A stretch of DNA of 64,000 nt from Streptococcus sp. 29887. GTDB lineage: Bacteria; Bacillota; Bacilli; Lactobacillales; Streptococcaceae. Location: the NCBI RefSeq assembly GCF_032595075.1, contig NZ_CP118735.1:2012001-2076000 (forward strand), read 5' to 3'. The notes beneath the pieces are model-generated. The model made no database searches. It was given only the letters and a program-made list of their open reading frames with translations, and had not been told where the DNA came from. Position 1 is the first letter of the stretch, and the number at the start of each line of letters is the position of its first letter. Made by a program: the position numbers and the translations under genes. This document shows, one piece after another, positions 1 to 64,000 of the stretch.

Positions 1-165
1 ATCTTTCTTTTCATCTGATGACACCACTGCCATCATGGTAAAATACTCATCCAAAACAGTTTGTGAAATATCATCAATATTCAAACCCAATTCCGCAATC
101 TTGGTCGCAACACCCGCAACAATTCCTGACTTGTCCTTACCGACAACTGTAACAATAGCTTTCAT
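1..165 (-). CDS. ACT domain-containing protein (3' part cut by window edge)
   Basis: The reading frame starts at the ATG complementary to 163-165 and runs off the left edge, giving 55 residues. The start MKAIVTVVGKDKSGIVAGVA and the following ELGLNIDDISQTV match the N-terminal half of the small ACT-domain regulators (UPF0237 family) found in streptococci, usually about 88 residues. ACT domains bind small ligands, often amino acids; the partner of this stand-alone version is not known from the sequence. The family call is good; the ligand cannot be stated. Confidence 0.8.
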   Translation of the reverse strand, partial: MKAIVTVVGKDKSGIVAGVATKIAELGLNIDDISQTVLDEYFTMMAVVSSDEKKD

Positions 166-209
166 CTGAATACCTCTTCAAAATTTTCATTTATTTTATC
201 ATAAAAAAA

Positions 210-241
210 CAGAAAAAGGTAGAAATCGTCAAGATTCTACC
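210..241 (-). terminator. Rho-independent terminator of the mevalonate operon
   Basis: On the minus strand a GGTAGAA/TTTCTACC hairpin (plus positions 218-241) is followed by a T-rich run. It lies 15 bp after the fni stop codon and closes the mvaK1-mvaD-mvaK2-fni operon. Confidence 0.7.
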
Positions 242-255
242 CGAATTGTACGTGT

Positions 256-1353
256 TTACTTTACAGATTGCGATCGACGGGCATAGGCTTTCCAATCAAT
301 CCCACGCGCCTCACACCAGTTTTGGACATTTGGAGCCAAGACCACATCTTTCTTGCGGAGTTCCGCAATATTCTTAGCACCTAGCATGGTCATGATTTCA
401 GCCATCTGCCATTGATAGGTCTTGATAGCCTGCAAGCCGTCGTCAAAACGATGCCCCTTACCATCCTTGACATACTGGAGGAAATGGTTGGACATACCGA
501 CAAGGTCTGCACCAAGAGCTAAGGATTTGACAATATCTAGCGGTGTTTTAATGCCACCTGAAGCAATCAAACTTGGACGGACATCCTCAGAAACAGACAT
601 AGCTTCCACCAAGGAAGTCACGGTAGACTGGCCCCAACCTTCTAGATAAGTATAATCATTGAAGGTTCGACGGGCATTTTCAATTTTGGCGAAGTCTGTT
701 CCCCCAGTACCAGACACATCTATAGTTTGCACACCGACAGAAGCCAGCTGGGCTACTGTTTCACGGCTCATGCCAAAACCAACTTCCTTGACAATGACAG
801 GCACTTCCATCTCCCGTACCAAAGTTTCAATATTCTTCAACCACATAGTGAAATCACGATCTCCCTCAGGCATGACAATCTCCTGAGGTGCATTGACATG
901 GATCTGAATGGCATTGGCCTCCAACAAATCCACCGCTCGCTTGGCATTCTCCACACTATGATGGGCACCTAGGTTGGCAAAGATTATCCCGTAAGGATTT
1001 TCCCGACGCATCACGGAGAAAGTTTCCGCAACAGACGGATCCTTGATTGCCGCACTGACCGAACCAGAAGCCAGGGCAATCTTGCCAAAATGCCCCATAA
1101 TCCCCAATAGGCGATTGATTTCCCGCGTCTTCTTGCTTCCACCGGTCATAGCATTGATGAAGAAAGGAAAGGCAAAGTCCAAACCAGCTACACTGGTCGA
1201 AATATCCACTTCATCCACCTTGGTCTGTGGCAGGGAATGATGGACAAACAGGGTTTCTGTGAAGTCCTTGGCCGGCGTGGTACTATATTGCTGGTTGGCC
1301 AAGCCAACGTGTTGATCCTTGCGGTCTAAACCAAATTCTCCTAGATAAAACAT
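256..1353 (-). CDS. fni: Type 2 isopentenyl-diphosphate delta-isomerase (FMN-dependent)
   Basis: This cytosolic flavoenzyme interconverts isopentenyl and dimethylallyl diphosphate, the last step of the mevalonate route. The 365-residue protein shows the family hallmarks: RKDQH near the N-terminus (residues 11-15), INAMTGGS, HVNAPQE, the KEVGFGMS strand, SGTGGTDFAKIE and the phosphate-binding IASGGIKTPLD of a TIM-barrel FMN enzyme. The ATG at 1353 has a GGAGA ribosome site at good spacing. It is the last gene of the operon, 10 bp after mvaK2. The N-terminus has about ten residues before RKDQH, slightly more than usual. Confidence 0.95.
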   Translation of the reverse strand: MFYLGEFGLDRKDQHVGLANQQYSTTPAKDFTETLFVHHSLPQTKVDEVDISTSVAGLDFAFPFFINAMTGGSKKTREINRLLGIMGHFGKIALASGSVSAAIKDPSVAETFSVMRRENPYGIIFANLGAHHSVENAKRAVDLLEANAIQIHVNAPQEIVMPEGDRDFTMWLKNIETLVREMEVPVIVKEVGFGMSRETVAQLASVGVQTIDVSGTGGTDFAKIENARRTFNDYTYLEGWGQSTVTSLVEAMSVSEDVRPSLIASGGIKTPLDIVKSLALGADLVGMSNHFLQYVKDGKGHRFDDGLQAIKTYQWQMAEIMTMLGAKNIAELRKKDVVLAPNVQNWCEARGIDWKAYARRSQSVK

Positions 1354-1363
1354 AGGGTTCTCC

Positions 1364-2443
1364 TTATTCTCTACTTGTGATCTTTAGTTGGAGTGGAAGA
1401 ATGCCGGCTTCTTGCCAAGCCGTCTCTATCGCTGCTTTTTGTTCCTTACTGTCAACCAGGCAAATGCCGCAGTCACCACCACCTGCACCAGATGACTTGG
1501 CCACCGCTCCATAAGTCTGAGCCAGGTCACAGAGTTGGCTCAGTTGAGGGGTTTCAATGACCAAGCCCATTCCTCTCGCAAAATCTTGTAAGAGCTTACG
1601 GTTTTGAGTAATAGCCTGTCTAGCTAATACTATGTCATTTGTCTGACAAGCTGCTATCAACTGTTCTACACAGGTCTTGGAGTCGGCTAGAAACTGGCTG
1701 TGAATTTGCTCTTTTTCTGTCTGACTTTTTTGGCTTTCCATCTGGGAAACTAGACTATCCGTTGAAGCCGCCGACCCTGTCCAGCCCACCAAGAGGTCTA
1801 GACCTTGGGGTAACTGGATAGGGCTGATAGATAAACCCTGCCAATCACTTTCCACCAAATCAAGCAGGGACAGCTCTGCCATTTTCCCTAAAAGCCAAGA
1901 ACGGTCTAGGGAATGATAGGCGATCAAGCCACCGAAACTGGAGGCTGCCAAATCGCCAAAGGAACCTGTCATGCCTAGCTTGGTCTGGGTCAGAGCTGCC
2001 AACTTGTAGGTCAAAAAGGCATCCGCTTGATGACCGTAGTAGGTCAACAGGGCCTTGACTGTCGCAACCGTTACAGCACCAGAGGAACCCAGGCCATACT
2101 TGGCACCAGAAGCCTGGTCATCTAGGTCGGACTGAACAGATAGGCTATAGGTTCCATGACAAGCATAGCCCTTGGCCGTCAGATATTCCTCGGTCACCTG
2201 CATGGCGGTCTCAATCAGGGCATAGGGATGGTTACCTTGAATACGAACGGCACCTTCCTTACGCTCCCAGATCAGATAAAGATCTGCATTTTGACTGGAA
2301 TGAAGACTGCCTTGGTCACTTGTTTCAATGGTGACGGTTAGGTACTGATCAACCGCCGCAATCACCGCAGGATAGCCAGCCTCAACAACTGCGTATTCCC
2401 CTGCCAGAAAGAGTTTTCCAGGTATCTTTACTTGTACTTTCAT
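1364..2443 (-). CDS. mvaK2: Phosphomevalonate kinase
   Basis: GHMP-family kinase that phosphorylates 5-phosphomevalonate to the diphosphate. I place the start at 2443 (MKVQVKIPGKLFLAGEYAVV), giving 359 residues; the frame is open further upstream, but that part lies inside mvaD. GHMP motif 1 is KLFLAGEYAVVE, motif 2 is KYGLGSSGAVTVA and motif 3 is KSSGAGGGDCGI near the C-terminus. The start codon sits 1 bp beyond the mvaD stop, and the AAGGGC ribosome site lies within the end of mvaD, so the two are probably translationally coupled. Confidence 0.94.
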   Translation of the reverse strand: MKVQVKIPGKLFLAGEYAVVEAGYPAVIAAVDQYLTVTIETSDQGSLHSSQNADLYLIWERKEGAVRIQGNHPYALIETAMQVTEEYLTAKGYACHGTYSLSVQSDLDDQASGAKYGLGSSGAVTVATVKALLTYYGHQADAFLTYKLAALTQTKLGMTGSFGDLAASSFGGLIAYHSLDRSWLLGKMAELSLLDLVESDWQGLSISPIQLPQGLDLLVGWTGSAASTDSLVSQMESQKSQTEKEQIHSQFLADSKTCVEQLIAACQTNDIVLARQAITQNRKLLQDFARGMGLVIETPQLSQLCDLAQTYGAVAKSSGAGGGDCGICLVDSKEQKAAIETAWQEAGILPLQLKITSRE

Positions 2444-2444
2444 G

Positions 2445-3470
2445 CTACAAGCCCTTTTCAAACGCTGTTTGTGATGCCTGCCAATCCTTCTCACTGAGAA
2501 CATAGGCAGCAGGTCCAGGCTTGCTGGTGATGATTTTCTCTCTTGGGAAGACCTTGGACAATTCAGCTACTAGCTCATCCATCTGACTTGCTCGGCAGAG
2601 GACCTTGACATTTGGTCCAGCGTCCATGGTCATGTAGGCTGATAAACCTCTTTCCTCACGAACCTGACGGACTGCCTCTTGGGCCACTAGGCTATCAGCT
2701 GACCAGTAGGTAAAAGGCGGATTGGCAGAGAGAGTTGTCGCATGCATCTTCATGCCATTGTGTTCTGTGATGTGACCAAGTTTTTCAAAATTACGGCTAG
2801 CAATAGCTACCTTGATGTCCGCCAAGTCTTGTTTGGCTGTATCTACCCAGGCTGAGTAAAATGGTGAAGTGGCAACTGTGTGGTCCATTCCCTCTCGACT
2901 AGCAATCTTTTTCGGTCCGGTATTGACCGCCAAGATGACCATGCCGATATCCCAATCCGCATCGTCAATGGGATGGGCCATCGAATCTTCCGAACCAGTT
3001 CCCATATCCCACTCAACAAATCCACCGAATAGGCTACGGGTACTAGAGCCAGAACCCCTGCGAGCAAGGGTTGATAGGGTAGCTGGTGACAAATCTAAAT
3101 CCAAGGCAGTTGCGGTTGCAAGAGCCAGCGCTGCAAAGGCTGAGGCTGAGCTGGCTAAACCAGCCGCAGTCGGAACAAAATTTAGACTTTCCACTCGGGC
3201 AAATGCCCTTTCACCTATATATTCGCAAAACAAATCCAAAAATCGAGAAATTTTTAACATTTCTTTTTCTTTTTGTAATATTCCGTTGAGATAGAACTCA
3301 TCGGCAGTCAATTCTGGGTCAAAAACAACCTTGGTATCCGTATAAAATGCATCAAGGGTCAGGGATAAACTGGAATTCATGGGTAGGAATAATTCCTTAT
3401 CTCGTTTTCCCCAGTATTTAATCAAGGCAATATTGGTATGGGCACGGGCAATGCCTGTCTGTTTAGTCAT
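2445..3470 (-). CDS. mvaD: Diphosphomevalonate decarboxylase
   Basis: This ATP-dependent decarboxylase turns mevalonate 5-diphosphate into isopentenyl diphosphate. The 341-residue protein opens with ARAHTNIALIKYWGKRD, the classic MvaD N-terminus, and carries the GHMP ATP loop PTAAGLASSASAFAALA. The C-terminal MTMDAGPNVKVL segment holds the catalytic aspartate. The start overlaps the end of mvaK1 by 8 bp. Length and motifs are normal. Confidence 0.96.
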   Translation of the reverse strand: MTKQTGIARAHTNIALIKYWGKRDKELFLPMNSSLSLTLDAFYTDTKVVFDPELTADEFYLNGILQKEKEMLKISRFLDLFCEYIGERAFARVESLNFVPTAAGLASSASAFAALALATATALDLDLSPATLSTLARRGSGSSTRSLFGGFVEWDMGTGSEDSMAHPIDDADWDIGMVILAVNTGPKKIASREGMDHTVATSPFYSAWVDTAKQDLADIKVAIASRNFEKLGHITEHNGMKMHATTLSANPPFTYWSADSLVAQEAVRQVREERGLSAYMTMDAGPNVKVLCRASQMDELVAELSKVFPREKIITSKPGPAAYVLSEKDWQASQTAFEKGL

Positions 3471-4398
3471 TGGTTTCTCCTAAGTACTGTATCCAGGTTT
3501 GGCGGGCGCCTGCTTGGTCAAGGATGTGTGCAAGTTTTTGGGCATCCTGGGCTGTTCTTGCCAGGGCAATCATGCAACCGCCACGACCACCACCGGTTAA
3601 TTTGGCTCCGAGGGCTCCATTTTCTTGGGCAAGGCTGACGAGCTTATCTAGGCTAGGATCAGACACGCCTAATTCTTGCAGGAGGGCATGAGCTTGGTTC
3701 ATTCTGCTGCCTAGAAGCTCTGCCTGGTCTGTGGCTAAATCTTCCTTGGCCTGTCGGGTCAAGTTGCCCAGTTCTTCTACTAGCTTGATAGCCTCTGGCT
3801 TTTTCTCCAACAAATCCGCCACGTCTGAAATGGCCTCCAAGGTGTTTCCCGTCACGCCTGTATCAGCCACTACCAAGTGGGCATGGAGTTTCAGCTCAAA
3901 AGGTTCGATGGGCTGGTGCTTGATAAAAAAGACGGGGGACTTGCCGCTGGTGGTCGCCGCATCGATGCCCGAGGGATTGCCGTGGGCAATTTTTTCCGAA
4001 GACTGGACGATGTCCCAGAGCTCGCTGTCGGTCAGTTCTTTTTCATAATAGGCAAAGAGGGCGCGGGCAACGGCTACTGCCACCGCAGCACTAGACCCCA
4101 TGCCTCGTTCGGCGGGAATGCTGGAGCTGATTTCGATGTGGATAGCAGGATCTGTCGGCGCGCCGATACGATAGAGTGAGAAACGAATGGCATGCTTGAG
4201 GCTTTCCCAGATTTTTGGCATCTTGTGAACCAAGCCTTCGTAGAAGTCACAGGCAACACTCAGAGCCTGACCCTGCGCCCTTACCTGAGCGGTAATTTCA
4301 ACAGCAGAAAAAGGCATAGCAATTGCTGGCTGACCATAGACAACCGCATGCTCGCCCATCAAAATGATTTTTCCATTTGCTTTTCCTACTACTGACAT
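3463..4398 (-). CDS. mvaK1: Mevalonate kinase
   Basis: First enzyme of the lower mevalonate pathway; it phosphorylates mevalonate at C5. I chose the ATG at 4398 (MSVVGKANGKIILMGEHAVV) because AAGGAGAAG sits just upstream; an upstream in-frame TTG lacks a site. This gives 311 residues. GHMP motifs are GKIILMGEHAVVYG, ERGMGSSAAVAVAVARA and KLTGGGRGGCMIA. It is the first gene of the four-gene operon, so the promoter should lie in the 4400-4450 region. Confidence 0.95.
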   Translation of the reverse strand: MSVVGKANGKIILMGEHAVVYGQPAIAMPFSAVEITAQVRAQGQALSVACDFYEGLVHKMPKIWESLKHAIRFSLYRIGAPTDPAIHIEISSSIPAERGMGSSAAVAVAVARALFAYYEKELTDSELWDIVQSSEKIAHGNPSGIDAATTSGKSPVFFIKHQPIEPFELKLHAHLVVADTGVTGNTLEAISDVADLLEKKPEAIKLVEELGNLTRQAKEDLATDQAELLGSRMNQAHALLQELGVSDPSLDKLVSLAQENGALGAKLTGGGRGGCMIALARTAQDAQKLAHILDQAGARQTWIQYLGETND

Positions 4399-4452
4399 AT
4401 TCTTCTCCTTACACAATCACAACTATTATACCATTTTTCATAAGAATAATAG

Positions 4453-4836
4453 ACGAAAACAGCCGACCGCAGTCGACTGTTCTCTGGAGATTATATGATA
4501 CCTAGCTCTTTGTCGCTTGCGACTTAGAGATAGGGACACCTTTAGGTGAAAAGAAATTTGCTATTTCTAGCTTGAATATAGTATACAAGAGCTAGCTTAA
4601 GAAAAACTGAAAGTTTCTAGATGTTTTCTGAAAAATTCATAGCTGAAACAAGTTCTAATCAACAAACGAAAACAGCCGACCTCAGTCGACTGTTCTCTAG
4701 GAGATTATATGATACCTAGCTCTTTGTCGCTTGCGACTTAGAGATAGGGACACCTTTAGGTGAAAAGAAAATTGTTTGCTATTTCTAGCTTGAACATAGT
4801 ATACAAGAACAAACTTAAGCAAAACTGAAAGTTTTC
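4453..4836. repeat. Two tandem copies of a ~168-bp intergenic element
   Basis: Copy 1 (about 4453-4620) and copy 2 (about 4666-4836) are nearly identical at a period of about 213 bp. Each begins ACGAAAACAGCCGAC and ends near AAACTGAAAGTTT. Each holds GTCGCTTGCGAC (perfect palindrome), flanked by CCTAGCTCT/AGAGATAGG arms, then a CACCTTTAGGTG hairpin. The copies fill the gap between mvaK1 and the MATE gene. No coding region is convincing here; a 71-codon minus-strand frame crossing copy 2 looks accidental. Confidence 0.8.
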
Positions 4837-4847
4837 TTAGACATTCC

Positions 4848-6125
4848 TTAATCAATTTTAACTTTTCTTTCTCGCCTATATTGGACATACAAAAATCCTG
4901 CACGAAAAGCATTGTCTGCTATGGTTGCTATCCAAATAGCCTGTAAACCTAGATGAAATACTCCAATAAGTAGATAGGCAAGACCAATTCGGACTATCCA
5001 CATACCTAGACTTGTCGCATAAAATGGTAGCTTAGCATTACCCAGACCTTGCCACAAGGCAGTTAAAACAAGAGTAGAAACCGTAAAGGGAACTCCTAAC
5101 ATGGAATAGAGCAAAACTGTCTGGCTGGCCTGAACAACCTGTGGTTCTTTTGAATACAAACCAATTAAAAGTGGACCAGATAAATAGGTTGTAATAGCTA
5201 CCAGTAACATAAATAGGAGAGAGAGGAAAAAACTCCTTTTAAATATATCCTCAACCTCCGCCTGCTCCTGTCTATGCTTGGCTACCAAGATAATAGTTGC
5301 CGTGGCAATTCCCATAGCCGGCATATAGTTAAACTGAGTGAGTGTTTCTCCAATGGCATTACCAGCTACAACTGTTGTACCTAAACCAGTAATCAAAGCG
5401 ACAACAACCACATCTCCAGCCCGCATCATCAGACGCTCCCCAGTCGTTGGCAAGGCAAGTCGGATGAGTTCTATGTCCCAAGACCAGGTCCATTTTTCAA
5501 AAGGGATAGACAGCTTTGCCCAAAGCAGGAAGCAACCTATTAGTCGTGACAAGACCGTTCCAAGAGCAACTCCAGCCACGCCAGCATGAAGCACGAAAAC
5601 AGCAAAAGCCGAAAAGAGAGCGTTGAGGAGATTGGAAAGCAGACTGATATACATAGGAAAACGAGGTTGTCCTAAAGCCCTTAACATAGCTCCTAAACTC
5701 ATCATCAGACCGAGAAAGAGAATGCCTCCACCAACCAAGATGAGATAAAGACCACCTGCCTTGGCAACAGCAGCTTCAGCTCCCAAACCTATCAGCAAGG
5801 ACGGACCTGCCAAAACTGCAACAGTCCCTAAAACCAAGCTGACAAATAGGGTCACTTTAAGACCTTCACTAGCAAGATAGCTCACCTTCTCAGTCTTCCC
5901 CTGCCCCAGCATTTGAGCCAAGCGTGCAGAAATAGCTGCCGCTAGAGCAATAAATATAGCCTGATAGACCGCCAAGATATTGTTGGCCAAAGACACTCCA
6001 GACAGGGCAACAAGCCCAAGACTAGCTACCAGATAGGAATCCACCATCCCCATCAGCAGTTGAAGAATGTTTTCTGCCATGGCAGGCAGGGCAATCCTTA
6101 GTATTTCTTTCCTCTGTTTGTTCAT
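4848..6125 (-). CDS. MATE family multidrug/toxin efflux transporter
   Basis: The protein of about 425 residues has around 12 hydrophobic segments and the MATE fold's two similar halves. It begins MNKQRKEILRIALPAMAENILQ, typical for MATE N-termini, where exchange of Na+ or H+ drives export of cationic drugs. The start at 6125 overlaps the upstream ECF ATPase stop as ATGA; an alternative ATG nine bases upstream (6134) is possible because GGGGAG lies very close to the 6125 start. Overlap with the ECF operon implies co-transcription. The substrate cannot be inferred. Confidence 0.88.
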   Translation of the reverse strand: MNKQRKEILRIALPAMAENILQLLMGMVDSYLVASLGLVALSGVSLANNILAVYQAIFIALAAAISARLAQMLGQGKTEKVSYLASEGLKVTLFVSLVLGTVAVLAGPSLLIGLGAEAAVAKAGGLYLILVGGGILFLGLMMSLGAMLRALGQPRFPMYISLLSNLLNALFSAFAVFVLHAGVAGVALGTVLSRLIGCFLLWAKLSIPFEKWTWSWDIELIRLALPTTGERLMMRAGDVVVVALITGLGTTVVAGNAIGETLTQFNYMPAMGIATATIILVAKHRQEQAEVEDIFKRSFFLSLLFMLLVAITTYLSGPLLIGLYSKEPQVVQASQTVLLYSMLGVPFTVSTLVLTALWQGLGNAKLPFYATSLGMWIVRIGLAYLLIGVFHLGLQAIWIATIADNAFRAGFLYVQYRRERKVKID

Positions 6126-7558
6126 GCTCCCCATCTCAATCGCTTGATATCTACTATTTTATCACAAACCAGCTCCAAGAGTTCTTCGTCATGGGAAATC
6201 AATAGCACTAATTTATTTTTCTTTTTTAAATCAAGAAGTGCCCTGCCTACTTCTTGCATCTGTCGCAAATCCAAACCGCTGGTTGGCTCATCAAAGACAA
6301 GAATCTCCTTGTCCGCCAATAAGCTTGCCACCATCATCAAGCGTTGCTGCTCACCACCTGACAAGCTGACTGGATGTCTGTCTAGCAGGTGGTCCAAGCG
6401 AAAGCGATGGAGTAAGGCTTCATCTAAGTTTTTCCCTTTTTGCCCCAGGGTCAGTTCCCTAGCAACTGTTTCAGAAAAGAGTTGCAGTCGGACCTCCTGC
6501 ATGACAAAGGCTGTTTTTTCAAGACGTTGGCGACTGGACAGGGACTGACCATGCCAAGAAATCCTAGCCTTCTTATCATCTGCCAGACCAACCAAAAAAT
6601 GAGCCAAACTCGTCTTACCAGAGCCATTGGGTCCAACCAGACCAACCACCTGACCTGGTGCCAAACAGAGTTTTTCAATCTGATAAAGAAGGGTCCCAGA
6701 CTGGCTGACAGACAAATTTTCAACAAGCAAGCCTTGCTCATCACTGACAAACTGACTGGCTCGCTCTGCTATTGCCCGCCCAAAAGGTTCCGAATCGTAG
6801 CAACGCAGCCCCATGTCCTGACGACAGGAATCTGTTCGATTTAAAAATTCTTCTGCCAGATAGTCCGTCACCAAGTGCCCATCCTGAAAATACAAATACC
6901 GGTCAGCTAAGTGACTGAGATAGGACAGGCGGTGTTCCGCGATGATAATGGTTTTCCCCTGTCTTTTCAAGGTTTGCAAAATGTGTTGAACCCTTGAAAT
7001 CCCCTGCTGGTCCAAATGAGCCGTCGGTTCATCCAAGACCAGCACATCTGAGCCCTGCATGGTTGCAACAGCCAAAGCCAAGACCTGTTGCTGACCACCT
7101 GATAGGCTGGAAATCCGTCGTTCATACAAGGGCTCTAAAGCAAACAAGTCATTGACCCAAGCCAAACGCTGCGTGATTTCTTCTCTGGACAGACCTTGGT
7201 TTTCACAGGGAAACACCAATTCCTGCAGGACCTGACTATGAAAGAATTGAGTAGAGGGATGTTGAAAGACTGAAGCAACCTGACGGGATAGTTCCTCTAA
7301 ACTTGTCCCTCTAAACTCCTGATCACCTAGATAAACCTGACCAGATAGTTGGGCTGGATAATACTCGGGAACTAGACCATTCAAGACCTTGAGAAAACTA
7401 GATTTTCCAGAGCCACTCTGACCACAGAGTACGACACACTGACCAGCTGGTATGGTCAATTCTGAAATAGACAGGGCAGGCTTGTCTGCACCTGGATAGG
7501 TCAATTCCAAATCCTTTACCGTCACAGCTGGACCAGGATGAGAAAACTGAAACAACAT
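6122..7558 (-). CDS. ECF-type transporter ATPase, two fused ABC domains
   Basis: This 478-residue protein carries two complete nucleotide-binding domains, the fused A-A' energizing unit of an energy-coupling factor transporter. Domain 1 has Walker A GQSGSGKSS, signature LSGGQQQ and Walker B VLVLDEPTAHLD. Domain 2 has GPNGSGKTS, LSGGEQQR and ILVFDEPTSGLD. I take the ATG at 7558, preceded by TGGAGT at good spacing; a TTG further upstream is less likely. It overlaps the T-component gene by 37 bp and the MATE gene by 3 bp. Confidence 0.92.
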   Translation of the reverse strand: MLFQFSHPGPAVTVKDLELTYPGADKPALSISELTIPAGQCVVLCGQSGSGKSSFLKVLNGLVPEYYPAQLSGQVYLGDQEFRGTSLEELSRQVASVFQHPSTQFFHSQVLQELVFPCENQGLSREEITQRLAWVNDLFALEPLYERRISSLSGGQQQVLALAVATMQGSDVLVLDEPTAHLDQQGISRVQHILQTLKRQGKTIIIAEHRLSYLSHLADRYLYFQDGHLVTDYLAEEFLNRTDSCRQDMGLRCYDSEPFGRAIAERASQFVSDEQGLLVENLSVSQSGTLLYQIEKLCLAPGQVVGLVGPNGSGKTSLAHFLVGLADDKKARISWHGQSLSSRQRLEKTAFVMQEVRLQLFSETVARELTLGQKGKNLDEALLHRFRLDHLLDRHPVSLSGGEQQRLMMVASLLADKEILVFDEPTSGLDLRQMQEVGRALLDLKKKNKLVLLISHDEELLELVCDKIVDIKRLRWGA

Positions 7559-8181
7559 AAGCAAATACTCCAATCTAGCATGGTCCAGGACGACTGAATA
7601 TACTCAGCTGGTTTTACAGATACAGCCAATCCCTTTGTTAAGCTGGCCACTGTCAACTCCTGAGCTGTTCGCAAGAGGGACATCATCAGGGGCACCAAGA
7701 AACATTCCAGGTACTGAACCGGTCTACAAACAAGATCTCTTTTTCGCAGAAACATCCCCCTCACCTGTAAAGAGGCACCAATGGTCCGTGCATCCTCTTT
7801 GATGGCTGGTAGAAAGCGAAACATCACCCCCAAGGTCAAGAGAAAGATCTCTGGTAAGCGCCATTTGCGCAGACCATGAATCAGTTCGTATCCACTCGTC
7901 GTCATTAACAAGAAATGCCCTGCTAACAGCGGGGGCCATGTATAAGTTAGAACGACTAAGAAATGCGTCAGCCAGGCTGGCAAAAATGAAAGATAGGACA
8001 AGCCGCCAAACATGGCATAGGCTAGCAGGCCGATGAGCGCCATCTTTGGCTTGCCAGAAAACCAGAAAAGCAGGCTAAATCCACAGACCAGCACTGCATT
8101 TTCTAGGATAGTCAGGCGCAAACCATAGGTAAAGCTGGCAAAAACAACTAACATGATTTTTGTACGCGCATCTAGTTTCAT
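7522..8181 (-). CDS. ECF transporter T component (EcfT-like permease)
   Basis: The 219-residue membrane protein has about five hydrophobic segments and the EcfT cytoplasmic coupling motif in ARTIGASLQVRG (residues around 132-143), which links the ATPase to the substrate-binding S protein. Its ATG at 8181 overlaps the S-component stop (ATGA). Gene order S-T-AA shows a dedicated group I type ECF system, not the shared ecfAA'T unit. Confidence 0.88.
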   Translation of the reverse strand: MKLDARTKIMLVVFASFTYGLRLTILENAVLVCGFSLLFWFSGKPKMALIGLLAYAMFGGLSYLSFLPAWLTHFLVVLTYTWPPLLAGHFLLMTTSGYELIHGLRKWRLPEIFLLTLGVMFRFLPAIKEDARTIGASLQVRGMFLRKRDLVCRPVQYLECFLVPLMMSLLRTAQELTVASLTKGLAVSVKPAEYIQSSWTMLDWSICLCCFSFLILVQL

Positions 8182-8771
8182 GAAAGAAATCCCGATTGGT
8201 TAAAATAACGCTTGACCATATATTGACCAAATAGACCACTCACAAGAGCCGTTAGAATAATAGTGGTTGACAACCAGAACACATTTCCTGGTGTAAAGTC
8301 CAGCATAACGCGGGACACATACTCAGCCGACTTCCCACGTGCCAATAAACTAGCTTCATAGGCATCCCGCATGAGCCACATGAGAATAATAGGACCTAAA
8401 TTTCCAAAGGAAAATACAATGTAACTAAGAAGGTTGGTCCATTTTTGTTTATAGTGACCTGACTTCGCTACCATTTCTGCCAACAAGCCAAAGGTCAAAC
8501 TTGGGAGAAAGGCTGCCGTCATATAGCCTGATAGGAAAAAGAAACAGGCCATGACCGCACCGACCAGGCTAATAGAACCTTGCTTACCAACCTTGGCGAT
8601 CAAGAGCATATAAACCGGGCCCGCTAAAAGAGCTACTCCAGCAGGAGCATACATCATATTACCTGACCGGTCAAATACCAGGCTCAGCAGAGTTCCCAGA
8701 CCAACACAAACAAAGTAGAGAGCCGCAAATGCCCCTGTTACCATCAAATCCTTTACTTGTAATTTTTTCAT
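8178..8771 (-). CDS. ECF transporter S component, MptD/Trep_Strep family
   Basis: This 197-residue protein with about six membrane segments starts MKKLQVKDLMVTGAFAALYF, which resembles the Trep_Strep (MptD-like) family of putative S components. S proteins bind the vitamin, metal or other small molecule. The substrate of this family is not established, and nothing nearby (MATE exporter, broken ABC exporter) names it. AAAGGAAAG precedes the ATG at 8771, which directly follows the stop codon of the upstream remnant. Confidence 0.83.
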   Translation of the reverse strand: MKKLQVKDLMVTGAFAALYFVCVGLGTLLSLVFDRSGNMMYAPAGVALLAGPVYMLLIAKVGKQGSISLVGAVMACFFFLSGYMTAAFLPSLTFGLLAEMVAKSGHYKQKWTNLLSYIVFSFGNLGPIILMWLMRDAYEASLLARGKSAEYVSRVMLDFTPGNVFWLSTTIILTALVSGLFGQYMVKRYFNQSGFLS

Positions 8772-9152
8772 TTATCTTTCCTTTACTAATTGTTCAGCTT
8801 CCAAGCGGAAGATGGTAGCCGCACAGGCCATGGTCGAGCTTCTATGGGAAATCAAGAAGACCATGCCCTGACAGTGTGCCTTGACCAGCTGGATAAAGCG
8901 AGCTTCGTTGAGCGAATCCAGGTTACTGGTCGGCTCATCAAAGATATAGCAATCCGCATTTTTGAGCAGGGCCCGCATGAGTTCCAGGCGTTGTCCTTCT
9001 CCTGCTGAAAAGTCACTGGCTTCCACAATCGTATCCAAGCCCTGCGGTGCTGCCAAATAGACCAGCTTCATCTTGGGCTTGATGCGTTCTTTGAGCCGCT
9101 TCAAGAGGGCTTTTTTCTTCTCACGGGAAACCATCTCTTGTTCCTGTTCCAT
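8772..9152 (-). pseudogene. Truncated ABC exporter, C-terminal ATPase fragment
   Basis: About 126 residues remain, matching only the end of an ABC nucleotide-binding domain: QGLDT, then FSAGEGQRLELMRALL, Walker B CYIFDEPTSNLD and the H-loop ISHRSS. Walker A, the Q-loop and all membrane segments are missing. The signature is SAGEG instead of LSGGQ. The opening residues (MEQEQEMVSREKKKALLKRL) do not belong to the family. A frame with a GTG start at 9164 extends it by four codons. It looks like the stump of an ABC exporter lost by deletion, left as the first frame of the ECF operon. Confidence 0.75.
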
Positions 9153-9225
9153 CGCCCACCTCACTCTTAAGTAATTATATATAGTATATCATTTTTTGAA
9201 TTGTCTGTAAATTTTAATTTGTATT

Positions 9226-9262
9226 GAAAAAAGAAAACAAACTGCCTGTTTCAAGCAATTTG
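9226..9262 (-). terminator. thrC terminator
   Basis: On the minus strand a CAAATTGC/GCAGTTTG hairpin (plus 9238-9262) is followed by TTTTCTTTTTTC, 17 bp after the thrC stop. Confidence 0.7.
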
Positions 9263-9279
9263 TCATAAGTCATTTTTTA

Positions 9280-10764
9280 TCACACACCCAAATAACGTTC
9301 TACTTCAGCCTGCATATCTGCAGCTGCAACAACGGTATTGTGGCGGACTGGTGCTGTTTCCAAGCCGTCCACAGCTGGTGGCAGGGCTACACCTGAAATC
9401 TCATGCAGTTTAGCAAGGGCTTCAAAGTCGGTCAAGCCTGATTGACCTGTCACCGCTTCAACCGCAACTACTGGGAACTTGTAAGGACTTGCTGTAGAAG
9501 CAATCACTGTCGGAGTTTGGTCCCCTGTTTGCTCCACATACTGTTTATAGACAGCTGAGGCAACAGCCGTATGTGGATCTTCAATGTAGGCTGACTCGTC
9601 ATAGACACGCTTGATTTCCGCAGCGGTTTCTTCTTCCGTCGCAAAGGCGGCAGCAAAGAGTGATAAGATATCCGCGTCAGCCCCTTGAATATCATACTGA
9701 CCAGCTGTGTTTAAGGCTTCCATCAGCTCCGCTGTTTTTGCAGCGTCATTGCCAAAGAGATGGAAAATCAACCGCTCCAAGTTTGAGGACACCAAGATGT
9801 CCATGGATGGACTGGTTGTCACGCGGAAGGTGCGGTTCTTGTCGTAAACGCCAGTTGAGAAGAAGTCGGTCAAGACATTGTTGTCGTTGGAAGCACAGAT
9901 GAGCTTGCCAACTGGCAGACCGATCTGCTTAGCGTAGTAAGCTGCCAAGATGTTACCGAAGTTGCCTGTCGGAACAGTGAAGTTGACCTTGTCGCCCGCC
10001 GCAATCTCGCCAGTCTTAACCAGCTGAGCGTAGGCATAGACATAATAAACAATCTGTGGCACCAAGCGGCCGATGTTCATGGAGTTGGCTGATGAAAACT
10101 GGAGTTTCTTAGCCGCCAACTTGGCACGAAGGGCCTCATCGTTGAACATGTGTTTGACATTTGTCTGGGCGTCGTCAAAGTTACCATCAATAGCCACCAC
10201 GTGCGTATTATCCCCTGTCTGCGTGGTCATCTGCAATTCCTGAACCTTAGACACACCGTCGCGTGGATAAAAGACGATGATTTGCGTGCCAGGGACATCC
10301 GCAAAGCCAGCCATAGCCGCCTTGCCTGTATCGCCTGAAGTCGCTGTCAAGATGACAATCTCATTTTCCAAACCATGCTTTTTCGCCGCAGTTGTCATCA
10401 AGTAAGGCAGGATAGACAGTGCCATATCCTTAAAGGCAATGGTTGAGCCTCGGAAGAGTTCCAAGTTGTACTGACCTTTTAGCTTAACCACTGGGGCAAT
10501 AACTGGCGTGTCAAACTTGCTGTCATAGGCATTGTTGATACAGTAGTCCAGTTCGTCTGCCGTAAAATCATCCAAGAAAGCTGACAAAATCAGTTTAGCA
10601 ACTTCCTGATAAGAAGCGTCTTTGAGAACAGAAAAGTCCAAGTCAACCGTTGGAATGGAAATCGGTGTAAACAAACCACCATCAGTCGCCAAGCCCTGCA
10701 AAATGGCTTGACTAGCTGATACAGTATTTTTAGCATCGCGTGTTGATTGATAAACTAGTGTCAT
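9280..10764 (-). CDS. thrC: Threonine synthase
   Basis: PLP enzyme converting O-phosphohomoserine to threonine in the cytoplasm. The 494 residues fit the long bacterial/fungal-type ThrC with the N-terminal segment LVYQSTRDAKNTVSASQAIL. The PLP lysine lies in FRGSTIAFKDMALS (about residue 114), and the phosphate-binding glycine loop is VPTGNFGNILAAYYAK. The gene stands alone; hom and thrB are not adjacent. A TATGG-TAGAAT extended -10 is visible at about 10795-10805. Confidence 0.95.
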   Translation of the reverse strand: MTLVYQSTRDAKNTVSASQAILQGLATDGGLFTPISIPTVDLDFSVLKDASYQEVAKLILSAFLDDFTADELDYCINNAYDSKFDTPVIAPVVKLKGQYNLELFRGSTIAFKDMALSILPYLMTTAAKKHGLENEIVILTATSGDTGKAAMAGFADVPGTQIIVFYPRDGVSKVQELQMTTQTGDNTHVVAIDGNFDDAQTNVKHMFNDEALRAKLAAKKLQFSSANSMNIGRLVPQIVYYVYAYAQLVKTGEIAAGDKVNFTVPTGNFGNILAAYYAKQIGLPVGKLICASNDNNVLTDFFSTGVYDKNRTFRVTTSPSMDILVSSNLERLIFHLFGNDAAKTAELMEALNTAGQYDIQGADADILSLFAAAFATEEETAAEIKRVYDESAYIEDPHTAVASAVYKQYVEQTGDQTPTVIASTASPYKFPVVAVEAVTGQSGLTDFEALAKLHEISGVALPPAVDGLETAPVRHNTVVAAADMQAEVERYLGV

Positions 10765-10842
10765 GGTATCCCTCGTAAAAAATCTATTTTTTCTATTCTA
10801 CCATAAATTGACAGAAAATTGGGAAGATATGCGTCTTCCCTT

Positions 10843-10912
10843 TCTTTTCTGCACTCAAAAGCACCTCCTTTAGAGAGGTGCTATCTAACAGAACTATCTA
10901 TTCTGAAAAACG
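10843..10912. repeat. Left copy of 70-bp direct repeat flanking the insertion sequence
   Basis: This 70-bp segment is identical to 12327-12396 and ends exactly where the IS begins. It contains a GCACCTC/GAGGTGC terminator hairpin. The right copy sits 10 bp after the adhesin stop codon, so the right copy is probably the ancestral terminator and the left copy is the duplicate. Confidence 0.92.
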
Positions 10913-12326
10913 GGCTCTATAATATCTGTAGTGGGTAAATCCTCTATGGATATTATGGAGTCTTTTTGATTGTAGAAAAAAAGTCCCATATGGCCTATAA
11001 TGAAAAGCAACCAAACTCACATTAGAAAGACTCATATGGAACAACTAAATCTTATCACAAATCTTCTCAGAATTAAAGACAAAAATATCACTATCTCTAA
11101 TGAATATGATATGGGAACTCACTTAGAACTTCATGGTCATTTGGATTATACAGCCCCTAAATGTCCCTCCTGCAAGGGACAAATGGCAAAATACGACTTC
11201 CAAAAACCCTCCAAAATTCCCTACCTAGAAACTGCTGGTTATCCCTTGCTTATCCGACTTAGAAAGCGTCGCTTCAAGTGTAAAGATTGCAGAAAAATAG
11301 CGGTCGCTGAAACTCCTCTTGTCAAGAAGAACCACCAAATCTCCGTCGCTGTTAACCAGAAGATTGCTCAATTACTCATCGAAAATCAAGCAATGACACA
11401 TATTGCACACAGGCTATCTATCTCAACCTCATCAGTTATGAGAAAGCTTAATGAGTTCAAGTTTGAAACAGATTGGAATACCTTACCTGAGGTGATGAGC
11501 TGGGATGAGTATGCCTTCAAAAAGGGGAAAATGAGCTTTATCGCTCAAGATTTCAACTCCCTAAATGTCATAACTATTCTAGACGGAAGAACACAAGCAA
11601 CCATCCGAAACCACTTTCTACGCTATCCTAGAAAGGTTAGAAATCAAGTCAAAGTCATTACCATGGATATGTTTAGTCCTTACTACAAATTGGCTAGACA
11701 GCTATTTCCAAACACCAAGATTGTTCTGGACCGCTTTCACATTGTGCAGCACCTTAGCCGTGCTATGAACCGCGTTCGTATTCTAATTATGAATCAATTC
11801 GACAGAAAATCGCAGGAATACCGGTCCTTGAAACGCTACTGGAAATTGATACAACAAGATAGCCGTAAACTCAGCGATAAACGATTTTATCGCCCTATGT
11901 TTCGCATGCACTTGACTAACAAGGAAATCCTAGAAAAACTACTGTCTTTTTCAGAGGAACTACGACAGCACTATGAACTCTATCAGCTTCTCTTGTTCCA
12001 TTTCCAAGAGAAAAACTCAGATCATTTCTTTGACCTTATCGAACAGGAAATAGCCAATGTTAATCCTATTTTCCAGACGGTATTTAAGACATTTCTAAAG
12101 GATAAAGAAAAGGTTTTAAACGCCATGGAATTGCCTTATTCGAACGCCAAACTGGAAGCTACCAACAATCTCATCAAAGTCATTAAAAGAAATGCCTTTG
12201 GTTTCAGGAACTTTGAAAATTTTAAAAAACGTATTTTGATTGCTTTGAACATAAAGAAAGAGAGAACGAACTTCGTCCTCTCTAGGTGTTAGCTTTTCAT
12301 CTACCCACTACAGTTGACAAAGAGCC
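10913..12326 (+). mobile_element. ISL3-family insertion sequence (1414 bp)
   Basis: The element is bounded by imperfect inverted repeats: left GGCTCTATAATATCTGTAGT and right, read inward, GGCTCTTTGTCAACTGTAGT, both continuing GGGTA. About 22 of the first 28 bases agree. It carries one intact transposase. Usual ISL3 target duplications are 8 bp, but here perfect 70-bp direct repeats abut both ends. Confidence 0.92.
11036..12292 (+). CDS. ISL3-family transposase
   Basis: 418 residues from MEQLNLITNLLRIKDKNITI, the usual ISL3 start; an upstream in-frame ATG at 11000 would add 12 untypical residues. An N-terminal zinc finger (CPSC about residue 40, CKDC about residue 83) is followed by a helix-turn-helix region and the DDE nuclease: D in VITMDMFSPY, D in DRFHIVQH and E in NAKLEATNNLIKVIKR. 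The reading frame is uninterrupted, so the enzyme may be active. Confidence 0.95.
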   Translation: MEQLNLITNLLRIKDKNITISNEYDMGTHLELHGHLDYTAPKCPSCKGQMAKYDFQKPSKIPYLETAGYPLLIRLRKRRFKCKDCRKIAVAETPLVKKNHQISVAVNQKIAQLLIENQAMTHIAHRLSISTSSVMRKLNEFKFETDWNTLPEVMSWDEYAFKKGKMSFIAQDFNSLNVITILDGRTQATIRNHFLRYPRKVRNQVKVITMDMFSPYYKLARQLFPNTKIVLDRFHIVQHLSRAMNRVRILIMNQFDRKSQEYRSLKRYWKLIQQDSRKLSDKRFYRPMFRMHLTNKEILEKLLSFSEELRQHYELYQLLLFHFQEKNSDHFFDLIEQEIANVNPIFQTVFKTFLKDKEKVLNAMELPYSNAKLEATNNLIKVIKRNAFGFRNFENFKKRILIALNIKKERTNFVLSRC

Positions 12327-12396
12327 TCTTTTCTGCACTCAAAAGCACCTCCTTTAGAGAGGTGCTATCTAACAGAACTATCTATTCTGAAAAACG
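12327..12396 (-). terminator. Right 70-bp repeat copy: terminator of the adhesin gene
   Basis: On the minus strand GCACCTC-TCTAAAG-GAGGTGC is followed by TTTTGAG, 10 bp beyond the adhesin stop at 12406. The whole 70 bp is repeated perfectly at 10843-10912 on the other side of the IS. Confidence 0.75.
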
Positions 12397-12405
12397 AATC
12401 TTAGC

Positions 12406-15400
12406 CTATTCTTCCATAGAACGACGTTTTCCTGCTAAAGCAAGAGTAGCAACTAGCATACTCAGACCAAGAGCCGGCAAGGCTACTGTATTCGCTTCAC
12501 CAGTGTTTGGCAATTGAGCCGCACCAGCTTTAGTAGTTGTTGGTGTATGTGGCGTTGCCAACTCCGAACCTTTAGGAGATTCTGGTACTACTGGCTGGGC
12601 TGGTTCCACTGGAACAACCGGTGGAACTGGTTGCTCTGGTTCTGCTGGAACAACCGGTGGAACTGGTTGCTCTGGTTCTGCTGGAACAACTGGTGGAACT
12701 GGTTGCTCTGGTTCTACTGGAACAACCGGTGGAACTGGCTGGGCTGGTTCTGCTGGGACAGTCGGAACATACGGAATACGCATATCCTCATTCGGTGTCT
12801 TAGGTGTTGGTGGAACATAGCCCTTAGACGGATCCGCTGGATCTACTGGGGTCAATGGAGTAACACCATCTGGACCTACTGGGATATAACCTGGAACATA
12901 CGGAACCACTGTATCTGGACTTGGTGGTAATGGTGTGTCTGGATTATTTGGGTCAAACGGATATGGAATACGTGGACGCTCATTATCTGGAACACCTGGA
13001 AGTTCTGGAATCCAGTTGGCTACTTTTTGGTAAACATAAGTAACCGTTGAAGACCCCTCAGAGACTTGACCTTTTTCTGTGCCGATTGTCTTAGATGGAA
13101 CCAAGACATAACGGCTGCCGTCCTTGGTCACGATTTCAGTAGGCTTATCACCCTCATCCGTCGTATCATATGGCGTACCTACAACCACATTGTCCTCGTC
13201 TGTCACAGAATCCTTGATGACATTGCCATCTGTATCCCTGTACTGGATGGTCACACTGCCCTTCTTAACTGGAATATACGGAATGCGCATATCCTCATTC
13301 GGTATCTTAGGTGTTGGTGGAACATAGCCCTTAGACGGATCCGCTGGATCTACCGGGGTCAATGGAGTAACACCATCTGGACCTACTGGGATATAACCTG
13401 GAACATACGGAACCACTGTATCTGGACTTGGTGGTAATGGTGTGTCTGGATTATTTGGGTCAAACGGATATGGAATACGTGGACGCTCATTATCTGGAAC
13501 ACCTGGAAGTTCTGGAATCCAGTTGGCCACTTTTTGGTAAACATAAGTAACAGTCGTACCATTCTTAGCTACCTTACCTTTTTCAGCCCCTTCTGTCTTA
13601 GATGGAACCAAGACATACCGGCTACCATCCTTGGTCACGATTTCAGTAGGCTTATCACCCTCATCCGTTGTATCATATGGCATACCTACAACCACATTGT
13701 CCTCATCTGTCACAGGATCCTTGATGACATTGCCATCTGTATCCTTGTACTGGATGGTCACGCTACCCTTGTCTTGGACATAAGGAATAAGGGTGTCCTT
13801 ACCAGGGTTTGTGACAGTCGGTGGAATATAGCCCTTGGTCAGGTCTGTTTCATCCACTGGAGTTAATGGGGTATTGGTTGCTGGATCTACTGGCGTATAA
13901 CCGTCAACGAACGGAACAACTGGCTTGTCGGTTATTGGATTGGTTGGAATACCAGTAATTGGGGCCGTTGGTTTTTCTGGATCAAATGGATAGCTTGTCT
14001 TCGGTAGCTGGTCAGTTGGAACACCTGGGATTTGTGGAATCCAGTTGGCTACTTTTTGGTACACATAGATAACTTCTGTTGTACCATCTGTTACTTCACC
14101 CGTTTCAGAACCAACAGTCTTATATGGAACTAGGACGTAACGGTTGCCTTCAGCATCGATAATCTCAGTCTTCTTCTGATCTGTCGTATCGTAGGCAGTA
14201 CCAACTTTTACATTGTTTTCATCTACAACAGGTGCAATCAATTCCTTACCATCAGTATCTTGATACTTAACAACTACTGAACCAGCCTTCACATAAGGGA
14301 TTGGAGTATTTTCACCTGGATTATCCACTGTTGGTGGCACATAACCCTTAGATGGATCCTCTGGATCTACTGGTGTCAATGGAGTTACCCCGTCTGGACC
14401 AACTGGCACATAACCTGGAACATATGGAATCACTGTATCAGGAGTAGGCGTCACCGGTACATCTGGATTGTTTGGATCAAATGGATATGGTACTACTGGG
14501 TATTCATTTGCTGGAACACCTGGAATTTGTGGAATCCAGTTGGCTACTTTTTGGTACACATAGATAACTTCTGTTGTACCATCTGTTACTTCACCAGTCT
14601 CTGAACCAACTGTCTTAGATGGAACTAGGACATAGCGGTTGCCTTCAGCATCGATAATTTCAGATTTCTTCTGATCAGTCGTATCGTAGGCAGTACCAAC
14701 TTTTACATTGTTTTCATCTACAACAGGTGCAATCAATTCCTTACCGTCAGTATCTTGATACTTAACAACTACTGAACCAGCCTTCACATAAGGAATATAT
14801 GTATTATCGCCTGGTGTGCTTGGTGTTGGTGGTACATAACCCTTAGACGGATCTTCTGGATCAACCGGTGTCAATGGCGTCGTACCATCAGGACCTACTG
14901 GAACATATCCTGGAACGTATGGAATCACAGTGCCCGGTGTTGTTGGATCAATTGGCTTATCCGGATTGGTTGGATCAAACGGATAAGGGAATACTGGACG
15001 TTCATTTTCAGGTATACCTGGAATAACTGGGATCCAGTTCGCTACTTTAGTATAGACATACGTAACTGTTGTCACACCTTCAACAACCTTGCCAGTTTCT
15101 GCAGAACCAGCTTTCACTTCCTTGAAGTAGTACGTGAAGCCGTTTGCCTTAATGACATCTTCTTTTTGATCCGTTGTATCGTAGCTAGTACCAACTTCAG
15201 CATTGTCGGTATCCGTCACGACGGACTTAATTGGGCTTCCAGCTTCATCCACAAACGCGACAAGTACAGAACCTTTCTCCACTTTCACATATGGAATATA
15301 GGTATTGTCACCTGGAGTGCTTGGTGTTGGTGGTTCATATCCCTTAGTTGGGTCATTTGGATCAACCGGTGTCAATGGCGTCTTACCATCTGGACCTACT

Positions 15401-18400
15401 GGTACATATCCTGGTACATAAGGAATTACTGTGTCTGGTGTTGGTGTGAGTGGTTGATCTGGGTTCTCTGGATCAAATGGATAAGGGAACACTGGACGCT
15501 CGTTTTCAGGAAGACCTGGAATAACTGGAATCCAGTTGGCTACTTTTTGGTAGACATAAGTAACAGTTGTTCCATCTTTAACAACTGTACCTGTTTCAGC
15601 ACCTTCCGTCAAGCTTGGAACAAGTACATATTTGGTACCATCCGCATTCGGGATAACAGTTGGTTTGTCACCTTCGTTAGTCGTGTCATATGCAGTACCA
15701 ACAGCAACGTTATCTTCGTCGATGACAGGTGCCTTAATGACATTACCATCTGTGTCCTTGTACTGAATGGTAACTGAACCTTTATCTTTAACATAAACAA
15801 CTTTCTCAACGATATCAGCACTATCTGCTACTACTGGTACTTCGCTATTAGTTGAAGCAGGTAGAACCGCAACACCGTCTTTGGTAGCAGTTGATACTTG
15901 GTGATCTGCTACTGTTGGCAATGGATTTCCAGCAAGGACATTATCGCCGTTATCCGCAGTCCAATCGCTATAAGTAATCTCACCGGTTACCAAGTTAACT
16001 TGGGCTGTGCGGCTAAATGTTACCTTTTCAGTGAAGGTAGCTGCCACTTCATTACCTGCTTCATCCACATAAGTGATAGTTCTAGTTACTTCTTCAGTAA
16101 GGGTCAGATTATCTACACCCGCAGGCCATACTGGTGAATTTGGATCGTTTGGATCAACTGGCTGACCTGGAACAACATCTTTTGGAATATCAACGACACG
16201 TTCTTTTACAACGATTTCATATGATTGAGATGGTTGGTCAGCTGTATCTTTCACATTATCGAAAGTCTTCGCTGAATCTAGGAAGGTATCTGTTATCTTA
16301 GTCTCAACGTCGTAGCCTTTGCGTTTCAACTCCAGAAGTTTTTCTTCAACAGTGGTCGTCGCTACTGGTTCTGTATGCTTACCTGTCTCATTCACAGTTG
16401 CATACTCTGTTTTGTTCCCGCCGTTGGCATCTACTGTAGAGATAGTTATCTTAGCAGTTTGAGTATCTTGTACGTAAACAACTTTTTCAACAATATCCGC
16501 GCTGTCTGCAGCAACCTGAGCATAGACAGTTGTTGACGCAGGTGTTACATCTGCACCGTCCTTAGTGGCGGTTGTAGCTGTATAACCTGGCACTTCTGGC
16601 AAGACATTTCCATCAAGAACACTGTCCGCATTGTCTGCTGTCCAAGCACCATACGTAATGTCACCTGTTACCAAGTTGACTTGAGCCGTACGGGTGAAGG
16701 TTACCTTATCCGTGAAGGTGGTTGCTACCTCTTCGCCCGCTTCATTCACATAAGTGATAGTTCTAGTTACTTCTTCAGTAAGGGTCAGATTATCTACACC
16801 CGCAGGCCATACTGGTGAGTTTGGATCTGTTGGATCAACTGGCTGACCTGGAACAACATCTTTTGGAATATCAACGATACGTGGTTTTACAACGATTTCA
16901 TAAGATTGAGATGGTTGATCTGCCGCATCTTTCACATTATCGAACGTCTTCGCTGAATCTAGGAAGGTATCCGTTACTTTGACTTCTACATCATATCCCA
17001 AGGCTTTCAACTCAAGAAGAACATCCTCTGTGGTTTTTGTAGCGATTGGCTCAGTTGCTTTACCAGTTTCTGTGACTGCAGCAAATTCAGTTTTGTTCCC
17101 GCCGTTGGCATCTACTGTAGAGATAGTTATCTTAGCAGTTTGAGTATCTTGTACGTAAACAACTTTTTCAACAATATCCGCGCTGTCAGCAGCAACCTGA
17201 GCATAGACAGTTGTTGACGCAGGTGTTACATCTGCACCGTCTTTAGTGGCAGTTGTAGCTGTATAACCTGGCACTTCTGGCAAGACATTTCCATCAAGAA
17301 CATTGTCCGCTTTATCTGCTGTCCAAGCACCATACGTAATGTCACCTGTTACCAAGTTGACTTGAGCCGTACGGGTGAAGGTCACCTTATCCGTGAAGGT
17401 AGTTGCCACTTCATTACCTGCTTCATCCACATAAGTGATGGTCCTAGTTACTTCTTCTGTCAAGCTCAAGTTGCCAACTGAGTCTGGCCATACTGGTGAG
17501 TTTGGATCTGTTGGATCTACTGGCTGACCTGGAACAACATCTTTTGGAATATCAACGATACGTTCTTTTAAGACGACATAGAATTTTTGAGATGGATCAG
17601 TCGCATCATCGTTCGTAAAGTCAAATGTCGCATCCTGACCTGACTGCGGACCACCGTCCGATACAAGCTCATAACCAGCTAGCTTGTAGGCATTGATACG
17701 ATTAGTAGTTGAGTAATTGATTGTATCGCCAGGATTGCCAGTTACTGAATCAATATTATCCAATTGAGTTCCATCTTCAGTTTGATAGATGATTTGAGCG
17801 ATTTGTGGGATTGGAGTATACCAGTGAGTCGTTTCTGTCAACGAATAAACTGGCGTATTGTTCATTGCAAAACCAATGTTGGTTCCTAAGAAGGTATCAG
17901 GTTGCCCATCATTATTAATATCCTTCGTACCATCTAATCTAGTACTATATTGTAATTGAATTCGAGAAGGATTCTTAGGACTTCCCAGTCTAACACGTGT
18001 AAAACCTAATTCTCCAAGCGCAGGATTTTCATTAATGACAATATGGAACCAGTGACTAGTAGTTGATAGACTTGAAAAATCTAATTGAGCTGGATCTGTA
18101 ACCAGTGTTCCATTAGGTGGAATGATATCATTATTAGTCTGCCCTGGTTGACTTGCGTCAACAATGTAAACCTTATAACCTTTATCCAAGAGATCCGAGT
18201 TCATAACCATAGCCGTGTTAGACTCACCAGGTGCCAATTGTGAACTTGTCAAAATATGAATAAAACCTGTTGTGTCAGCTGAGAAATAATCCAACGTCCC
18301 TTCAACAGAAGTTCCAGCAACATAAAAGTCTCTTACAATGGTACCATTAGTATCTACCGGTGAAACAACCGTTTTATGGCCTACACCAAGCATATTGGCA

Positions 18401-20046
18401 CGCGCATAGTCAACATATGGGACAGTAGCTGAAAGTCCCAATGTAGTTGTCTCAGTTGTTGTTGAATCATAAGCATAACCTAAAAACTCTCTTTGTCCTG
18501 AAGGTGTGGTTGTAGCACCTGGAACAGTGCCAATTTCATAGGTTGCAAGGTTTATACTATCAGGATTTGGAAGAGTTTTATAATACGTAGTAGCAGTAAC
18601 CGGCTGCGGAATAAATCTAGAAACTTCCATCGTGTTTTCATCAAAAGTAAAGAAGGTCGTTCCATAAATTGAGGTACTGCCCGCATCAGGACGATAACTT
18701 ACTTCAAGAGGGAGATTTACACCTGAAGTGGCTTGGAAAGTTGTAAATGAAGCAGTTTCACCTTGAGTAATAAATTTTGATTCAAGAACAGAGCCAGTTT
18801 TATCCACAAGTTCAATAAGCAAAGGACTCGATGGAGCACCAGTTAGCACAGAAGTTCTAAAATATGCTCCTCCGGTTGATTGTCCATTTAAGTCTCTGTA
18901 TTTCTGCCAACCCATGATAGCATCATAGTAAGACAGCGGAGTAAAATCAACGGTCGTATAGCCTACTTCAGTAGTTCCAACATATGTCCCCTCAACTGGA
19001 GCCGTCACAGCTGCACCATTAGGATCTGCCATATCTGGCGTTGCAGTTGTACTTGTGTTGATGAGCGTACCGCTTCCTTCTCCAATACCCAGAGTGCTTG
19101 TAGTAGTGGTAGTTAACATTGCTGTCAAGACCCCATCTTCATCGCGTTTCCGCAATTCCAAAGCAAGAGCTTCAACGTTTGTACGAACTGCATCGATCTG
19201 AGCATTTACTTGTTCAAGTGTTGCTACTGAATCTTTCAAGACCGTAGTAGCTTCTGTCGTAGCCAATTTCGTTGCGTCTGCAGCTGTTTTCAAAGACTCA
19301 TTGCCTTCTGGTGCTGCAGTATAAAGTCGGTTAGCTTCGTCTGACAAAACAACAGCTTCTGAGATATTTTGCTCAAGGACAACTTTCCCTTCTTCAACTG
19401 TTACAGGAGTTGTTGCAACTGGTGTTGCTGTAGTCGTTGCTGGAGTAGCTGTAGTAGATGTCGTTGCTGGTGTTGAAGCAGGTGTTGCAACTGCTTTCTT
19501 AACAAGCTTAACTGTTACGAGGTTTTCACCAGCTTCAGTCACTTCTTGAGAAACTGTCGCTGCTTGACCTGTAGCCAACTCATAGCCTTCTGGTAGTTCT
19601 GCTACTACTTCAACTGTTGTTTTAGCAGTTGCGTCTGTTGTAGTAACTGTAGCTGATTTCACTACTGCGTTTACAAGTGTACCGTCTTCTAGCACATAGT
19701 TCACGATGTAGTTGATGGTTGCTGTACGTTCCACCACCTCTTGGGTTTCCTCTGTTACTGTTTCCACAGGAGTTAATGTATCTCCCTCGGTTGAAACCTC
19801 AACAGGAACCGAACCCTCCAGAAACTCTGCACCAGTTTCGAAAAGTCCTTCACCCTCATCTTTTGGTTGCGCTTCCAAAATTAGCTGTGGTAAAGTATCT
19901 GGCTCCACTGTGTTGGCCAAAGCTTTCGCTCCACCTGCCAAGGCTAGAGAAACCCCTAATAGGACACTAGCGGCACCAAAATGATACTTGCGGATAGAGA
20001 ATCGCTGCTTAGCAGCGTACCAATTATATGATTTCCTCTGTTTCAT
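12406..20046 (-). CDS. Giant YSIRK/LPXTG cell-wall adhesin with MucBP-like repeats
   Basis: The 2546-residue surface protein has these parts. A YSIRK-type signal peptide (RFSIRKYHFGAASVLLG, about 15-44). A short beta domain (about 108-185), then a Thr/Ala linker. A helical stretch (about 225-305). A unique beta-rich head (about 350-745), the best candidate for ligand binding. A MucBP-like module (about 747-825). Three 227-residue repeats starting IPKDVVPGQPVDP (from about 826, third one shortened). Six repeats of about 168 residues starting GSVTIQYKDTDG or GSVVVKYQDTDG and holding VANWIPxIPGxP (about 1420-2425). A Pro-rich wall-spanning EPEQPVPPVVPAEP tract. LPNTG at 2512-2516, a hydrophobic segment and a KRRSMEE tail. 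Sortase A should anchor it. Mucin or host binding is inferred from domain type only. Confidence 0.9.
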   Translation of the reverse strand: MKQRKSYNWYAAKQRFSIRKYHFGAASVLLGVSLALAGGAKALANTVEPDTLPQLILEAQPKDEGEGLFETGAEFLEGSVPVEVSTEGDTLTPVETVTEETQEVVERTATINYIVNYVLEDGTLVNAVVKSATVTTTDATAKTTVEVVAELPEGYELATGQAATVSQEVTEAGENLVTVKLVKKAVATPASTPATTSTTATPATTTATPVATTPVTVEEGKVVLEQNISEAVVLSDEANRLYTAAPEGNESLKTAADATKLATTEATTVLKDSVATLEQVNAQIDAVRTNVEALALELRKRDEDGVLTAMLTTTTTSTLGIGEGSGTLINTSTTATPDMADPNGAAVTAPVEGTYVGTTEVGYTTVDFTPLSYYDAIMGWQKYRDLNGQSTGGAYFRTSVLTGAPSSPLLIELVDKTGSVLESKFITQGETASFTTFQATSGVNLPLEVSYRPDAGSTSIYGTTFFTFDENTMEVSRFIPQPVTATTYYKTLPNPDSINLATYEIGTVPGATTTPSGQREFLGYAYDSTTTETTTLGLSATVPYVDYARANMLGVGHKTVVSPVDTNGTIVRDFYVAGTSVEGTLDYFSADTTGFIHILTSSQLAPGESNTAMVMNSDLLDKGYKVYIVDASQPGQTNNDIIPPNGTLVTDPAQLDFSSLSTTSHWFHIVINENPALGELGFTRVRLGSPKNPSRIQLQYSTRLDGTKDINNDGQPDTFLGTNIGFAMNNTPVYSLTETTHWYTPIPQIAQIIYQTEDGTQLDNIDSVTGNPGDTINYSTTNRINAYKLAGYELVSDGGPQSGQDATFDFTNDDATDPSQKFYVVLKERIVDIPKDVVPGQPVDPTDPNSPVWPDSVGNLSLTEEVTRTITYVDEAGNEVATTFTDKVTFTRTAQVNLVTGDITYGAWTADKADNVLDGNVLPEVPGYTATTATKDGADVTPASTTVYAQVAADSADIVEKVVYVQDTQTAKITISTVDANGGNKTEFAAVTETGKATEPIATKTTEDVLLELKALGYDVEVKVTDTFLDSAKTFDNVKDAADQPSQSYEIVVKPRIVDIPKDVVPGQPVDPTDPNSPVWPAGVDNLTLTEEVTRTITYVNEAGEEVATTFTDKVTFTRTAQVNLVTGDITYGAWTADNADSVLDGNVLPEVPGYTATTATKDGADVTPASTTVYAQVAADSADIVEKVVYVQDTQTAKITISTVDANGGNKTEYATVNETGKHTEPVATTTVEEKLLELKRKGYDVETKITDTFLDSAKTFDNVKDTADQPSQSYEIVVKERVVDIPKDVVPGQPVDPNDPNSPVWPAGVDNLTLTEEVTRTITYVDEAGNEVAATFTEKVTFSRTAQVNLVTGEITYSDWTADNGDNVLAGNPLPTVADHQVSTATKDGVAVLPASTNSEVPVVADSADIVEKVVYVKDKGSVTIQYKDTDGNVIKAPVIDEDNVAVGTAYDTTNEGDKPTVIPNADGTKYVLVPSLTEGAETGTVVKDGTTVTYVYQKVANWIPVIPGLPENERPVFPYPFDPENPDQPLTPTPDTVIPYVPGYVPVGPDGKTPLTPVDPNDPTKGYEPPTPSTPGDNTYIPYVKVEKGSVLVAFVDEAGSPIKSVVTDTDNAEVGTSYDTTDQKEDVIKANGFTYYFKEVKAGSAETGKVVEGVTTVTYVYTKVANWIPVIPGIPENERPVFPYPFDPTNPDKPIDPTTPGTVIPYVPGYVPVGPDGTTPLTPVDPEDPSKGYVPPTPSTPGDNTYIPYVKAGSVVVKYQDTDGKELIAPVVDENNVKVGTAYDTTDQKKSEIIDAEGNRYVLVPSKTVGSETGEVTDGTTEVIYVYQKVANWIPQIPGVPANEYPVVPYPFDPNNPDVPVTPTPDTVIPYVPGYVPVGPDGVTPLTPVDPEDPSKGYVPPTVDNPGENTPIPYVKAGSVVVKYQDTDGKELIAPVVDENNVKVGTAYDTTDQKKTEIIDAEGNRYVLVPYKTVGSETGEVTDGTTEVIYVYQKVANWIPQIPGVPTDQLPKTSYPFDPEKPTAPITGIPTNPITDKPVVPFVDGYTPVDPATNTPLTPVDETDLTKGYIPPTVTNPGKDTLIPYVQDKGSVTIQYKDTDGNVIKDPVTDEDNVVVGMPYDTTDEGDKPTEIVTKDGSRYVLVPSKTEGAEKGKVAKNGTTVTYVYQKVANWIPELPGVPDNERPRIPYPFDPNNPDTPLPPSPDTVVPYVPGYIPVGPDGVTPLTPVDPADPSKGYVPPTPKIPNEDMRIPYIPVKKGSVTIQYRDTDGNVIKDSVTDEDNVVVGTPYDTTDEGDKPTEIVTKDGSRYVLVPSKTIGTEKGQVSEGSSTVTYVYQKVANWIPELPGVPDNERPRIPYPFDPNNPDTPLPPSPDTVVPYVPGYIPVGPDGVTPLTPVDPADPSKGYVPPTPKTPNEDMRIPYVPTVPAEPAQPVPPVVPVEPEQPVPPVVPAEPEQPVPPVVPAEPEQPVPPVVPVEPAQPVVPESPKGSELATPHTPTTTKAGAAQLPNTGEANTVALPALGLSMLVATLALAGKRRSMEE

Positions 20047-20077
20047 TAAAGAAAATCCCCCCTTTTCTAAATGTCGC

Positions 20078-20104
20078 AGTTATCTATTCTCTAATTAGAT
20101 AACT
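20078..20104. promoter_or_regulatory. Inverted repeat in adhesin 5' leader
   Basis: AGTTATCTA and TAGATAACT (9-bp arms, 9-nt spacer) lie 32-58 bp upstream of the adhesin ATG. It may be a leader stem-loop or an operator. The AGGGGGG ribosome site follows it. The rest of 20105-20394 shows no gene. Confidence 0.45.
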
Positions 20105-20394
20105 AAGAATAATCAACACCAAATTTTAACATATCAACATTTATATATCAAGAAATTATACAAGCTAAAACTATAAGTTTTTCTAATACCTTTTTGCAAC
20201 ACCTGCTTTCATTTAATATCATGAAAAAGCCAATAAAACCAACGTTTTTTGAAGATAAGAGCTTGAAAACTTACAGAAAGTCGCCCATTATCCTTCCTTA
20301 TTTGTAAAGGGTCAACAGACTAGAAATACCCCCTTTTTTGCTATCAATTGAGGATTACATGGGAATAGGTAAAGATTATGGCCTATCCTATTAA

Positions 20395-20433
20395 GTAAAA
20401 ACAGAAAAACCAGTCTATCCGAAAATAGACTGG
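20395..20433 (-). terminator. Terminator downstream of adhE
   Basis: CCAGTCTAT/ATAGACTGG with a 6-nt loop (plus 20410-20433) is followed on the minus strand by TTTTTCTGTTTTTAC. It is about 285 bp after the adhE stop; 20434-20718 otherwise holds nothing recognisable. Confidence 0.75.
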
Positions 20434-20718
20434 CATATAGGAAGGTTTGGAGGCATTTTACCTGTGCATGGTCCCTGGCCAACAGACCAAGTCACGATTT
20501 ACTATACAAGCCTAAACTTGTTACCGAACTATTTCTAGTCCTAAGTCTTTCTAGGCAGATTGACTAAACCACCCAAACCATCAAAGAATGATTTGTATTG
20601 GTAAAAACCAACACTATCATATTTGAAATCAGTTTTTCCTAAGAGAGTCTAGGCGGCGAAGGCGACGGTTGAACTCAAGTTCACCTAGCCAAGCCAACGC
20701 AGAGGCTCGACGGAAAAA

Positions 20719-23370
20719 TTATTTCAAACGGCCTGGACGTTCTTTGTAACCGTAGTACGCATCCTCAATAATTTCTTGCATATGATCAACCATTGCTAGA
20801 CGAGGGTTAGCTGGTGTACATTGGTCTTCGTAGGCAAGGAGAGCCAATTCACGAGAATATTCTTTTAGTTCTTTCTCGTCCACACCTTGCGCTTTCAAGT
20901 TCATTTGGATACCGATACGCTCACCGAGGTCATAAACAGCTTGTGCGTATGAAGCAACACCTTCCTCTGGTGTTGAAGCTGGAAGTCCTAGCATTTTCGC
21001 GATGTCTTGGTATTTCTCATCTGCTTTGTAGTAGTTGTATTTCGGCCATGTAGCTGTCTTAGCTGGACGAGTACCGTTGTAGCGGATAACGTATGGAAGC
21101 AAGATAGCGTTTGTACGACCGTGAACTGTGTGGAAACGTCCACCAATCTTGTGGGCCATTGAGTGTGAAATACCCAAGAAGGCGTTGGCGAAGGCCATAC
21201 CTGCAATAGTCGAAGCATTATGCATTTTCTCACGTGAGTGGAAGTCAGCATTCTTCACTGAGCTTTCAAGGTTTTCAAAGACAAGTTTAATAGCTTGAAG
21301 CGCAAGACCGTCTGTGAAGTCGTTGGCTACTGTTGATACATATGCTTCTGTAGCGTGGGTCAATACGTCCATACCAGTATCAGCAGTAACATGGGCAGGT
21401 ACTGTCAATACAAGCGCTGGGTCAACAATTGCCACAGTTGGAGTCAATGAGTAGTCAGCAATTGGGTACTTGCGGTTGTTTGCCTTATCAGAGATTACAG
21501 CAAATGGTGTTACTTCTGAACCTGTACCAGATGTTGTTGGAATCGCGATAAACTTAGATTTCTTACCAAGTTCTGGGAACTTGAAGGCACGTTTACGGAT
21601 GTCCATGAATTTTTGAACAAGGTCATGGAAGTCAACTGTTGGTTGCTCGTAGAAGAGCCACATAACTTTGGCAGCATCCATTGGTGAACCACCACCGAGT
21701 GCGATGATTGTATCTGGTTTGAAGGTACGCATCAATTCTGTACCCTTGTAAACTGTTGTGATATCTGGATCTGGTTCAACGTCTGAGAAGATTTGGTAAA
21801 CCACTTTATTACGACGAAGATCCAATTGTTCAATAATACGATCCAAGAAACCAAGTTCTACCATGGCATGGTCCGTAACGATCATCACACGTTCAACGTC
21901 ACGACATTTTTGGAGGTATTGGATAGAATCACGTTCGAAGTATGTTTTAGAAGGAACTTTAAACCATTGCATATTATTTCTACGTCTTCCTACTTTCTTG
22001 ATGTTGAGCAAGTTCATCGCACTTACGTTATCACTGATTGAGTTACGTCCATAAGAACCACAACCAAGTGTCAATGATGGCAAGAAGGCATTGTAAACAT
22101 CACCGATACCACCGAAAGTAGATGGAGAGTTCCAAATAACACGAATCGCACGTACGATTGTACCAAATTCTTTGGCCAACTCAGCATCTTCTGTATGGAT
22201 AGCTGCTGAGTGACCTAGACCGTGGAATTCAACCATTTGGCGAGCTGCTTCCAGACCTTCTTCACGGCCTTCAACTTTCAATACTGCAATAACTGGTGAC
22301 AATTTCTCACGAGTCAATGGCTCTTTTTCACCGATTTCAGCAACTTCAGCTGCCAAGATATTGGTACCTTCTGGAACTGAGAAACCAGCTTGTTCAGCAA
22401 TCCATGCAGCTGGACGACCTACGATGTCCGCATTCAATTTGCCTTCTGCACAGTTCTTGCTGTTGGCTTTTACACCGAAGCAGTACTCTTCAAGTAGGGC
22501 TTTTTCTTTCTTATTAACAAAGTAAGTTTTGTAGGATTTGAATTCAGCTACAAACTCGTCATACACTTCCTTATCAATGATCACTGCTTGCTCTGACGCG
22601 CAGACCATACCATTATCAAATGACTTAGACATGACGATATCATGAGCAGCTTGACGGATGTTTGCAGATTTTTCAATGTAGGCTGGAACGTTACCGGCAC
22701 CTACACCAAGAGCTGGTTTACCACAAGAGTAGGCCGCACGCACCATTGCGTTACCACCAGTTGCAAGGATCGTTGCAATACCATCATGCTTCATCAATTC
22801 AGACGTTGCTTCCATAGATGGTTTTGTTACCCACTGGATACAGTTTTCTGGAGCACCAGCTGCCACAGCTGCTTCATAGACAACACGCGCTGCATGGGCT
22901 GAAGATTCTTGGGCAGATGGGTGGAAGGCAAAGACGATTGGGTTACGCGTTTTCAAGGCAATCAATGACTTGAAAATAGCTGTTGACGTTGGGTTGGTAG
23001 TTGGGGTGATACCACAGATAACACCAACTGGCTCAGCAATCAAGGTCAAGCCCGTTACTTCATCTTCTTCAATAACACCAACTGTTTTTGTATGGCGCAT
23101 ATTGTTGACAACGTGCTCGCAGGCAAACAAGTTTTTAGTCGCCTTATCTTCGAATACACCACGTTTGGTTTCTTCAAAAGCGTGCATTGCCAATTCACCG
23201 TGCTTGTCGAGAGCAGCTACCGAAGCCTTAGCTACAATGTAGTCTACCTCTTCCTGACCAAGTTTGCGGAACTCATCAAGAGCAACCAAACCTTTTTGAA
23301 CAAGCTCATCAACGTGCTTGCGAGCTTCTGCTAATTTTTCTTCTGGTGATACAACTTTTTTATCAGCCAT
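20719..23370 (-). CDS. adhE: Bifunctional acetaldehyde-CoA/alcohol dehydrogenase
   Basis: This 883-residue fusion reduces acetyl-CoA to acetaldehyde and then to ethanol, re-oxidizing NADH in mixed-acid fermentation; such proteins form spirosome filaments. The N-terminal aldehyde dehydrogenase half (to about 440) has the catalytic cysteine in DNGMVCASEQAVI. The C-terminal iron alcohol dehydrogenase half has IIALGGGSPMDAAKVM for NAD binding and the histidine ligands in GISHSMAHKIGG and FHTVHGRTNAI. Rex-like and cre-like sites upstream point to redox and carbon control. Confidence 0.97.
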   Translation of the reverse strand: MADKKVVSPEEKLAEARKHVDELVQKGLVALDEFRKLGQEEVDYIVAKASVAALDKHGELAMHAFEETKRGVFEDKATKNLFACEHVVNNMRHTKTVGVIEEDEVTGLTLIAEPVGVICGITPTTNPTSTAIFKSLIALKTRNPIVFAFHPSAQESSAHAARVVYEAAVAAGAPENCIQWVTKPSMEATSELMKHDGIATILATGGNAMVRAAYSCGKPALGVGAGNVPAYIEKSANIRQAAHDIVMSKSFDNGMVCASEQAVIIDKEVYDEFVAEFKSYKTYFVNKKEKALLEEYCFGVKANSKNCAEGKLNADIVGRPAAWIAEQAGFSVPEGTNILAAEVAEIGEKEPLTREKLSPVIAVLKVEGREEGLEAARQMVEFHGLGHSAAIHTEDAELAKEFGTIVRAIRVIWNSPSTFGGIGDVYNAFLPSLTLGCGSYGRNSISDNVSAMNLLNIKKVGRRRNNMQWFKVPSKTYFERDSIQYLQKCRDVERVMIVTDHAMVELGFLDRIIEQLDLRRNKVVYQIFSDVEPDPDITTVYKGTELMRTFKPDTIIALGGGSPMDAAKVMWLFYEQPTVDFHDLVQKFMDIRKRAFKFPELGKKSKFIAIPTTSGTGSEVTPFAVISDKANNRKYPIADYSLTPTVAIVDPALVLTVPAHVTADTGMDVLTHATEAYVSTVANDFTDGLALQAIKLVFENLESSVKNADFHSREKMHNASTIAGMAFANAFLGISHSMAHKIGGRFHTVHGRTNAILLPYVIRYNGTRPAKTATWPKYNYYKADEKYQDIAKMLGLPASTPEEGVASYAQAVYDLGERIGIQMNLKAQGVDEKELKEYSRELALLAYEDQCTPANPRLAMVDHMQEIIEDAYYGYKERPGRLK

Positions 23371-23400
23371 TGTGTTCCTCCAAATATACTCGTTAACTAT

Positions 23401-23418
23401 TTGTTAACTTTTTCACAA
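23401..23418 (-). promoter_or_regulatory. Candidate Rex operator 1 upstream of adhE
   Basis: TTGTTAACTTTTTCACAA closely matches the Rex consensus TTGTGAAA-N4-TTTCACAA and lies 31 bp upstream of the adhE ATG. Rex represses fermentation genes at a low NADH/NAD+ ratio, and adhE is a known Rex target in Firmicutes. Confidence 0.65.
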
Positions 23419-23457
23419 TGTTATTCTACTATTTTTTATTTTATTTGTAAAGAGAAA

Positions 23458-23475
23458 TTGTTAATTTTTTCACAT
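23458..23475 (-). promoter_or_regulatory. Candidate Rex operator 2 upstream of adhE
   Basis: TTGTTAATTTTTTCACAT is a second Rex-like site, 57 bp (start to start) from the first and slightly weaker at its last base. Confidence 0.5.
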
Positions 23476-23490
23476 TTTTTCTGTTTTGTT

Positions 23491-23506
23491 TTTGAAAGCG
23501 CTTTCT
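23491..23506. promoter_or_regulatory. Candidate CcpA cre site (adhE side)
   Basis: TTTGAAAGCGCTTTCT contains the perfect palindrome GAAAGCGCTTTC and fits the cre consensus with one mismatch. It is about 120 bp upstream of adhE and could affect either divergent gene. Confidence 0.6.
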
Positions 23507-23623
23507 TTTTGTTTATCTGGAGTACATTTCAGAAAACTTTCTGAAATGTATCTGTTAACAGCTTCAAAAATAAACCTAAGATATAAAAATCTAACAACTA
23601 ACCCCCTTGGTTTCTATTTTAAC

Positions 23624-23639
23624 AGGAAAACGCTTACAA
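23624..23639. promoter_or_regulatory. Candidate CcpA cre site (adhP side)
   Basis: AGGAAAACGCTTACAA matches cre (WTGNAARCGNWWWCAW) at all but the second position, 130 bp upstream of the adhP -35 region. Confidence 0.5.
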
Positions 23640-23738
23640 GTAAATGACTTTTTATGAAAAAATTTCAGTAATTATCTGATTGTTTTCAAAAGCAGATACA
23701 TAGCCCTCTTTCCTGATTTACTTGCATTTTCTTGTTTT

Positions 23739-23756
23739 ATGTGATATTATTAACAA
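23739..23756 (+). promoter_or_regulatory. Candidate Rex operator upstream of adhP
   Basis: ATGTGATATTATTAACAA fits the Rex pattern TTGTGA-N6-TCACAA with two deviations. It lies just upstream of the adhP promoter, so both divergent alcohol dehydrogenases may share Rex control. Confidence 0.55.
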
Positions 23757-23769
23757 GAAAATATCTATA

Positions 23770-23797
23770 TTAACACATTCAAAGAATGTGCTATAAT
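23770..23797 (+). promoter_or_regulatory. adhP promoter with embedded palindrome
   Basis: TTAACA (23770-23775), a 16-bp spacer and TATAAT (23792-23797) precede adhP. The spacer is occupied by CACATTC-AAA-GAATGTG (23774-23790), a perfect 7-bp inverted repeat, so a protein bound there would cover the promoter. AGGAGG follows before the ATG at 23814. Confidence 0.65.
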
Positions 23798-23813
23798 AAA
23801 TAGGAGGTCTGCC

Positions 23814-24839
23814 ATGAAAGCAGTTGTCGTTAATCCAGAATCTACTGGTGTTGTCGTTGTTGAAAAAGAACTTCGTCCACTTGAAACTGGCGAAGCTCTG
23901 GTTCAGATTGAATATTGTGGTGTCTGCCATACTGACCTACACGTTGCTCAAGGTGATTTTGGCAAGGTCCCTGGCCGTGTTCTTGGGCATGAAGGGATTG
24001 GTGTCGTTACTGAAATCGCCCCTGATGTGACCAGCTTGAAGGTCGGCGACCGTGTCAGCGTTGCTTGGTTCTTCCAAGGTTGTGGTACTTGCGAATACTG
24101 TACTACTGGCCGTGAAACCCTCTGCCGTACTGTAAAAAATGCGGGCTACTCTGTTGACGGTGGTATGGCTGAGCAATGTATCGTAACAGCTGACTATGCG
24201 GTAAAAGTTCCAGAAGGTCTTGATCCAGCTCAAGCAAGTTCTATCACTTGTGCCGGCGTTACTTGTTATAAAGCTATTAAGGAAGCACACCTAGAACCAG
24301 GTCAATGGATTGTCATTTACGGTGCTGGTGGACTAGGCAACCTTGCAGTCCAATACGCTAAGAAAGTGTTCAATGCCCACGTTATTGCTGTAGATATCAA
24401 TAATGACAAATTGGAATTAGCCAAGGAAGTCGGTGCAGATGTCATCATCAATGGTCTTGAAGTGGAAGACGTGCCTGGCTATATCAAGGAAGTAACTGGT
24501 GGCGGTGCCCACTCAACTGTCGTAACGGCTGTTTCTAAGGTTGCCTTCAACCAGGCTATTGACAGCGTTCGTGCAGGTGGCTATGTCGTGGCTGTCGGAC
24601 TTCCATCTGAATACATGGATCTCAGCATTGTCAAAACAGTACTAGACGGTATCAAGGTTGTCGGCTCTCTAGTTGGTACTCGTAAAGACCTAGAAGAAGC
24701 CTTCCACTTTGGTGCTATGGGCCTAGTTGTTCCAGTTGTTCAAAAACGCCCTGTAGAAGATGCAGAAGCCGTCTTTGATGAAATGGCTGCCGGTACTATC
24801 CAAGGCCGTATGGTACTTGACTTCTGCCACAGTCACTAA
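23814..24839 (+). CDS. adhP: Zinc-dependent alcohol dehydrogenase AdhP
   Basis: Medium-chain dehydrogenase of 341 residues; it oxidizes ethanol or reduces acetaldehyde with NAD(H). Catalytic zinc ligands are in CGVCHTDLH (about residues 36-44) and GHEGIG, structural zinc cysteines in [15 protein letters not shown], and the Rossmann motif in [20 protein letters not shown] lies 7 bp upstream of the start. It is transcribed alone and closed by a strong terminator. Confidence 0.96.
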
Positions 24840-24859
24840 TTTCTACTCTACTAAAATTA

Positions 24860-24888
24860 GAAGCGACTCAATTGTCGCTTCTTTTTTG
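24860..24888 (+). terminator. adhP terminator
   Basis: GAAGCGAC-TCAATT-GTCGCTTC hairpin followed by a T run, 20 bp after the adhP stop. Confidence 0.85.
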
Positions 24889-24900
24889 CTTTTAGAACCA

Positions 24901-24926
24901 GAAAAAAGTAGCAGCCCTCGCTACTA
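24901..24926 (-). terminator. hisS terminator overlapping its stop codon
   Basis: Minus-strand AGTAGC/GCTACT hairpin (plus 24907-24925) followed by TTTTTTC; the stem includes the hisS stop codon. Confidence 0.7.
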
Positions 24927-26204
24927 CTTCTCTAATTTTTCTAAAATACTTGCGAAATCTGTTTTTAAGATTTCCAGGCTTGTTTCAACTTGACTTCTAG
25001 TCTGGTTATTTTTTACCACAACCTGTCCGCTTTCTAGCTCGCTTCCACCAAGTGTGATAATGGTCTTGGCTCCAAAGACATCTGCGGACTTAAACTGGGC
25101 CTTGAGCTTGCGGTCCAGATAGTCGCGCTCTGCTCGGAAACCTTGCTTGCGGATAGCTTGAACCAAGTCTAGCGCTCCGCCATTGGCCTCCTGACCCAAA
25201 ACTGCGATGTAGACATCCAACTGGGTGTCGAGAGGAAGGTCAATGCCTTGCTTTTCAAGGACGAGGATAAGGCGCTCAATCCCCATACCAAAGCCAAAAG
25301 CTGGCGTTTCTGGTCCGCCAAAGTAGGTCACCAATCCATCATAACGTCCACCGGCACAGATGGTCAGGTCATTGCCACCAACCTCTGTCATAAACTCAAA
25401 AATAGTGTGGTTGTAGTAGTCCAGACCGCGTACCATGTTGGTGTCAATGGTGTAAGCAATACCTAGGCTGTCCAACATAGACTTGACCGCTTCAAAGTGG
25501 GCTGTACTTTCTTCGTCCAGATAGTCCAGGATAGACGGTGCATTTTCCACAGCGACCTTGTCTTCCTTTTCCTTGGAATCCAACACACGCAGGGGATTTT
25601 CTTCCAAACGGCGTTGGCTGTCCTTAGATAGCTGGTCCTTGAGCGGTGTCAGGTAGTCAATCAAGGCCTGACGGTAGGCAGCACGGCTCTCAGGATTGCC
25701 CAGACTGTTGAGGTGGAGGCGAATGTTATTAATCCCTAACTCCTCAAAGAAGTGATAAGCCATGGCAATGGTTTCCACATCTGTTGCTGGGTTGCTAGAG
25801 CCAAAGCACTCAACACCAATCTGGTGGAACTGGCGCAGACGACCAGCTTGTGGGCGCTCGTAACGGAACATTGGACCCATGTAGTAGAACTTAGCAGGTT
25901 TTTGCACTTCTGGGGCAAAGAGCTTGTTCTCTACATAGGAGCGAACAACGGGTGCCGTGCCTTCTGGACGAAGAGTGATATGGCGGTCCCCCTTGTCATA
26001 GAAATCGTACATCTCCTTGGTCACAATATCCGTGGTGTCGCCAACTGAACGACTGATAACCTCGTAATGCTCGAAGATCGGTGTGCGAATTTCTGCATAA
26101 TTGTACTGCTTGAAAATGCTGCGGGTGAAGTTTTCCACATACTGCCACTTGGCAGAATCCTGTGGTAGTAAATCCTGGGTTCCTTTTGGTTTTTGAAGTT
26201 TCAT
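24924..26204 (-). CDS. hisS: Histidyl-tRNA synthetase
   Basis: Class II synthetase that charges tRNA-His. I set the start at 26204 ([20 protein letters not shown]), giving 426 residues, the usual streptococcal length; an ATG four codons upstream (26216) is possible. Motif 2 is in [20 protein letters not shown], the histidine-specific motif in [14 protein letters not shown], and motif 3 in [16 protein letters not shown]-terminal anticodon-binding domain follows from about residue 325. aspS is not adjacent. Confidence 0.95.
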
Positions 26205-26283
26205 GGGCTTTCTCATTTCTCTAGAACTTTTCCTTATTTTATCATATTTTAGGCATTTTTGGAAATGGCAGAGCAGACAAAAA

Positions 26284-26571
26284 GGGAGTGGGAAAGAACT
26301 CGACCATTCATAGAAGAGTTCGTCAACAAGCCCTAATTTTAAGTTGTTGAGCTGAAACAGTCTATCCCCAGACTGTTTCACTCCCACCCCCGCATAGCTC
26401 CAACAGTCAGAGTAGTGACTGTTGGAGGTTGGAAATGAAGCGAACTCTGTTCGCATCAGTCGTAATGGTCAGATTTGGAGTGTAAAACACGAACAAATCT
26501 GCCAATCAACCACTGCGCTGAGATGTTGACACTAACTTTGAGAAGCGGTGCTGGGCTTGAGCCCAGCCTCC
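26284..26571 (+). repeat. GGGAGTGGGA intergenic repeat, copy A (long form)
   Basis: Begins GGGAGTGGGAAAGAACTCGA and ends GCTTGAGCCCAGCCTCC, ends shared with the copy at 43240-43411 and, more loosely, 32799-32979. Copy A has an extra internal block (hairpins AACAGTC...GACTGTT and CCAACAGTCA...TGACTGTTGG). A CTGGGC-TTGA-GCCCAG hairpin at the end could act as a terminator. No protein frame looks real, so this accounts for the 26.2-26.6 kb gap. Confidence 0.75.
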
Positions 26572-26584
26572 TTGTTTTAAAAAG

Positions 26585-27286
26585 TTATTTCTTATCCACA
26601 ATCTGGAAATTCAAGTCGCTCACTTCTATCTCAACCTCAAGTTTTTCTTCGGAGTTCAGATTGAGGAGGTTTTCTAAAGCCGTTTCTGCAAAAGCCGCGA
26701 CTTTTTCCTTACGTTCTGCATCATTCAAGACATCCTCACTTGTCTTGTATATGGCTTCTTGGGATTTATCATTTAAAAATTCCTGAGCCTTTTGCCCTGC
26801 AGTAAATACATCCACCGCCTTATCGACAAGACCATTGCTATTATTGCTGATTTTGATTTGACCATGCTGCTGAGAATCAACTTCGACAAGGACAGGCTGC
26901 TTGAATGTCAAGGTGTTGTTTTGAATGTGAACATCTGACTGCTCAATTCCTTCCAAGACCAGCTTGAACTCCGTCTGCACAGGAATGTCTACAGACATTT
27001 CCCGCCCAACAAAGAGCTTGGTAAGGGGCTCTGTCCAGTCTGGCCATTCCTTTAATTTATTATTTTCAAAGGTCTGAGGGGCAGTGGTTGCTACCTCAGC
27101 TCCTGCCACAACCAGCTTGCTTTCCGCTTCAAACTTCTTGATAACAAATTCATACTGAACCTTGTGGGTCCCTTGGAACCAGGCAAAAATACTATTTCTA
27201 AGCCAAAAGATACCTAGACCTAAAACCAGCAATAAGACCAAAAGGCTAGCCAATTTTTTCGCGAAAAACTTCCCAACTGTTTTCAT
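26585..27286 (-). CDS. DUF4230-like membrane-anchored protein
   Basis: 233 residues from the ATG at 27286, which has GGAGA at proper spacing; a longer frame upstream runs into the TA tract and promoter. One N-terminal membrane anchor (about residues 11-29, ASLLVLLLVLGLGIFW) is followed by an extracellular domain resembling DUF4230. Function is unknown. Its promoter holds a (TA)n tract inside the -35/-10 spacer (see 27332-27366), suggesting switchable expression. Transcribed alone, facing away from rpmF. Confidence 0.7.
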   Translation of the reverse strand: MKTVGKFFAKKLASLLVLLLVLGLGIFWLRNSIFAWFQGTHKVQYEFVIKKFEAESKLVVAGAEVATTAPQTFENNKLKEWPDWTEPLTKLFVGREMSVDIPVQTEFKLVLEGIEQSDVHIQNNTLTFKQPVLVEVDSQQHGQIKISNNSNGLVDKAVDVFTAGQKAQEFLNDKSQEAIYKTSEDVLNDAERKEKVAAFAETALENLLNLNSEEKLEVEIEVSDLNFQIVDKK

Positions 27287-27331
27287 ACAGTTCTCCTTCG
27301 TATTTGAATTATCGGAACTTGTCCTACAACC

Positions 27332-27366
27332 ATTATATATATATATATATATATATATGCCGTCAA
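27332..27366 (-). promoter_or_regulatory. Promoter with (TA)n tract in the spacer
   Basis: On the minus strand TTGACG (plus 27361-27366) and TATAAT (27332-27337) are separated by 23 bp made almost wholly of TA repeats. The preferred spacer is 17 bp, so loss of three TA units would restore it. It serves the DUF4230-like gene at 27286. Confidence 0.65.
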
Positions 27367-27466
27367 GTATTTTTTGCATTTTTTTGACTATTTTAGCAAA
27401 GTTAGGTAAATTCTGCTCGCTAGAAGCATTTGAGGCAAAAATTTTTAAAAAAATCTGTCAAGTAAC

Positions 27467-27495
27467 TTTACTTTACAAAAAACTTTTGTTATACT
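27467..27495 (+). promoter_or_regulatory. rpmF-rpmG promoter
   Basis: TTTACT, 17 bp, TATACT, about 80 bp upstream of the rpmF start. Confidence 0.65.
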
Positions 27496-27575
27496 ATTAA
27501 AGTTGACGAAAGTCATACGCACTATTTTAGATTGAAAAAGGGCTTGTCCCTTATATTTAACGGAGGAAGAAAGAA

Positions 27576-27758
27576 ATGGCAGTACCTGCACGTCGCACTT
27601 CAAAAGCGAAGAAAAACAAACGTCGTACTCACTATAAAGTAGCAGCTCCAACTGTGAAATTTGATGAAACTACTGGAGATTACTCACGTTCTCACCGTGT
27701 ATCTTTGAAAGGATACTACAAAGGACGTAAAATCGCTAAGGCTGCTTCAGCTGAATAA
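27576..27758 (+). CDS. rpmF: 50S ribosomal protein L32
   Basis: 60-residue basic protein [20 protein letters not shown], a full-length L32 of the large ribosomal subunit. It lacks the paired CXXC motifs of zinc-binding L32 and is therefore of the zinc-free form. GGAGGAAG precedes the ATG. It is followed 15 bp later by rpmG in the usual pair. Confidence 0.97.
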
Positions 27759-27773
27759 TAGAAGGGAGATACC

Positions 27774-27923
27774 ATGCGCGTAAATATTACACTTGAACAC
27801 AAAGAATCTGGTGAGCGTTTGTACCTTACTTCAAAAAACAAACGTAACACTCCAGACCGTCTTCAATTGAAAAAATACTCACCAAAATTGCGTAAGCACG
27901 TGATTTTTACTGAGGTTAAGTAA
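27774..27923 (+). CDS. rpmG: 50S ribosomal protein L33
   Basis: 49 residues beginning [20 protein letters not shown] and ending KHVIFTEVK, a complete L33 without zinc cysteines. GAAGGGAG precedes the start. The region beyond it carries a recombination-type cargo (cad genes plus an integrase tail), so the rpmG end is a likely integration locus. Confidence 0.96.
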
Positions 27924-28017
27924 GGGTTTCAGTACACGTCAATAGACGTCAAAATATTGATTTAAAGCGATTTTTGATTTTTTGAATTTCACTACATTGC
28001 AGTATAAATCAATAAGA

Positions 28018-28029
28018 ACTCTACCTTTT
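28018..28029. repeat. Candidate left attachment repeat of the cad island
   Basis: ACTCTACCTTTT, repeated exactly at 29270-29281. The two copies bracket the cad genes and the integrase tail. At 12 bp this is suggestive only. Confidence 0.4.
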
Positions 28030-28059
28030 TAGATGAATATATCATTTGATATTGAAGTT

Positions 28060-28094
28060 AAGCCCTACTATCATTTCGATGGCAGGGCTTTTTT
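28060..28094 (+). terminator. Terminator downstream of rpmF-rpmG
   Basis: AAGCCCT/AGGGCTT stem (28060-28090) followed by TTTTTT, 137 bp after the rpmG stop and after the candidate att repeat. Confidence 0.75.
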
Positions 28095-28140
28095 ATATTT
28101 GGTATGCTAACTTCTTATCTATATTTTGGTGGAGCTGAAG

Positions 28141-28192
28141 TTGACATCTACAAAGTTTAATGTTAAAATTCATTCAAAAATATATTTGAATG
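28141..28192 (+). promoter_or_regulatory. cadD promoter and CadX/CadC-type operator
   Basis: TTGACA (28141-28146), 17 bp, TAAAAT (28164-28169). The inverted repeat CATTCAAAAATATATTTGAATG (28171-28192, split arms CATTCAAA and TTTGAATG) overlaps the start of transcription and resembles the operator of ArsR-type cadmium repressors. Confidence 0.75.
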
Positions 28193-28201
28193 AGGTGTTT
28201 A

Positions 28202-28816
28202 ATGATTCAAAATGTTGTTACTTCAATAATCCTGTATTCTGGGACAGCCGTAGACTTACTTATTATCCTAATGTTATTTTTTGCCAAAAGAAAAAGCAGA
28301 AAAGACATCATTAACATCTATTTAGGACAATTTCTAGGCTCTGTTAGTCTAATATTGCTAAGTTTGCTTTTTGCATTTGTCTTAAATTATATTCCTAGTA
28401 AAGAGATTTTAGGTTTACTCGGTTTGATTCCAATTTTCCTAGGCCTCAAAGTTTTGCTTTTAGGAGATTCTGATGGAGAAGCTATTGCAAAAGATGGTTT
28501 GCGAAAAGACAATAAAAACCTGATTTTTCTAGTCGCTATGATTACTTTTGCAAGTTGTGGCGCTGACAATATTGGTGTCTTTGTCCCATATTTTACCACC
28601 TTAAATTTAGCGAATTTGATAGTGACTTTACTTACTTTTCTAGTCATGATTTATCTCTTGGTTTTTTCTGCCCAAAAATTGGCACAAGTCCCTTCTGTTG
28701 GAGAAACTTTGGAAAAATATAGCAGATGGTTTATTGCCGTTGTCTATTTAGGATTGGGGATGTATATCCTGATTGAAAACAACAGCTTTGACATGCTATG
28801 GACTGTGTTAGGCTAG
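28202..28816 (+). CDS. cadD: CadD family cadmium resistance transporter
   Basis: 204 residues from the ATG at 28202 (MIQNVVTSIILYSGTAVDLL), preceded by GAGGTG. Five to six hydrophobic segments and the conserved TFASCGADNIGVFVPYF motif mark the CadD family, a LysE-superfamily membrane protein giving Cd2+ (and sometimes Zn2+) resistance. Base composition is markedly AT-rich compared with the flanking housekeeping genes, indicating acquisition. The regulator gene follows 11 bp later. Confidence 0.9.
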   Translation: MIQNVVTSIILYSGTAVDLLIILMLFFAKRKSRKDIINIYLGQFLGSVSLILLSLLFAFVLNYIPSKEILGLLGLIPIFLGLKVLLLGDSDGEAIAKDGLRKDNKNLIFLVAMITFASCGADNIGVFVPYFTTLNLANLIVTLLTFLVMIYLLVFSAQKLAQVPSVGETLEKYSRWFIAVVYLGLGMYILIENNSFDMLWTVLG

Positions 28817-28827
28817 GAGAAAAAATT

Positions 28828-29166
28828 ATGAAAAAAGATAGTATCTGTCAAGTGGATGTTATTAATCAACAAAATGTTACAACCGCAACGAACTACCTTG
28901 AAAAGGAAAAAGTCCAAAAATCACTTCGTATTTTATCAAAATTTACCGATAATAAACAGATAAATATCATCTTTTATCTCCTTGCCGTCGAAGAACTCTG
29001 TGTCTGCGATATAGCCTGTTTACTAAATCTCAGTATGGCATCTGCCTCCCACCATCTTCGTAAACTAGCCAATCAAAACATCTTGGATACTAGAAGAGAG
29101 GGGAAAATTATATATTATTTTATAAAAGATGAGGAAATCAGAGATTTTTTTAATCAACTAGGATAA
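28828..29166 (+). CDS. cadX: CadX/CadC-type ArsR-family metal-sensing repressor
   Basis: 112 residues from the ATG at 28828 with TAGGAG upstream. It is a winged-helix ArsR/SmtB protein: the metal-binding CVC in EELCVCDIACLLNLSMAS and the recognition helix in SASHHLRKLANQ. An N-terminal cysteine (SICQVD) may complete the Cd2+ site. It should bind the CATTCAAA/TTTGAATG operator upstream of cadD and release it on cadmium. Confidence 0.88.
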   Translation: MKKDSICQVDVINQQNVTTATNYLEKEKVQKSLRILSKFTDNKQINIIFYLLAVEELCVCDIACLLNLSMASASHHLRKLANQNILDTRREGKIIYYFIKDEEIRDFFNQLG

Positions 29167-29168
29167 CA

Positions 29169-29255
29169 ATGGATACTTACGCTGAATTAGCACCTCAACG
29201 AATGTTAGAAGCTGTGGGTATTTATCTTGATAAGATTGCTGAACTAACGCAATAA
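29169..29255 (+). pseudogene. C-terminal scrap of a tyrosine site-specific integrase
   Basis: The 28-codon frame MDTYAELAPQRMLEAVGIYL then DKIAELTQ resembles the extreme C-terminus of phage/ICE tyrosine recombinases (catalytic tyrosine in TMDTYAEL). Nothing upstream in this frame continues the protein, since cadX ends directly before it. It sits next to the right copy of the candidate att repeat, as expected for an integrase tail at an element end. Confidence 0.6.
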
Positions 29256-29269
29256 CTACTCTACCATTC

Positions 29270-29281
29270 ACTCTACCTTTT
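29270..29281. repeat. Candidate right attachment repeat of the cad island
   Basis: ACTCTACCTTTT, identical to 28018-28029. A related CTCTACCATT lies 11 bp before it, and an AAACGTT/AACGTTT inverted repeat is at 29299-29320. Confidence 0.4.
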
Positions 29282-29375
29282 GCTAAGGAACATTACAAAA
29301 ACGTTGATATATAAACGTTTCTAACAGCTAAAATAGACAATACTTAATCTTTACTGAAGTAAAATAATTGAATTG

Positions 29376-29414
29376 AAAAAGCACTCGAAATCATTGGTTT
29401 CAAGTGCTTTTTTT
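29376..29414. terminator. Bidirectional terminator between cadX and the Nudix gene
   Basis: AAAAAGCACTCGAAA/TTTCAAGTGCTTTTT stem with T runs on both strands, placed between converging genes. Confidence 0.8.
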
Positions 29415-29460
29415 GCTTTTATCAAGCCTTCATGTCTACATTTTTAGATAAAAATCATCC

Positions 29461-30066
29461 TCATAGACGATCGTTCATAATCTCCACAAAACGATGGGTA
29501 AATTGGGCTGTCATGCCCCAGATATTTTCTGGAAGACCTTCGTAAAAGGGTACAGACCGTTGATGGTGACTAAAGGGATAATCAACACCCCCTCGTAAGC
29601 GGTCAAAGGGAAAATCGCAATCTGGCAGGACTTTAGAGGTCAAATCATAATATACCGGACTTGTTTGCAGTAGATAGTCTAACGGAACGATGAACAAGCG
29701 GGCTACTTCTTCATTGGGTTGGAGGGCCTGCCAATCCAGATGTAAACGACCAACATAACAACGAATGGTTGACTGGGCAAAGACCAAGTAATCAATCTCT
29801 CCCAGTAATTCCACCTGCTCAGGCTTTATATTCAGCTCTTCTACTGCTTCACGCACTGCTGCTTCCTTAGCACTTTCACCAACCTCAACCCTACCCCCTG
29901 GAAAAGATACCTCTCCTGGCTGGGAAATTCCTTCACTACGGACTTGATAAAGGACCTGCCACTGATTGTCTGACCATACTAATGGCAACAAGACAGCGTA
30001 CTCGCTTTTTTGTCCCAAAGGTTGGGGCTGATAATCCTTCAAGATCATTCTACTCTTATCAATCAT
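29461..30066 (-). CDS. Nudix hydrolase, CoA-diphosphatase-like
   Basis: 201 residues. The Nudix box reads GGRVEVGESAKEAAVREAVE followed by ELNI (about residues 57-79), matching GX5EX7REUXEEXGU. The preceding VRSEGISQPGEVSFPGG resembles the UPF0035 extension of CoA pyrophosphatases such as NudL, which cleave CoA to 4'-phosphopantetheine and 3',5'-ADP. Substrate is inferred. It stands alone. Confidence 0.85.
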   Translation of the reverse strand: MIDKSRMILKDYQPQPLGQKSEYAVLLPLVWSDNQWQVLYQVRSEGISQPGEVSFPGGRVEVGESAKEAAVREAVEELNIKPEQVELLGEIDYLVFAQSTIRCYVGRLHLDWQALQPNEEVARLFIVPLDYLLQTSPVYYDLTSKVLPDCDFPFDRLRGGVDYPFSHHQRSVPFYEGLPENIWGMTAQFTHRFVEIMNDRL

Positions 30067-30143
30067 CTCTCTATTCCTTACTAATTAGTGATGCATATCC
30101 ACTATCTTAACCAATTTCTACCAATCCTACAAGTATCTTGACC

Positions 30144-30172
30144 AAAAAAACTGAGAAGTTGCCTTCCCAGTT
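30144..30172 (-). terminator. Terminator of the HerA-like ATPase gene
   Basis: Minus-strand AACTGGGAAG/CTTCTCAGTT hairpin followed by TTTTTTT, 8 bp after the stop. Confidence 0.75.
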
Positions 30173-30179
30173 CATCATC

Positions 30180-31709
30180 TTACTTTCCTTTTAGCATGCC
30201 CATAATACCACGAGTCACCACGCGCCCAACTTCCCGTCCGACCTGACTCATCAGGTTCTTGGTAAAGCGATCCATCATGGAATCTGTTTTGCGACCGGCT
30301 GGCTGACTAGTTTTTTGTGCAGCTTTAGCTGCTTCTTTCTGGGCTTTCTCTTCCATTTTTGCGGCTGCCTTAGCTTCTTTTTCTGCCTGTTTTTCCGCCT
30401 CGGCCTGCTCTGCTTTTTGGATGAGTTCGGCTTCTTTGGCCTCCGTCATGGCCAAAATCTGCTCGTGGGCTGATTCACGGTTAACCGCGTCAGCATATTT
30501 TTCCATCAAAGGAGAATTATTGATAACTGACAAGAGGGCACTTGGCTCCACGGTTCCTAGCATACTTTTTGGAGGATAAACAGTCACCCGGTCCGCAAAG
30601 CTAGGTGTTCCGTCGGCTTGCAAGGTGGACACTACTGCTTCACCTACTTGCAACTCCTGAATGACCTTGGCCAAGTCCTCACTGCCTTCTTGGCGGAAGG
30701 TTTCGGCAACAGTCGCAACTGTCTTGAGCTCTTTTGGTGTGAAGGCACGAAGACCATGCTGGATACGATTACCCAACTGGGCTGCGATGCTATCAGGAAT
30801 ATCCGTCGGATTCTGGGTGACAAAGAAAACCCCTACACCTTTTGAACGAATCAAACGGACAATTAGCTCAATCTTTTCAAGGAGAACTTTTGGTGCGTCT
30901 TTGAAGAGAACATGAGCCTCATCAAAAAAGAAGACCATCTTAGGCTTGTCCAAATCGCCCACCTCAGGTAGGACTTCATAAAGCTCAGACAAAAGGCTGA
31001 GAAGAACCGTTGAATACAATGTCGGCTGATTAAATAGCTGAGTAGCTTGGAGAACGTTGATAACCCCACGGCCATCCTCCGTACGCATCAAGTCAGCAAT
31101 ATCAAGGCTTGGCTCACCGAAGAATATCTTACCACCTTGTTGCTCCAAAACAACCAGACTACGCAAGATGGCACCGACCGAACGAGCTGGAATATTTCCA
31201 TAATACTGGCTCAGCTCTGCCGCATTTTCAGCCACAAAATTGAGCATAGCCCGCAGGTCCATGAGGTCAATCAAGAGCAGACCACGCTCATCTGCTACAC
31301 TAAATACGATATTCAGTATAGATTCTTGAGTGTCATTCAAGCCCAAAAGGCGTGTCAACAAGACCGGTCCCAGCTCTGAAATGGTCATGCGTACAGGGGT
31401 TCCATTTTCACCCAAAACATCCCACAATTCCACAGGATAGCCAACTGGACTATAGTCAGGATAGTGGGTTTTCTCCAAACGACTTGGATCAATTTCCTTG
31501 GTATTAGCCGCAACCAAGCTATTCAAATCACCCTTGATGTCTGATAGAAAGACAGGAATACCCGCGTCACTCAACTGCTCCGCCAAGACCTTCAAGGTCA
31601 CTGTCTTACCCGTACCCGTAGCACCTGCTATAATTCCATGACGGTTGAGTCGTTTGAGTTGCATCTCTGCACGCTCACGACCATAACCAAAAGCAATAAC
31701 ATCTGACAT
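30180..31709 (-). CDS. DUF853 / HerA-like helicase-domain ATPase
   Basis: 509 residues. Walker A is GATGTGKTVTLK (about residues 29-40) and Walker B is KMVFFFDEAHVLF; FVTQNPTDIPDSIAAQLGNR resembles the sensor region of HerA/FtsK ATPases. The C-terminal 90 residues contain an Ala/Glu/Lys-rich coiled coil (about 420-470) and a short conserved tail. The E. coli relative is YjgR; its task is not known. The gene has its own terminator. Confidence 0.85.
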   Translation of the reverse strand: MSDVIAFGYGRERAEMQLKRLNRHGIIAGATGTGKTVTLKVLAEQLSDAGIPVFLSDIKGDLNSLVAANTKEIDPSRLEKTHYPDYSPVGYPVELWDVLGENGTPVRMTISELGPVLLTRLLGLNDTQESILNIVFSVADERGLLLIDLMDLRAMLNFVAENAAELSQYYGNIPARSVGAILRSLVVLEQQGGKIFFGEPSLDIADLMRTEDGRGVINVLQATQLFNQPTLYSTVLLSLLSELYEVLPEVGDLDKPKMVFFFDEAHVLFKDAPKVLLEKIELIVRLIRSKGVGVFFVTQNPTDIPDSIAAQLGNRIQHGLRAFTPKELKTVATVAETFRQEGSEDLAKVIQELQVGEAVVSTLQADGTPSFADRVTVYPPKSMLGTVEPSALLSVINNSPLMEKYADAVNRESAHEQILAMTEAKEAELIQKAEQAEAEKQAEKEAKAAAKMEEKAQKEAAKAAQKTSQPAGRKTDSMMDRFTKNLMSQVGREVGRVVTRGIMGMLKGK

Positions 31710-31869
31710 ATACTAGCCCCATTTCTGATTTTTCTAACCTTATTGTAGCATAGTTTTTTGGAAAATAGCAGAGCAGACACCTTTCGACAGATGGAAAATC
31801 TTTTTTAGAGAGAGCAACTGACACACTCTTTTCAGGAGAATGAAATAGGTCGACCATGACCAGCACTAA

Positions 31870-31885
31870 TTGATAACGGTTACTT
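31870..31885. promoter_or_regulatory. Weak cre-like site upstream of the FNT gene
   Basis: TTGATAACGGTTACTT agrees with the CcpA cre consensus except at two positions and sits just upstream of the promoter. Confidence 0.3.
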
Positions 31886-31906
31886 GAGTTTTTTACCAAA
31901 AAACAC

Positions 31907-31935
31907 TTACATTTTCAATCATTTTCTGTTATACT
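31907..31935 (+). promoter_or_regulatory. Promoter of the formate/nitrite transporter gene
   Basis: TTACAT, 17 bp, TATACT, with the start codon about 50 bp downstream preceded by AAAAGGGG. Confidence 0.6.
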
Positions 31936-31986
31936 CTCTTATTGTGAGAACATTATCAAATACGTTAAAATAAAAAGGGGATTATT

Positions 31987-32787
31987 ATGGCAGCACAACA
32001 AGATTCGCTGATTTATAATATCGACAAGAGTATCAAGAAAAAAGCCGACTTGATCGAAAGCAACTACTTTGCCTATGCTATTCGTGCAATCATGGCTAGT
32101 GTCTATCTAGCAATCGGACTGGCTATCTCTGTTTATACGGCTGACAAGCTCAATCATATTGTTGATGGCTTAGGAAAATTCAGCTACGCACTAATGTTTG
32201 GCTGGTGCTTGGTCATGATTTTGTATATGAATGCTGAGCTTGGTACTTCAAACATGATGTATATGACTTCTGCCATTCACCGCAAGGTTATCCCAACTAA
32301 GACTGCTTTGAAAATATTGGCAACATGTATTTTCTTCAACTTTGTCGGTGCGGTTATCGTCTGCTACCTCTTGTCTTTGACCTTACCATACCAACATATC
32401 GATCCACATAGCTACTTGTTAGAAGCAACCGTTGCTAAATTGGCTAAGACCCCATTGACACAGTTTGTAGAAGGTATCTTTGCTAACATCGTTGTGAATA
32501 TTGCAGTGTTTGTCACTATGCGTATGAAAGACGATGCAGGTCGTGTTATCTCATTGATTTTCATCATCTTTATCTTCGCCTTCCTTGGCTTTGAGCACGT
32601 GATCGCAAACTTCTCTACCTTCTCACTTGCCTTCTTTGCAAATGGCGGACCAGTTGAAGGGATGAACCTCTTGAGCGTATTGAGCAACTTCCTCTTCTCA
32701 GGTCTTGGAAACTACGTTGGTGGTGGTCTCTTGATCGGTCTTCTCTATAGCTGGTTGAGCGATAAATCAAAACTTTACGTTGACTAA
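31987..32787 (+). CDS. Formate/nitrite transporter family protein
   Basis: 266 residues with six membrane helices (residues about 28-50, 65-85, 110-135, 160-182, 190-210, 235-257), the pentameric channel fold of FocA/NirC. The omega-loop region is AELGTSNMMYMTSA. In fermenting streptococci such channels export formate from pyruvate formate-lyase; that role is inferred. Its transcript should end in the repeat element at 32799-32979. Confidence 0.88.
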   Translation: MAAQQDSLIYNIDKSIKKKADLIESNYFAYAIRAIMASVYLAIGLAISVYTADKLNHIVDGLGKFSYALMFGWCLVMILYMNAELGTSNMMYMTSAIHRKVIPTKTALKILATCIFFNFVGAVIVCYLLSLTLPYQHIDPHSYLLEATVAKLAKTPLTQFVEGIFANIVVNIAVFVTMRMKDDAGRVISLIFIIFIFAFLGFEHVIANFSTFSLAFFANGGPVEGMNLLSVLSNFLFSGLGNYVGGGLLIGLLYSWLSDKSKLYVD

Positions 32788-32798
32788 TATGAATACTT

Positions 32799-32979
32799 GG
32801 GAGTGGGACAAAAATCGGTAACCCGCAGGGTTCGATTTTGTCGTCCCACCCCCGCACAGTTGAGTAGGGCTGTAAAAGCTGATAAAATCAGCTAATTAGA
32901 GCCCACTCAACCACTGCGTCAAGTTTAACTATTGAAAAAACAAATGAGGTCAGGACTTTTGTCCCAGCCTCATTTTTTT
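32799..32979 (+). repeat. GGGAGTGGGA intergenic repeat, copy B (acts as terminator)
   Basis: Starts GGGAGTGGGACAAAAATCGG and ends CCCAGCCTC. Contains CCCGCACAGTTGA and CTCAACCACTGCG, shared with copies A and C. The end folds as ATGAGG...GGAC-TTTT-GTCC...GCCTCAT followed by TTTTTTT, giving a terminator for the FNT gene. Confidence 0.75.
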
Positions 32980-33001
32980 GACAATTTTTGCACAAATATT
33001 C

Positions 33002-33082
33002 TTGACAAAATATTTGTTTAGGTGTATATTTTATATATAGAAAGATTTGATATATAACAAATAACAAATATATACCAAATCT
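33002..33082 (+). promoter_or_regulatory. padR operon promoter and 40-bp inverted-repeat operator
   Basis: TTGACA (33002-33007), 17 bp, TATATT (33025-33030). Just downstream, AGATTTGATATATA (33043-33056) faces ATATATACCAAATCT (33068-33082) as an almost perfect inverted repeat. The position over the transcription start suggests autorepression by the PadR protein. Confidence 0.7.
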
Positions 33083-33120
33083 AAACCTAATCCCCCAACT
33101 ATCAAGGAAAGGAGTGTCCT

Positions 33121-33447
33121 ATGCATTTTCCAGTCCCCGCAGTGCTGACAGAATTTCTTATTATGGCTATTTTGGAATCCGATGATTCCTACGGATACGA
33201 AATCTGTCAGACCATCAAACTGATTGCCAATATCAAGGAGTCAGCCCTCTATCCCATCCTGAAAAAGCTAGAGCAGAATGACTTTTTGACCACCTACTCC
33301 CAAGAATACCAAGGCCGCATGCGCAAGTATTACAGCCTGACCCAGCTGGGCCATGAAGAACTGGTTCGGCTCAAAGATGATTGGGACACCTACACAGCAA
33401 CCATCAACGGTATTATAGAAGGGAGCGTCCGCCATGACAAGAACTGA
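33121..33447 (+). CDS. PadR family transcriptional regulator
   Basis: 108-residue PadR-type winged-helix protein: LTEFLIMAILESDDSYGYEI begins the DNA-binding domain and KESALYPILKKLEQND is the recognition helix and wing start. AAAGGAG precedes the ATG. Its stop lies 14 bp inside the DUF1700 gene. The PadR-HAAS-DUF4097 set is a common Firmicute envelope-stress-type module. Confidence 0.9.
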   Translation: MHFPVPAVLTEFLIMAILESDDSYGYEICQTIKLIANIKESALYPILKKLEQNDFLTTYSQEYQGRMRKYYSLTQLGHEELVRLKDDWDTYTATINGIIEGSVRHDKN

Positions 33448-34189
33448 GTACATGGAGCAGTTGGAAAAACACCTGAAAAAACTACCCCACAAGGAATACT
33501 TTGAAGCCATTAACTTCTTTAATGAATACTTTGACGAGGCTGGTCCAGAACGGGAAGCAGACATTATCGAAGAACTAGGCTCACCAAAAGAAGCTGCCAG
33601 CGAACTGATTAACAATATTCTCAATAAGCAAATTCAAGAGGATAAAGAAAGAAAAGAACCGCTCCAGCTAACTTGGAAGCACTGGGCTGGACTGGGAGCC
33701 TTGAGTATGATGGGATTATTTTCCTTCTTCCTGCTCTTTATCATGGGAGAATTTATCGGATTTATTCCATTGTTTGTGACCCTTATCCTTGGAGCCTTTT
33801 TCCTCGGTCGCTACTTCCGCAATTTTAGCCAGACCAAGCGAACACTCTGGTTAGCCATCCTTGCTATTATTTCCCTACCAATCGCCATTCCTCTCCTGCT
33901 TATTCTACTAGCTAGCCTATTGGGTTTAACGGCGCTTATCGTAGCCCTCATTATCGGTGCCTTTGCTTTAGGCGTGCTACTCCTGATTAGCGGTGCCTAT
34001 CTGATCTGGGAAGGTTTCACCCTCCTGTCAGAAGGATTTAACATCTTCCTCATGGGCTTTGGCTCAGGACTTTCATTGATTGGTGGAGCTATTCTCATCT
34101 ACATCTTGACTGGATTTTTTGCCTACTGGTCTTGGCGCTTGGTCAAGGCTTGCTTCAAATGGATCTTGAAACGAGGTAAACGAGCATGA
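33434..34189 (+). CDS. DUF1700 (HAAS) domain membrane protein
   Basis: 251 residues. The first 70 (MTRTEYMEQLEKHLKKLPHK ... EELGSPKEAASELI) form the HAAS helical domain that accompanies PadR regulators; six or so membrane segments follow (about 77-235). It overlaps padR by 14 bp and the next gene by 4 bp (ATGA), so all three are translated together. HAAS proteins are thought to transmit a membrane signal; no enzymatic motif is visible. Confidence 0.85.
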   Translation: MTRTEYMEQLEKHLKKLPHKEYFEAINFFNEYFDEAGPEREADIIEELGSPKEAASELINNILNKQIQEDKERKEPLQLTWKHWAGLGALSMMGLFSFFLLFIMGEFIGFIPLFVTLILGAFFLGRYFRNFSQTKRTLWLAILAIISLPIAIPLLLILLASLLGLTALIVALIIGAFALGVLLLISGAYLIWEGFTLLSEGFNIFLMGFGSGLSLIGGAILIYILTGFFAYWSWRLVKACFKWILKRGKRA

Positions 34190-35244
34190 AAAAGAAACTA
34201 ACCCTGGCCCTTATTATCGGCTTTGTCAGTCTGATTGTTGGCTTAGTTCTAGCTGGAATTGGATTTTTTACAGGAGGCATTACTGGTTTGGTAGATGTAG
34301 CTGCTCCCAAGAAAATTCACCAAACTTACACCGACCTGAATAGCATTAAAGTTGACTTTATCCCTCATAGCGTCTACATCAAAGAATCTAGTGATAGCAA
34401 CTACCATGTGACCTATGCTAATTCTGACAACAATATGCAGAGCCCACTAAGTCTATCCGAAAAAGATGGGACATTAACACTTACCTCTCAAAGACGAGAG
34501 CTTAAAATCGAAGGAATTATGCAATTTTTTGGGGAACTCTTAGCCCAACGAGGTATTGATGTCAACACCGTTACCATTGAAATTCCAAAAGGAAAGACCT
34601 TGAATAAATTGGAAGGTCATAGCATAGATTTCTATTACGGTAGTATCTTCAGCATAGAGAATGTTCATATCAAAGAAATCAATCTAGAAGGTAATGTCGA
34701 TCTCACCAATAGCCAGATCGACAGCGGCAAGCTATATAGCCGATCCTTTCATGTCACCAACTCTAGTCTGAAAAATCTTGACATTTCTGCAGATAATGGC
34801 GGTCGCCTTTCTGAAACCAATCTTGAAAATGTCAAGATTACGAATTACTACGAATTGAAGACTATCCAAATCAGTCTAAAAGGAAATAATAGCTTCACCC
34901 CTGCTAAGGTCGGTTCATCCACTCATACCATACTTGACTTGACAGAGCAAAGCCTACAAGACATCAATCTCAATATTAGCACGCAGTTTGATCTAATGGC
35001 ACTAGCTCAAAATCAAGGCTACTACGCAGAAAATGAAAAAGAGCTAGAAGAAATGATGGGGGACCTGACCCATCTCGAAAAGCAATTTGAAACCATGGGT
35101 ATTCACACTAGCGGAGTCTATGAAAAACTTTCTGTCAAAAAAGAAGACCGGAAACAAAGTTTGACCCTGGAAAACAAAAACAGTAAGAATAGCCTAACCA
35201 TTGATGCCGTCAATGCAACCATAGCTTTCGAAGAATCAAAATAA
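34186..35244 (+). CDS. DUF4097-type membrane-anchored beta-helix protein
   Basis: 352 residues: an N-terminal membrane anchor (about 7-32), then a domain of repeated short beta strands (for example VDLTNSQIDSGKLYSRSFHV and TNSSLKNLDISADNGGRLSE) typical of DUF4097/LiaX-like repeat proteins. The last gene of the PadR module. Probably exposed outside the membrane. Family assignment is from fold pattern and gene order. Confidence 0.75.
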   Translation: MKKKLTLALIIGFVSLIVGLVLAGIGFFTGGITGLVDVAAPKKIHQTYTDLNSIKVDFIPHSVYIKESSDSNYHVTYANSDNNMQSPLSLSEKDGTLTLTSQRRELKIEGIMQFFGELLAQRGIDVNTVTIEIPKGKTLNKLEGHSIDFYYGSIFSIENVHIKEINLEGNVDLTNSQIDSGKLYSRSFHVTNSSLKNLDISADNGGRLSETNLENVKITNYYELKTIQISLKGNNSFTPAKVGSSTHTILDLTEQSLQDINLNISTQFDLMALAQNQGYYAENEKELEEMMGDLTHLEKQFETMGIHTSGVYEKLSVKKEDRKQSLTLENKNSKNSLTIDAVNATIAFEESK

Positions 35245-35249
35245 ATTAA

Positions 35250-35285
35250 GAAAACCAACTGTTCACCTAGAGCAGTTGGTTTTAT
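35250..35285. terminator. Bidirectional terminator between DUF4097 and yhgE-like genes
   Basis: AACCAACTG/CAGTTGGTT stem, T-rich on both sides, between converging genes. Confidence 0.75.
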
Positions 35286-35287
35286 TC

Positions 35288-37747
35288 TTATTCATCTTTT
35301 TGATTATAAATCAAGAGACCTAGTCCCATAAAGCCTACTAAGAAGAGGCTCAGTATCCAAACTTGATGACTACTATTTCCAACCATAGAAATGGTTTGAC
35401 GAAGGCCTGAAACAGAATACGTCATTGGAAGATAAGGCTGAATGACTTGGAAGAAGCGTGGACTGAGTTCAATTGGATAGGTACCTGCGCTTGATCCAAG
35501 CTGTAGTAACAAGATAATTAAACTTGCGAAGGATCCGAAACGATTGTTCCAACCCACCAGGGCTGTAACGAGGGCCATGAAGGTCCAAGAAGCTAAAAGG
35601 ATTAATCCCAAGGTTGCCATTGGATGAGCCGGTTCGATTCCAATCAAGCGAAGAACACCGTACAGAATCACTGCTGCTAGACTGGCAATAATACCATTGA
35701 GCAAGAGTTTTCCTTTAGCCCAATCCCAACGATTTTTGTAGGAACGATTATCAATGTGTTTGACAAAAATAACATTCGCAGATAAGGCTGCAACCATTAG
35801 GGCAACAGATACCATGTAAGGAGCCATTCCAACACCGTTGGTCTTCACATCATCTTGGTCACTGTGTTCCAAGGTGACTGGTTGAGAAACTGCTTGTGCA
35901 TTTTTGTCTTCTACAGAGACGACTGATAGTTGTTGACTGGCTGAGCTGAGTGAATTCGTTAGGGTTTCACTACCTGTGCGGAGGCTAGTAATAGCACTTG
36001 TCAAGGTTTTCCCGCCACTAGCTAATTGATCCGCACCAGCAATTAATTGCTGACTACCAGAAGCCAGTTGTCCTGAACCGCTGACAAGTTGACTGGAGTT
36101 GGATGCTAAGGTTGCCAATCCTGATGTTAACTGGCCACCTCCTGATTGAATACTACTATTATTCGCAACCAACTGGGCTCCACCTGCTGCTAATTGGGCA
36201 ACACCAGCGGTATAGGCTGTTACTCCAGACATGAGTTGACTCGCTCCGCCTGACAGTTGCATTTGAAGTTGACTCACACCACTCGTCAAGGTTTGAGTTC
36301 CTGGTAGAACTTGCTGGTTCAAGGCGGTGTTGACCTGATTCAAGCCACTTGATAGATTTTCAATGGCTATTGTTGCACCTGGCAATGCTTGATTGGCAGC
36401 CGCGTTGATCTGACCGACAGCTGATTGTAACTGGCTCATTTGTGTTGCCATGCCAGAAAGACTTTGTAAGCTTGATAGGGCTTGACTGAGTTGAGACAAT
36501 TGATCCAAAATCGTTTGGGCTACTGTCGCTGTTGCCGAAGGTGAATTTTGGAGGGCGCCAACCAATTCAGCTTGCTGATCAGCTGTCAAGTTTTGATAGG
36601 TAGCCGTTGCTTGTAAGGCTTCGATGCTGGCTGTTTTATCAGCTTGGACTGCTGTCAACAATCCTTGAGCCTGAGCCCCCATCTCCGTCAAGAGGCTAGA
36701 TAGAGTAGAGGTATCGACTGCAAATCCTCCGATACTGGATAAGCTATCGTTTAATTGGCTAATGGCCGCCTGCAACTGAGGAAGTCCAGTCAAGAGTGCT
36801 TGTATCTGACTAGACTGTTCAGCAGACAAACTGGTTGAACTAGCGAGTTGCTCCAAGCCTGCCTGCAATTGATTGGCCCCTGTTACCAGTTGTTCAACCT
36901 GACTGGCTCCTGATTGCAATTGTCCCACTCCAGCGATGAGCTGAGAGGAATTGGCATTTAATTGCTCCGCACCTGAAGCAAGACTTGCCACCCCATTTGT
37001 GTAGGTCGTTAAGCCACTGGACAGTGTTTGACTGCCTATCGCAGCCTGATTGACTCCATCTGTATAAGATACGAGACCGGTGGCCAATTGATTTGCTCCT
37101 GTCACGAGTGCTTGACCCGAAGTCGTTAAAGTAGTCAGTCCATTTGAGAGTGTTTGACTGCCTGATTCCAATTGACTGGCACCATTTGTTAATTGTTGGC
37201 TTCCATCTGCTGCCTCAACCATGCCGTTTTGAATTTCTCTCATACTATCAAAAACGGCTGTCGTGTAGGTTTCAGTAATTGTCTCTGAAACAGATGTCTT
37301 TAATTTCTCCATAGCTGATTCGCCCATCTTAGAAGCAACAAAGCTGTGACCTTTAGATGTTTGATAGGAAATCGTTAGTGGTTCAGGCTGATTCGTCAAG
37401 AGACTGGATGCTTTTTCTGATAAATCTTCTGGTAGGGTGATGACCATATAGTAGTCCCCTTCTTCCAAACCTCTTTCCGCATCCTTTTCTGATACAAAGT
37501 GGAAATCCAGACTTTGGCTCTCTTTCATATTATCCACCATATCATCACCAATGGTGAGGGTTTTAGCTTGAAAGCTCGCCGACTGGTCTTGATTGACAAC
37601 TGCTACAGGCAGCTGGTCTAGTCGACCGTAAGGGTCCCACATAGAAGTTAGGAAACTAATGTTATATAAGGCTGGGACACAGGCAACACCAATAATGGTA
37701 ACCAAAGTCATTGGTTTTTTGAAAATATTCTTTACTTTTTGTAACAT
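35288..37747 (-). CDS. YhgE/Pip domain-containing membrane protein
   Basis: 819 residues from the ATG at 37747 (MLQKVKNIFKKPMTLVTIIG), which has AAAGGAG upstream. An N-terminal membrane segment precedes the YhgE domain (VAVVNQDQSA, residues about 52-61). A long central region (about 190-620) is rich in LxxG-type repeats such as GASQLESGSQTLSNG, predicted to be helical and extended. Five to six membrane helices follow at the C-terminus. Relatives include phage-infection protein Pip and the EsaA type VII secretion component; no other type VII genes are nearby. Divergent TetR gene controls it. Confidence 0.88.
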   Translation of the reverse strand: MLQKVKNIFKKPMTLVTIIGVACVPALYNISFLTSMWDPYGRLDQLPVAVVNQDQSASFQAKTLTIGDDMVDNMKESQSLDFHFVSEKDAERGLEEGDYYMVITLPEDLSEKASSLLTNQPEPLTISYQTSKGHSFVASKMGESAMEKLKTSVSETITETYTTAVFDSMREIQNGMVEAADGSQQLTNGASQLESGSQTLSNGLTTLTTSGQALVTGANQLATGLVSYTDGVNQAAIGSQTLSSGLTTYTNGVASLASGAEQLNANSSQLIAGVGQLQSGASQVEQLVTGANQLQAGLEQLASSTSLSAEQSSQIQALLTGLPQLQAAISQLNDSLSSIGGFAVDTSTLSSLLTEMGAQAQGLLTAVQADKTASIEALQATATYQNLTADQQAELVGALQNSPSATATVAQTILDQLSQLSQALSSLQSLSGMATQMSQLQSAVGQINAAANQALPGATIAIENLSSGLNQVNTALNQQVLPGTQTLTSGVSQLQMQLSGGASQLMSGVTAYTAGVAQLAAGGAQLVANNSSIQSGGGQLTSGLATLASNSSQLVSGSGQLASGSQQLIAGADQLASGGKTLTSAITSLRTGSETLTNSLSSASQQLSVVSVEDKNAQAVSQPVTLEHSDQDDVKTNGVGMAPYMVSVALMVAALSANVIFVKHIDNRSYKNRWDWAKGKLLLNGIIASLAAVILYGVLRLIGIEPAHPMATLGLILLASWTFMALVTALVGWNNRFGSFASLIILLLQLGSSAGTYPIELSPRFFQVIQPYLPMTYSVSGLRQTISMVGNSSHQVWILSLFLVGFMGLGLLIYNQKDE

Positions 37748-37757
37748 AAGCAACTCC

Positions 37758-37776
37758 TTTAGACATGTTGTCCAAA
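37758..37776 (-). promoter_or_regulatory. TetR operator copy 2 (yhgE leader)
   Basis: TTTAGACA-TGT-TGTCCAAA repeats the pattern of the perfect operator at 37831-37855 with one arm mismatch. It lies between the TATAAT (37791-37796) and the ribosome site of the yhgE-like gene, a roadblock position. Confidence 0.65.
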
Positions 37777-37790
37777 AACTGATAAAATAC

Positions 37791-37818
37791 ATTATACAAG
37801 TATCATTTTCAAAATCAA
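37791..37818 (-). promoter_or_regulatory. Promoter of the yhgE-like gene
   Basis: Minus-strand TTGATT (plus 37813-37818), 16 bp, TATAAT (37791-37796), between the two TetR operator copies. Confidence 0.55.
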
Positions 37819-37830
37819 GTTAGAAGAACC

Positions 37831-37855
37831 GTTTTTAGACACTATGTCTAAAAAC
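37831..37855. promoter_or_regulatory. TetR operator copy 1 (perfect palindrome)
   Basis: GTTTTTAGACA, 3 nt, TGTCTAAAAAC: a perfect 11-bp inverted repeat ending 17 bp before the tetR start codon. Confidence 0.8.
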
Positions 37856-37872
37856 GTTCAAAAGGAGAAATT

Positions 37873-38403
37873 ATGGGAACAGATAATCGAAAAGAACGGA
37901 CACGTCAGGCAATTTTAGAAGCCATGATTACTTGTCTTGAATCGCAACCTTTTAACGAAATTACAACCACACACCTGGCAAGTCAAGCCGGCATCAGCCG
38001 TTCTAGTTTTTATACACATTATAAGGATAAATATGAATTGATTGAGGCCTATCAAAAAGATTTATTTCATCAATTCGAATACATTTTTGATCGTCATGGG
38101 CAGAATAGAACACAAGTTTTTTTAGAAATTTTTCAATTACTCTATCGAGAACAACTCCTTTCTGCCTTGCTCAGTCATCATGGTACACAGGAAATTCAAC
38201 AATTTCTAATCCATAAGGTCCGCATATTGATTGCAAGGGATTTGAAAGAATATTTCAAAGAACCATTATCAGAAAAGGAAAAAGAATACCGGAGTATTTA
38301 TTTTTCACATGCCTTCTTCGGTATCATGCAGGTATGGATAAAAAATGGGAAGCAAGAATCACCTCAATTCATGACGGATTTTCTAATCAAAATGTTACCG
38401 TAA
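37873..38403 (+). CDS. TetR/AcrR family transcriptional regulator
   Basis: 176 residues. The HTH is ITTTHLASQAGISRSSFYTH (about residues 31-50), followed by the YKDKYELIEAY helix characteristic of TetR. AAAGGAG precedes the ATG. Divergent from the YhgE/Pip gene, with two matched operators in between, so it very likely represses both. The inducer is unknown. Confidence 0.9.
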   Translation: MGTDNRKERTRQAILEAMITCLESQPFNEITTTHLASQAGISRSSFYTHYKDKYELIEAYQKDLFHQFEYIFDRHGQNRTQVFLEIFQLLYREQLLSALLSHHGTQEIQQFLIHKVRILIARDLKEYFKEPLSEKEKEYRSIYFSHAFFGIMQVWIKNGKQESPQFMTDFLIKMLP

Positions 38404-38439
38404 ACATTATTTTCTGCCTTCACAACTTAAGAAATATGG

Positions 38440-38445
38440 TATAAT
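38440..38445 (+). promoter_or_regulatory. Extended -10 promoter of the ABC-2 exporter operon
   Basis: TATGGTATAAT gives TATAAT with a TGG extension, 42 bp upstream of the start codon. Confidence 0.5.
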
Positions 38446-38487
38446 AGCTATATCGTGCAAACGTTTTCTTAAAAGGAGATGAATGAA

Positions 38488-39471
38488 ATGATTCAGGCAG
38501 AACATCTATCAAAAACCTATTCTATTATCGATAAGGAAGTGGGACTCAAAGGCTCTATCAAGGCCTTTTTCAAGCCCAAGAAAAAGGCCATTCCTGCTGT
38601 TCAAGACATTTCCTTACAGGTGAGAAAAGGAGAAATTATCGGCTATATCGGCTCCAATGGTTCCGGTAAGTCGACCACCATCAAAATGCTGACAGGTGTT
38701 CTCTATCCAGACCAGGGTTCCGTCCGCATCAATGGACTCAATCCGCAAGAAAACCGCAAAGCTGTCAACAAGCAAATCGGCGTTCTCTTTGGGCAAAAAT
38801 CCCATCTGGATTGGAACTTGCCTGTCCAGGAATCTTTTATCCTTCACGCAAAAATTTATGATGTTCCAGATAAGGTATTCAAAGAGCGATTGGCTGTCTT
38901 GATTGATCTATTGGACTTGGCTGATATTATGAAGCAACCAATCCGTAATCTGTCACTCGGCCAACGGGTTCGCTGTGAATTTGCGGCTATCTTTATCCAC
39001 CAGCCTGCCGTTGTTTTTTTGGACGAACCAACCATCGGCTTGGATGCCAGCGTCAAGGAGATCATTCGCTCCTTCATCCGCTATATGAATCAAGAATACC
39101 AGACCACCTTTTTGATTACTTCCCATGATATGAAGGACATCGAAAGCCTCTGTGAGCGGATTTTTATCATTGATAAGGGCAAGAAAGTCTACGATGGTTC
39201 TCTGACCGTCCTCAAAGAACGCTTTTCCACAGTCAAGACCATTCTCTTCTCAACAGAAAAACCAATTGAAAAAGCCTTGCAAGTGGATGGCTGGGAGTTT
39301 GAGCAGTTGGATGACTTCCACTTTGAAATCCATTATCAAAGCAAGGTATGGACCAGTGCCCAGGTGATTGAACAAGTCTTCAATCATTATGCCATTGAAG
39401 ATGTTACCATGAAGGAATTGGAAATTGAAACCATGGTCCGCCAAATTTATGAGGAGGGTATCCATGCGTAA
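38488..39471 (+). CDS. ABC-2 exporter ATP-binding protein
   Basis: 327 residues from the ATG at 38488, which is nine bases beyond GGAG; an ATG at 38479 is too close to that site. Walker A GSNGSGKSTT, signature LSLGQRVR and Walker B VVFLDEPTIGLD are complete. The N-terminal KAFFKPKKKAIPAVQDISL insertion and gene order (ATPase plus two 260-residue permeases) match the viologen/daunorubicin-type ABC-2 exporters. Substrate unknown. Confidence 0.9.
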   Translation: MIQAEHLSKTYSIIDKEVGLKGSIKAFFKPKKKAIPAVQDISLQVRKGEIIGYIGSNGSGKSTTIKMLTGVLYPDQGSVRINGLNPQENRKAVNKQIGVLFGQKSHLDWNLPVQESFILHAKIYDVPDKVFKERLAVLIDLLDLADIMKQPIRNLSLGQRVRCEFAAIFIHQPAVVFLDEPTIGLDASVKEIIRSFIRYMNQEYQTTFLITSHDMKDIESLCERIFIIDKGKKVYDGSLTVLKERFSTVKTILFSTEKPIEKALQVDGWEFEQLDDFHFEIHYQSKVWTSAQVIEQVFNHYAIEDVTMKELEIETMVRQIYEEGIHA

Positions 39472-40243
39472 ATATCTCTACATGACCCGCCTGACCATGA
39501 TGAATGCTATGCAGTATAAGGCTTTCTTTCTGGCTACCTTCGTTTCACTGGCAGTGAAGATTTTGGTAGCTCTCTATGTCTGGAAAACCATTTTCTTCAC
39601 TCAATCAGAAGTCAATGGCTTTACCCTACAAACCTTTACCACCTACATCATCTTTGCCAATCTACTAGCCAGTTTGAATTCTTTCTCACTTGGTGAAGAT
39701 TTGTCCTATAGCATTTTGAAAGGGAGCATTGCGGGGGAATTTCTCAGACCCTATTCCTTTATCCTAGCCCTCTTTTTCAAAGACCTTGGAAATAAGCTCT
39801 TGGAACTGATAAAATTTGCTATCGTATTTATCGGTATCTTGCTTGTTCATCAGGATTTTTATCTACCTGATGGAAAAACTATTTTGCTCTTTCTAGTCAG
39901 CTCCATCCTAGGGATGTTTATCGTTCAATTACTGGATATGGCTTTTGGCTTCTTAGCATTTTTTACGGTCAATGCTTGGGGAGTGATGTTGCTCCGAATG
40001 GGGCTCTTCAATCTAGCCTCGGGGGCACTATTGCCACTCAGCTTCTATCCACAGGCTGTGGAAAACTTTTTGAAACTCCTTCCCTATAATTATGCAGTTA
40101 ACGTTCCAGTTTCCATTTTATTGGGACAGGAAAGCGATCTAACTGCTTTGGGATTGCAAGTTATATGGATACCCATTCTAGCCTGCTTCATCGCTGCTCT
40201 TTGGTCTCAGGCCAAGCGTCGTATTGTCATTTTTGGAGGTTAA
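39464..40243 (+). CDS. ABC-2 family permease, subunit 1
   Basis: 259 residues starting MRKYLYMTRLTMMNAMQYKA at 39464, overlapping the ATPase stop by 8 bp. Six hydrophobic segments fit an ABC-2 half-transporter permease. It pairs with the next gene to form a heterodimeric channel. Confidence 0.87.
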   Translation: MRKYLYMTRLTMMNAMQYKAFFLATFVSLAVKILVALYVWKTIFFTQSEVNGFTLQTFTTYIIFANLLASLNSFSLGEDLSYSILKGSIAGEFLRPYSFILALFFKDLGNKLLELIKFAIVFIGILLVHQDFYLPDGKTILLFLVSSILGMFIVQLLDMAFGFLAFFTVNAWGVMLLRMGLFNLASGALLPLSFYPQAVENFLKLLPYNYAVNVPVSILLGQESDLTALGLQVIWIPILACFIAALWSQAKRRIVIFGG

Positions 40244-40244
40244 C

Positions 40245-41027
40245 ATGAAGAAATATATCAGCCTCTATCTATATAACATCAAGGTCTACATGATGGCCCA
40301 GATGTCCTTTCGGGTGGACTTCTTCATCGGGCTTTTCTCCTCTTTGATTGAACAAATTGTCTACCTGATTTTCCTCAATATTCTCTTTGGAAATATCAAG
40401 GAAATCGCTGGTTTTAACTACGGTCAAATGCTTTTTATCTATGGAATAGCGACCGTCGGACGCTCCATTCACCTGATATTCTTTGACAATCTCTGGATGT
40501 TTGGCAGTCGCTACATCCGACAAGGCGAATTTGAACGCCTCCTCCTCATGCCTGTCAATCCTCTTTTTCAGCTCATCTGTGAACGAATTCAACCTCAAGG
40601 AATCGGAACCACACTTATCGGCTCTATCGCTCTTGTACAAGCTTCCAGTGAACTAGGCTTAGAGTGGAGCTTGGGAAAACTGATGTTACTAATCTTTGTG
40701 GCCATTTGTATCGGCCTACTCTATGCCGTTATTCAACTTGGTCCAACTGCTCTAGCTTTTTGGATTGTAGAGTCTTTCCCTCTGACCATGGGGATTTTCT
40801 CCCTCAATCAAATGGCTCAGTATCCTCTCAACATCTATCCAAAACTCATTCAAATCCTGCTGATATTTGTTTTCCCCTACGCCTTTACCGCCTACTTCCC
40901 TGCTCTCTACTTCCTAGACTTGTCCATGTGGGGCCTGGCTCTACCACTGGTTGTAGTGGTCCTATTTTCCATCAATTATAAGCTCTTCCGCTATGGTATG
41001 ACCAAGTTCACCAGTGTTGGAAATTAA
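40245..41027 (+). CDS. ABC-2 family permease, subunit 2
   Basis: 260 residues starting MKKYISLYLYNIKVYMMAQM at 40245, one base after the previous stop and preceded by GGAGGT. Six hydrophobic segments; GSRYIRQGEFERLLLMPVNP is the conserved cytoplasmic coupling region of this ABC-2 type. Confidence 0.87.
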   Translation: MKKYISLYLYNIKVYMMAQMSFRVDFFIGLFSSLIEQIVYLIFLNILFGNIKEIAGFNYGQMLFIYGIATVGRSIHLIFFDNLWMFGSRYIRQGEFERLLLMPVNPLFQLICERIQPQGIGTTLIGSIALVQASSELGLEWSLGKLMLLIFVAICIGLLYAVIQLGPTALAFWIVESFPLTMGIFSLNQMAQYPLNIYPKLIQILLIFVFPYAFTAYFPALYFLDLSMWGLALPLVVVVLFSINYKLFRYGMTKFTSVGN

Positions 41028-41028
41028 A

Positions 41029-41067
41029 AAAGCTAGCATTCTCCATCCAGAGAATGCTAGTTTTTTT
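41029..41067. terminator. Bidirectional terminator after the ABC-2 operon
   Basis: CTAGCATTCTC-CATCCA-GAGAATGCTAG followed by TTTTTTT on plus and by a T-rich run on minus; it serves both converging operons. Confidence 0.88.
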
Positions 41068-41073
41068 ATATAC

Positions 41074-41901
41074 CTATAAAACAAGTTCCTCAAGCACCTG
41101 TAACACACCTGCTTCCAAATGGCTAGGGGCTATGTATTTGGCAACTGCCTTGACCTTGTCTGTCGCATTTTCCATAGCATAGGAATAGCCAACATAGGCC
41201 AACAATTCGATATCATTATCCGAATCCCCAAAGGCCAGGACTTGATCTGGCGTGATTGCTAAATTCGTCAAAACCTGTTCCAAGCCCCATGCCTTATGAA
41301 TACCCTGCGGTAGAATGTCAACGGAACCATAACCACTGGTTACAGCCACCAACTGACCGTGAAAAGCCTGATTAAACTCTTCCGTTATCTTATCTACCTG
41401 CGCTTCAGGAACCCAAAGACCAAGCCTATAAATAGGTTCAAAGGTTGGATAGGCACTGAGGTCATCTAGGTATTTTACCCGACTTTGAAAAGCTGCCATT
41501 TGTGCAGGGTCAATCGGTAAACCTGTACCTTCAAAAGGCATGCCTGCACCGGCCTGCATATAAATGTCCTTCTCCGTCGACAACATCAGGCAGACCTCTG
41601 CCCAACGGCCTTTGAAATAGTCTAAAACTGCTCTGATTTCTTCCTGCTGAATGCTTCGCCGAATGATGGTTTTGCCAGCTTGATAGACATGGGAACCATT
41701 ATCTGCTACAAAAATCAAACGTTCTTCAAATCCTTTAAAGAGTTGAAGTAATCTACCTATTCCATTGCCACTGGCGATGACAAATGGGATGCCTTTCTCC
41801 TCTAGCTTATCCAAAATCCATGCAAAACGTTCCCTGTCAAAACTTCCCTGACCATCTAAGAAAGTCCCATCCATATCTGTTGCTACTAATCGAACTGTCA
41901 T
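41074..41901 (-). CDS. Cof-type HAD hydrolase
   Basis: 275 residues of the Cof subfamily of haloacid dehalogenase phosphatases. Motif I is DMDGTFLDGQ (residues 8-17), motif II VIASGNG, motif III/IV FGDSDNDIELLAY. These enzymes dephosphorylate sugar phosphates, FMN or similar; the substrate cannot be told. Follows the CapA gene by 10 bp. Confidence 0.9.
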   Translation of the reverse strand: MTVRLVATDMDGTFLDGQGSFDRERFAWILDKLEEKGIPFVIASGNGIGRLLQLFKGFEERLIFVADNGSHVYQAGKTIIRRSIQQEEIRAVLDYFKGRWAEVCLMLSTEKDIYMQAGAGMPFEGTGLPIDPAQMAAFQSRVKYLDDLSAYPTFEPIYRLGLWVPEAQVDKITEEFNQAFHGQLVAVTSGYGSVDILPQGIHKAWGLEQVLTNLAITPDQVLAFGDSDNDIELLAYVGYSYAMENATDKVKAVAKYIAPSHLEAGVLQVLEELVL

Positions 41902-41911
41902 AGGTCACTCC

Positions 41912-43177
41912 TTACCAATTCAGATTTACAAAATCCTTCATTTCTTGATAGGCTAGATCCACACGCGCCTGGGTATATGGGTCCAGCTGTCCATAATACT
42001 GTCCACCTGCTATCCAATCTTGCAGAATATAGGTCTGATAAGCAAATTGCTCATAGCCTTCTGACGAGTAAGTCCCCTTAGACCAACGATTGACCCAGGT
42101 CGGATGGGCTTGAGCCGTTTGAATACTTGTTTGCCCATTCTCTTTCTGAATAGTAAGATCCATCAAGACACCTCTTTCTGTCCACTGGGCATTTGGAGTA
42201 TCTTCCATACTTTCGATACGCTGATTGGATAGAAAATTCCCCATAGAATAGATAATCAATTTTCTCTGACCATCTTTCTCAAGAATTTCTGCCGGCTCTA
42301 CCACATGGGGATGACCTCCCAAAACAATGTCAGCTCCCCAATCAATCATTTGATGGTAGATACTGGTCTGCTCCTCCGTTGGTTCCAACTGATATTCCAC
42401 ACCCGTCTGAGGCATGACAATAGTAATATCCGCCTCTTTTTCTGCTCGTTCAATCTCAGCCTGCATCTTTTCAAGATTAAAATCTGATAGGTAGCCATCA
42501 TATTCTTCCTGACTAAGTAAGACTTCCAAGCCGTTGAAGCCATAGGCATAGGCCAAAACAGCTATACGGATACCATTGACCTCTCGGATATAGAGCGGCG
42601 CAGTTGAGCGATTGCCTTCGGCATAGACACCGACTGTATCCACACCAGCTTCTCTGAATGTATGGACCGTGGAAACCAGGCCAGACAGATGGGAGTCCAA
42701 GATATGATTGTGGGCCAAATCGACCAAATCATATCCTGCATCACGGATGTTACTAACCACGATACTGGGAGCATTGAAGAGCGGATAACCCGCCAGATCC
42801 ATATCTGGAGAAATAGTCCCCTCAAAATCTGCTATGGCAAAATCAGCCTGCTCAATCCAAGGCTTGACATAGGTAAAGTTCTCAGAAAAATCATAGCTCC
42901 CATCTACTTGCTCTGCCCCACGAAGAATAGGCAAATGATAGAGCAAATCACCGTGGGCCATAATACGAGCGGTCCTTACCTCATTCTCTCTCTGACCTGT
43001 TTGACTAGTCTGACTAGCTTCGTCTTGTAATTGACTTACCGCGCTCGGTGCCAACAACTCCAAGAGTACAATAAGAGCCAACAAAAACAAGGCTAGGCAA
43101 GCAATTCCTATCAACTGCTTTTGACTTCTTGCTGAAGATACCCTCTTAGAACGGCTATAGGTTCTAGACCGTGACAT
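41912..43177 (-). CDS. CapA family (PGA_cap) metallophosphoesterase-like surface protein
   Basis: 421 residues with a basic N-terminus, one membrane anchor (about 21-45) and an extracellular CapA domain. Family motifs are AHGDLLYH, DLAHNHILD, GGHPHVVEP and IYSMGNFLSNQ, the metal-binding positions of the calcineurin-like fold. The prototype CapA takes part in poly-gamma-glutamate capsule synthesis, but no capB/capC is nearby, so that role is not implied. First gene of a two-gene operon with the HAD phosphatase. Confidence 0.87.
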   Translation of the reverse strand: MSRSRTYSRSKRVSSARSQKQLIGIACLALFLLALIVLLELLAPSAVSQLQDEASQTSQTGQRENEVRTARIMAHGDLLYHLPILRGAEQVDGSYDFSENFTYVKPWIEQADFAIADFEGTISPDMDLAGYPLFNAPSIVVSNIRDAGYDLVDLAHNHILDSHLSGLVSTVHTFREAGVDTVGVYAEGNRSTAPLYIREVNGIRIAVLAYAYGFNGLEVLLSQEEYDGYLSDFNLEKMQAEIERAEKEADITIVMPQTGVEYQLEPTEEQTSIYHQMIDWGADIVLGGHPHVVEPAEILEKDGQRKLIIYSMGNFLSNQRIESMEDTPNAQWTERGVLMDLTIQKENGQTSIQTAQAHPTWVNRWSKGTYSSEGYEQFAYQTYILQDWIAGGQYYGQLDPYTQARVDLAYQEMKDFVNLNW

Positions 43178-43239
43178 CCAATCACCTCCATATCTTTACA
43201 TTTATTATACGCCTTTCGCCCTCAAAAATCTATAGAAAA

Positions 43240-43411
43240 GGGAGTGGGAAAGAACTCGACTAGTTAAAAAAGAGTTCGTCTTCCCACCCCCGCACAGTTG
43301 ATTAGGTCAGATTTGGAGTGTAAAATACGAACAAATCTGCCAATCAACCACTGCGCTGAGGTGTTGACACGAACTCTGAAAAGTGCTGCTAGGCTTGAGC
43401 CCAGCCTCCCA
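43240..43411 (+). repeat. GGGAGTGGGA intergenic repeat, copy C
   Basis: Starts GGGAGTGGGAAAGAACTCGA and ends GAGCCCAGCCTCCC. Shares GGTCAGATTTGGAGTGTAAA and CAACCACTGCGCTGAG with copy A almost base for base. Sits 6 bp beyond the pyrD stop. Confidence 0.78.
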
Positions 43412-43417
43412 TTCTTA

Positions 43418-44353
43418 TTAGTCCATATAGCGCAACTTCCCACGAAAATCTTCGATTTTCTCATAGCCCTTCTCTGTCATGATAGCCTGCAATTCCTCAG
43501 TGATACGCTCAAAGGCAGCTAGCCCTTCCTTTTGAAGAGTTGTACCGATTTGGACCATGCTGGCGCCACAAAGGATATGTTCGAAGGCATCACGTCCCGT
43601 CAAAACGCCACCTGTTCCGATAATCTGAATTTCTGGTTTCAAACGCTGATAAAAGGCATGGACATTGGCCAAGGCAGTCGGTTTGATATATTCACCCCCG
43701 ATGCCACCAAAACCATTTTTAGGCTTGATAACCACCTGCTCATCTTCAATATATAAGCCATTCCCAATAGAGTTGACACAATTGACAAACTTGAGTGGGA
43801 ATTGATTGAAGATAGCTGCAGCCTGATCAAAGTGAACAATATCAAAGTAAGGCGGCAACTTGATACCCAGAGGCTTGGTGAAGTAGCTAAATACCTCATG
43901 CAAGATGGTTTCTGTCGTTTCGAAATCATAGGCAATCTGCGGCTTACCTGGTACATTTGGACAGGATAAATTTAGCTCAATTAATCCATTAAAGGCACTA
44001 GCTTCCACCCTTCTCAAAATCTCATGTGTTTCATCAGGCGACATGCCTACCAAGGACAAAACGAAGGTTCTATTTGGTTCAGTTTCCTGTAATTCTAGTA
44101 GATAATCCAAATAGTAAGCCAAGCCCTGATTTGGCAAGCCCATTGAGTTAATAGAACCAAGTGGCACATTCTGATAACGCGGTTCTGGATTGCCAGCTCG
44201 GTAGTCCAAGGTTGCTGTTTTGGTCACAAAGGTCCCCGCCGCAGAATTCTTGACGGCTTCCAATTCCTCCTTAGTCATACACCAAACCCCTGCCGCATTC
44301 ATCAAGCAGTTGTCAAACGAAAATCCGCCTAGTCTTGTTGCTGTTGAAACCAT
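43418..44353 (-). CDS. pyrD: Dihydroorotate dehydrogenase, class 1A (fumarate-dependent)
   Basis: 311 residues. Cytosolic FMN enzyme oxidizing dihydroorotate in pyrimidine synthesis. [16 protein letters not shown] and [20 protein letters not shown] (active-site cysteine about 130) are signatures of the PyrDA type, which uses fumarate and needs no PyrK. The phosphate site is [20 protein letters not shown]. It is monocistronic here. Confidence 0.94.
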
Positions 44354-44474
44354 GATTTCCTCCTAAGTAATTGCTCATTTTGACTGATTATATCACATCT
44401 TGGTATCCAACCCAATAGATTGCTGTCAATGTTCGGAATTTTTCCAACAATTTTCTTAATAGTGCATTTTTTAC

Positions 44475-44535
44475 TTTACAAGAAAAAAATCGAGTGCTAT
44501 AATAATTATCAGATAAATTAAATTGTCTGATAATT
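44475..44535 (+). promoter_or_regulatory. gdhA promoter with inverted repeat at the transcription start
   Basis: TTTACA (44475-44480), 17 bp, TGC-TATAAT (44498-44503). Immediately after, AATTATCAGA (44504-44513) and TCTGATAATT (44526-44535) form a perfect 10-bp inverted repeat with a 12-nt spacer, covering the expected start. Operator or leader stem-loop. Confidence 0.65.
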
Positions 44536-46016
<1,481 letters not shown>

Positions 46017-46051
46017 GGAAACCTTTAGTTTCCCTTACTATAATGAAAATG

Positions 46052-46086
46052 ACTCCCAGATTGACGTGCCAATTTGGGAGTTTTTC
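46052..46086 (+). terminator. gdhA terminator
   Basis: ACTCCCA/TGGGAGT stem followed by TTTTTC, 35 bp after the stop. Confidence 0.75.
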
Positions 46087-46120
46087 TTTGCTCTGAAAAT
46101 ATATAAGTCCTGATCGATAC

Positions 46121-46155
46121 AAGCAAAAACCTGCCCAAACTAAACTGGACAGGTT
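46121..46155 (-). terminator. proS terminator
   Basis: Minus-strand AACCTG/CAGGTT hairpin followed by TTTTGCTT, 18 bp beyond the proS stop. Confidence 0.7.
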
Positions 46156-46172
46156 ATCTGCTTAATTTACTA

Positions 46173-48509
<2,337 letters not shown>

Positions 48510-49769
48510 TTAGAAGAATACACGCATAATATCATTCCAAGTCACAACCAGCATGAGGACGACCATAATAGCAACTCCTGCCAGAGTGATATAGGATTCT
48601 GTTTCTGGTTTGAGCGGTTTTCTGCGAATGCCTTCTAGAATGTTCATGACAATCTTACCACCGTCCAAGGCTGGAATAGGGATAAGGTTAAAAATACCAA
48701 TATTGATCGACAGCATAGCCATCAGGTTAAAGACTGAGAACCAGCCATTTGCAGCAGCTTGATTGCTGACAGAATAAATAGCGACAGGTCCTCCCAACTG
48801 CTTGACATCAAAGTTGGCAATCAAGTTCTTCAAGGCAGTCACAACAATAAGGGCTGTCCCACCTGCTTGCTGGAAACCACCAACAATCTTATCAAAGAAA
48901 CCTGTTTTTAGAATGGGTGAAACGCCAATTCGGTAACTATCCTCAGCCTTTTCAGCGGTCACTGTGATTGTTTTTTCAGCTCCTTCATGCTCTACGACCA
49001 ACTCAAAACTTGGAGCTGTAGTAGCTTCTGAAGCTGCCTGGCTGATGATGTCAGCAATCTCTGTGTAATTGTCCGTTGCTTGACCATTGATAGACAAAAT
49101 CTTATCACCAGTCACTAGACCAGCTGCCTGTAAAGCGCCGCCGTCTGTAATACGGACTGCATTACTTGTTGGATCTGCAACACCACCCTGAGCAAAGACA
49201 AGCATGATGAAAATAAAGGTACCTAGAATAAAGTTATTCATAGGACCAGCAAAGTTGGTTATCAACTTCCCCCAGACAGTCGCATTTTGATATTGAACAT
49301 CCAGCGGAGCAATCCGAACTTCCGTTCCATCTTCCTCTACAATCGTAGCATCGTGGTCAACCTTGTAAGTCTTGTTTTCATCTAACACCAAGCCTGTGAT
49401 TTCTAGTTTTTCCTCAAAATCAAAACCGGTCACGTTCATAGGTAAACTCAGATTATCAAGTTGTTTGCCGGAAAGATTGATACGAGTAACAACCCCATCT
49501 GCATTCAAGGTCAGGCTAGCTGGCGTCCCCGTCTTAATTTCTGTCTTATCTTCTCCCCAACCAGCCATACGAACATAGCCACCGAGCGGAAGGATACGAA
49601 TAGTATAAGCCGTCCCATCTTTACCAATGTGAGCAAAGATTTTAGGACCCATACCAATAGCAAATTCTCTGACAAGGATTCCCGATTTTTTGGCAAAGTA
49701 GAAATGCCCAAATTCATGAACAACCACAATCACACCAAATATAAAGATAAAGGCTAAAATTCCCTTCAT
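48510..49769 (-). CDS. rseP: RIP metalloprotease RseP (Eep)
   Basis: 419 residues. Site-2 intramembrane zinc protease: [17 protein letters not shown] (HExxH at about 18-22) in the first helix, a central PDZ domain (about 205-290) and the LDG motif in [14 protein letters not shown]. It cleaves membrane-anchored signal peptides and anti-sigma-type proteins; in streptococci and enterococci it also matures pheromone lipoprotein peptides. Starts 9 bp after cdsA. Confidence 0.94.
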
Positions 49770-49778
49770 AGTCCCTCC

Positions 49779-50585
49779 TTAAAACAATCCAAAGAAGTGC
49801 ATGATAGGAAAGACAAAGATCATACCATCAAAGCGGTCTAAAATACCACCATGACCTGGAATCAGATTGCCAGAATCCTTAACACCAAAGTGGCGCTTAA
49901 TAGCACTTTCTACTAAATCACCAAATTGAACAAAAGCAGAGAAGATGACCACCAATACCAACATCAAGAAGAAGGGATAACCTGCTCGAAGACTTTTATC
50001 AACCAATAAGAAAATAATCGACAAGACGAGAGCGGAGCCAATCCCACCAAAAAATCCTTCCACCGTCTTATTGGGTGATACTTTTGGTAATAACTTTCTT
50101 CGACCAAATTGGCGACCAACCAGATAAGCCCCAATATCCGTTGCCCATACAATACAAAGTGCAAAGAACACCTTATTCAAGCCATCCGTCCGTGCCAACA
50201 GCAAATTATGAAAACCAATCCCTACATAAAAACTAGATGCAATCGGAAAAACCACATCCGAGTAGTTGTACTCTCCCAAATTAAAAACGGTCGTTCCGAG
50301 AAGAAGGAATACGACAATGGCATAAGCTGTGTAGTTGCCGTCAGTTGGTAAAAAAGTCAGGTAATTCTGCAAGGGCAAGGTCAAAACCAAACTTGCCAAC
50401 ATGGCCAAAGTCCCCTCAATAGAGTAGGGAGTTAAACCGTGCATCTTAATCAATTCAGCCGTAGCAATCATCGCTAATAGGCCTACGAAGAAATGAAAGG
50501 CAGTTCCTCCTAGCAATAAAAAGGGAAGGAAGACCGCAAAAGCAATCCCTCCAAATACCACTCGTTTCTGCAAATCGTTTGTCAT
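49779..50585 (-). CDS. cdsA: Phosphatidate cytidylyltransferase
   Basis: 268 residues, about eight membrane segments. It makes CDP-diacylglycerol for phospholipid synthesis. The C-terminal signature RHFGVKDSGNLIPGHGGILD followed by RFD is the CDS family mark. Lies 9 bp after uppS and 9 bp before rseP. Confidence 0.94.
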   Translation of the reverse strand: MTNDLQKRVVFGGIAFAVFLPFLLLGGTAFHFFVGLLAMIATAELIKMHGLTPYSIEGTLAMLASLVLTLPLQNYLTFLPTDGNYTAYAIVVFLLLGTTVFNLGEYNYSDVVFPIASSFYVGIGFHNLLLARTDGLNKVFFALCIVWATDIGAYLVGRQFGRRKLLPKVSPNKTVEGFFGGIGSALVLSIIFLLVDKSLRAGYPFFLMLVLVVIFSAFVQFGDLVESAIKRHFGVKDSGNLIPGHGGILDRFDGMIFVFPIMHFFGLF

Positions 50586-50594
50586 AACCTCTCC

Positions 50595-51350
50595 TTACAC
50601 GCCACCAAAACGCCTGTGGCGACGGTTGTATTCTTTAATAGCTAATTTCAGTGCCTCACCATCAAAATCTGGCCAGGCAACATCTGTAAAATACAGCTCA
50701 CTATAGGCTGTCTGCCAAGGCAAGAAATTACTCAAGCGCAATTCTCCACTGGTCCGAATAACCAAATCAGGATCACGAAGAGCAGGCGATAGACTTCCAG
50801 TATAGAGATAATCTGCAATCAGCTTCTCATCAATATCCCCTGGATTAAACTTGGCATCCAAGACATCTTGTGCAATGGCCTTTATTGCTCGGGTCACTTC
50901 ATCACGCCCACCATAGTTCAGGGCAAAATTCAAAATCAAACCCGTATTATTCTTGGTTTTTTGCTCTGCCTTGTACAAGGCATTCAAAGTAGCCTCTGGA
51001 AGCTTAGAATGATCCCCAATCATCTGGATTTTAACATTATTGGCATGAAGTTCTGGAACATATTTATCATAAAACTCCACAGGCAAGTTCATGATAAACT
51101 TCACTTCTTTCTCTGGTCTGGACCAATTTTCTGTTGAAAAAGCATAGACCGTCAAGACTTTCACACCCAAATCTGCTGCTGTCTTGGTCACTTTTTGAAG
51201 GGCATCCATTCCAGCCTTGTGCCCCATAATCCGAGGTTGCATCCGCTTCTTGGCCCAGCGACCATTGCCATCCATGATGACCGCTATATGCTTGGGTACC
51301 TCAATAGCTGTTTCAATGCTTTCCTTCTTTTTAAATTGAAATTTGAACAT
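50595..51350 (-). CDS. uppS: Undecaprenyl diphosphate synthase (isoprenyl transferase)
   Basis: 251 residues. Cis-prenyltransferase elongating farnesyl diphosphate to the C55 lipid carrier for cell-wall synthesis; it uses the IPP made by the operon at 0.3-4.4 kb. Motifs VIMDGNGRWAKKR (catalytic Asp) and RTSGELRLSNFLPWQTAYSE are complete. First gene of its operon. Confidence 0.95.
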   Translation of the reverse strand: MFKFQFKKKESIETAIEVPKHIAVIMDGNGRWAKKRMQPRIMGHKAGMDALQKVTKTAADLGVKVLTVYAFSTENWSRPEKEVKFIMNLPVEFYDKYVPELHANNVKIQMIGDHSKLPEATLNALYKAEQKTKNNTGLILNFALNYGGRDEVTRAIKAIAQDVLDAKFNPGDIDEKLIADYLYTGSLSPALRDPDLVIRTSGELRLSNFLPWQTAYSELYFTDVAWPDFDGEALKLAIKEYNRRHRRFGGV

Positions 51351-51423
51351 GGTAGTTTCCTTAAGATATTATTTACTCTATTTTCTCCGTCATACTGACA
51401 AAAAATAAGGATATAATCAGCCT

Positions 51424-51453
51424 ATTATACCATATTTATAGGGATTTAAGCAA
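51424..51453 (-). promoter_or_regulatory. uppS operon promoter
   Basis: Minus-strand TTGCTT (plus 51448-51453), 18 bp, TATGG-TATAAT (TATAAT at 51424-51429), about 75 bp upstream of uppS. Confidence 0.5.
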
Positions 51454-51475
51454 AAATCAGCTAGCACAGTCAAGC

Positions 51476-51497
51476 AAAAAACCGAGGGTCCCCTCGG
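51476..51497 (-). terminator. yajC terminator
   Basis: Minus-strand CCGAGGG-GA-CCCTCGG followed by TTTTTTG. Confidence 0.82.
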
Positions 51498-51508
51498 CTT
51501 TCAATCAT

Positions 51509-51829
51509 CTATTCTTCAATAGCTGTTTCTGTTTTTTCTTGACTTGCTTCTTCCACGATAGCTGAAGCTACCGGAGCCCCGGCTACACGGTTGCGAATAG
51601 CCCCACGTTCAAAGGTCAGGTAAACCCCATCCACGTCCAAGACAACCTTCTTCTCGTCGATTTCATCAACAATACCAAACAGACCACCAATAGTAACAAT
51701 CTCATCACCTTTTTTAATTTGGCTGAGTGCATCTTGGCGCTGTTTTTGTTGTTTGCGCTGGCTATAGAACATAAAACCAATCATAGCAAGCATCAAAACA
51801 GGAAATAACAATCCTTGTAAATCTGGCAT
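51509..51829 (-). CDS. yajC: Preprotein translocase subunit YajC
   Basis: 106 residues with one N-terminal membrane helix (LLFPVLMLAMIGFMFY), then QRKQQKQRQDALSQIKKGDE and IVTIGGLFGIVDEIDEKKVV, the standard YajC core. Accessory part of the SecDF complex. Single gene between purA and uppS. Confidence 0.9.
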   Translation of the reverse strand: MPDLQGLLFPVLMLAMIGFMFYSQRKQQKQRQDALSQIKKGDEIVTIGGLFGIVDEIDEKKVVLDVDGVYLTFERGAIRNRVAGAPVASAIVEEASQEKTETAIEE

Positions 51830-51904
51830 TTTTTTACCTCTTCTTTTAGTTTATGAACATCATTATACCAAATTCCAGCCTAGAAAGCAAAATTCGGTCG
51901 CGCA

Positions 51905-51927
51905 AAAAAGACCGAACTCCCGTTCAG
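51905..51927 (-). terminator. purA terminator
   Basis: Minus-strand CTGAAC-GGGA-GTTCGG hairpin followed by TCTTTTTTGC. Confidence 0.65.
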
Positions 51928-51939
51928 CCTTTATCCATC

Positions 51940-53478
<1,539 letters not shown>

Positions 53479-53597
53479 TCAATCCTTTCCTTTTACCAAC
53501 TTCATTTTTTCCTTCAAAACGTAGCAGAAATTTGTATTTGTTTTATAAACTAGATAAAATTGGTGTAAGACACTATCAGAAATTGGACGGATTGCAT

Positions 53598-55838
53598 ATG
53601 TTACAGAAATTATCCCCAAATAGTCCCATCCTCCAAGCCACCTTTGGTTTGGAACGGGAATCCTTACGAATAAATAGCGACAACCGCGTGGCTCAGACAC
53701 CACATCCTGAAAAACTGGGCTCACGCAGTTTTCACCCCTATATTCAGACCGATTACAGCGAGCCACAACTAGAACTGATTACACCAGTGGCTCATTCGAC
53801 CAAGGAAGCCCGTCGTTTCCTCGGAGCCATCACGGATGTAGCGGTGCGGTCTATGGAAAAAACGGAATACCTATGGCCCCTGTCCATGCCACCTGTGATT
53901 TCAGCGGATGAAATTCAGATTGCTCAGCTGGAAAGTGACTATGAGTATCAGTACCGTGTTGGTTTGGCAGAACGCTATGGTAAGTTGCTCCAGTCTATGT
54001 CAGGCATCCACTACAACTTCGAGCTCGGCAAGGACCTGACCCAGCAACTCTTTGAAGTGAGCGATTACGACGACCTCATCACCTTCAAAAACGCCCTCTA
54101 TCTCAAGCTGGCTCAGAATTTCCTACGCTACCGCTGGCTCTTGACCTACCTCTACGGAGTTAGCAGTCTGGCAGAAAAAGGATTTTTGACAGAGGAAATT
54201 GGCTGCGTGCGGTCCATTCGCAATTCCAACTACGGCTATGTCAACGCCCCTGATGTCCACATCTCCTTCTCTTCTTTGGAGCAATATGTGACCGACATCG
54301 AGCAGGCGGTTGCTAGCGGTCAGCTGTCTGCCGAAAAGGAATTTTACTCTGCGGTTCGCCTCCGCGGTGCCAAGACCAGCCGGGACTTCTTGACCAAGGG
54401 CATTACCTACTTGGAGTTCCGCAACTTCGACCTCAACCCCTTCGAGACTCTGGCCATTAGCCAAGAGACACTTGACACCACCCACCTCTTTGCCCTAGCA
54501 CTACTCTGGCTTGATGACATGGAGCAGGTTGACAAGGAATTGGCCCAGGCAGCAGACCTCAACAACCGCATCGCCCTCAGTCATCCACACACACCTCTAC
54601 CAGCAGAGGCAGACGCCAACCCTATCCTGACTGCCATGAAGTCTATCGTTCAGCATTTCGGACTGGATGATTACTACAGTCAGCTCATTGCTCAGGTAGA
54701 GGTAGCCCTTCAAGACCCTCGTCTGACCCTTTCTGGAAAAATAGCAGAGCAGGTTGAAGACGGGTCTTTGGAACACTTTGGCCAGCAGCAAGGTCGACTC
54801 TTTCATGACTATGCTTGGACAGCTCCATACGCCCTCAAGGGCTATGAAAACATGGAACTCTCCACCCAGATGATTCTCTTTGACGCCATTCAGCTGGGCT
54901 TGCATGTCGAGATTTTGGATGAAGAAGACCAGTTTCTCAAACTCTGGCATGGTGACCATGTCGAGTACATCAAAAATGGCAACATGACCTCCAAGGACAA
55001 CTACGTCATTCCTCTAGCCATGGCTAACAAGGTCGTGACCAAGAAGATACTGAACCAGGCTGGTTTTCCAGTGCCTGCGGGAGCTGAATTTTCTAACAAG
55101 GAAGAGGCCCTGCGGTATTATGGACAGGTAGCCAGCTCTGCTATTGTTGTCAAACCAAAATCCACCAACTTCGGCCTAGGCATCTCTATCTTCAAAGAGC
55201 CAGCCAGCCAAGCAGACTATGAAAAAGCTCTGGACATCGCCTTTTCGGAAGACAATCATGTGCTGGTGGAGGAGTTCGTAGCGGGAACTGAGTACCGCTT
55301 CTTCATCTTGGACGGCAAGTGCGAGGCTGTCCTGCTCCGCGTCGCAGCCAATGTCGTAGGGGATGGGCAGTCAACCATCCGTGAATTAGTAGAACAAAAA
55401 AACCAAGATCCCCTGCGGGGCCGTGACCACCGTTCACCGCTTGAAATCATTAACTTGGGCGACATCGAACTGCTCATGTTGGAACAACAGGGCTACACAC
55501 CTGACACCATCTTGCCTGAGGGCGTTCAAACCTTTCTGCGTGGCAATTCCAATATCTCAACGGGTGGTGACTCCATCGATATGACCGACCAGATGGGCCA
55601 GTCCTACAAGCAACTGGCCGCCGATATGGCAACTGCTATGGGAGCTTGGGCCTGCGGGGTAGATTTGATTATCCCCAACCGCACCAAGCCAGCCAGCAAG
55701 GAAGATCCAAACTGCACCTGTATCGAGCTTAATTTCAACCCAGCCATGTACCTGCATACCTATACCTACGCAGGACCTGGACAGAGTATTACACCGAAGA
55801 TATTGCGGAAGTTGTTTCCTCAACTGAAAACTGGCTAG
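53598..55838 (+). CDS. gshAB: Bifunctional glutamate-cysteine ligase/glutathione synthetase
   Basis: 746 residues from the ATG at 53598 (MLQKLSPNSPILQATFGLER). The N-terminal GCS domain (to about 460) has ERESLRI and LMSxGIHYNFE-type motifs (SMSGIHYNFELG). The C-terminal ATP-grasp domain (about 490-740) has VVKPKSTNFGLGISIF and ELNFNPAMYLHTYTYAGPG. The fused enzyme makes glutathione from Glu, Cys and Gly, protecting against oxidants. An upstream in-frame start (53532) is possible but untypical. Confidence 0.93.
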   Translation: MLQKLSPNSPILQATFGLERESLRINSDNRVAQTPHPEKLGSRSFHPYIQTDYSEPQLELITPVAHSTKEARRFLGAITDVAVRSMEKTEYLWPLSMPPVISADEIQIAQLESDYEYQYRVGLAERYGKLLQSMSGIHYNFELGKDLTQQLFEVSDYDDLITFKNALYLKLAQNFLRYRWLLTYLYGVSSLAEKGFLTEEIGCVRSIRNSNYGYVNAPDVHISFSSLEQYVTDIEQAVASGQLSAEKEFYSAVRLRGAKTSRDFLTKGITYLEFRNFDLNPFETLAISQETLDTTHLFALALLWLDDMEQVDKELAQAADLNNRIALSHPHTPLPAEADANPILTAMKSIVQHFGLDDYYSQLIAQVEVALQDPRLTLSGKIAEQVEDGSLEHFGQQQGRLFHDYAWTAPYALKGYENMELSTQMILFDAIQLGLHVEILDEEDQFLKLWHGDHVEYIKNGNMTSKDNYVIPLAMANKVVTKKILNQAGFPVPAGAEFSNKEEALRYYGQVASSAIVVKPKSTNFGLGISIFKEPASQADYEKALDIAFSEDNHVLVEEFVAGTEYRFFILDGKCEAVLLRVAANVVGDGQSTIRELVEQKNQDPLRGRDHRSPLEIINLGDIELLMLEQQGYTPDTILPEGVQTFLRGNSNISTGGDSIDMTDQMGQSYKQLAADMATAMGAWACGVDLIIPNRTKPASKEDPNCTCIELNFNPAMYLHTYTYAGPGQSITPKILRKLFPQLKTG

Positions 55839-55907
55839 TCATAGTCAGTTTTTTTCTTTCGGTCACTCCCTTTCCCCATTTTCCCCACTTGTGCTATAAT
55901 AATCCTT

Positions 55908-56774
55908 ATGGATAAAATTATTAAAACACTATCAAAAAGCGGGCATTTCCGTGCCTTTGTGCTAGACAGCACAGAAACCGTAAAAACGGCTCAAGAAAAA
56001 CACGACACTATGGCGTCATCCACCGTTGCTCTGGGGCGCACCCTCATTGCCAATCAGATCTTGGCTGCCAATGAAAAAGGCGACACCAAGATTACCCTGA
56101 AAATCTTAGCTAGCGGTGCTGTTGGGGCTATCATTTCCGTTGCCAATACCAAAGGGCAGGTCAAGGGCTACATTCAAAATCCAGACTTGGACTACAAACG
56201 GACAGCGACTGGTGACGTCATCGTTGGACCTCTTGTGGGCAATGGCCAATTCCTAGTCATCACAGACTACGGAACAGGCCACCCTTACAACTCCATGACT
56301 CCCTTGATTTCTGGTGAAATCGGTGAAGACTTTGCTTATTTCTTAACAGACAGCCAGCAGACACCTTCTGCGGTCGGACTGAATGTCTTGTTGGACGAAG
56401 AAGACAAGGTCAAGGTAGCTGGCGGATTCTTGCTGCAAGTTTTACCAGGTGCGACTGAGGCTGAAATTGCTCGCTTCGAAAAACGCATCCAAGAAATGCC
56501 TGCCATTTCGAGTTTGCTGGCTTCTGAAAACCATATAGAAGCTCTGCTATCCGCCATTTATGGCGACGACGACTTCAAACGCCTGTCAGAAGAAGAAATC
56601 GGTTTTGTCTGCGACTGCTCTAAAGACCGCTTCCTCGATGCTCTGGCCAGCCTGCCAAAAGCGGATCTGCAAGAGATGAAAGAGGAAGACAAGGGCGTGG
56701 ACATCACCTGTCAATTCTGCCAGACCCATTACCACTTTGACGAAAACGATTTGGAGGAACTCATCAATGGCTAA
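55908..56774 (+). CDS. hslO: Hsp33 redox-regulated chaperone
   Basis: 288 residues. Holdase activated by oxidation. The C-terminal zinc switch is VCDCSKDRF (CXC about 234-236) and CQFCQTHY (CXXC about 265-268). Overlaps dusB by 8 bp and is directly downstream of gshAB, so an oxidative-stress cluster is plausible. Confidence 0.94.
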
Positions 56775-57771
56775 TCTCAATACCCCTTTCATGATTGGTG
56801 ATGTGGAAATCCCCAATCGCTGCGTGCTGGCGCCAATGGCTGGCGTGACCAACTCGGCCTTCCGTACCATTGCCAAAGAAATGGGCGCAGGTCTGGTCGT
56901 TATGGAAATGATTTCTGAAAAAGGCCTTCTCTACAACAACGAGAAGACCCTCCACATGCTCCATATTGACGACAACGAATACCCTATGTCCATCCAGCTT
57001 TTCGGTGGCGACGCTGAAGGACTGAAACGGGCTGCCGACTTCATCCAGAAGAACACCAAAGCTAATATCGTAGATATCAACATGGGTTGCCCTGTCAACA
57101 AGGTCATCAAGAACGAGGCTGGTGCCAAGTGGCTCAAGGACCCTGACAAGATCTACCACATCATCAAGGAAGTGACCTCGGTCCTCGATATTCCCCTGAC
57201 CGTTAAGATGCGGACCGGTTGGAACAATACCGACCTGGCGGTCGAAAATGCCCTGGCCGCAGAAAGTGGCGGTGTGGCTGCCCTGGCCATGCACGGACGG
57301 ACCCGCGAGCAGATGTACACAGGAACCGTAGACCTGGAAACCTTAACCAAGGTGGCTGGCAGCCTGACCAAGATTCCCTTCATCGCAAACGGCGACATCC
57401 GCAATGTCGAAGATGCCCGCCATCGAATTGAGGAAGTCGGAGCCGATGCTGTCATGGTCGGCCGGACTGCTATGGGAAATCCTTATATCTTCAACCAAAT
57501 CAACCACTATCTTGAAACAGGAGAAATCCTGCCCGACCTCTCCTTCGATGACAAACTCAATGTCGCCTTCGACCACCTGACCCGATTGACCAATCTCAAG
57601 GGCGAGTCAGTTGCCGTCCGCGAATTCCGTGGTCTTGCTCCCCACTATCTCCGTGGTTCAGCAGGGGCTGCCAAGATCCGTGGAGCCGTTGCCAAGGCAG
57701 AAACCATTGAGCAGGTCCAAGAACTATTTGACCAGGCACGAGAAGCCTATCAAGAACGGATTGCTAAATAA
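56767..57771 (+). CDS. dusB: tRNA-dihydrouridine synthase DusB
   Basis: 334 residues from the ATG at 56767 ([20 protein letters not shown]), inside the end of hslO. FMN-dependent reductase of tRNA uridines. [20 protein letters not shown], the catalytic-cysteine motif [19 protein letters not shown] and TVKMRTGW are present. The hslO-dusB pair is common in streptococci. Confidence 0.93.
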
Positions 57772-57810
57772 GATAAACTGGCAGGTTAAAACTCGCTAAC
57801 AATGAAACAG

Positions 57811-57856
57811 AAAAACGCATAAAACCAAGGTTATGACCTGGTTTTATGCGTTTTTT
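57811..57856. terminator. Bidirectional terminator after dusB
   Basis: GCATAAAACCA/TGGTTTTATGC stem with GTTTTTT on plus and GTTTTTC on minus; serves dusB and the converging adenylyltransferase-like gene. Confidence 0.85.
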
Positions 57857-57866
57857 CTATACTGTT

Positions 57867-58358
57867 TTACATGCTTTCCTTTCCAAAAAAGGCCAGAAAG
57901 GCAGGGGCAATGTAATCATGGTATTGTTGAGGATGTTCACGAATGAGGGTAGCTGAAATACCAAATTTTCTAGGACTATAATAGGCTTGATAACCTCGCC
58001 TATGCAGTTCCTGAGCGTATTCTTCCTCGGATACATAGAAGACTGGCACTTGATTTTCAGACAAGTCCAACAAAGCAAGCAAGCGGTCTAACCAAAGATC
58101 CCAACCATCTGGATAGGCTGGCAAGTCGGTTTCATCAAGCGCATAAACTCTCACCAAATCATCTTTCTTAAACTGCTCCTGAGCAAATTGAAAACGTTTG
58201 GCCAGGTCTAAACCTATCCTATCCCCACGATCCTTGTCATATCCTGAAACCACCACACAAACCTGACCACAAGCCAACTTTGCTCGTTCAATCAAATCCA
58301 AATGCCCCTTATGCATGGGAGCAAAGGTTCCGAAAACGACTGCTACGGTTTGTTTCAT
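57867..58358 (-). CDS. Stand-alone NadR-like nucleotidyltransferase domain
   Basis: 163 residues. GTFAPMHKGHLDLIERAK is the nucleotidyltransferase (H/T)xGH motif, and FGISATLIREHPQQYHDYIA is the ISxTxIR region of NMN adenylyltransferases. The closest family is NadR, which normally continues for about 180 more residues with a ribosylnicotinamide kinase P-loop. Here the protein stops directly after the first domain with a terminator 11 bp on, so the kinase domain is absent. It may be a trimmed NadR or an independent adenylyltransferase. Upstream 58359-58453 holds a CTGCTT/AAGCAG hairpin. Confidence 0.78.
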   Translation of the reverse strand: MKQTVAVVFGTFAPMHKGHLDLIERAKLACGQVCVVVSGYDKDRGDRIGLDLAKRFQFAQEQFKKDDLVRVYALDETDLPAYPDGWDLWLDRLLALLDLSENQVPVFYVSEEEYAQELHRRGYQAYYSPRKFGISATLIREHPQQYHDYIAPAFLAFFGKESM

Positions 58359-58453
58359 AACTTACCTTTCACATCCGAAAACTATATGATTGCGGCAGAT
58401 AAACTCCTCACAATCTGCTTCTAAAAGCAGTCTTAGTTCTAGCATTTTTCCAC

Positions 58454-60904
58454 CTATTTGACCACATCAAACTTGAGCTCTTCGCCCTTAACCCCAATCT
58501 TCAAGGTTGAACCAGTTGGTAACTCCCCACGGAGCAACATCTCTGCCAAAGGATCTTCCAATTTGGTTTGTAAGAGTCTGCGAAGTGGGCGAGCCCCCAT
58601 TTCTGGGTCATACCCTTGTTTAGCCAGTAACTTAAGGGCGGACGTTTGCAGTTTAAGGTTAATTCCTTTCTCAGCTGTTACAGCTAACAACGGTTTAACC
58701 ATAACCTTGACAACATCCTGCATATGAGTTTCCGTCAAGCTATGGAAGACAACTTTCTCGTCAATACGGTTGATAAATTCTGGACGATAGGCTTTTTTCA
58801 ATTCCTCAAAAATGCGCTTCTCCACTTCCTTGTGGTCCTTAGATAAATCAAGGGCACCAAAACCAACTGTCTTATCATCACGAAGGGCTGTTGCTCCAAG
58901 GTTTGACGTCATGATAATAATAGTATTTGAGAAATCAACCTTACGTCCCTTACTGTCCGTCAGAACACCATCATCTAAGACCTGCAAGAGCACATTGAAA
59001 ATATCTGGATGGGCTTTCTCAACCTCGTCAAAGAGTAGAACAGAGTAAGGTTTGTTGCGGACTTTCTCCGTCAATTCGCCACCTTCTTCATAGCCCACAT
59101 AGCCCGGAGGAGCACCATTTAGACGGCTGGCTGCGAATTTCTCCATGTATTCAGACATGTCAAAACGGATAAGGGCTGATTCGTCATCAAAGAGGACTTC
59201 TGCCAAGGCCTTAGCTAGCTCCGTTTTACCGACACCAGTTGGACCCAGGAACATGAAGGAACCAATCGGTCTGCGACCTGTTCGAATACCTGACTGATTA
59301 CGACGAATAGCTCTGCTGACTGCAGAAATGGCTTCTTCCTGCCCAATCACACGCTTGTGCAATTCTGCTTCCAGATTCAGATACTTCTTGGCATCTGACT
59401 GGCTGAGCTTGGTCACTGGAATACCAGACAGACGACTGAGGGTTTCTAAGATATCTTCTTCCGTTACTTCTATATCATAGATTTGACTAGCTTTGGTTGC
59501 TTCCTTAGCCTCAAGCAATAGCTTACTCACGGTTTTATATTTTTTAGCCATCAGTGCCTTATCAATACTTGTCAAACCAGTTTCTAAGACTTGGCCTTTT
59601 ATACGATTTTGCACGGTTGCACTGGCTTCATCTAGCAAGTCGATTGCTGAATCTGGCAGGTTTTTACTGGTCAAATACCGCTTAGCGTAGGTTACGGCAG
59701 TCTCAACAGCTGCATTTCCAATACGGACCCTATGGTATTTCTCAAAAGTCCCTTTTAGACCAGACAAAATGGCAATGCTATCTTCCACAGTCGGCTCTTC
59801 AATCATCACTTTGGCAAAACGACGTACCAAGGCCGCATCTTTTTCGATATGCTTTTGGTACTCATCTTGGGTCGTCGCCCCAACTGTCCGAAGAGTTCCG
59901 CGAGCCAGGGCTGGCTTGAGGATATTGGCCGCATCCAGGGTCGAATCAATCCCTGAACCAGACCCCATAATCGTGTGCAGCTCATCGATGAAGAGTATCA
60001 CCTGACCATCTTCTTCGATGTCATTGATGATATTGTTCATCCGCTCTTCGAAGTCACCACGGAAACGAGTTCCTGCAATTACATTCATCAAATCAAGTTC
60101 TAGTACTCGCATCTTAGATAGGCTAACAGGCACATCACCTGAAGCGACACGTTGAGCCAAGCCCAAAGCAAGAGCCGTTTTTCCGACACCCGCATCACCG
60201 ACTAGGACAGGATTATTTTTTGTTTTTCGGGACAAGATTTGAATCATACGTGAAATTTCAGCATCCCGGCCAATAACAGGTTCCATCTTTCCTTCTCGGG
60301 CTAGTGCAGTCAAATCACGGGTATAGTCTTCTAGTCCACCCGTTTGGGGACCAGGAGGCATCCCCATCATCTGTCCCGCATTGGCTGGCTTGGCTTTTCC
60401 ACCCTTCATCAAGCCACGAACAGCCTTCATATCTTCCTTGGTAAATCCTGCACGTTTTTCTAAGCTTTTGCGCAAATCTACAAAACGAATCTTGTCATCG
60501 GAATCTTCCAAATGAAAACCGACCTTGTCCAAAATCAGACTGGCAGTCGAACGTCTGTTCAGCAACATGGCTAGGAAAAGATGTTCCGTTCCCAACTCCT
60601 TGGCCTTGACCACTTCCGCAATCTTTTTTGCCAAACTAGCTGTTTCATCCAAACGTTTAGAAGACGGCAAGATACGGAAGTTCTCCAAGTCTTCACGATA
60701 GACCTTATCTGTCACAACAAAGGTCGCATGCTCATAATCAGAAATAGAAACTGGATACTCTGCTAAAACAGCTCCAGCAACCGTATCATGATTGATGACA
60801 AAGGACAGGAGAATATGCCAGGTTTCTAAATACTCACAGGCATAACGCTGGGCAACCAACTGAGCGTCTTCAAATACCCTTTGTAAACCAGTTGAAATCT
60901 TCAT
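58454..60904 (-). CDS. clpC: ATP-dependent Clp protease ATP-binding subunit ClpC
   Basis: 816 residues. Hsp100 unfoldase with an N-domain (1-140), two AAA+ modules (Walker A GDAGVGKTALALG and GPTGVGKTELAKA; Walker B VILFIDELHT and VLLFDEVEKAH) and a short middle coil (about 400-460). It feeds ClpP and needs an adaptor such as McsB/MecA. Second gene of ctsR-clpC, 3 bp after ctsR; mcsA/mcsB are absent, as usual in streptococci. Confidence 0.95.
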   Translation of the reverse strand: MKISTGLQRVFEDAQLVAQRYACEYLETWHILLSFVINHDTVAGAVLAEYPVSISDYEHATFVVTDKVYREDLENFRILPSSKRLDETASLAKKIAEVVKAKELGTEHLFLAMLLNRRSTASLILDKVGFHLEDSDDKIRFVDLRKSLEKRAGFTKEDMKAVRGLMKGGKAKPANAGQMMGMPPGPQTGGLEDYTRDLTALAREGKMEPVIGRDAEISRMIQILSRKTKNNPVLVGDAGVGKTALALGLAQRVASGDVPVSLSKMRVLELDLMNVIAGTRFRGDFEERMNNIINDIEEDGQVILFIDELHTIMGSGSGIDSTLDAANILKPALARGTLRTVGATTQDEYQKHIEKDAALVRRFAKVMIEEPTVEDSIAILSGLKGTFEKYHRVRIGNAAVETAVTYAKRYLTSKNLPDSAIDLLDEASATVQNRIKGQVLETGLTSIDKALMAKKYKTVSKLLLEAKEATKASQIYDIEVTEEDILETLSRLSGIPVTKLSQSDAKKYLNLEAELHKRVIGQEEAISAVSRAIRRNQSGIRTGRRPIGSFMFLGPTGVGKTELAKALAEVLFDDESALIRFDMSEYMEKFAASRLNGAPPGYVGYEEGGELTEKVRNKPYSVLLFDEVEKAHPDIFNVLLQVLDDGVLTDSKGRKVDFSNTIIIMTSNLGATALRDDKTVGFGALDLSKDHKEVEKRIFEELKKAYRPEFINRIDEKVVFHSLTETHMQDVVKVMVKPLLAVTAEKGINLKLQTSALKLLAKQGYDPEMGARPLRRLLQTKLEDPLAEMLLRGELPTGSTLKIGVKGEELKFDVVK

Positions 60905-60907
60905 GAA

Positions 60908-61366
60908 TTAATCCTCTTTCCTATCTAAACGTCGTAAAATTTGACGCATCATTCGAGCACGAATGCTTGATGCATCCTTACCCAATACCTCATCAGAACC
61001 AGTTGCCAGAAAAAGATTTCCCTCTCTTTCTGTCATTAAACCCTCATCAAATAGCAACTGCAGAATATCTGCATAGACCGTCGCAGACAGTTGCTCGCCC
61101 ATATTGTTTAATAAATCATGGACTAGTTCATGCTTGTCTGAAAAGGTGATCCGACCAATGCGGATGTAGCCACCGCCACCTCGTTTGCTTTCCACGATAT
61201 AGCCACGACTGGCTGTAAATCGTGTCTTGATGACATAATTTATCTGGCTGGGAACCACCTCAAACCGACTGGCTAATTCGCTCCGGCGCAATTCTGCCAC
61301 GCTGACTTGCTCTAGGATGGCTTTGATATGCTCTTCGATATAATCAGATGTATTTTTCATCGCCAT
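60908..61366 (-). CDS. ctsR: CtsR heat-shock repressor
   Basis: 152 residues. Winged-helix repressor of clp genes. The HTH covers LRRSELASRFEVVPSQINYV, followed by the glycine-rich wing KRGGGGYIRIGRI that reads the heptad and senses heat. The ATG at 61366 has GAGG seven bases upstream; a second ATG two codons later is possible. A CtsR box lies 15 bp upstream, so the operon is self-controlled. Confidence 0.94.
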   Translation of the reverse strand: MAMKNTSDYIEEHIKAILEQVSVAELRRSELASRFEVVPSQINYVIKTRFTASRGYIVESKRGGGGYIRIGRITFSDKHELVHDLLNNMGEQLSATVYADILQLLFDEGLMTEREGNLFLATGSDEVLGKDASSIRARMMRQILRRLDRKED

Positions 61367-61381
61367 AGTATCGCCTCTTTC

Positions 61382-61426
61382 TTTGACTATCTTTGACCAT
61401 TATACTATTTTTGTTTACATTTTGAA
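61382..61426 (-). promoter_or_regulatory. ctsR-clpC promoter and CtsR box
   Basis: Minus-strand GGTCAAAGATAGTCAAA (plus 61382-61398) matches the CtsR heptad repeat RGTCAAANANRGTCAAA. TATAAT (61399-61404) abuts it and TTCAAA (61421-61426) is the likely -35 at 16 bp. Confidence 0.88.
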
Positions 61427-61463
61427 AGCGAAAGCCTCACTTCCACACAAATGTAGCTAATTT

Positions 61464-61641
61464 TTGAAATCTGCTCTGCTTTATCCTATAATAAAAGAAA
61501 AAAACAGAAAGGACTAGGGCTGCCGTATTTGGTTGAACTGAGTACGTGCTATGGACTGAGCCAAAAAGATAAACGAGAACTAGTCGTCTTTTCGCTTCCT
61601 ATTTTGTCTGTGTCCACTTAAGGCCCTTTATATCTTATACC
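61464..61641 (+). promoter_or_regulatory. Promoter and ~140-nt leader of the thioredoxin-like gene
   Basis: TTGAAA (61464-61469), 17 bp, TATAAT (61487-61492). About 142 nt of leader follow before the ATG at 61642, including GGACTAG (61511-61517) facing AACTAGTC (61579-61586). No reading frame and no good ribosome site close to the start codon. Confidence 0.55.
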
Positions 61642-61980
61642 ATGAACTTCCAAGACTACATTAAAGATTTTACTAGCGTAACCGTGGAGCAGGCACAGAA
61701 CCTTCTAGCTGCCAAAGAGGGAGCTGTTCTCTTCATCGGACGAGCAACCTGTCCTTACTGCAACCGCTTCGCACCAAAACTCCACAAGGTAGCCCAAGAC
61801 AAGCAAGTGACCGCTCACTTCCTCGACTCTAGCCAAGTCAGCCCTCAACTCCAGACCCTTCGCGACCACTACCAAGTTCCTACCGTCCCAGGTCTCCTCG
61901 TCGCTAAACCTACTGGCGTCCAAGTCCGCTGCGACTCCAGCATGACTGAAGAAGAAATTGCGGCCTTTATTGAGAACTAA
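61642..61980 (+). CDS. Thioredoxin-like protein with CPYC active site
   Basis: 112 residues. The redox motif is GRATCPYCNRFAPKLHKV (CPYC at about 37-40) followed by cis-proline QVPTVPGLLV, a complete thioredoxin fold. No signal peptide, so it acts in the cytoplasm. It resembles the thioredoxin-type proteins seen beside bacteriocin loci (PedC/BrcD-like), but no bacteriocin gene is near. The ribosome site is weak, so the leader may matter for translation. Confidence 0.82.
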   Translation: MNFQDYIKDFTSVTVEQAQNLLAAKEGAVLFIGRATCPYCNRFAPKLHKVAQDKQVTAHFLDSSQVSPQLQTLRDHYQVPTVPGLLVAKPTGVQVRCDSSMTEEEIAAFIEN

Positions 61981-61990
61981 TAGACAGACA

Positions 61991-62020
61991 AAAGCACCGA
62001 CCACAAGGCCGGTGCTTTTT
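61991..62020 (+). terminator. Terminator of the thioredoxin-like gene
   Basis: AAAGCACCG/CGGTGCTTT hairpin followed by TTTTT, 10 bp beyond the stop. Confidence 0.82.
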
Positions 62021-62158
62021 AAGGAGATTATGAAAAATATTTAGGATTGGTATTAGTATAACCTAATCAAACACATCCCACAACCGCCCCAAGACCGATT
62101 TTACCAAAAAAGAACTCCCTTTCGGAAGGGATAAATGAAAAGATCACCCTAATAGAAA
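62021..62158. other. Gene-free stretch before the second terminator
   Basis: AAGGAGATT-ATG opens a frame of only four codons (MKNI). A CTCCCTTTCGGAAGGG hairpin lies near 62115-62130. It may be the remains of a lost gene; no coding sequence is supported. Confidence 0.4.
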
Positions 62159-62192
62159 ACAACTACCTGAAAATTTAGGTAGTTGTTTTTTT
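62159..62192 (+). terminator. Orphan strong terminator
   Basis: ACAACTACCT/AGGTAGTTGT stem followed by TTTTTT, with no gene directly upstream. It also separates the housekeeping side from the CRISPR array. Confidence 0.75.
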
Positions 62193-62212
62193 GCACTCTC
62201 TAATATAGATGG

Positions 62213-62309
62213 ACTAAAACAGTCTGGGGATAGGGCGTTTTAGCTCAACAACTTAAAACGAAAAATTGTTGACGAACTCCTTTATTTGGTCGAGTTCTAT
62301 CCCACTCCC
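62213..62309 (-). repeat. GGGAGTGGGA intergenic repeat, copy D (truncated, inverted)
   Basis: Read on the minus strand it starts GGGAGTGGGATAGAACTCGA and continues with the AGTTGTTGAGC and CCCCAGACTGTTT segments found in copy A, then stops. Its GGGAG end directly replaces the last bases of the terminal CRISPR repeat. Confidence 0.75.
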
Positions 62310-64000
62310 AATTCCTTATAGGGTTTCTGCAATTGAGACAGGTACTGTGGAAGAAGGTACGAAAGTTATTACCTACTAGTTTCAATTCCTTATAGGGTTT
62401 CTGCAATATAAAGCAAAATCAAACGGGCCTTTCGATTACATGAAGAAAGGTCAACTCGTTTCAATTCCTTATAGGGTTTCTGCAATATGACGTTAACATT
62501 CTTGAAAACAAAGCAGGAAAAACTGTTTTGTTCACTGTGTTTCAATTCCTTATAGGGTTTCTGCAATCGACTACATCGCGGAGAACAAACCAGCAGGTCT
62601 CACTGACCTTTCGTTTCAATTCCTTATAGGGTTTCTGCAATTGTAGATATTATCATCGTACTCATAGAAATAGCACTACACGTTTCAATTCCTTATAGGG
62701 TTTCTGCAATATTGGTGGCTATCGAAGCTGAACTACGTTCTTCACAATATGGTTTCAATTCCTTATAGGGTTTCTGCAATCCTACTGTAGAAGGTTTCTT
62801 CTTCGGAGGTACGGAATATGATCATTACTATTTTGATGAGTTTCAATTCCTTATAGGGTTTCTGCAATGTGCTTTTCACAGTAGCTGTTGAGCGCAGCTA
62901 CAAAGACAAGGACGGGTTTCAATTCCTTATAGGGTTTCTGCAATACTCAGATTTAATCGGGAGAGATTTGAGCGCGTCTGGTTTCAATTCCTTATAGGGT
63001 TTCTGCAATGAAGCTCCTGTTGAAGAAGTTGCTTCTGAAATCTCAATTTGTTTCAATTCCTTATAGGGTTTCTGCAATCGTATCACACGTAACCCACAAA
63101 TTCTTGAAAACAAGTCAGGCAAAACTGTCTTGTTTCAATTCCTTATAGGGTTTCTGCAATGGAGACCATTGACCAAATGGAGGCGCTATACGCAGCCAAC
63201 GTAGGGTTTCAATTCCTTATAGGGTTTCTGCAATCAGGCTCAAGCTCAACGTTTCTTTAACGTAGTTCCTAAGTCGTTTCAATTCCTTATAGGGTTTCTG
63301 CAATAAAGAGTATCAAAAACATCGAACCTTTTGACCTGCCAATTGTTTCAATTCCTTATAGGGTTTCTGCAATCGTCGGAGTCCTTGGCAGTACCGTACA
63401 TAAACCCTGAGGCATGTTTCAATTCCTTATAGGGTTTCTGCAATCTCTACGTGAGATTGAAATCAAACACGCACTTGTTAAAAAAATTAGAAACGGTTTC
63501 AATTCCTTATAGGGTTTCTGCAATAAGGGACAACTCATTGCCATTGAGGCTGAGCTCCGCTCTAGCCAATACGAAAAAGACGGCGAAACTGTATACGGTC
63601 TCGACGTTGTTGGTTTCAATTCCTTATAGGGTTTCTGCAATACAAAGACGCTGAAGGCAAACGCCCGGTAGACTTTATGTTTCAATTCCTTATAGGGTTT
63701 CTGCAATTTGGAATCACCTTGCTTGAGCGCGCTAAAGGTCAAGCGACTGAAAGTTTCAATTCCTTATAGGGTTTCTGCAATGGACGCTTAACACGTGATA
63801 TCCAAATCTTGGAAAACAAGTCAGTTTCAATTCCTTATAGGGTTTCTGCAATACGCTTAACACGTGATATCCAAATCCTTGACAACAAGTCAGGGAAGGT
63901 TTCAATTCCTTATAGGGTTTCTGCAATGATTCAAACAGACTTAAACAACAATTTGCAAACAGGTGTATGTTTCAATTCCTTATAGGGTTTCTGCAATAAT
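62305..64000 (-). CRISPR. CRISPR array, 23 repeats of 29 bp, runs off the right edge
   Basis: The 29-bp repeat reads on plus GTTTCAATTCCTTATAGGGT then TTCTGCAAT; on minus it ends AGGAATTGAAAC, the typical 3' end giving an ATTGAAAC crRNA handle. Perfect repeats start at 62379, 62458, 62539, 62613, 62682, 62752, 62840, 62916, 62981, 63050, 63132, 63206, 63276, 63345, 63416, 63496, 63613, 63679, 63753, 63824, 63899 and 63969. The one at 62305 is degenerate at its handle end, marking the leader-distal end, so the leader and probably the cas genes lie right of 64000. Spacer lengths in order: 45, 50, 52, 45, 40, 41, 59, 47, 36, 40, 53, 45, 41, 40, 42, 51, 88, 37, 45, 42, 46, 41. The subtype cannot be fixed without cas genes; the repeat recalls type I-B/III repeats of Firmicutes. 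Confidence 0.97.

Follow-up and report, generated by a model that had tools for sequence, protein, structure and literature searches.

One ssb gene behind more than a third of the spacers of a streptococcal type III-B CRISPR array beside RT-Cas1

Enzymes of the reverse transcriptase (RT)-Cas1 kind are known to copy RNA into CRISPR arrays. In Streptococcus sp. 29887, a gene for such an enzyme stands beside an array that owes over a third of its spacers to versions of one invader gene, that of a single-stranded DNA-binding protein (SSB, gene ssb). Why should a single gene be sampled so often? The locus provides a natural test of transcript logging; should the focus be driven by the abundance of transcripts, arrays of this type could serve as records of gene expression in unknown mobile elements. 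We analyzed a window of 64,000 nucleotides (NZ_CP118735.1, positions 2,012,001 to 2,076,000) that contains most of the array, together with the genes beyond its right end and comparable loci of other genomes.

Array orientation and the adjacent type III-B operon

The array (G000:C1:2074305-2076361) holds 27 spacers, 22 inside the window and five further past position 64000. Its 29-nt repeat, GTTTCAATTCCTTATAGGGTTTCTGCAAT, is present in 27 exact copies and one degenerate copy. Spacers range from 35 to 88 nt.

62305..64000, minus strand: in-window part of the CRISPR array, 22 of 27 spacers, running on to window-equivalent 64361; repeat end GGAATTGAAAC
62305..62333, minus strand: degenerate repeat at the trailer (oldest) end, 3 mismatches to the consensus

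The crRNA strand is the minus strand on the basis of the repeat end, the degenerate last repeat and the position of the cas genes. These agree with the original prediction that crRNAs synthesized from this strand would be antisense to the mRNA of ssb. Among these clues, the repeat end carries the most weight: on the minus strand it reads ATTGAAAC, which we take to be a crRNA 5' handle of the type III-B kind, and the array that carries it adjoins cmr genes. The leader and cas genes lie at the right end, where 201 nt separate the end of the array from the RT-Cas1 stop codon. Because the repeat end, the degenerate left repeat and the leader and cas side all agree, spacer 27 is the youngest; ssb spacers are scattered between the old part of the array (spacer 2) and the young part (spacer 26). 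A minus-strand promoter-like site in the leader (TTGAAA-17-TATAAT, L029:2228-2200, 11/12 matches) is no better than chance, with one found versus 1.0 expected in the stretch.

Directly right of position 64000, one minus-strand run of genes (L030) adjoins the array. It encodes Cas6, Cmr1, Cas10/Cmr2, Cmr3, Cmr4, Cmr6, a CorA-like protein, a WDGH-domain protein, a CARF-PD(D/E)xK protein, Cas2 and RT-Cas1; the genes for Tsf and ribosomal protein S2 are upstream. Genes for cas10, cmr and RT-Cas1 had been guessed to lie there, and a type III-B (Cmr) operon with an RT-Cas1 fusion is what was found.

L030:8817-10331, minus strand: Cas10/Cmr2; TIGR02577 108 bits (cut-off 79.4), Cas10-Cmr2_palm2 104 bits, GGDD in the translation
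L030 operon, minus strand: Cmr4; 151 bits, above cut-off
L030 operon, minus strand: Cmr6; 92 bits, above cut-off, with a long N-terminal extension
L030 operon, minus strand: Cmr3; Pfam 45 bits, above cut-off; NCBIfam Cmr3 50.7 bits, below the cut-off of 100.4
L030 operon, minus strand: Cmr1; PADLOC 98 bits, no match in Pfam or NCBIfam
L030 operon, minus strand: CorA-like membrane protein; PADLOC only
L030 operon, minus strand: CARF-PD(D/E)xK protein; PADLOC 504 bits, Pfam Card1 under cut-off
L030:2183-2443, minus strand: Cas2, next to RT-Cas1
L030, 201 nt from the array, minus strand: RT-Cas1 fusion, 640-aa ORF; RVT_1 at 74-274, Cas_Cas1 at 315-596, YGDD

Cmr5 has no separate match in the operon; the N-terminal part (about 200 aa) of the Cmr6 ORF is Cmr5-like by eye only. 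The region L030:2454-5672 encodes the CARF-PDDEXK and CorA-like proteins, two likely signalling effectors, with the WDGH-domain protein between them. Within the window, Rfam places an Srn266 small RNA at 10913-11023 (minus strand, 108 bits).

The RVT_1 and Cas1 domains share a single ORF, adjacent to Cas2. The catalytic residues of both domains are intact: the RT has its YxDD motif, and E463, H529 and D541, presumably the Cas1 catalytic residues, are invariant across 13 aligned RT-Cas1 proteins. Elsewhere, the RT-Cas1 proteins of L070:1986-3917 and P0131 have YADN or FADN in place of YxDD. RT-Cas1 is rare in the genus, being found at E 1e-60 in 2 of 284 Streptococcus genomes, the other of which (G283) has a protein 36% identical to this one. 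Close relatives, 98% and 88% identical, are encoded in other strains, the 88% one named S. suis.

Ten spacers from one SSB and the focus on a single gene

Ten of the 27 spacers (37%) translate as pieces of one SSB OB-fold, all in the same sense (plus strand). Nine of them are among the 22 in the window and translate as originally described; spacer 26, beyond the window, enlarges the set.

62408..62457, plus strand: spacer 2, SSB piece KAKSNGPFDYMKKGQL
62487..62538, plus strand: spacer 3, SSB piece DVNILENKAGKTVLFT
62711..62751, plus strand: spacer 6, SSB piece LVAIEAELRSSQY
62869..62915, plus strand: spacer 8, SSB piece VLFTVAVERSYKDKD
63079..63131, plus strand: spacer 11, SSB piece RITRNPQILENKSGKTV
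63525..63612, plus strand: spacer 17, 88 nt (about twice the usual length), SSB piece KGQLIAIEAELRSSQYEKDGETVYGLDVV, a single open frame throughout
63642..63678, plus strand: spacer 18, SSB piece KDAEGKRPVDF
63782..63823, plus strand: spacer 20, SSB piece GRLTRDIQILENKS
63853..63898, plus strand: spacer 21, SSB piece RLTRDIQILDNKSGK
right of 64000, plus strand: spacer 26, tenth SSB piece VGRITRDVQILENKA

Aligned to natural SSBs, the ten peptides fall in order along OB-fold residues ~8-96, in one frame each. Spacers 3, 11, 20, 21 and 26 mutually overlap at about codons 8-29, and spacers 6 and 17 represent a different ssb stretch in two alleles. Counted across all 10 pairs of the five overlapping alleles, differences number 32, 4 and 61 at codon positions 1, 2 and 3, as expected of coding sequence in that frame; since these spacers differ mainly at third positions, they represent at least five alleles. 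One-frame alignment to the OB-fold and mutual overlap identify SSB (PF00436) as the common target. The overlaps between spacers allow their source gene to be named even though the element that carried it was not found.

The longest piece, that of spacer 17 (29 aa), hit 60 phage records by tblastn; among the 40 matches listed, 36 are annotated as SSB and the other four are ‘hypothetical’ or without annotation. It also ranks first among 11,179 spacer peptides in a search with an SSB HMM (E 2.3e-4), which was built from 120 proteins, no spacer peptide included, that came from a search whose query held spacer peptides. Only spacers 8 and 26 of the remaining pieces appear in the same search, neither significantly. 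With an ungapped SSB profile the ten pieces score 23.6-39.4; as the non-ssb spacer 23 scores 25.3, the weakest pieces (6 and 18) depend on overlap or alignment with the others, and for spacer 18 the identification is by alignment alone. The host's own SSB is not the source, the nearest own-genome match outside the array being 48% identical over 27 residues. No position bias within ssb is claimed, because only pieces of the conserved OB-fold can be recognized and spacers from the variable SSB tail would escape notice.

Homology between spacers provides a measure of the focus that applies to any gene. At the protein level, 10 of the 351 spacer pairs of this array are homologous in the same sense and none on opposite strands. 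Same-sense pairs number 0/992 in 13 other Bacillota RT-Cas1 loci (one pair was better in antisense), 1/5,873 in III-A arrays without RT (one more was better in antisense), 3/7,557 in RT-Cas1 loci from other phyla (likewise one more), 2/28,434 in RT-less Cas1 loci (two more) and 0/190 in L093; opposite-strand pairs occur in none of the compared sets. At most 60 spacers per locus entered this comparison, and L196 and L198 were left out of it.

For ssb itself, a comparison is offered by the III-A array of the same genome.

L170:6622-8965 (G000:C1:178621-180964): RT-less type III-A array of the same genome

Its spacers 20 and 27 have the same sequence, which translates as GRLTRNVQIM; these are ssb codons 9-18, which coincide with the site of five ssb spacers in the RT-Cas1 array. 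One spacer of a Clostridia RT-Cas1 array (L076, 12078-12955) reads GRLTSEPTMRNGGTV, from the same start-proximal SSB segment. The count of 10/27 compares with 1 ssb spacer among the 32 distinct ones in this genome's III-A array (Fisher p 0.0015), with at least 4/411 in 17 streptococcal III-A loci (p 1e-10), a count that depends on weak short-peptide scores, and with 1 recognized among the 199 spacers of 15 other Bacillota RT-Cas1 genomes (p 1e-9). These p-values treat spacers as independent, and the contrasts flatter the present array, whose pieces were partly recognized by mutual overlap, those of the other sets by peptide scores alone. On equal terms (ungapped profile score ≥28, sense), the counts are 5/27 (0 antisense) here versus 1/199 in other Bacillota RT-Cas1 genomes and 4/431 (1 antisense) in the III-A sets. 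III-A spacers total 431, or 427 when deduplicated within genomes and 411 when those common between genomes are also removed. Under a uniform draw, at least 10 of 27 spacers would come from ssb with a probability of 4e-13 if the gene is assumed to be 1.2% of a phage genome and 4e-7 if its share is assumed to be 5%. The single-gene focus is real and unusual among the sets compared.

These sets were curated as follows. L074, L092, L145 and L146 (RT-Cas1 by coverage) yielded no array, and G511 had a match to Cas1 only. L081, L082 and L084, ambiguous at first, were oriented by repeat homology to other RT-Cas1 repeats. L093 was kept out of the RT set, G967 and L075 were counted once, and three spacer-like false repeats (L080, L095, L112) were removed by hand.

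It can be dismissed as extremely improbable that unrelated spacers look like SSB in one frame by coincidence: lone short peptides are weak against the SSB profile and spacer 17 alone is significant, but the pieces overlap one another, which excludes chance for most of them, their differences concentrate at codon position 3, and the 10/351 homologous pairs contrast with almost none elsewhere.

Uptake, selection and the origin of the ssb spacers

We favor, with a probability of roughly 0.55, an explanation in which repeated uptake from an abundant ssb transcript is combined with type III selection, acting on a locally common and diverse family of elements. RT-Cas1 and Cas2 would take spacers largely from RNA, in proportion to its abundance, and a heavily made ssb message would be sampled repeatedly as new variants of one element family arrive. 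Spacers unable to pair with mRNA would be lost, leading to a near-complete sense bias. The minus-strand crRNAs would be complementary to invader mRNA, ten of them directed against ssb transcripts, which represent five or more related alleles. On binding ssb mRNA, the Cmr/Cas10 complex is predicted to cut the transcript and make second messengers, which would activate the CARF-PD(D/E)xK and CorA-like proteins of the operon. The presence of RT-Cas1 suggests RNA capture, and its gene forms one run with those of Cas2 and Cmr beside the array; ssb may be, as the original prediction put it, a highly expressed early phage gene. Against uptake stand the 15 other Bacillota RT-Cas1 genomes, which lack an ssb focus (1 recognized/199), and the 13 other RT-Cas1 loci compared, which lack a focus on any other gene. 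RT-Cas1 alone therefore does not produce the focus.

Selection alone is a serious, if less probable, explanation. Uptake could then occur anywhere, from either strand and from RNA or DNA, with only spacers against early, essential and conserved transcripts such as ssb giving protection; ssb spacers would pile up as allelic variants escape older spacers. Five alleles are targeted at the same codons, ssb spacers are spread throughout the array (2 to 26), and the III-A array of the genome independently targets codons 9-18, a site that fits selection or target quality there and not RNA capture. In Thermus, the strand and early-region bias of type III spacers is likewise attributed to selection (PMC7515739). 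However, selection for mRNA targeting alone should favor ssb in both arrays of the genome, because both serve type III systems, and the III-A array has just 1 of 32 distinct spacers on ssb. This difference between two arrays with type III effectors (10/27 versus 1/32) favors a component of uptake, although the arrays may differ in age and exposure; the compared III-A and other RT-Cas1 arrays also lack such a concentration. Since this genome's III-A array, which lacks RT, has also met ssb, acquisition bias and selection are experimentally separable.

At the DNA level, the ssb spacers had no match among 50,697 phage records at E 0.1 and chance-like matches only at E 10; a DNA search of plasmid records did not find their source, and three exact degenerate-pattern scans of IMG/VR viral contigs gave 0 hits. 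In 284 Streptococcus genomes, the spacer 17 peptide was found only in its own array and in two ssb genes of chromosomal look. Absence from the phage, viral and genome collections searched is compatible with a phage source. In two protein searches, the best relatives scored 344 and 383 versus a self-score of 798, less than half, among the best 120 of ~8,000 scored, so that any relative ranked lower would go unnoticed; a separate search scored only two candidates per genome. Spacer 17 also matches plasmid SSBs in 394 records, 302 of them predicted to be conjugative. Its best plasmid match is 55% over the whole piece, on a plasmid typed as non-mobilizable, and its best full-length phage SSB match is 52%. 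By protein comparison, phage and plasmid SSBs are equally distant from spacer 17, and the description of the SSB as ‘phage-type’ is not established.

The remaining spacers give a few indications of their own.

62334..62378, plus strand: spacer 1, reads ETGTVEEGTKVITY and resembles streptococcal surface protein repeats (GTVEEGTK..YVYK), in sense
62642..62681, plus strand: spacer 5, 40/40 identity to a prophage stretch in G255:C12, in the sense of a 40-aa ORF
62781..62839, plus strand: spacer 7, PTVEGFFFGGTEYDHYYFD, weakly similar to Escherichia/Klebsiella phage proteins (E 0.3-2, 63-67% identity)

Spacer 1 has no other own-genome match within 3 mismatches (32/45 nt tested); its source may have been a mobile element or the RNA of a related strain. 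The contig matched by spacer 5 is a prophage with terminase, integrase and HNH family matches; the 40-aa ORF has no PHROG match. Spacer 27 contains, by eye, a ribosome-binding site and start codon in sense. It is possible, but rather doubtful, that the ssb targets belong to conjugative plasmids or integrative elements instead of phages, a reading that concerns origin only and is compatible with the other explanations. The 394 plasmid SSB records match spacer 17 no worse than phage SSBs do, in favor of such an origin, whereas spacer 5 is identical to a prophage stretch and spacer 7 is weakly phage-like. As both are other, non-ssb spacers, they do not settle the source of ssb.

More speculatively, the Bacillota RT-Cas1 arrays in general might be logs of invader transcription, with RNA taken up preferentially from the translation-start regions of abundant early messages (Shine-Dalgarno, start codon and first codons), perhaps as ribosome-protected or 5'-end fragments. 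The present array would then be an extreme case dominated by one ssb message. In the array of the other streptococcal RT-Cas1 genome, G283 (L070:4082-5171), 7/15 spacers start 15-20 nt before a Shine-Dalgarno-preceded ATG (binomial p 2e-5 at 6.6% background). Three spacers of that array have an identical 5' stretch, AGGAAAGAAGGAAAC, and two others have AAAGAGGAAAT in common. Across 16 Bacillota RT-Cas1 genomes, the motif occurs in sense in 29/226 spacers (2 antisense), compared with 21/411 (4 antisense) in III-A arrays and an expected 4-7% of random sense fragments of three phage genomes. The difference between the two sets has p 0.001, which includes G283, the case that suggested the idea, and p 0.019 without it. 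The rate is uneven, with 7/15 in G283, 4/9 in L080, 3/9 in L082 and 0/24 in L078, L085 and L198 together. The present array has 2/27, one of which (ATG at spacer position 38) is possibly fortuitous. The 366 spacers of RT-Cas1 arrays from other phyla, outside the count of 226, include 11 sense and 4 antisense motifs. The idea that RT-Cas1 enzymes in general capture RNA at ribosome-binding sites was retained as no more than a weak lead. The MMB-1 system is described as showing no enrichment for specific RNA regions (PMC11014452), and spacers of RT-less S. thermophilus as enriched 10-50 bp after start codons (PMC9048733).

Strand bias was part of the basis on which strand-selective spacer capture had originally been proposed. 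We scored codon usage, with coding fragments taken from the same loci as calibration; the sense fraction that this implies is 0.98 for this array (23/27 positive) and 0.94 for its 17 non-ssb spacers. The fraction is 0.89 in 15 other Bacillota RT-Cas1 genomes (160/199 positive), 0.92 in 17 streptococcal RT-less III-A loci (336/427) and 0.92 in the III-A array of the same genome (24/31). RT-Cas1 arrays of other phyla have a weaker sense bias (227/366 positive). The RT-less Cas1 loci have none (842/1,617 positive), these being an untyped mix, a few with cas10-like ORFs, whose arrays were oriented by repeat ends, one reversed by hand, and in which wrong turns would push toward 50%. Contrary cases are the small RT-Cas1 loci L078 (2/6 positive) and L085 (2/5), without sense bias, and L093, a Streptococcus Cmr locus with a Cas1 match without RT domain, which is mixed (12/20). 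Sense bias follows type III, not reverse transcriptase. Because type III is about 0.9 sense in these sets, it is unsurprising that ten of ten ssb spacers have the same sense. Selection for mRNA-complementary crRNAs can explain the strand bias by itself, and natural type III arrays are reported to favor the coding strand, the average being about 65% (PMC8482600). We rejected the idea that strand bias marks reverse transcription, the III-A control being nearly as biased. Of the original interpretation, a type III system with RT-Cas1 stands; single-strand targeting does not point to strand-selective capture, since RT-less III-A arrays, including that of this genome, have nearly the same bias.

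An unlikely explanation, for the same reason, is that RT-Cas1 orients spacers by strand at integration, making antisense crRNAs, and that the bias records this strand-specific insertion. In its favor, the bias toward sense is almost total in this array (0.98) and strong in the 15 other Bacillota RT-Cas1 genomes (0.89, n=199), and Marinomonas mutants deficient in interference are reported to have a moderate, RT-dependent bias toward the antisense (functional) orientation (PMC5576922). Nevertheless, RT-less III-A arrays are nearly as biased (0.92, n=427), spacer orientation in Marinomonas is only partly related to the source transcript (PMC5576922), and integration in MMB-1 occurs in either orientation (PMC11014452).

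Comparison with known systems

The RT-Cas1 fusion of Marinomonas mediterranea MMB-1 also carries a Cas6 domain, whereas Cas6 is a separate gene here, and the RT-Cas1-Cas2 of Fusicatenibacter saccharivorans is the Record-seq enzyme. Literature searches returned no report of such an ssb-focused array by title or abstract start, which is no proof of absence. The origin of natural RT-Cas1 spacers has been called enigmatic, with few of 2,054 RT-linked spacers matched (PMC5513706).

The III-B system of MMB-1 likewise has RT-Cas1 and Cas2 beside a Cmr operon (PMC5576922, PMC11014452), and in both systems spacers should be useful only when antisense to transcripts. Its acquisitions are described as occurring in either orientation without enrichment for RNA regions (PMC11014452), while the natural array here is nearly all sense and 37% from one gene. 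The F. saccharivorans system, likened to ours by its description, is also a Bacillota RT-Cas1 and logs transcripts in E. coli (PMC9048733). Type III spacers of Thermus thermophilus similarly focus on an early region and the mRNA-complementary strand; that system differs in having no RT, a hot region of early genes 40-49 in place of one gene, and laboratory infection as its setting (PMC7515739). The III-A (Csm) arrays of Streptococcus have nearly the same sense bias, and that of this genome has an ssb spacer at the same codons, but they are RT-less, with shorter spacers (mean 36 versus 41 nt) and no comparable single-gene redundancy. In S. suis, as described in PMC12479173, III-A and III-B systems are present; the main text of that report does not contain ‘Cas1’ and describes no RT-Cas1 under that name. 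Spacers there are also concentrated on few phage genes, the named targets including holin, tail, portal and terminase (PMC12479173), in contrast to ssb here.
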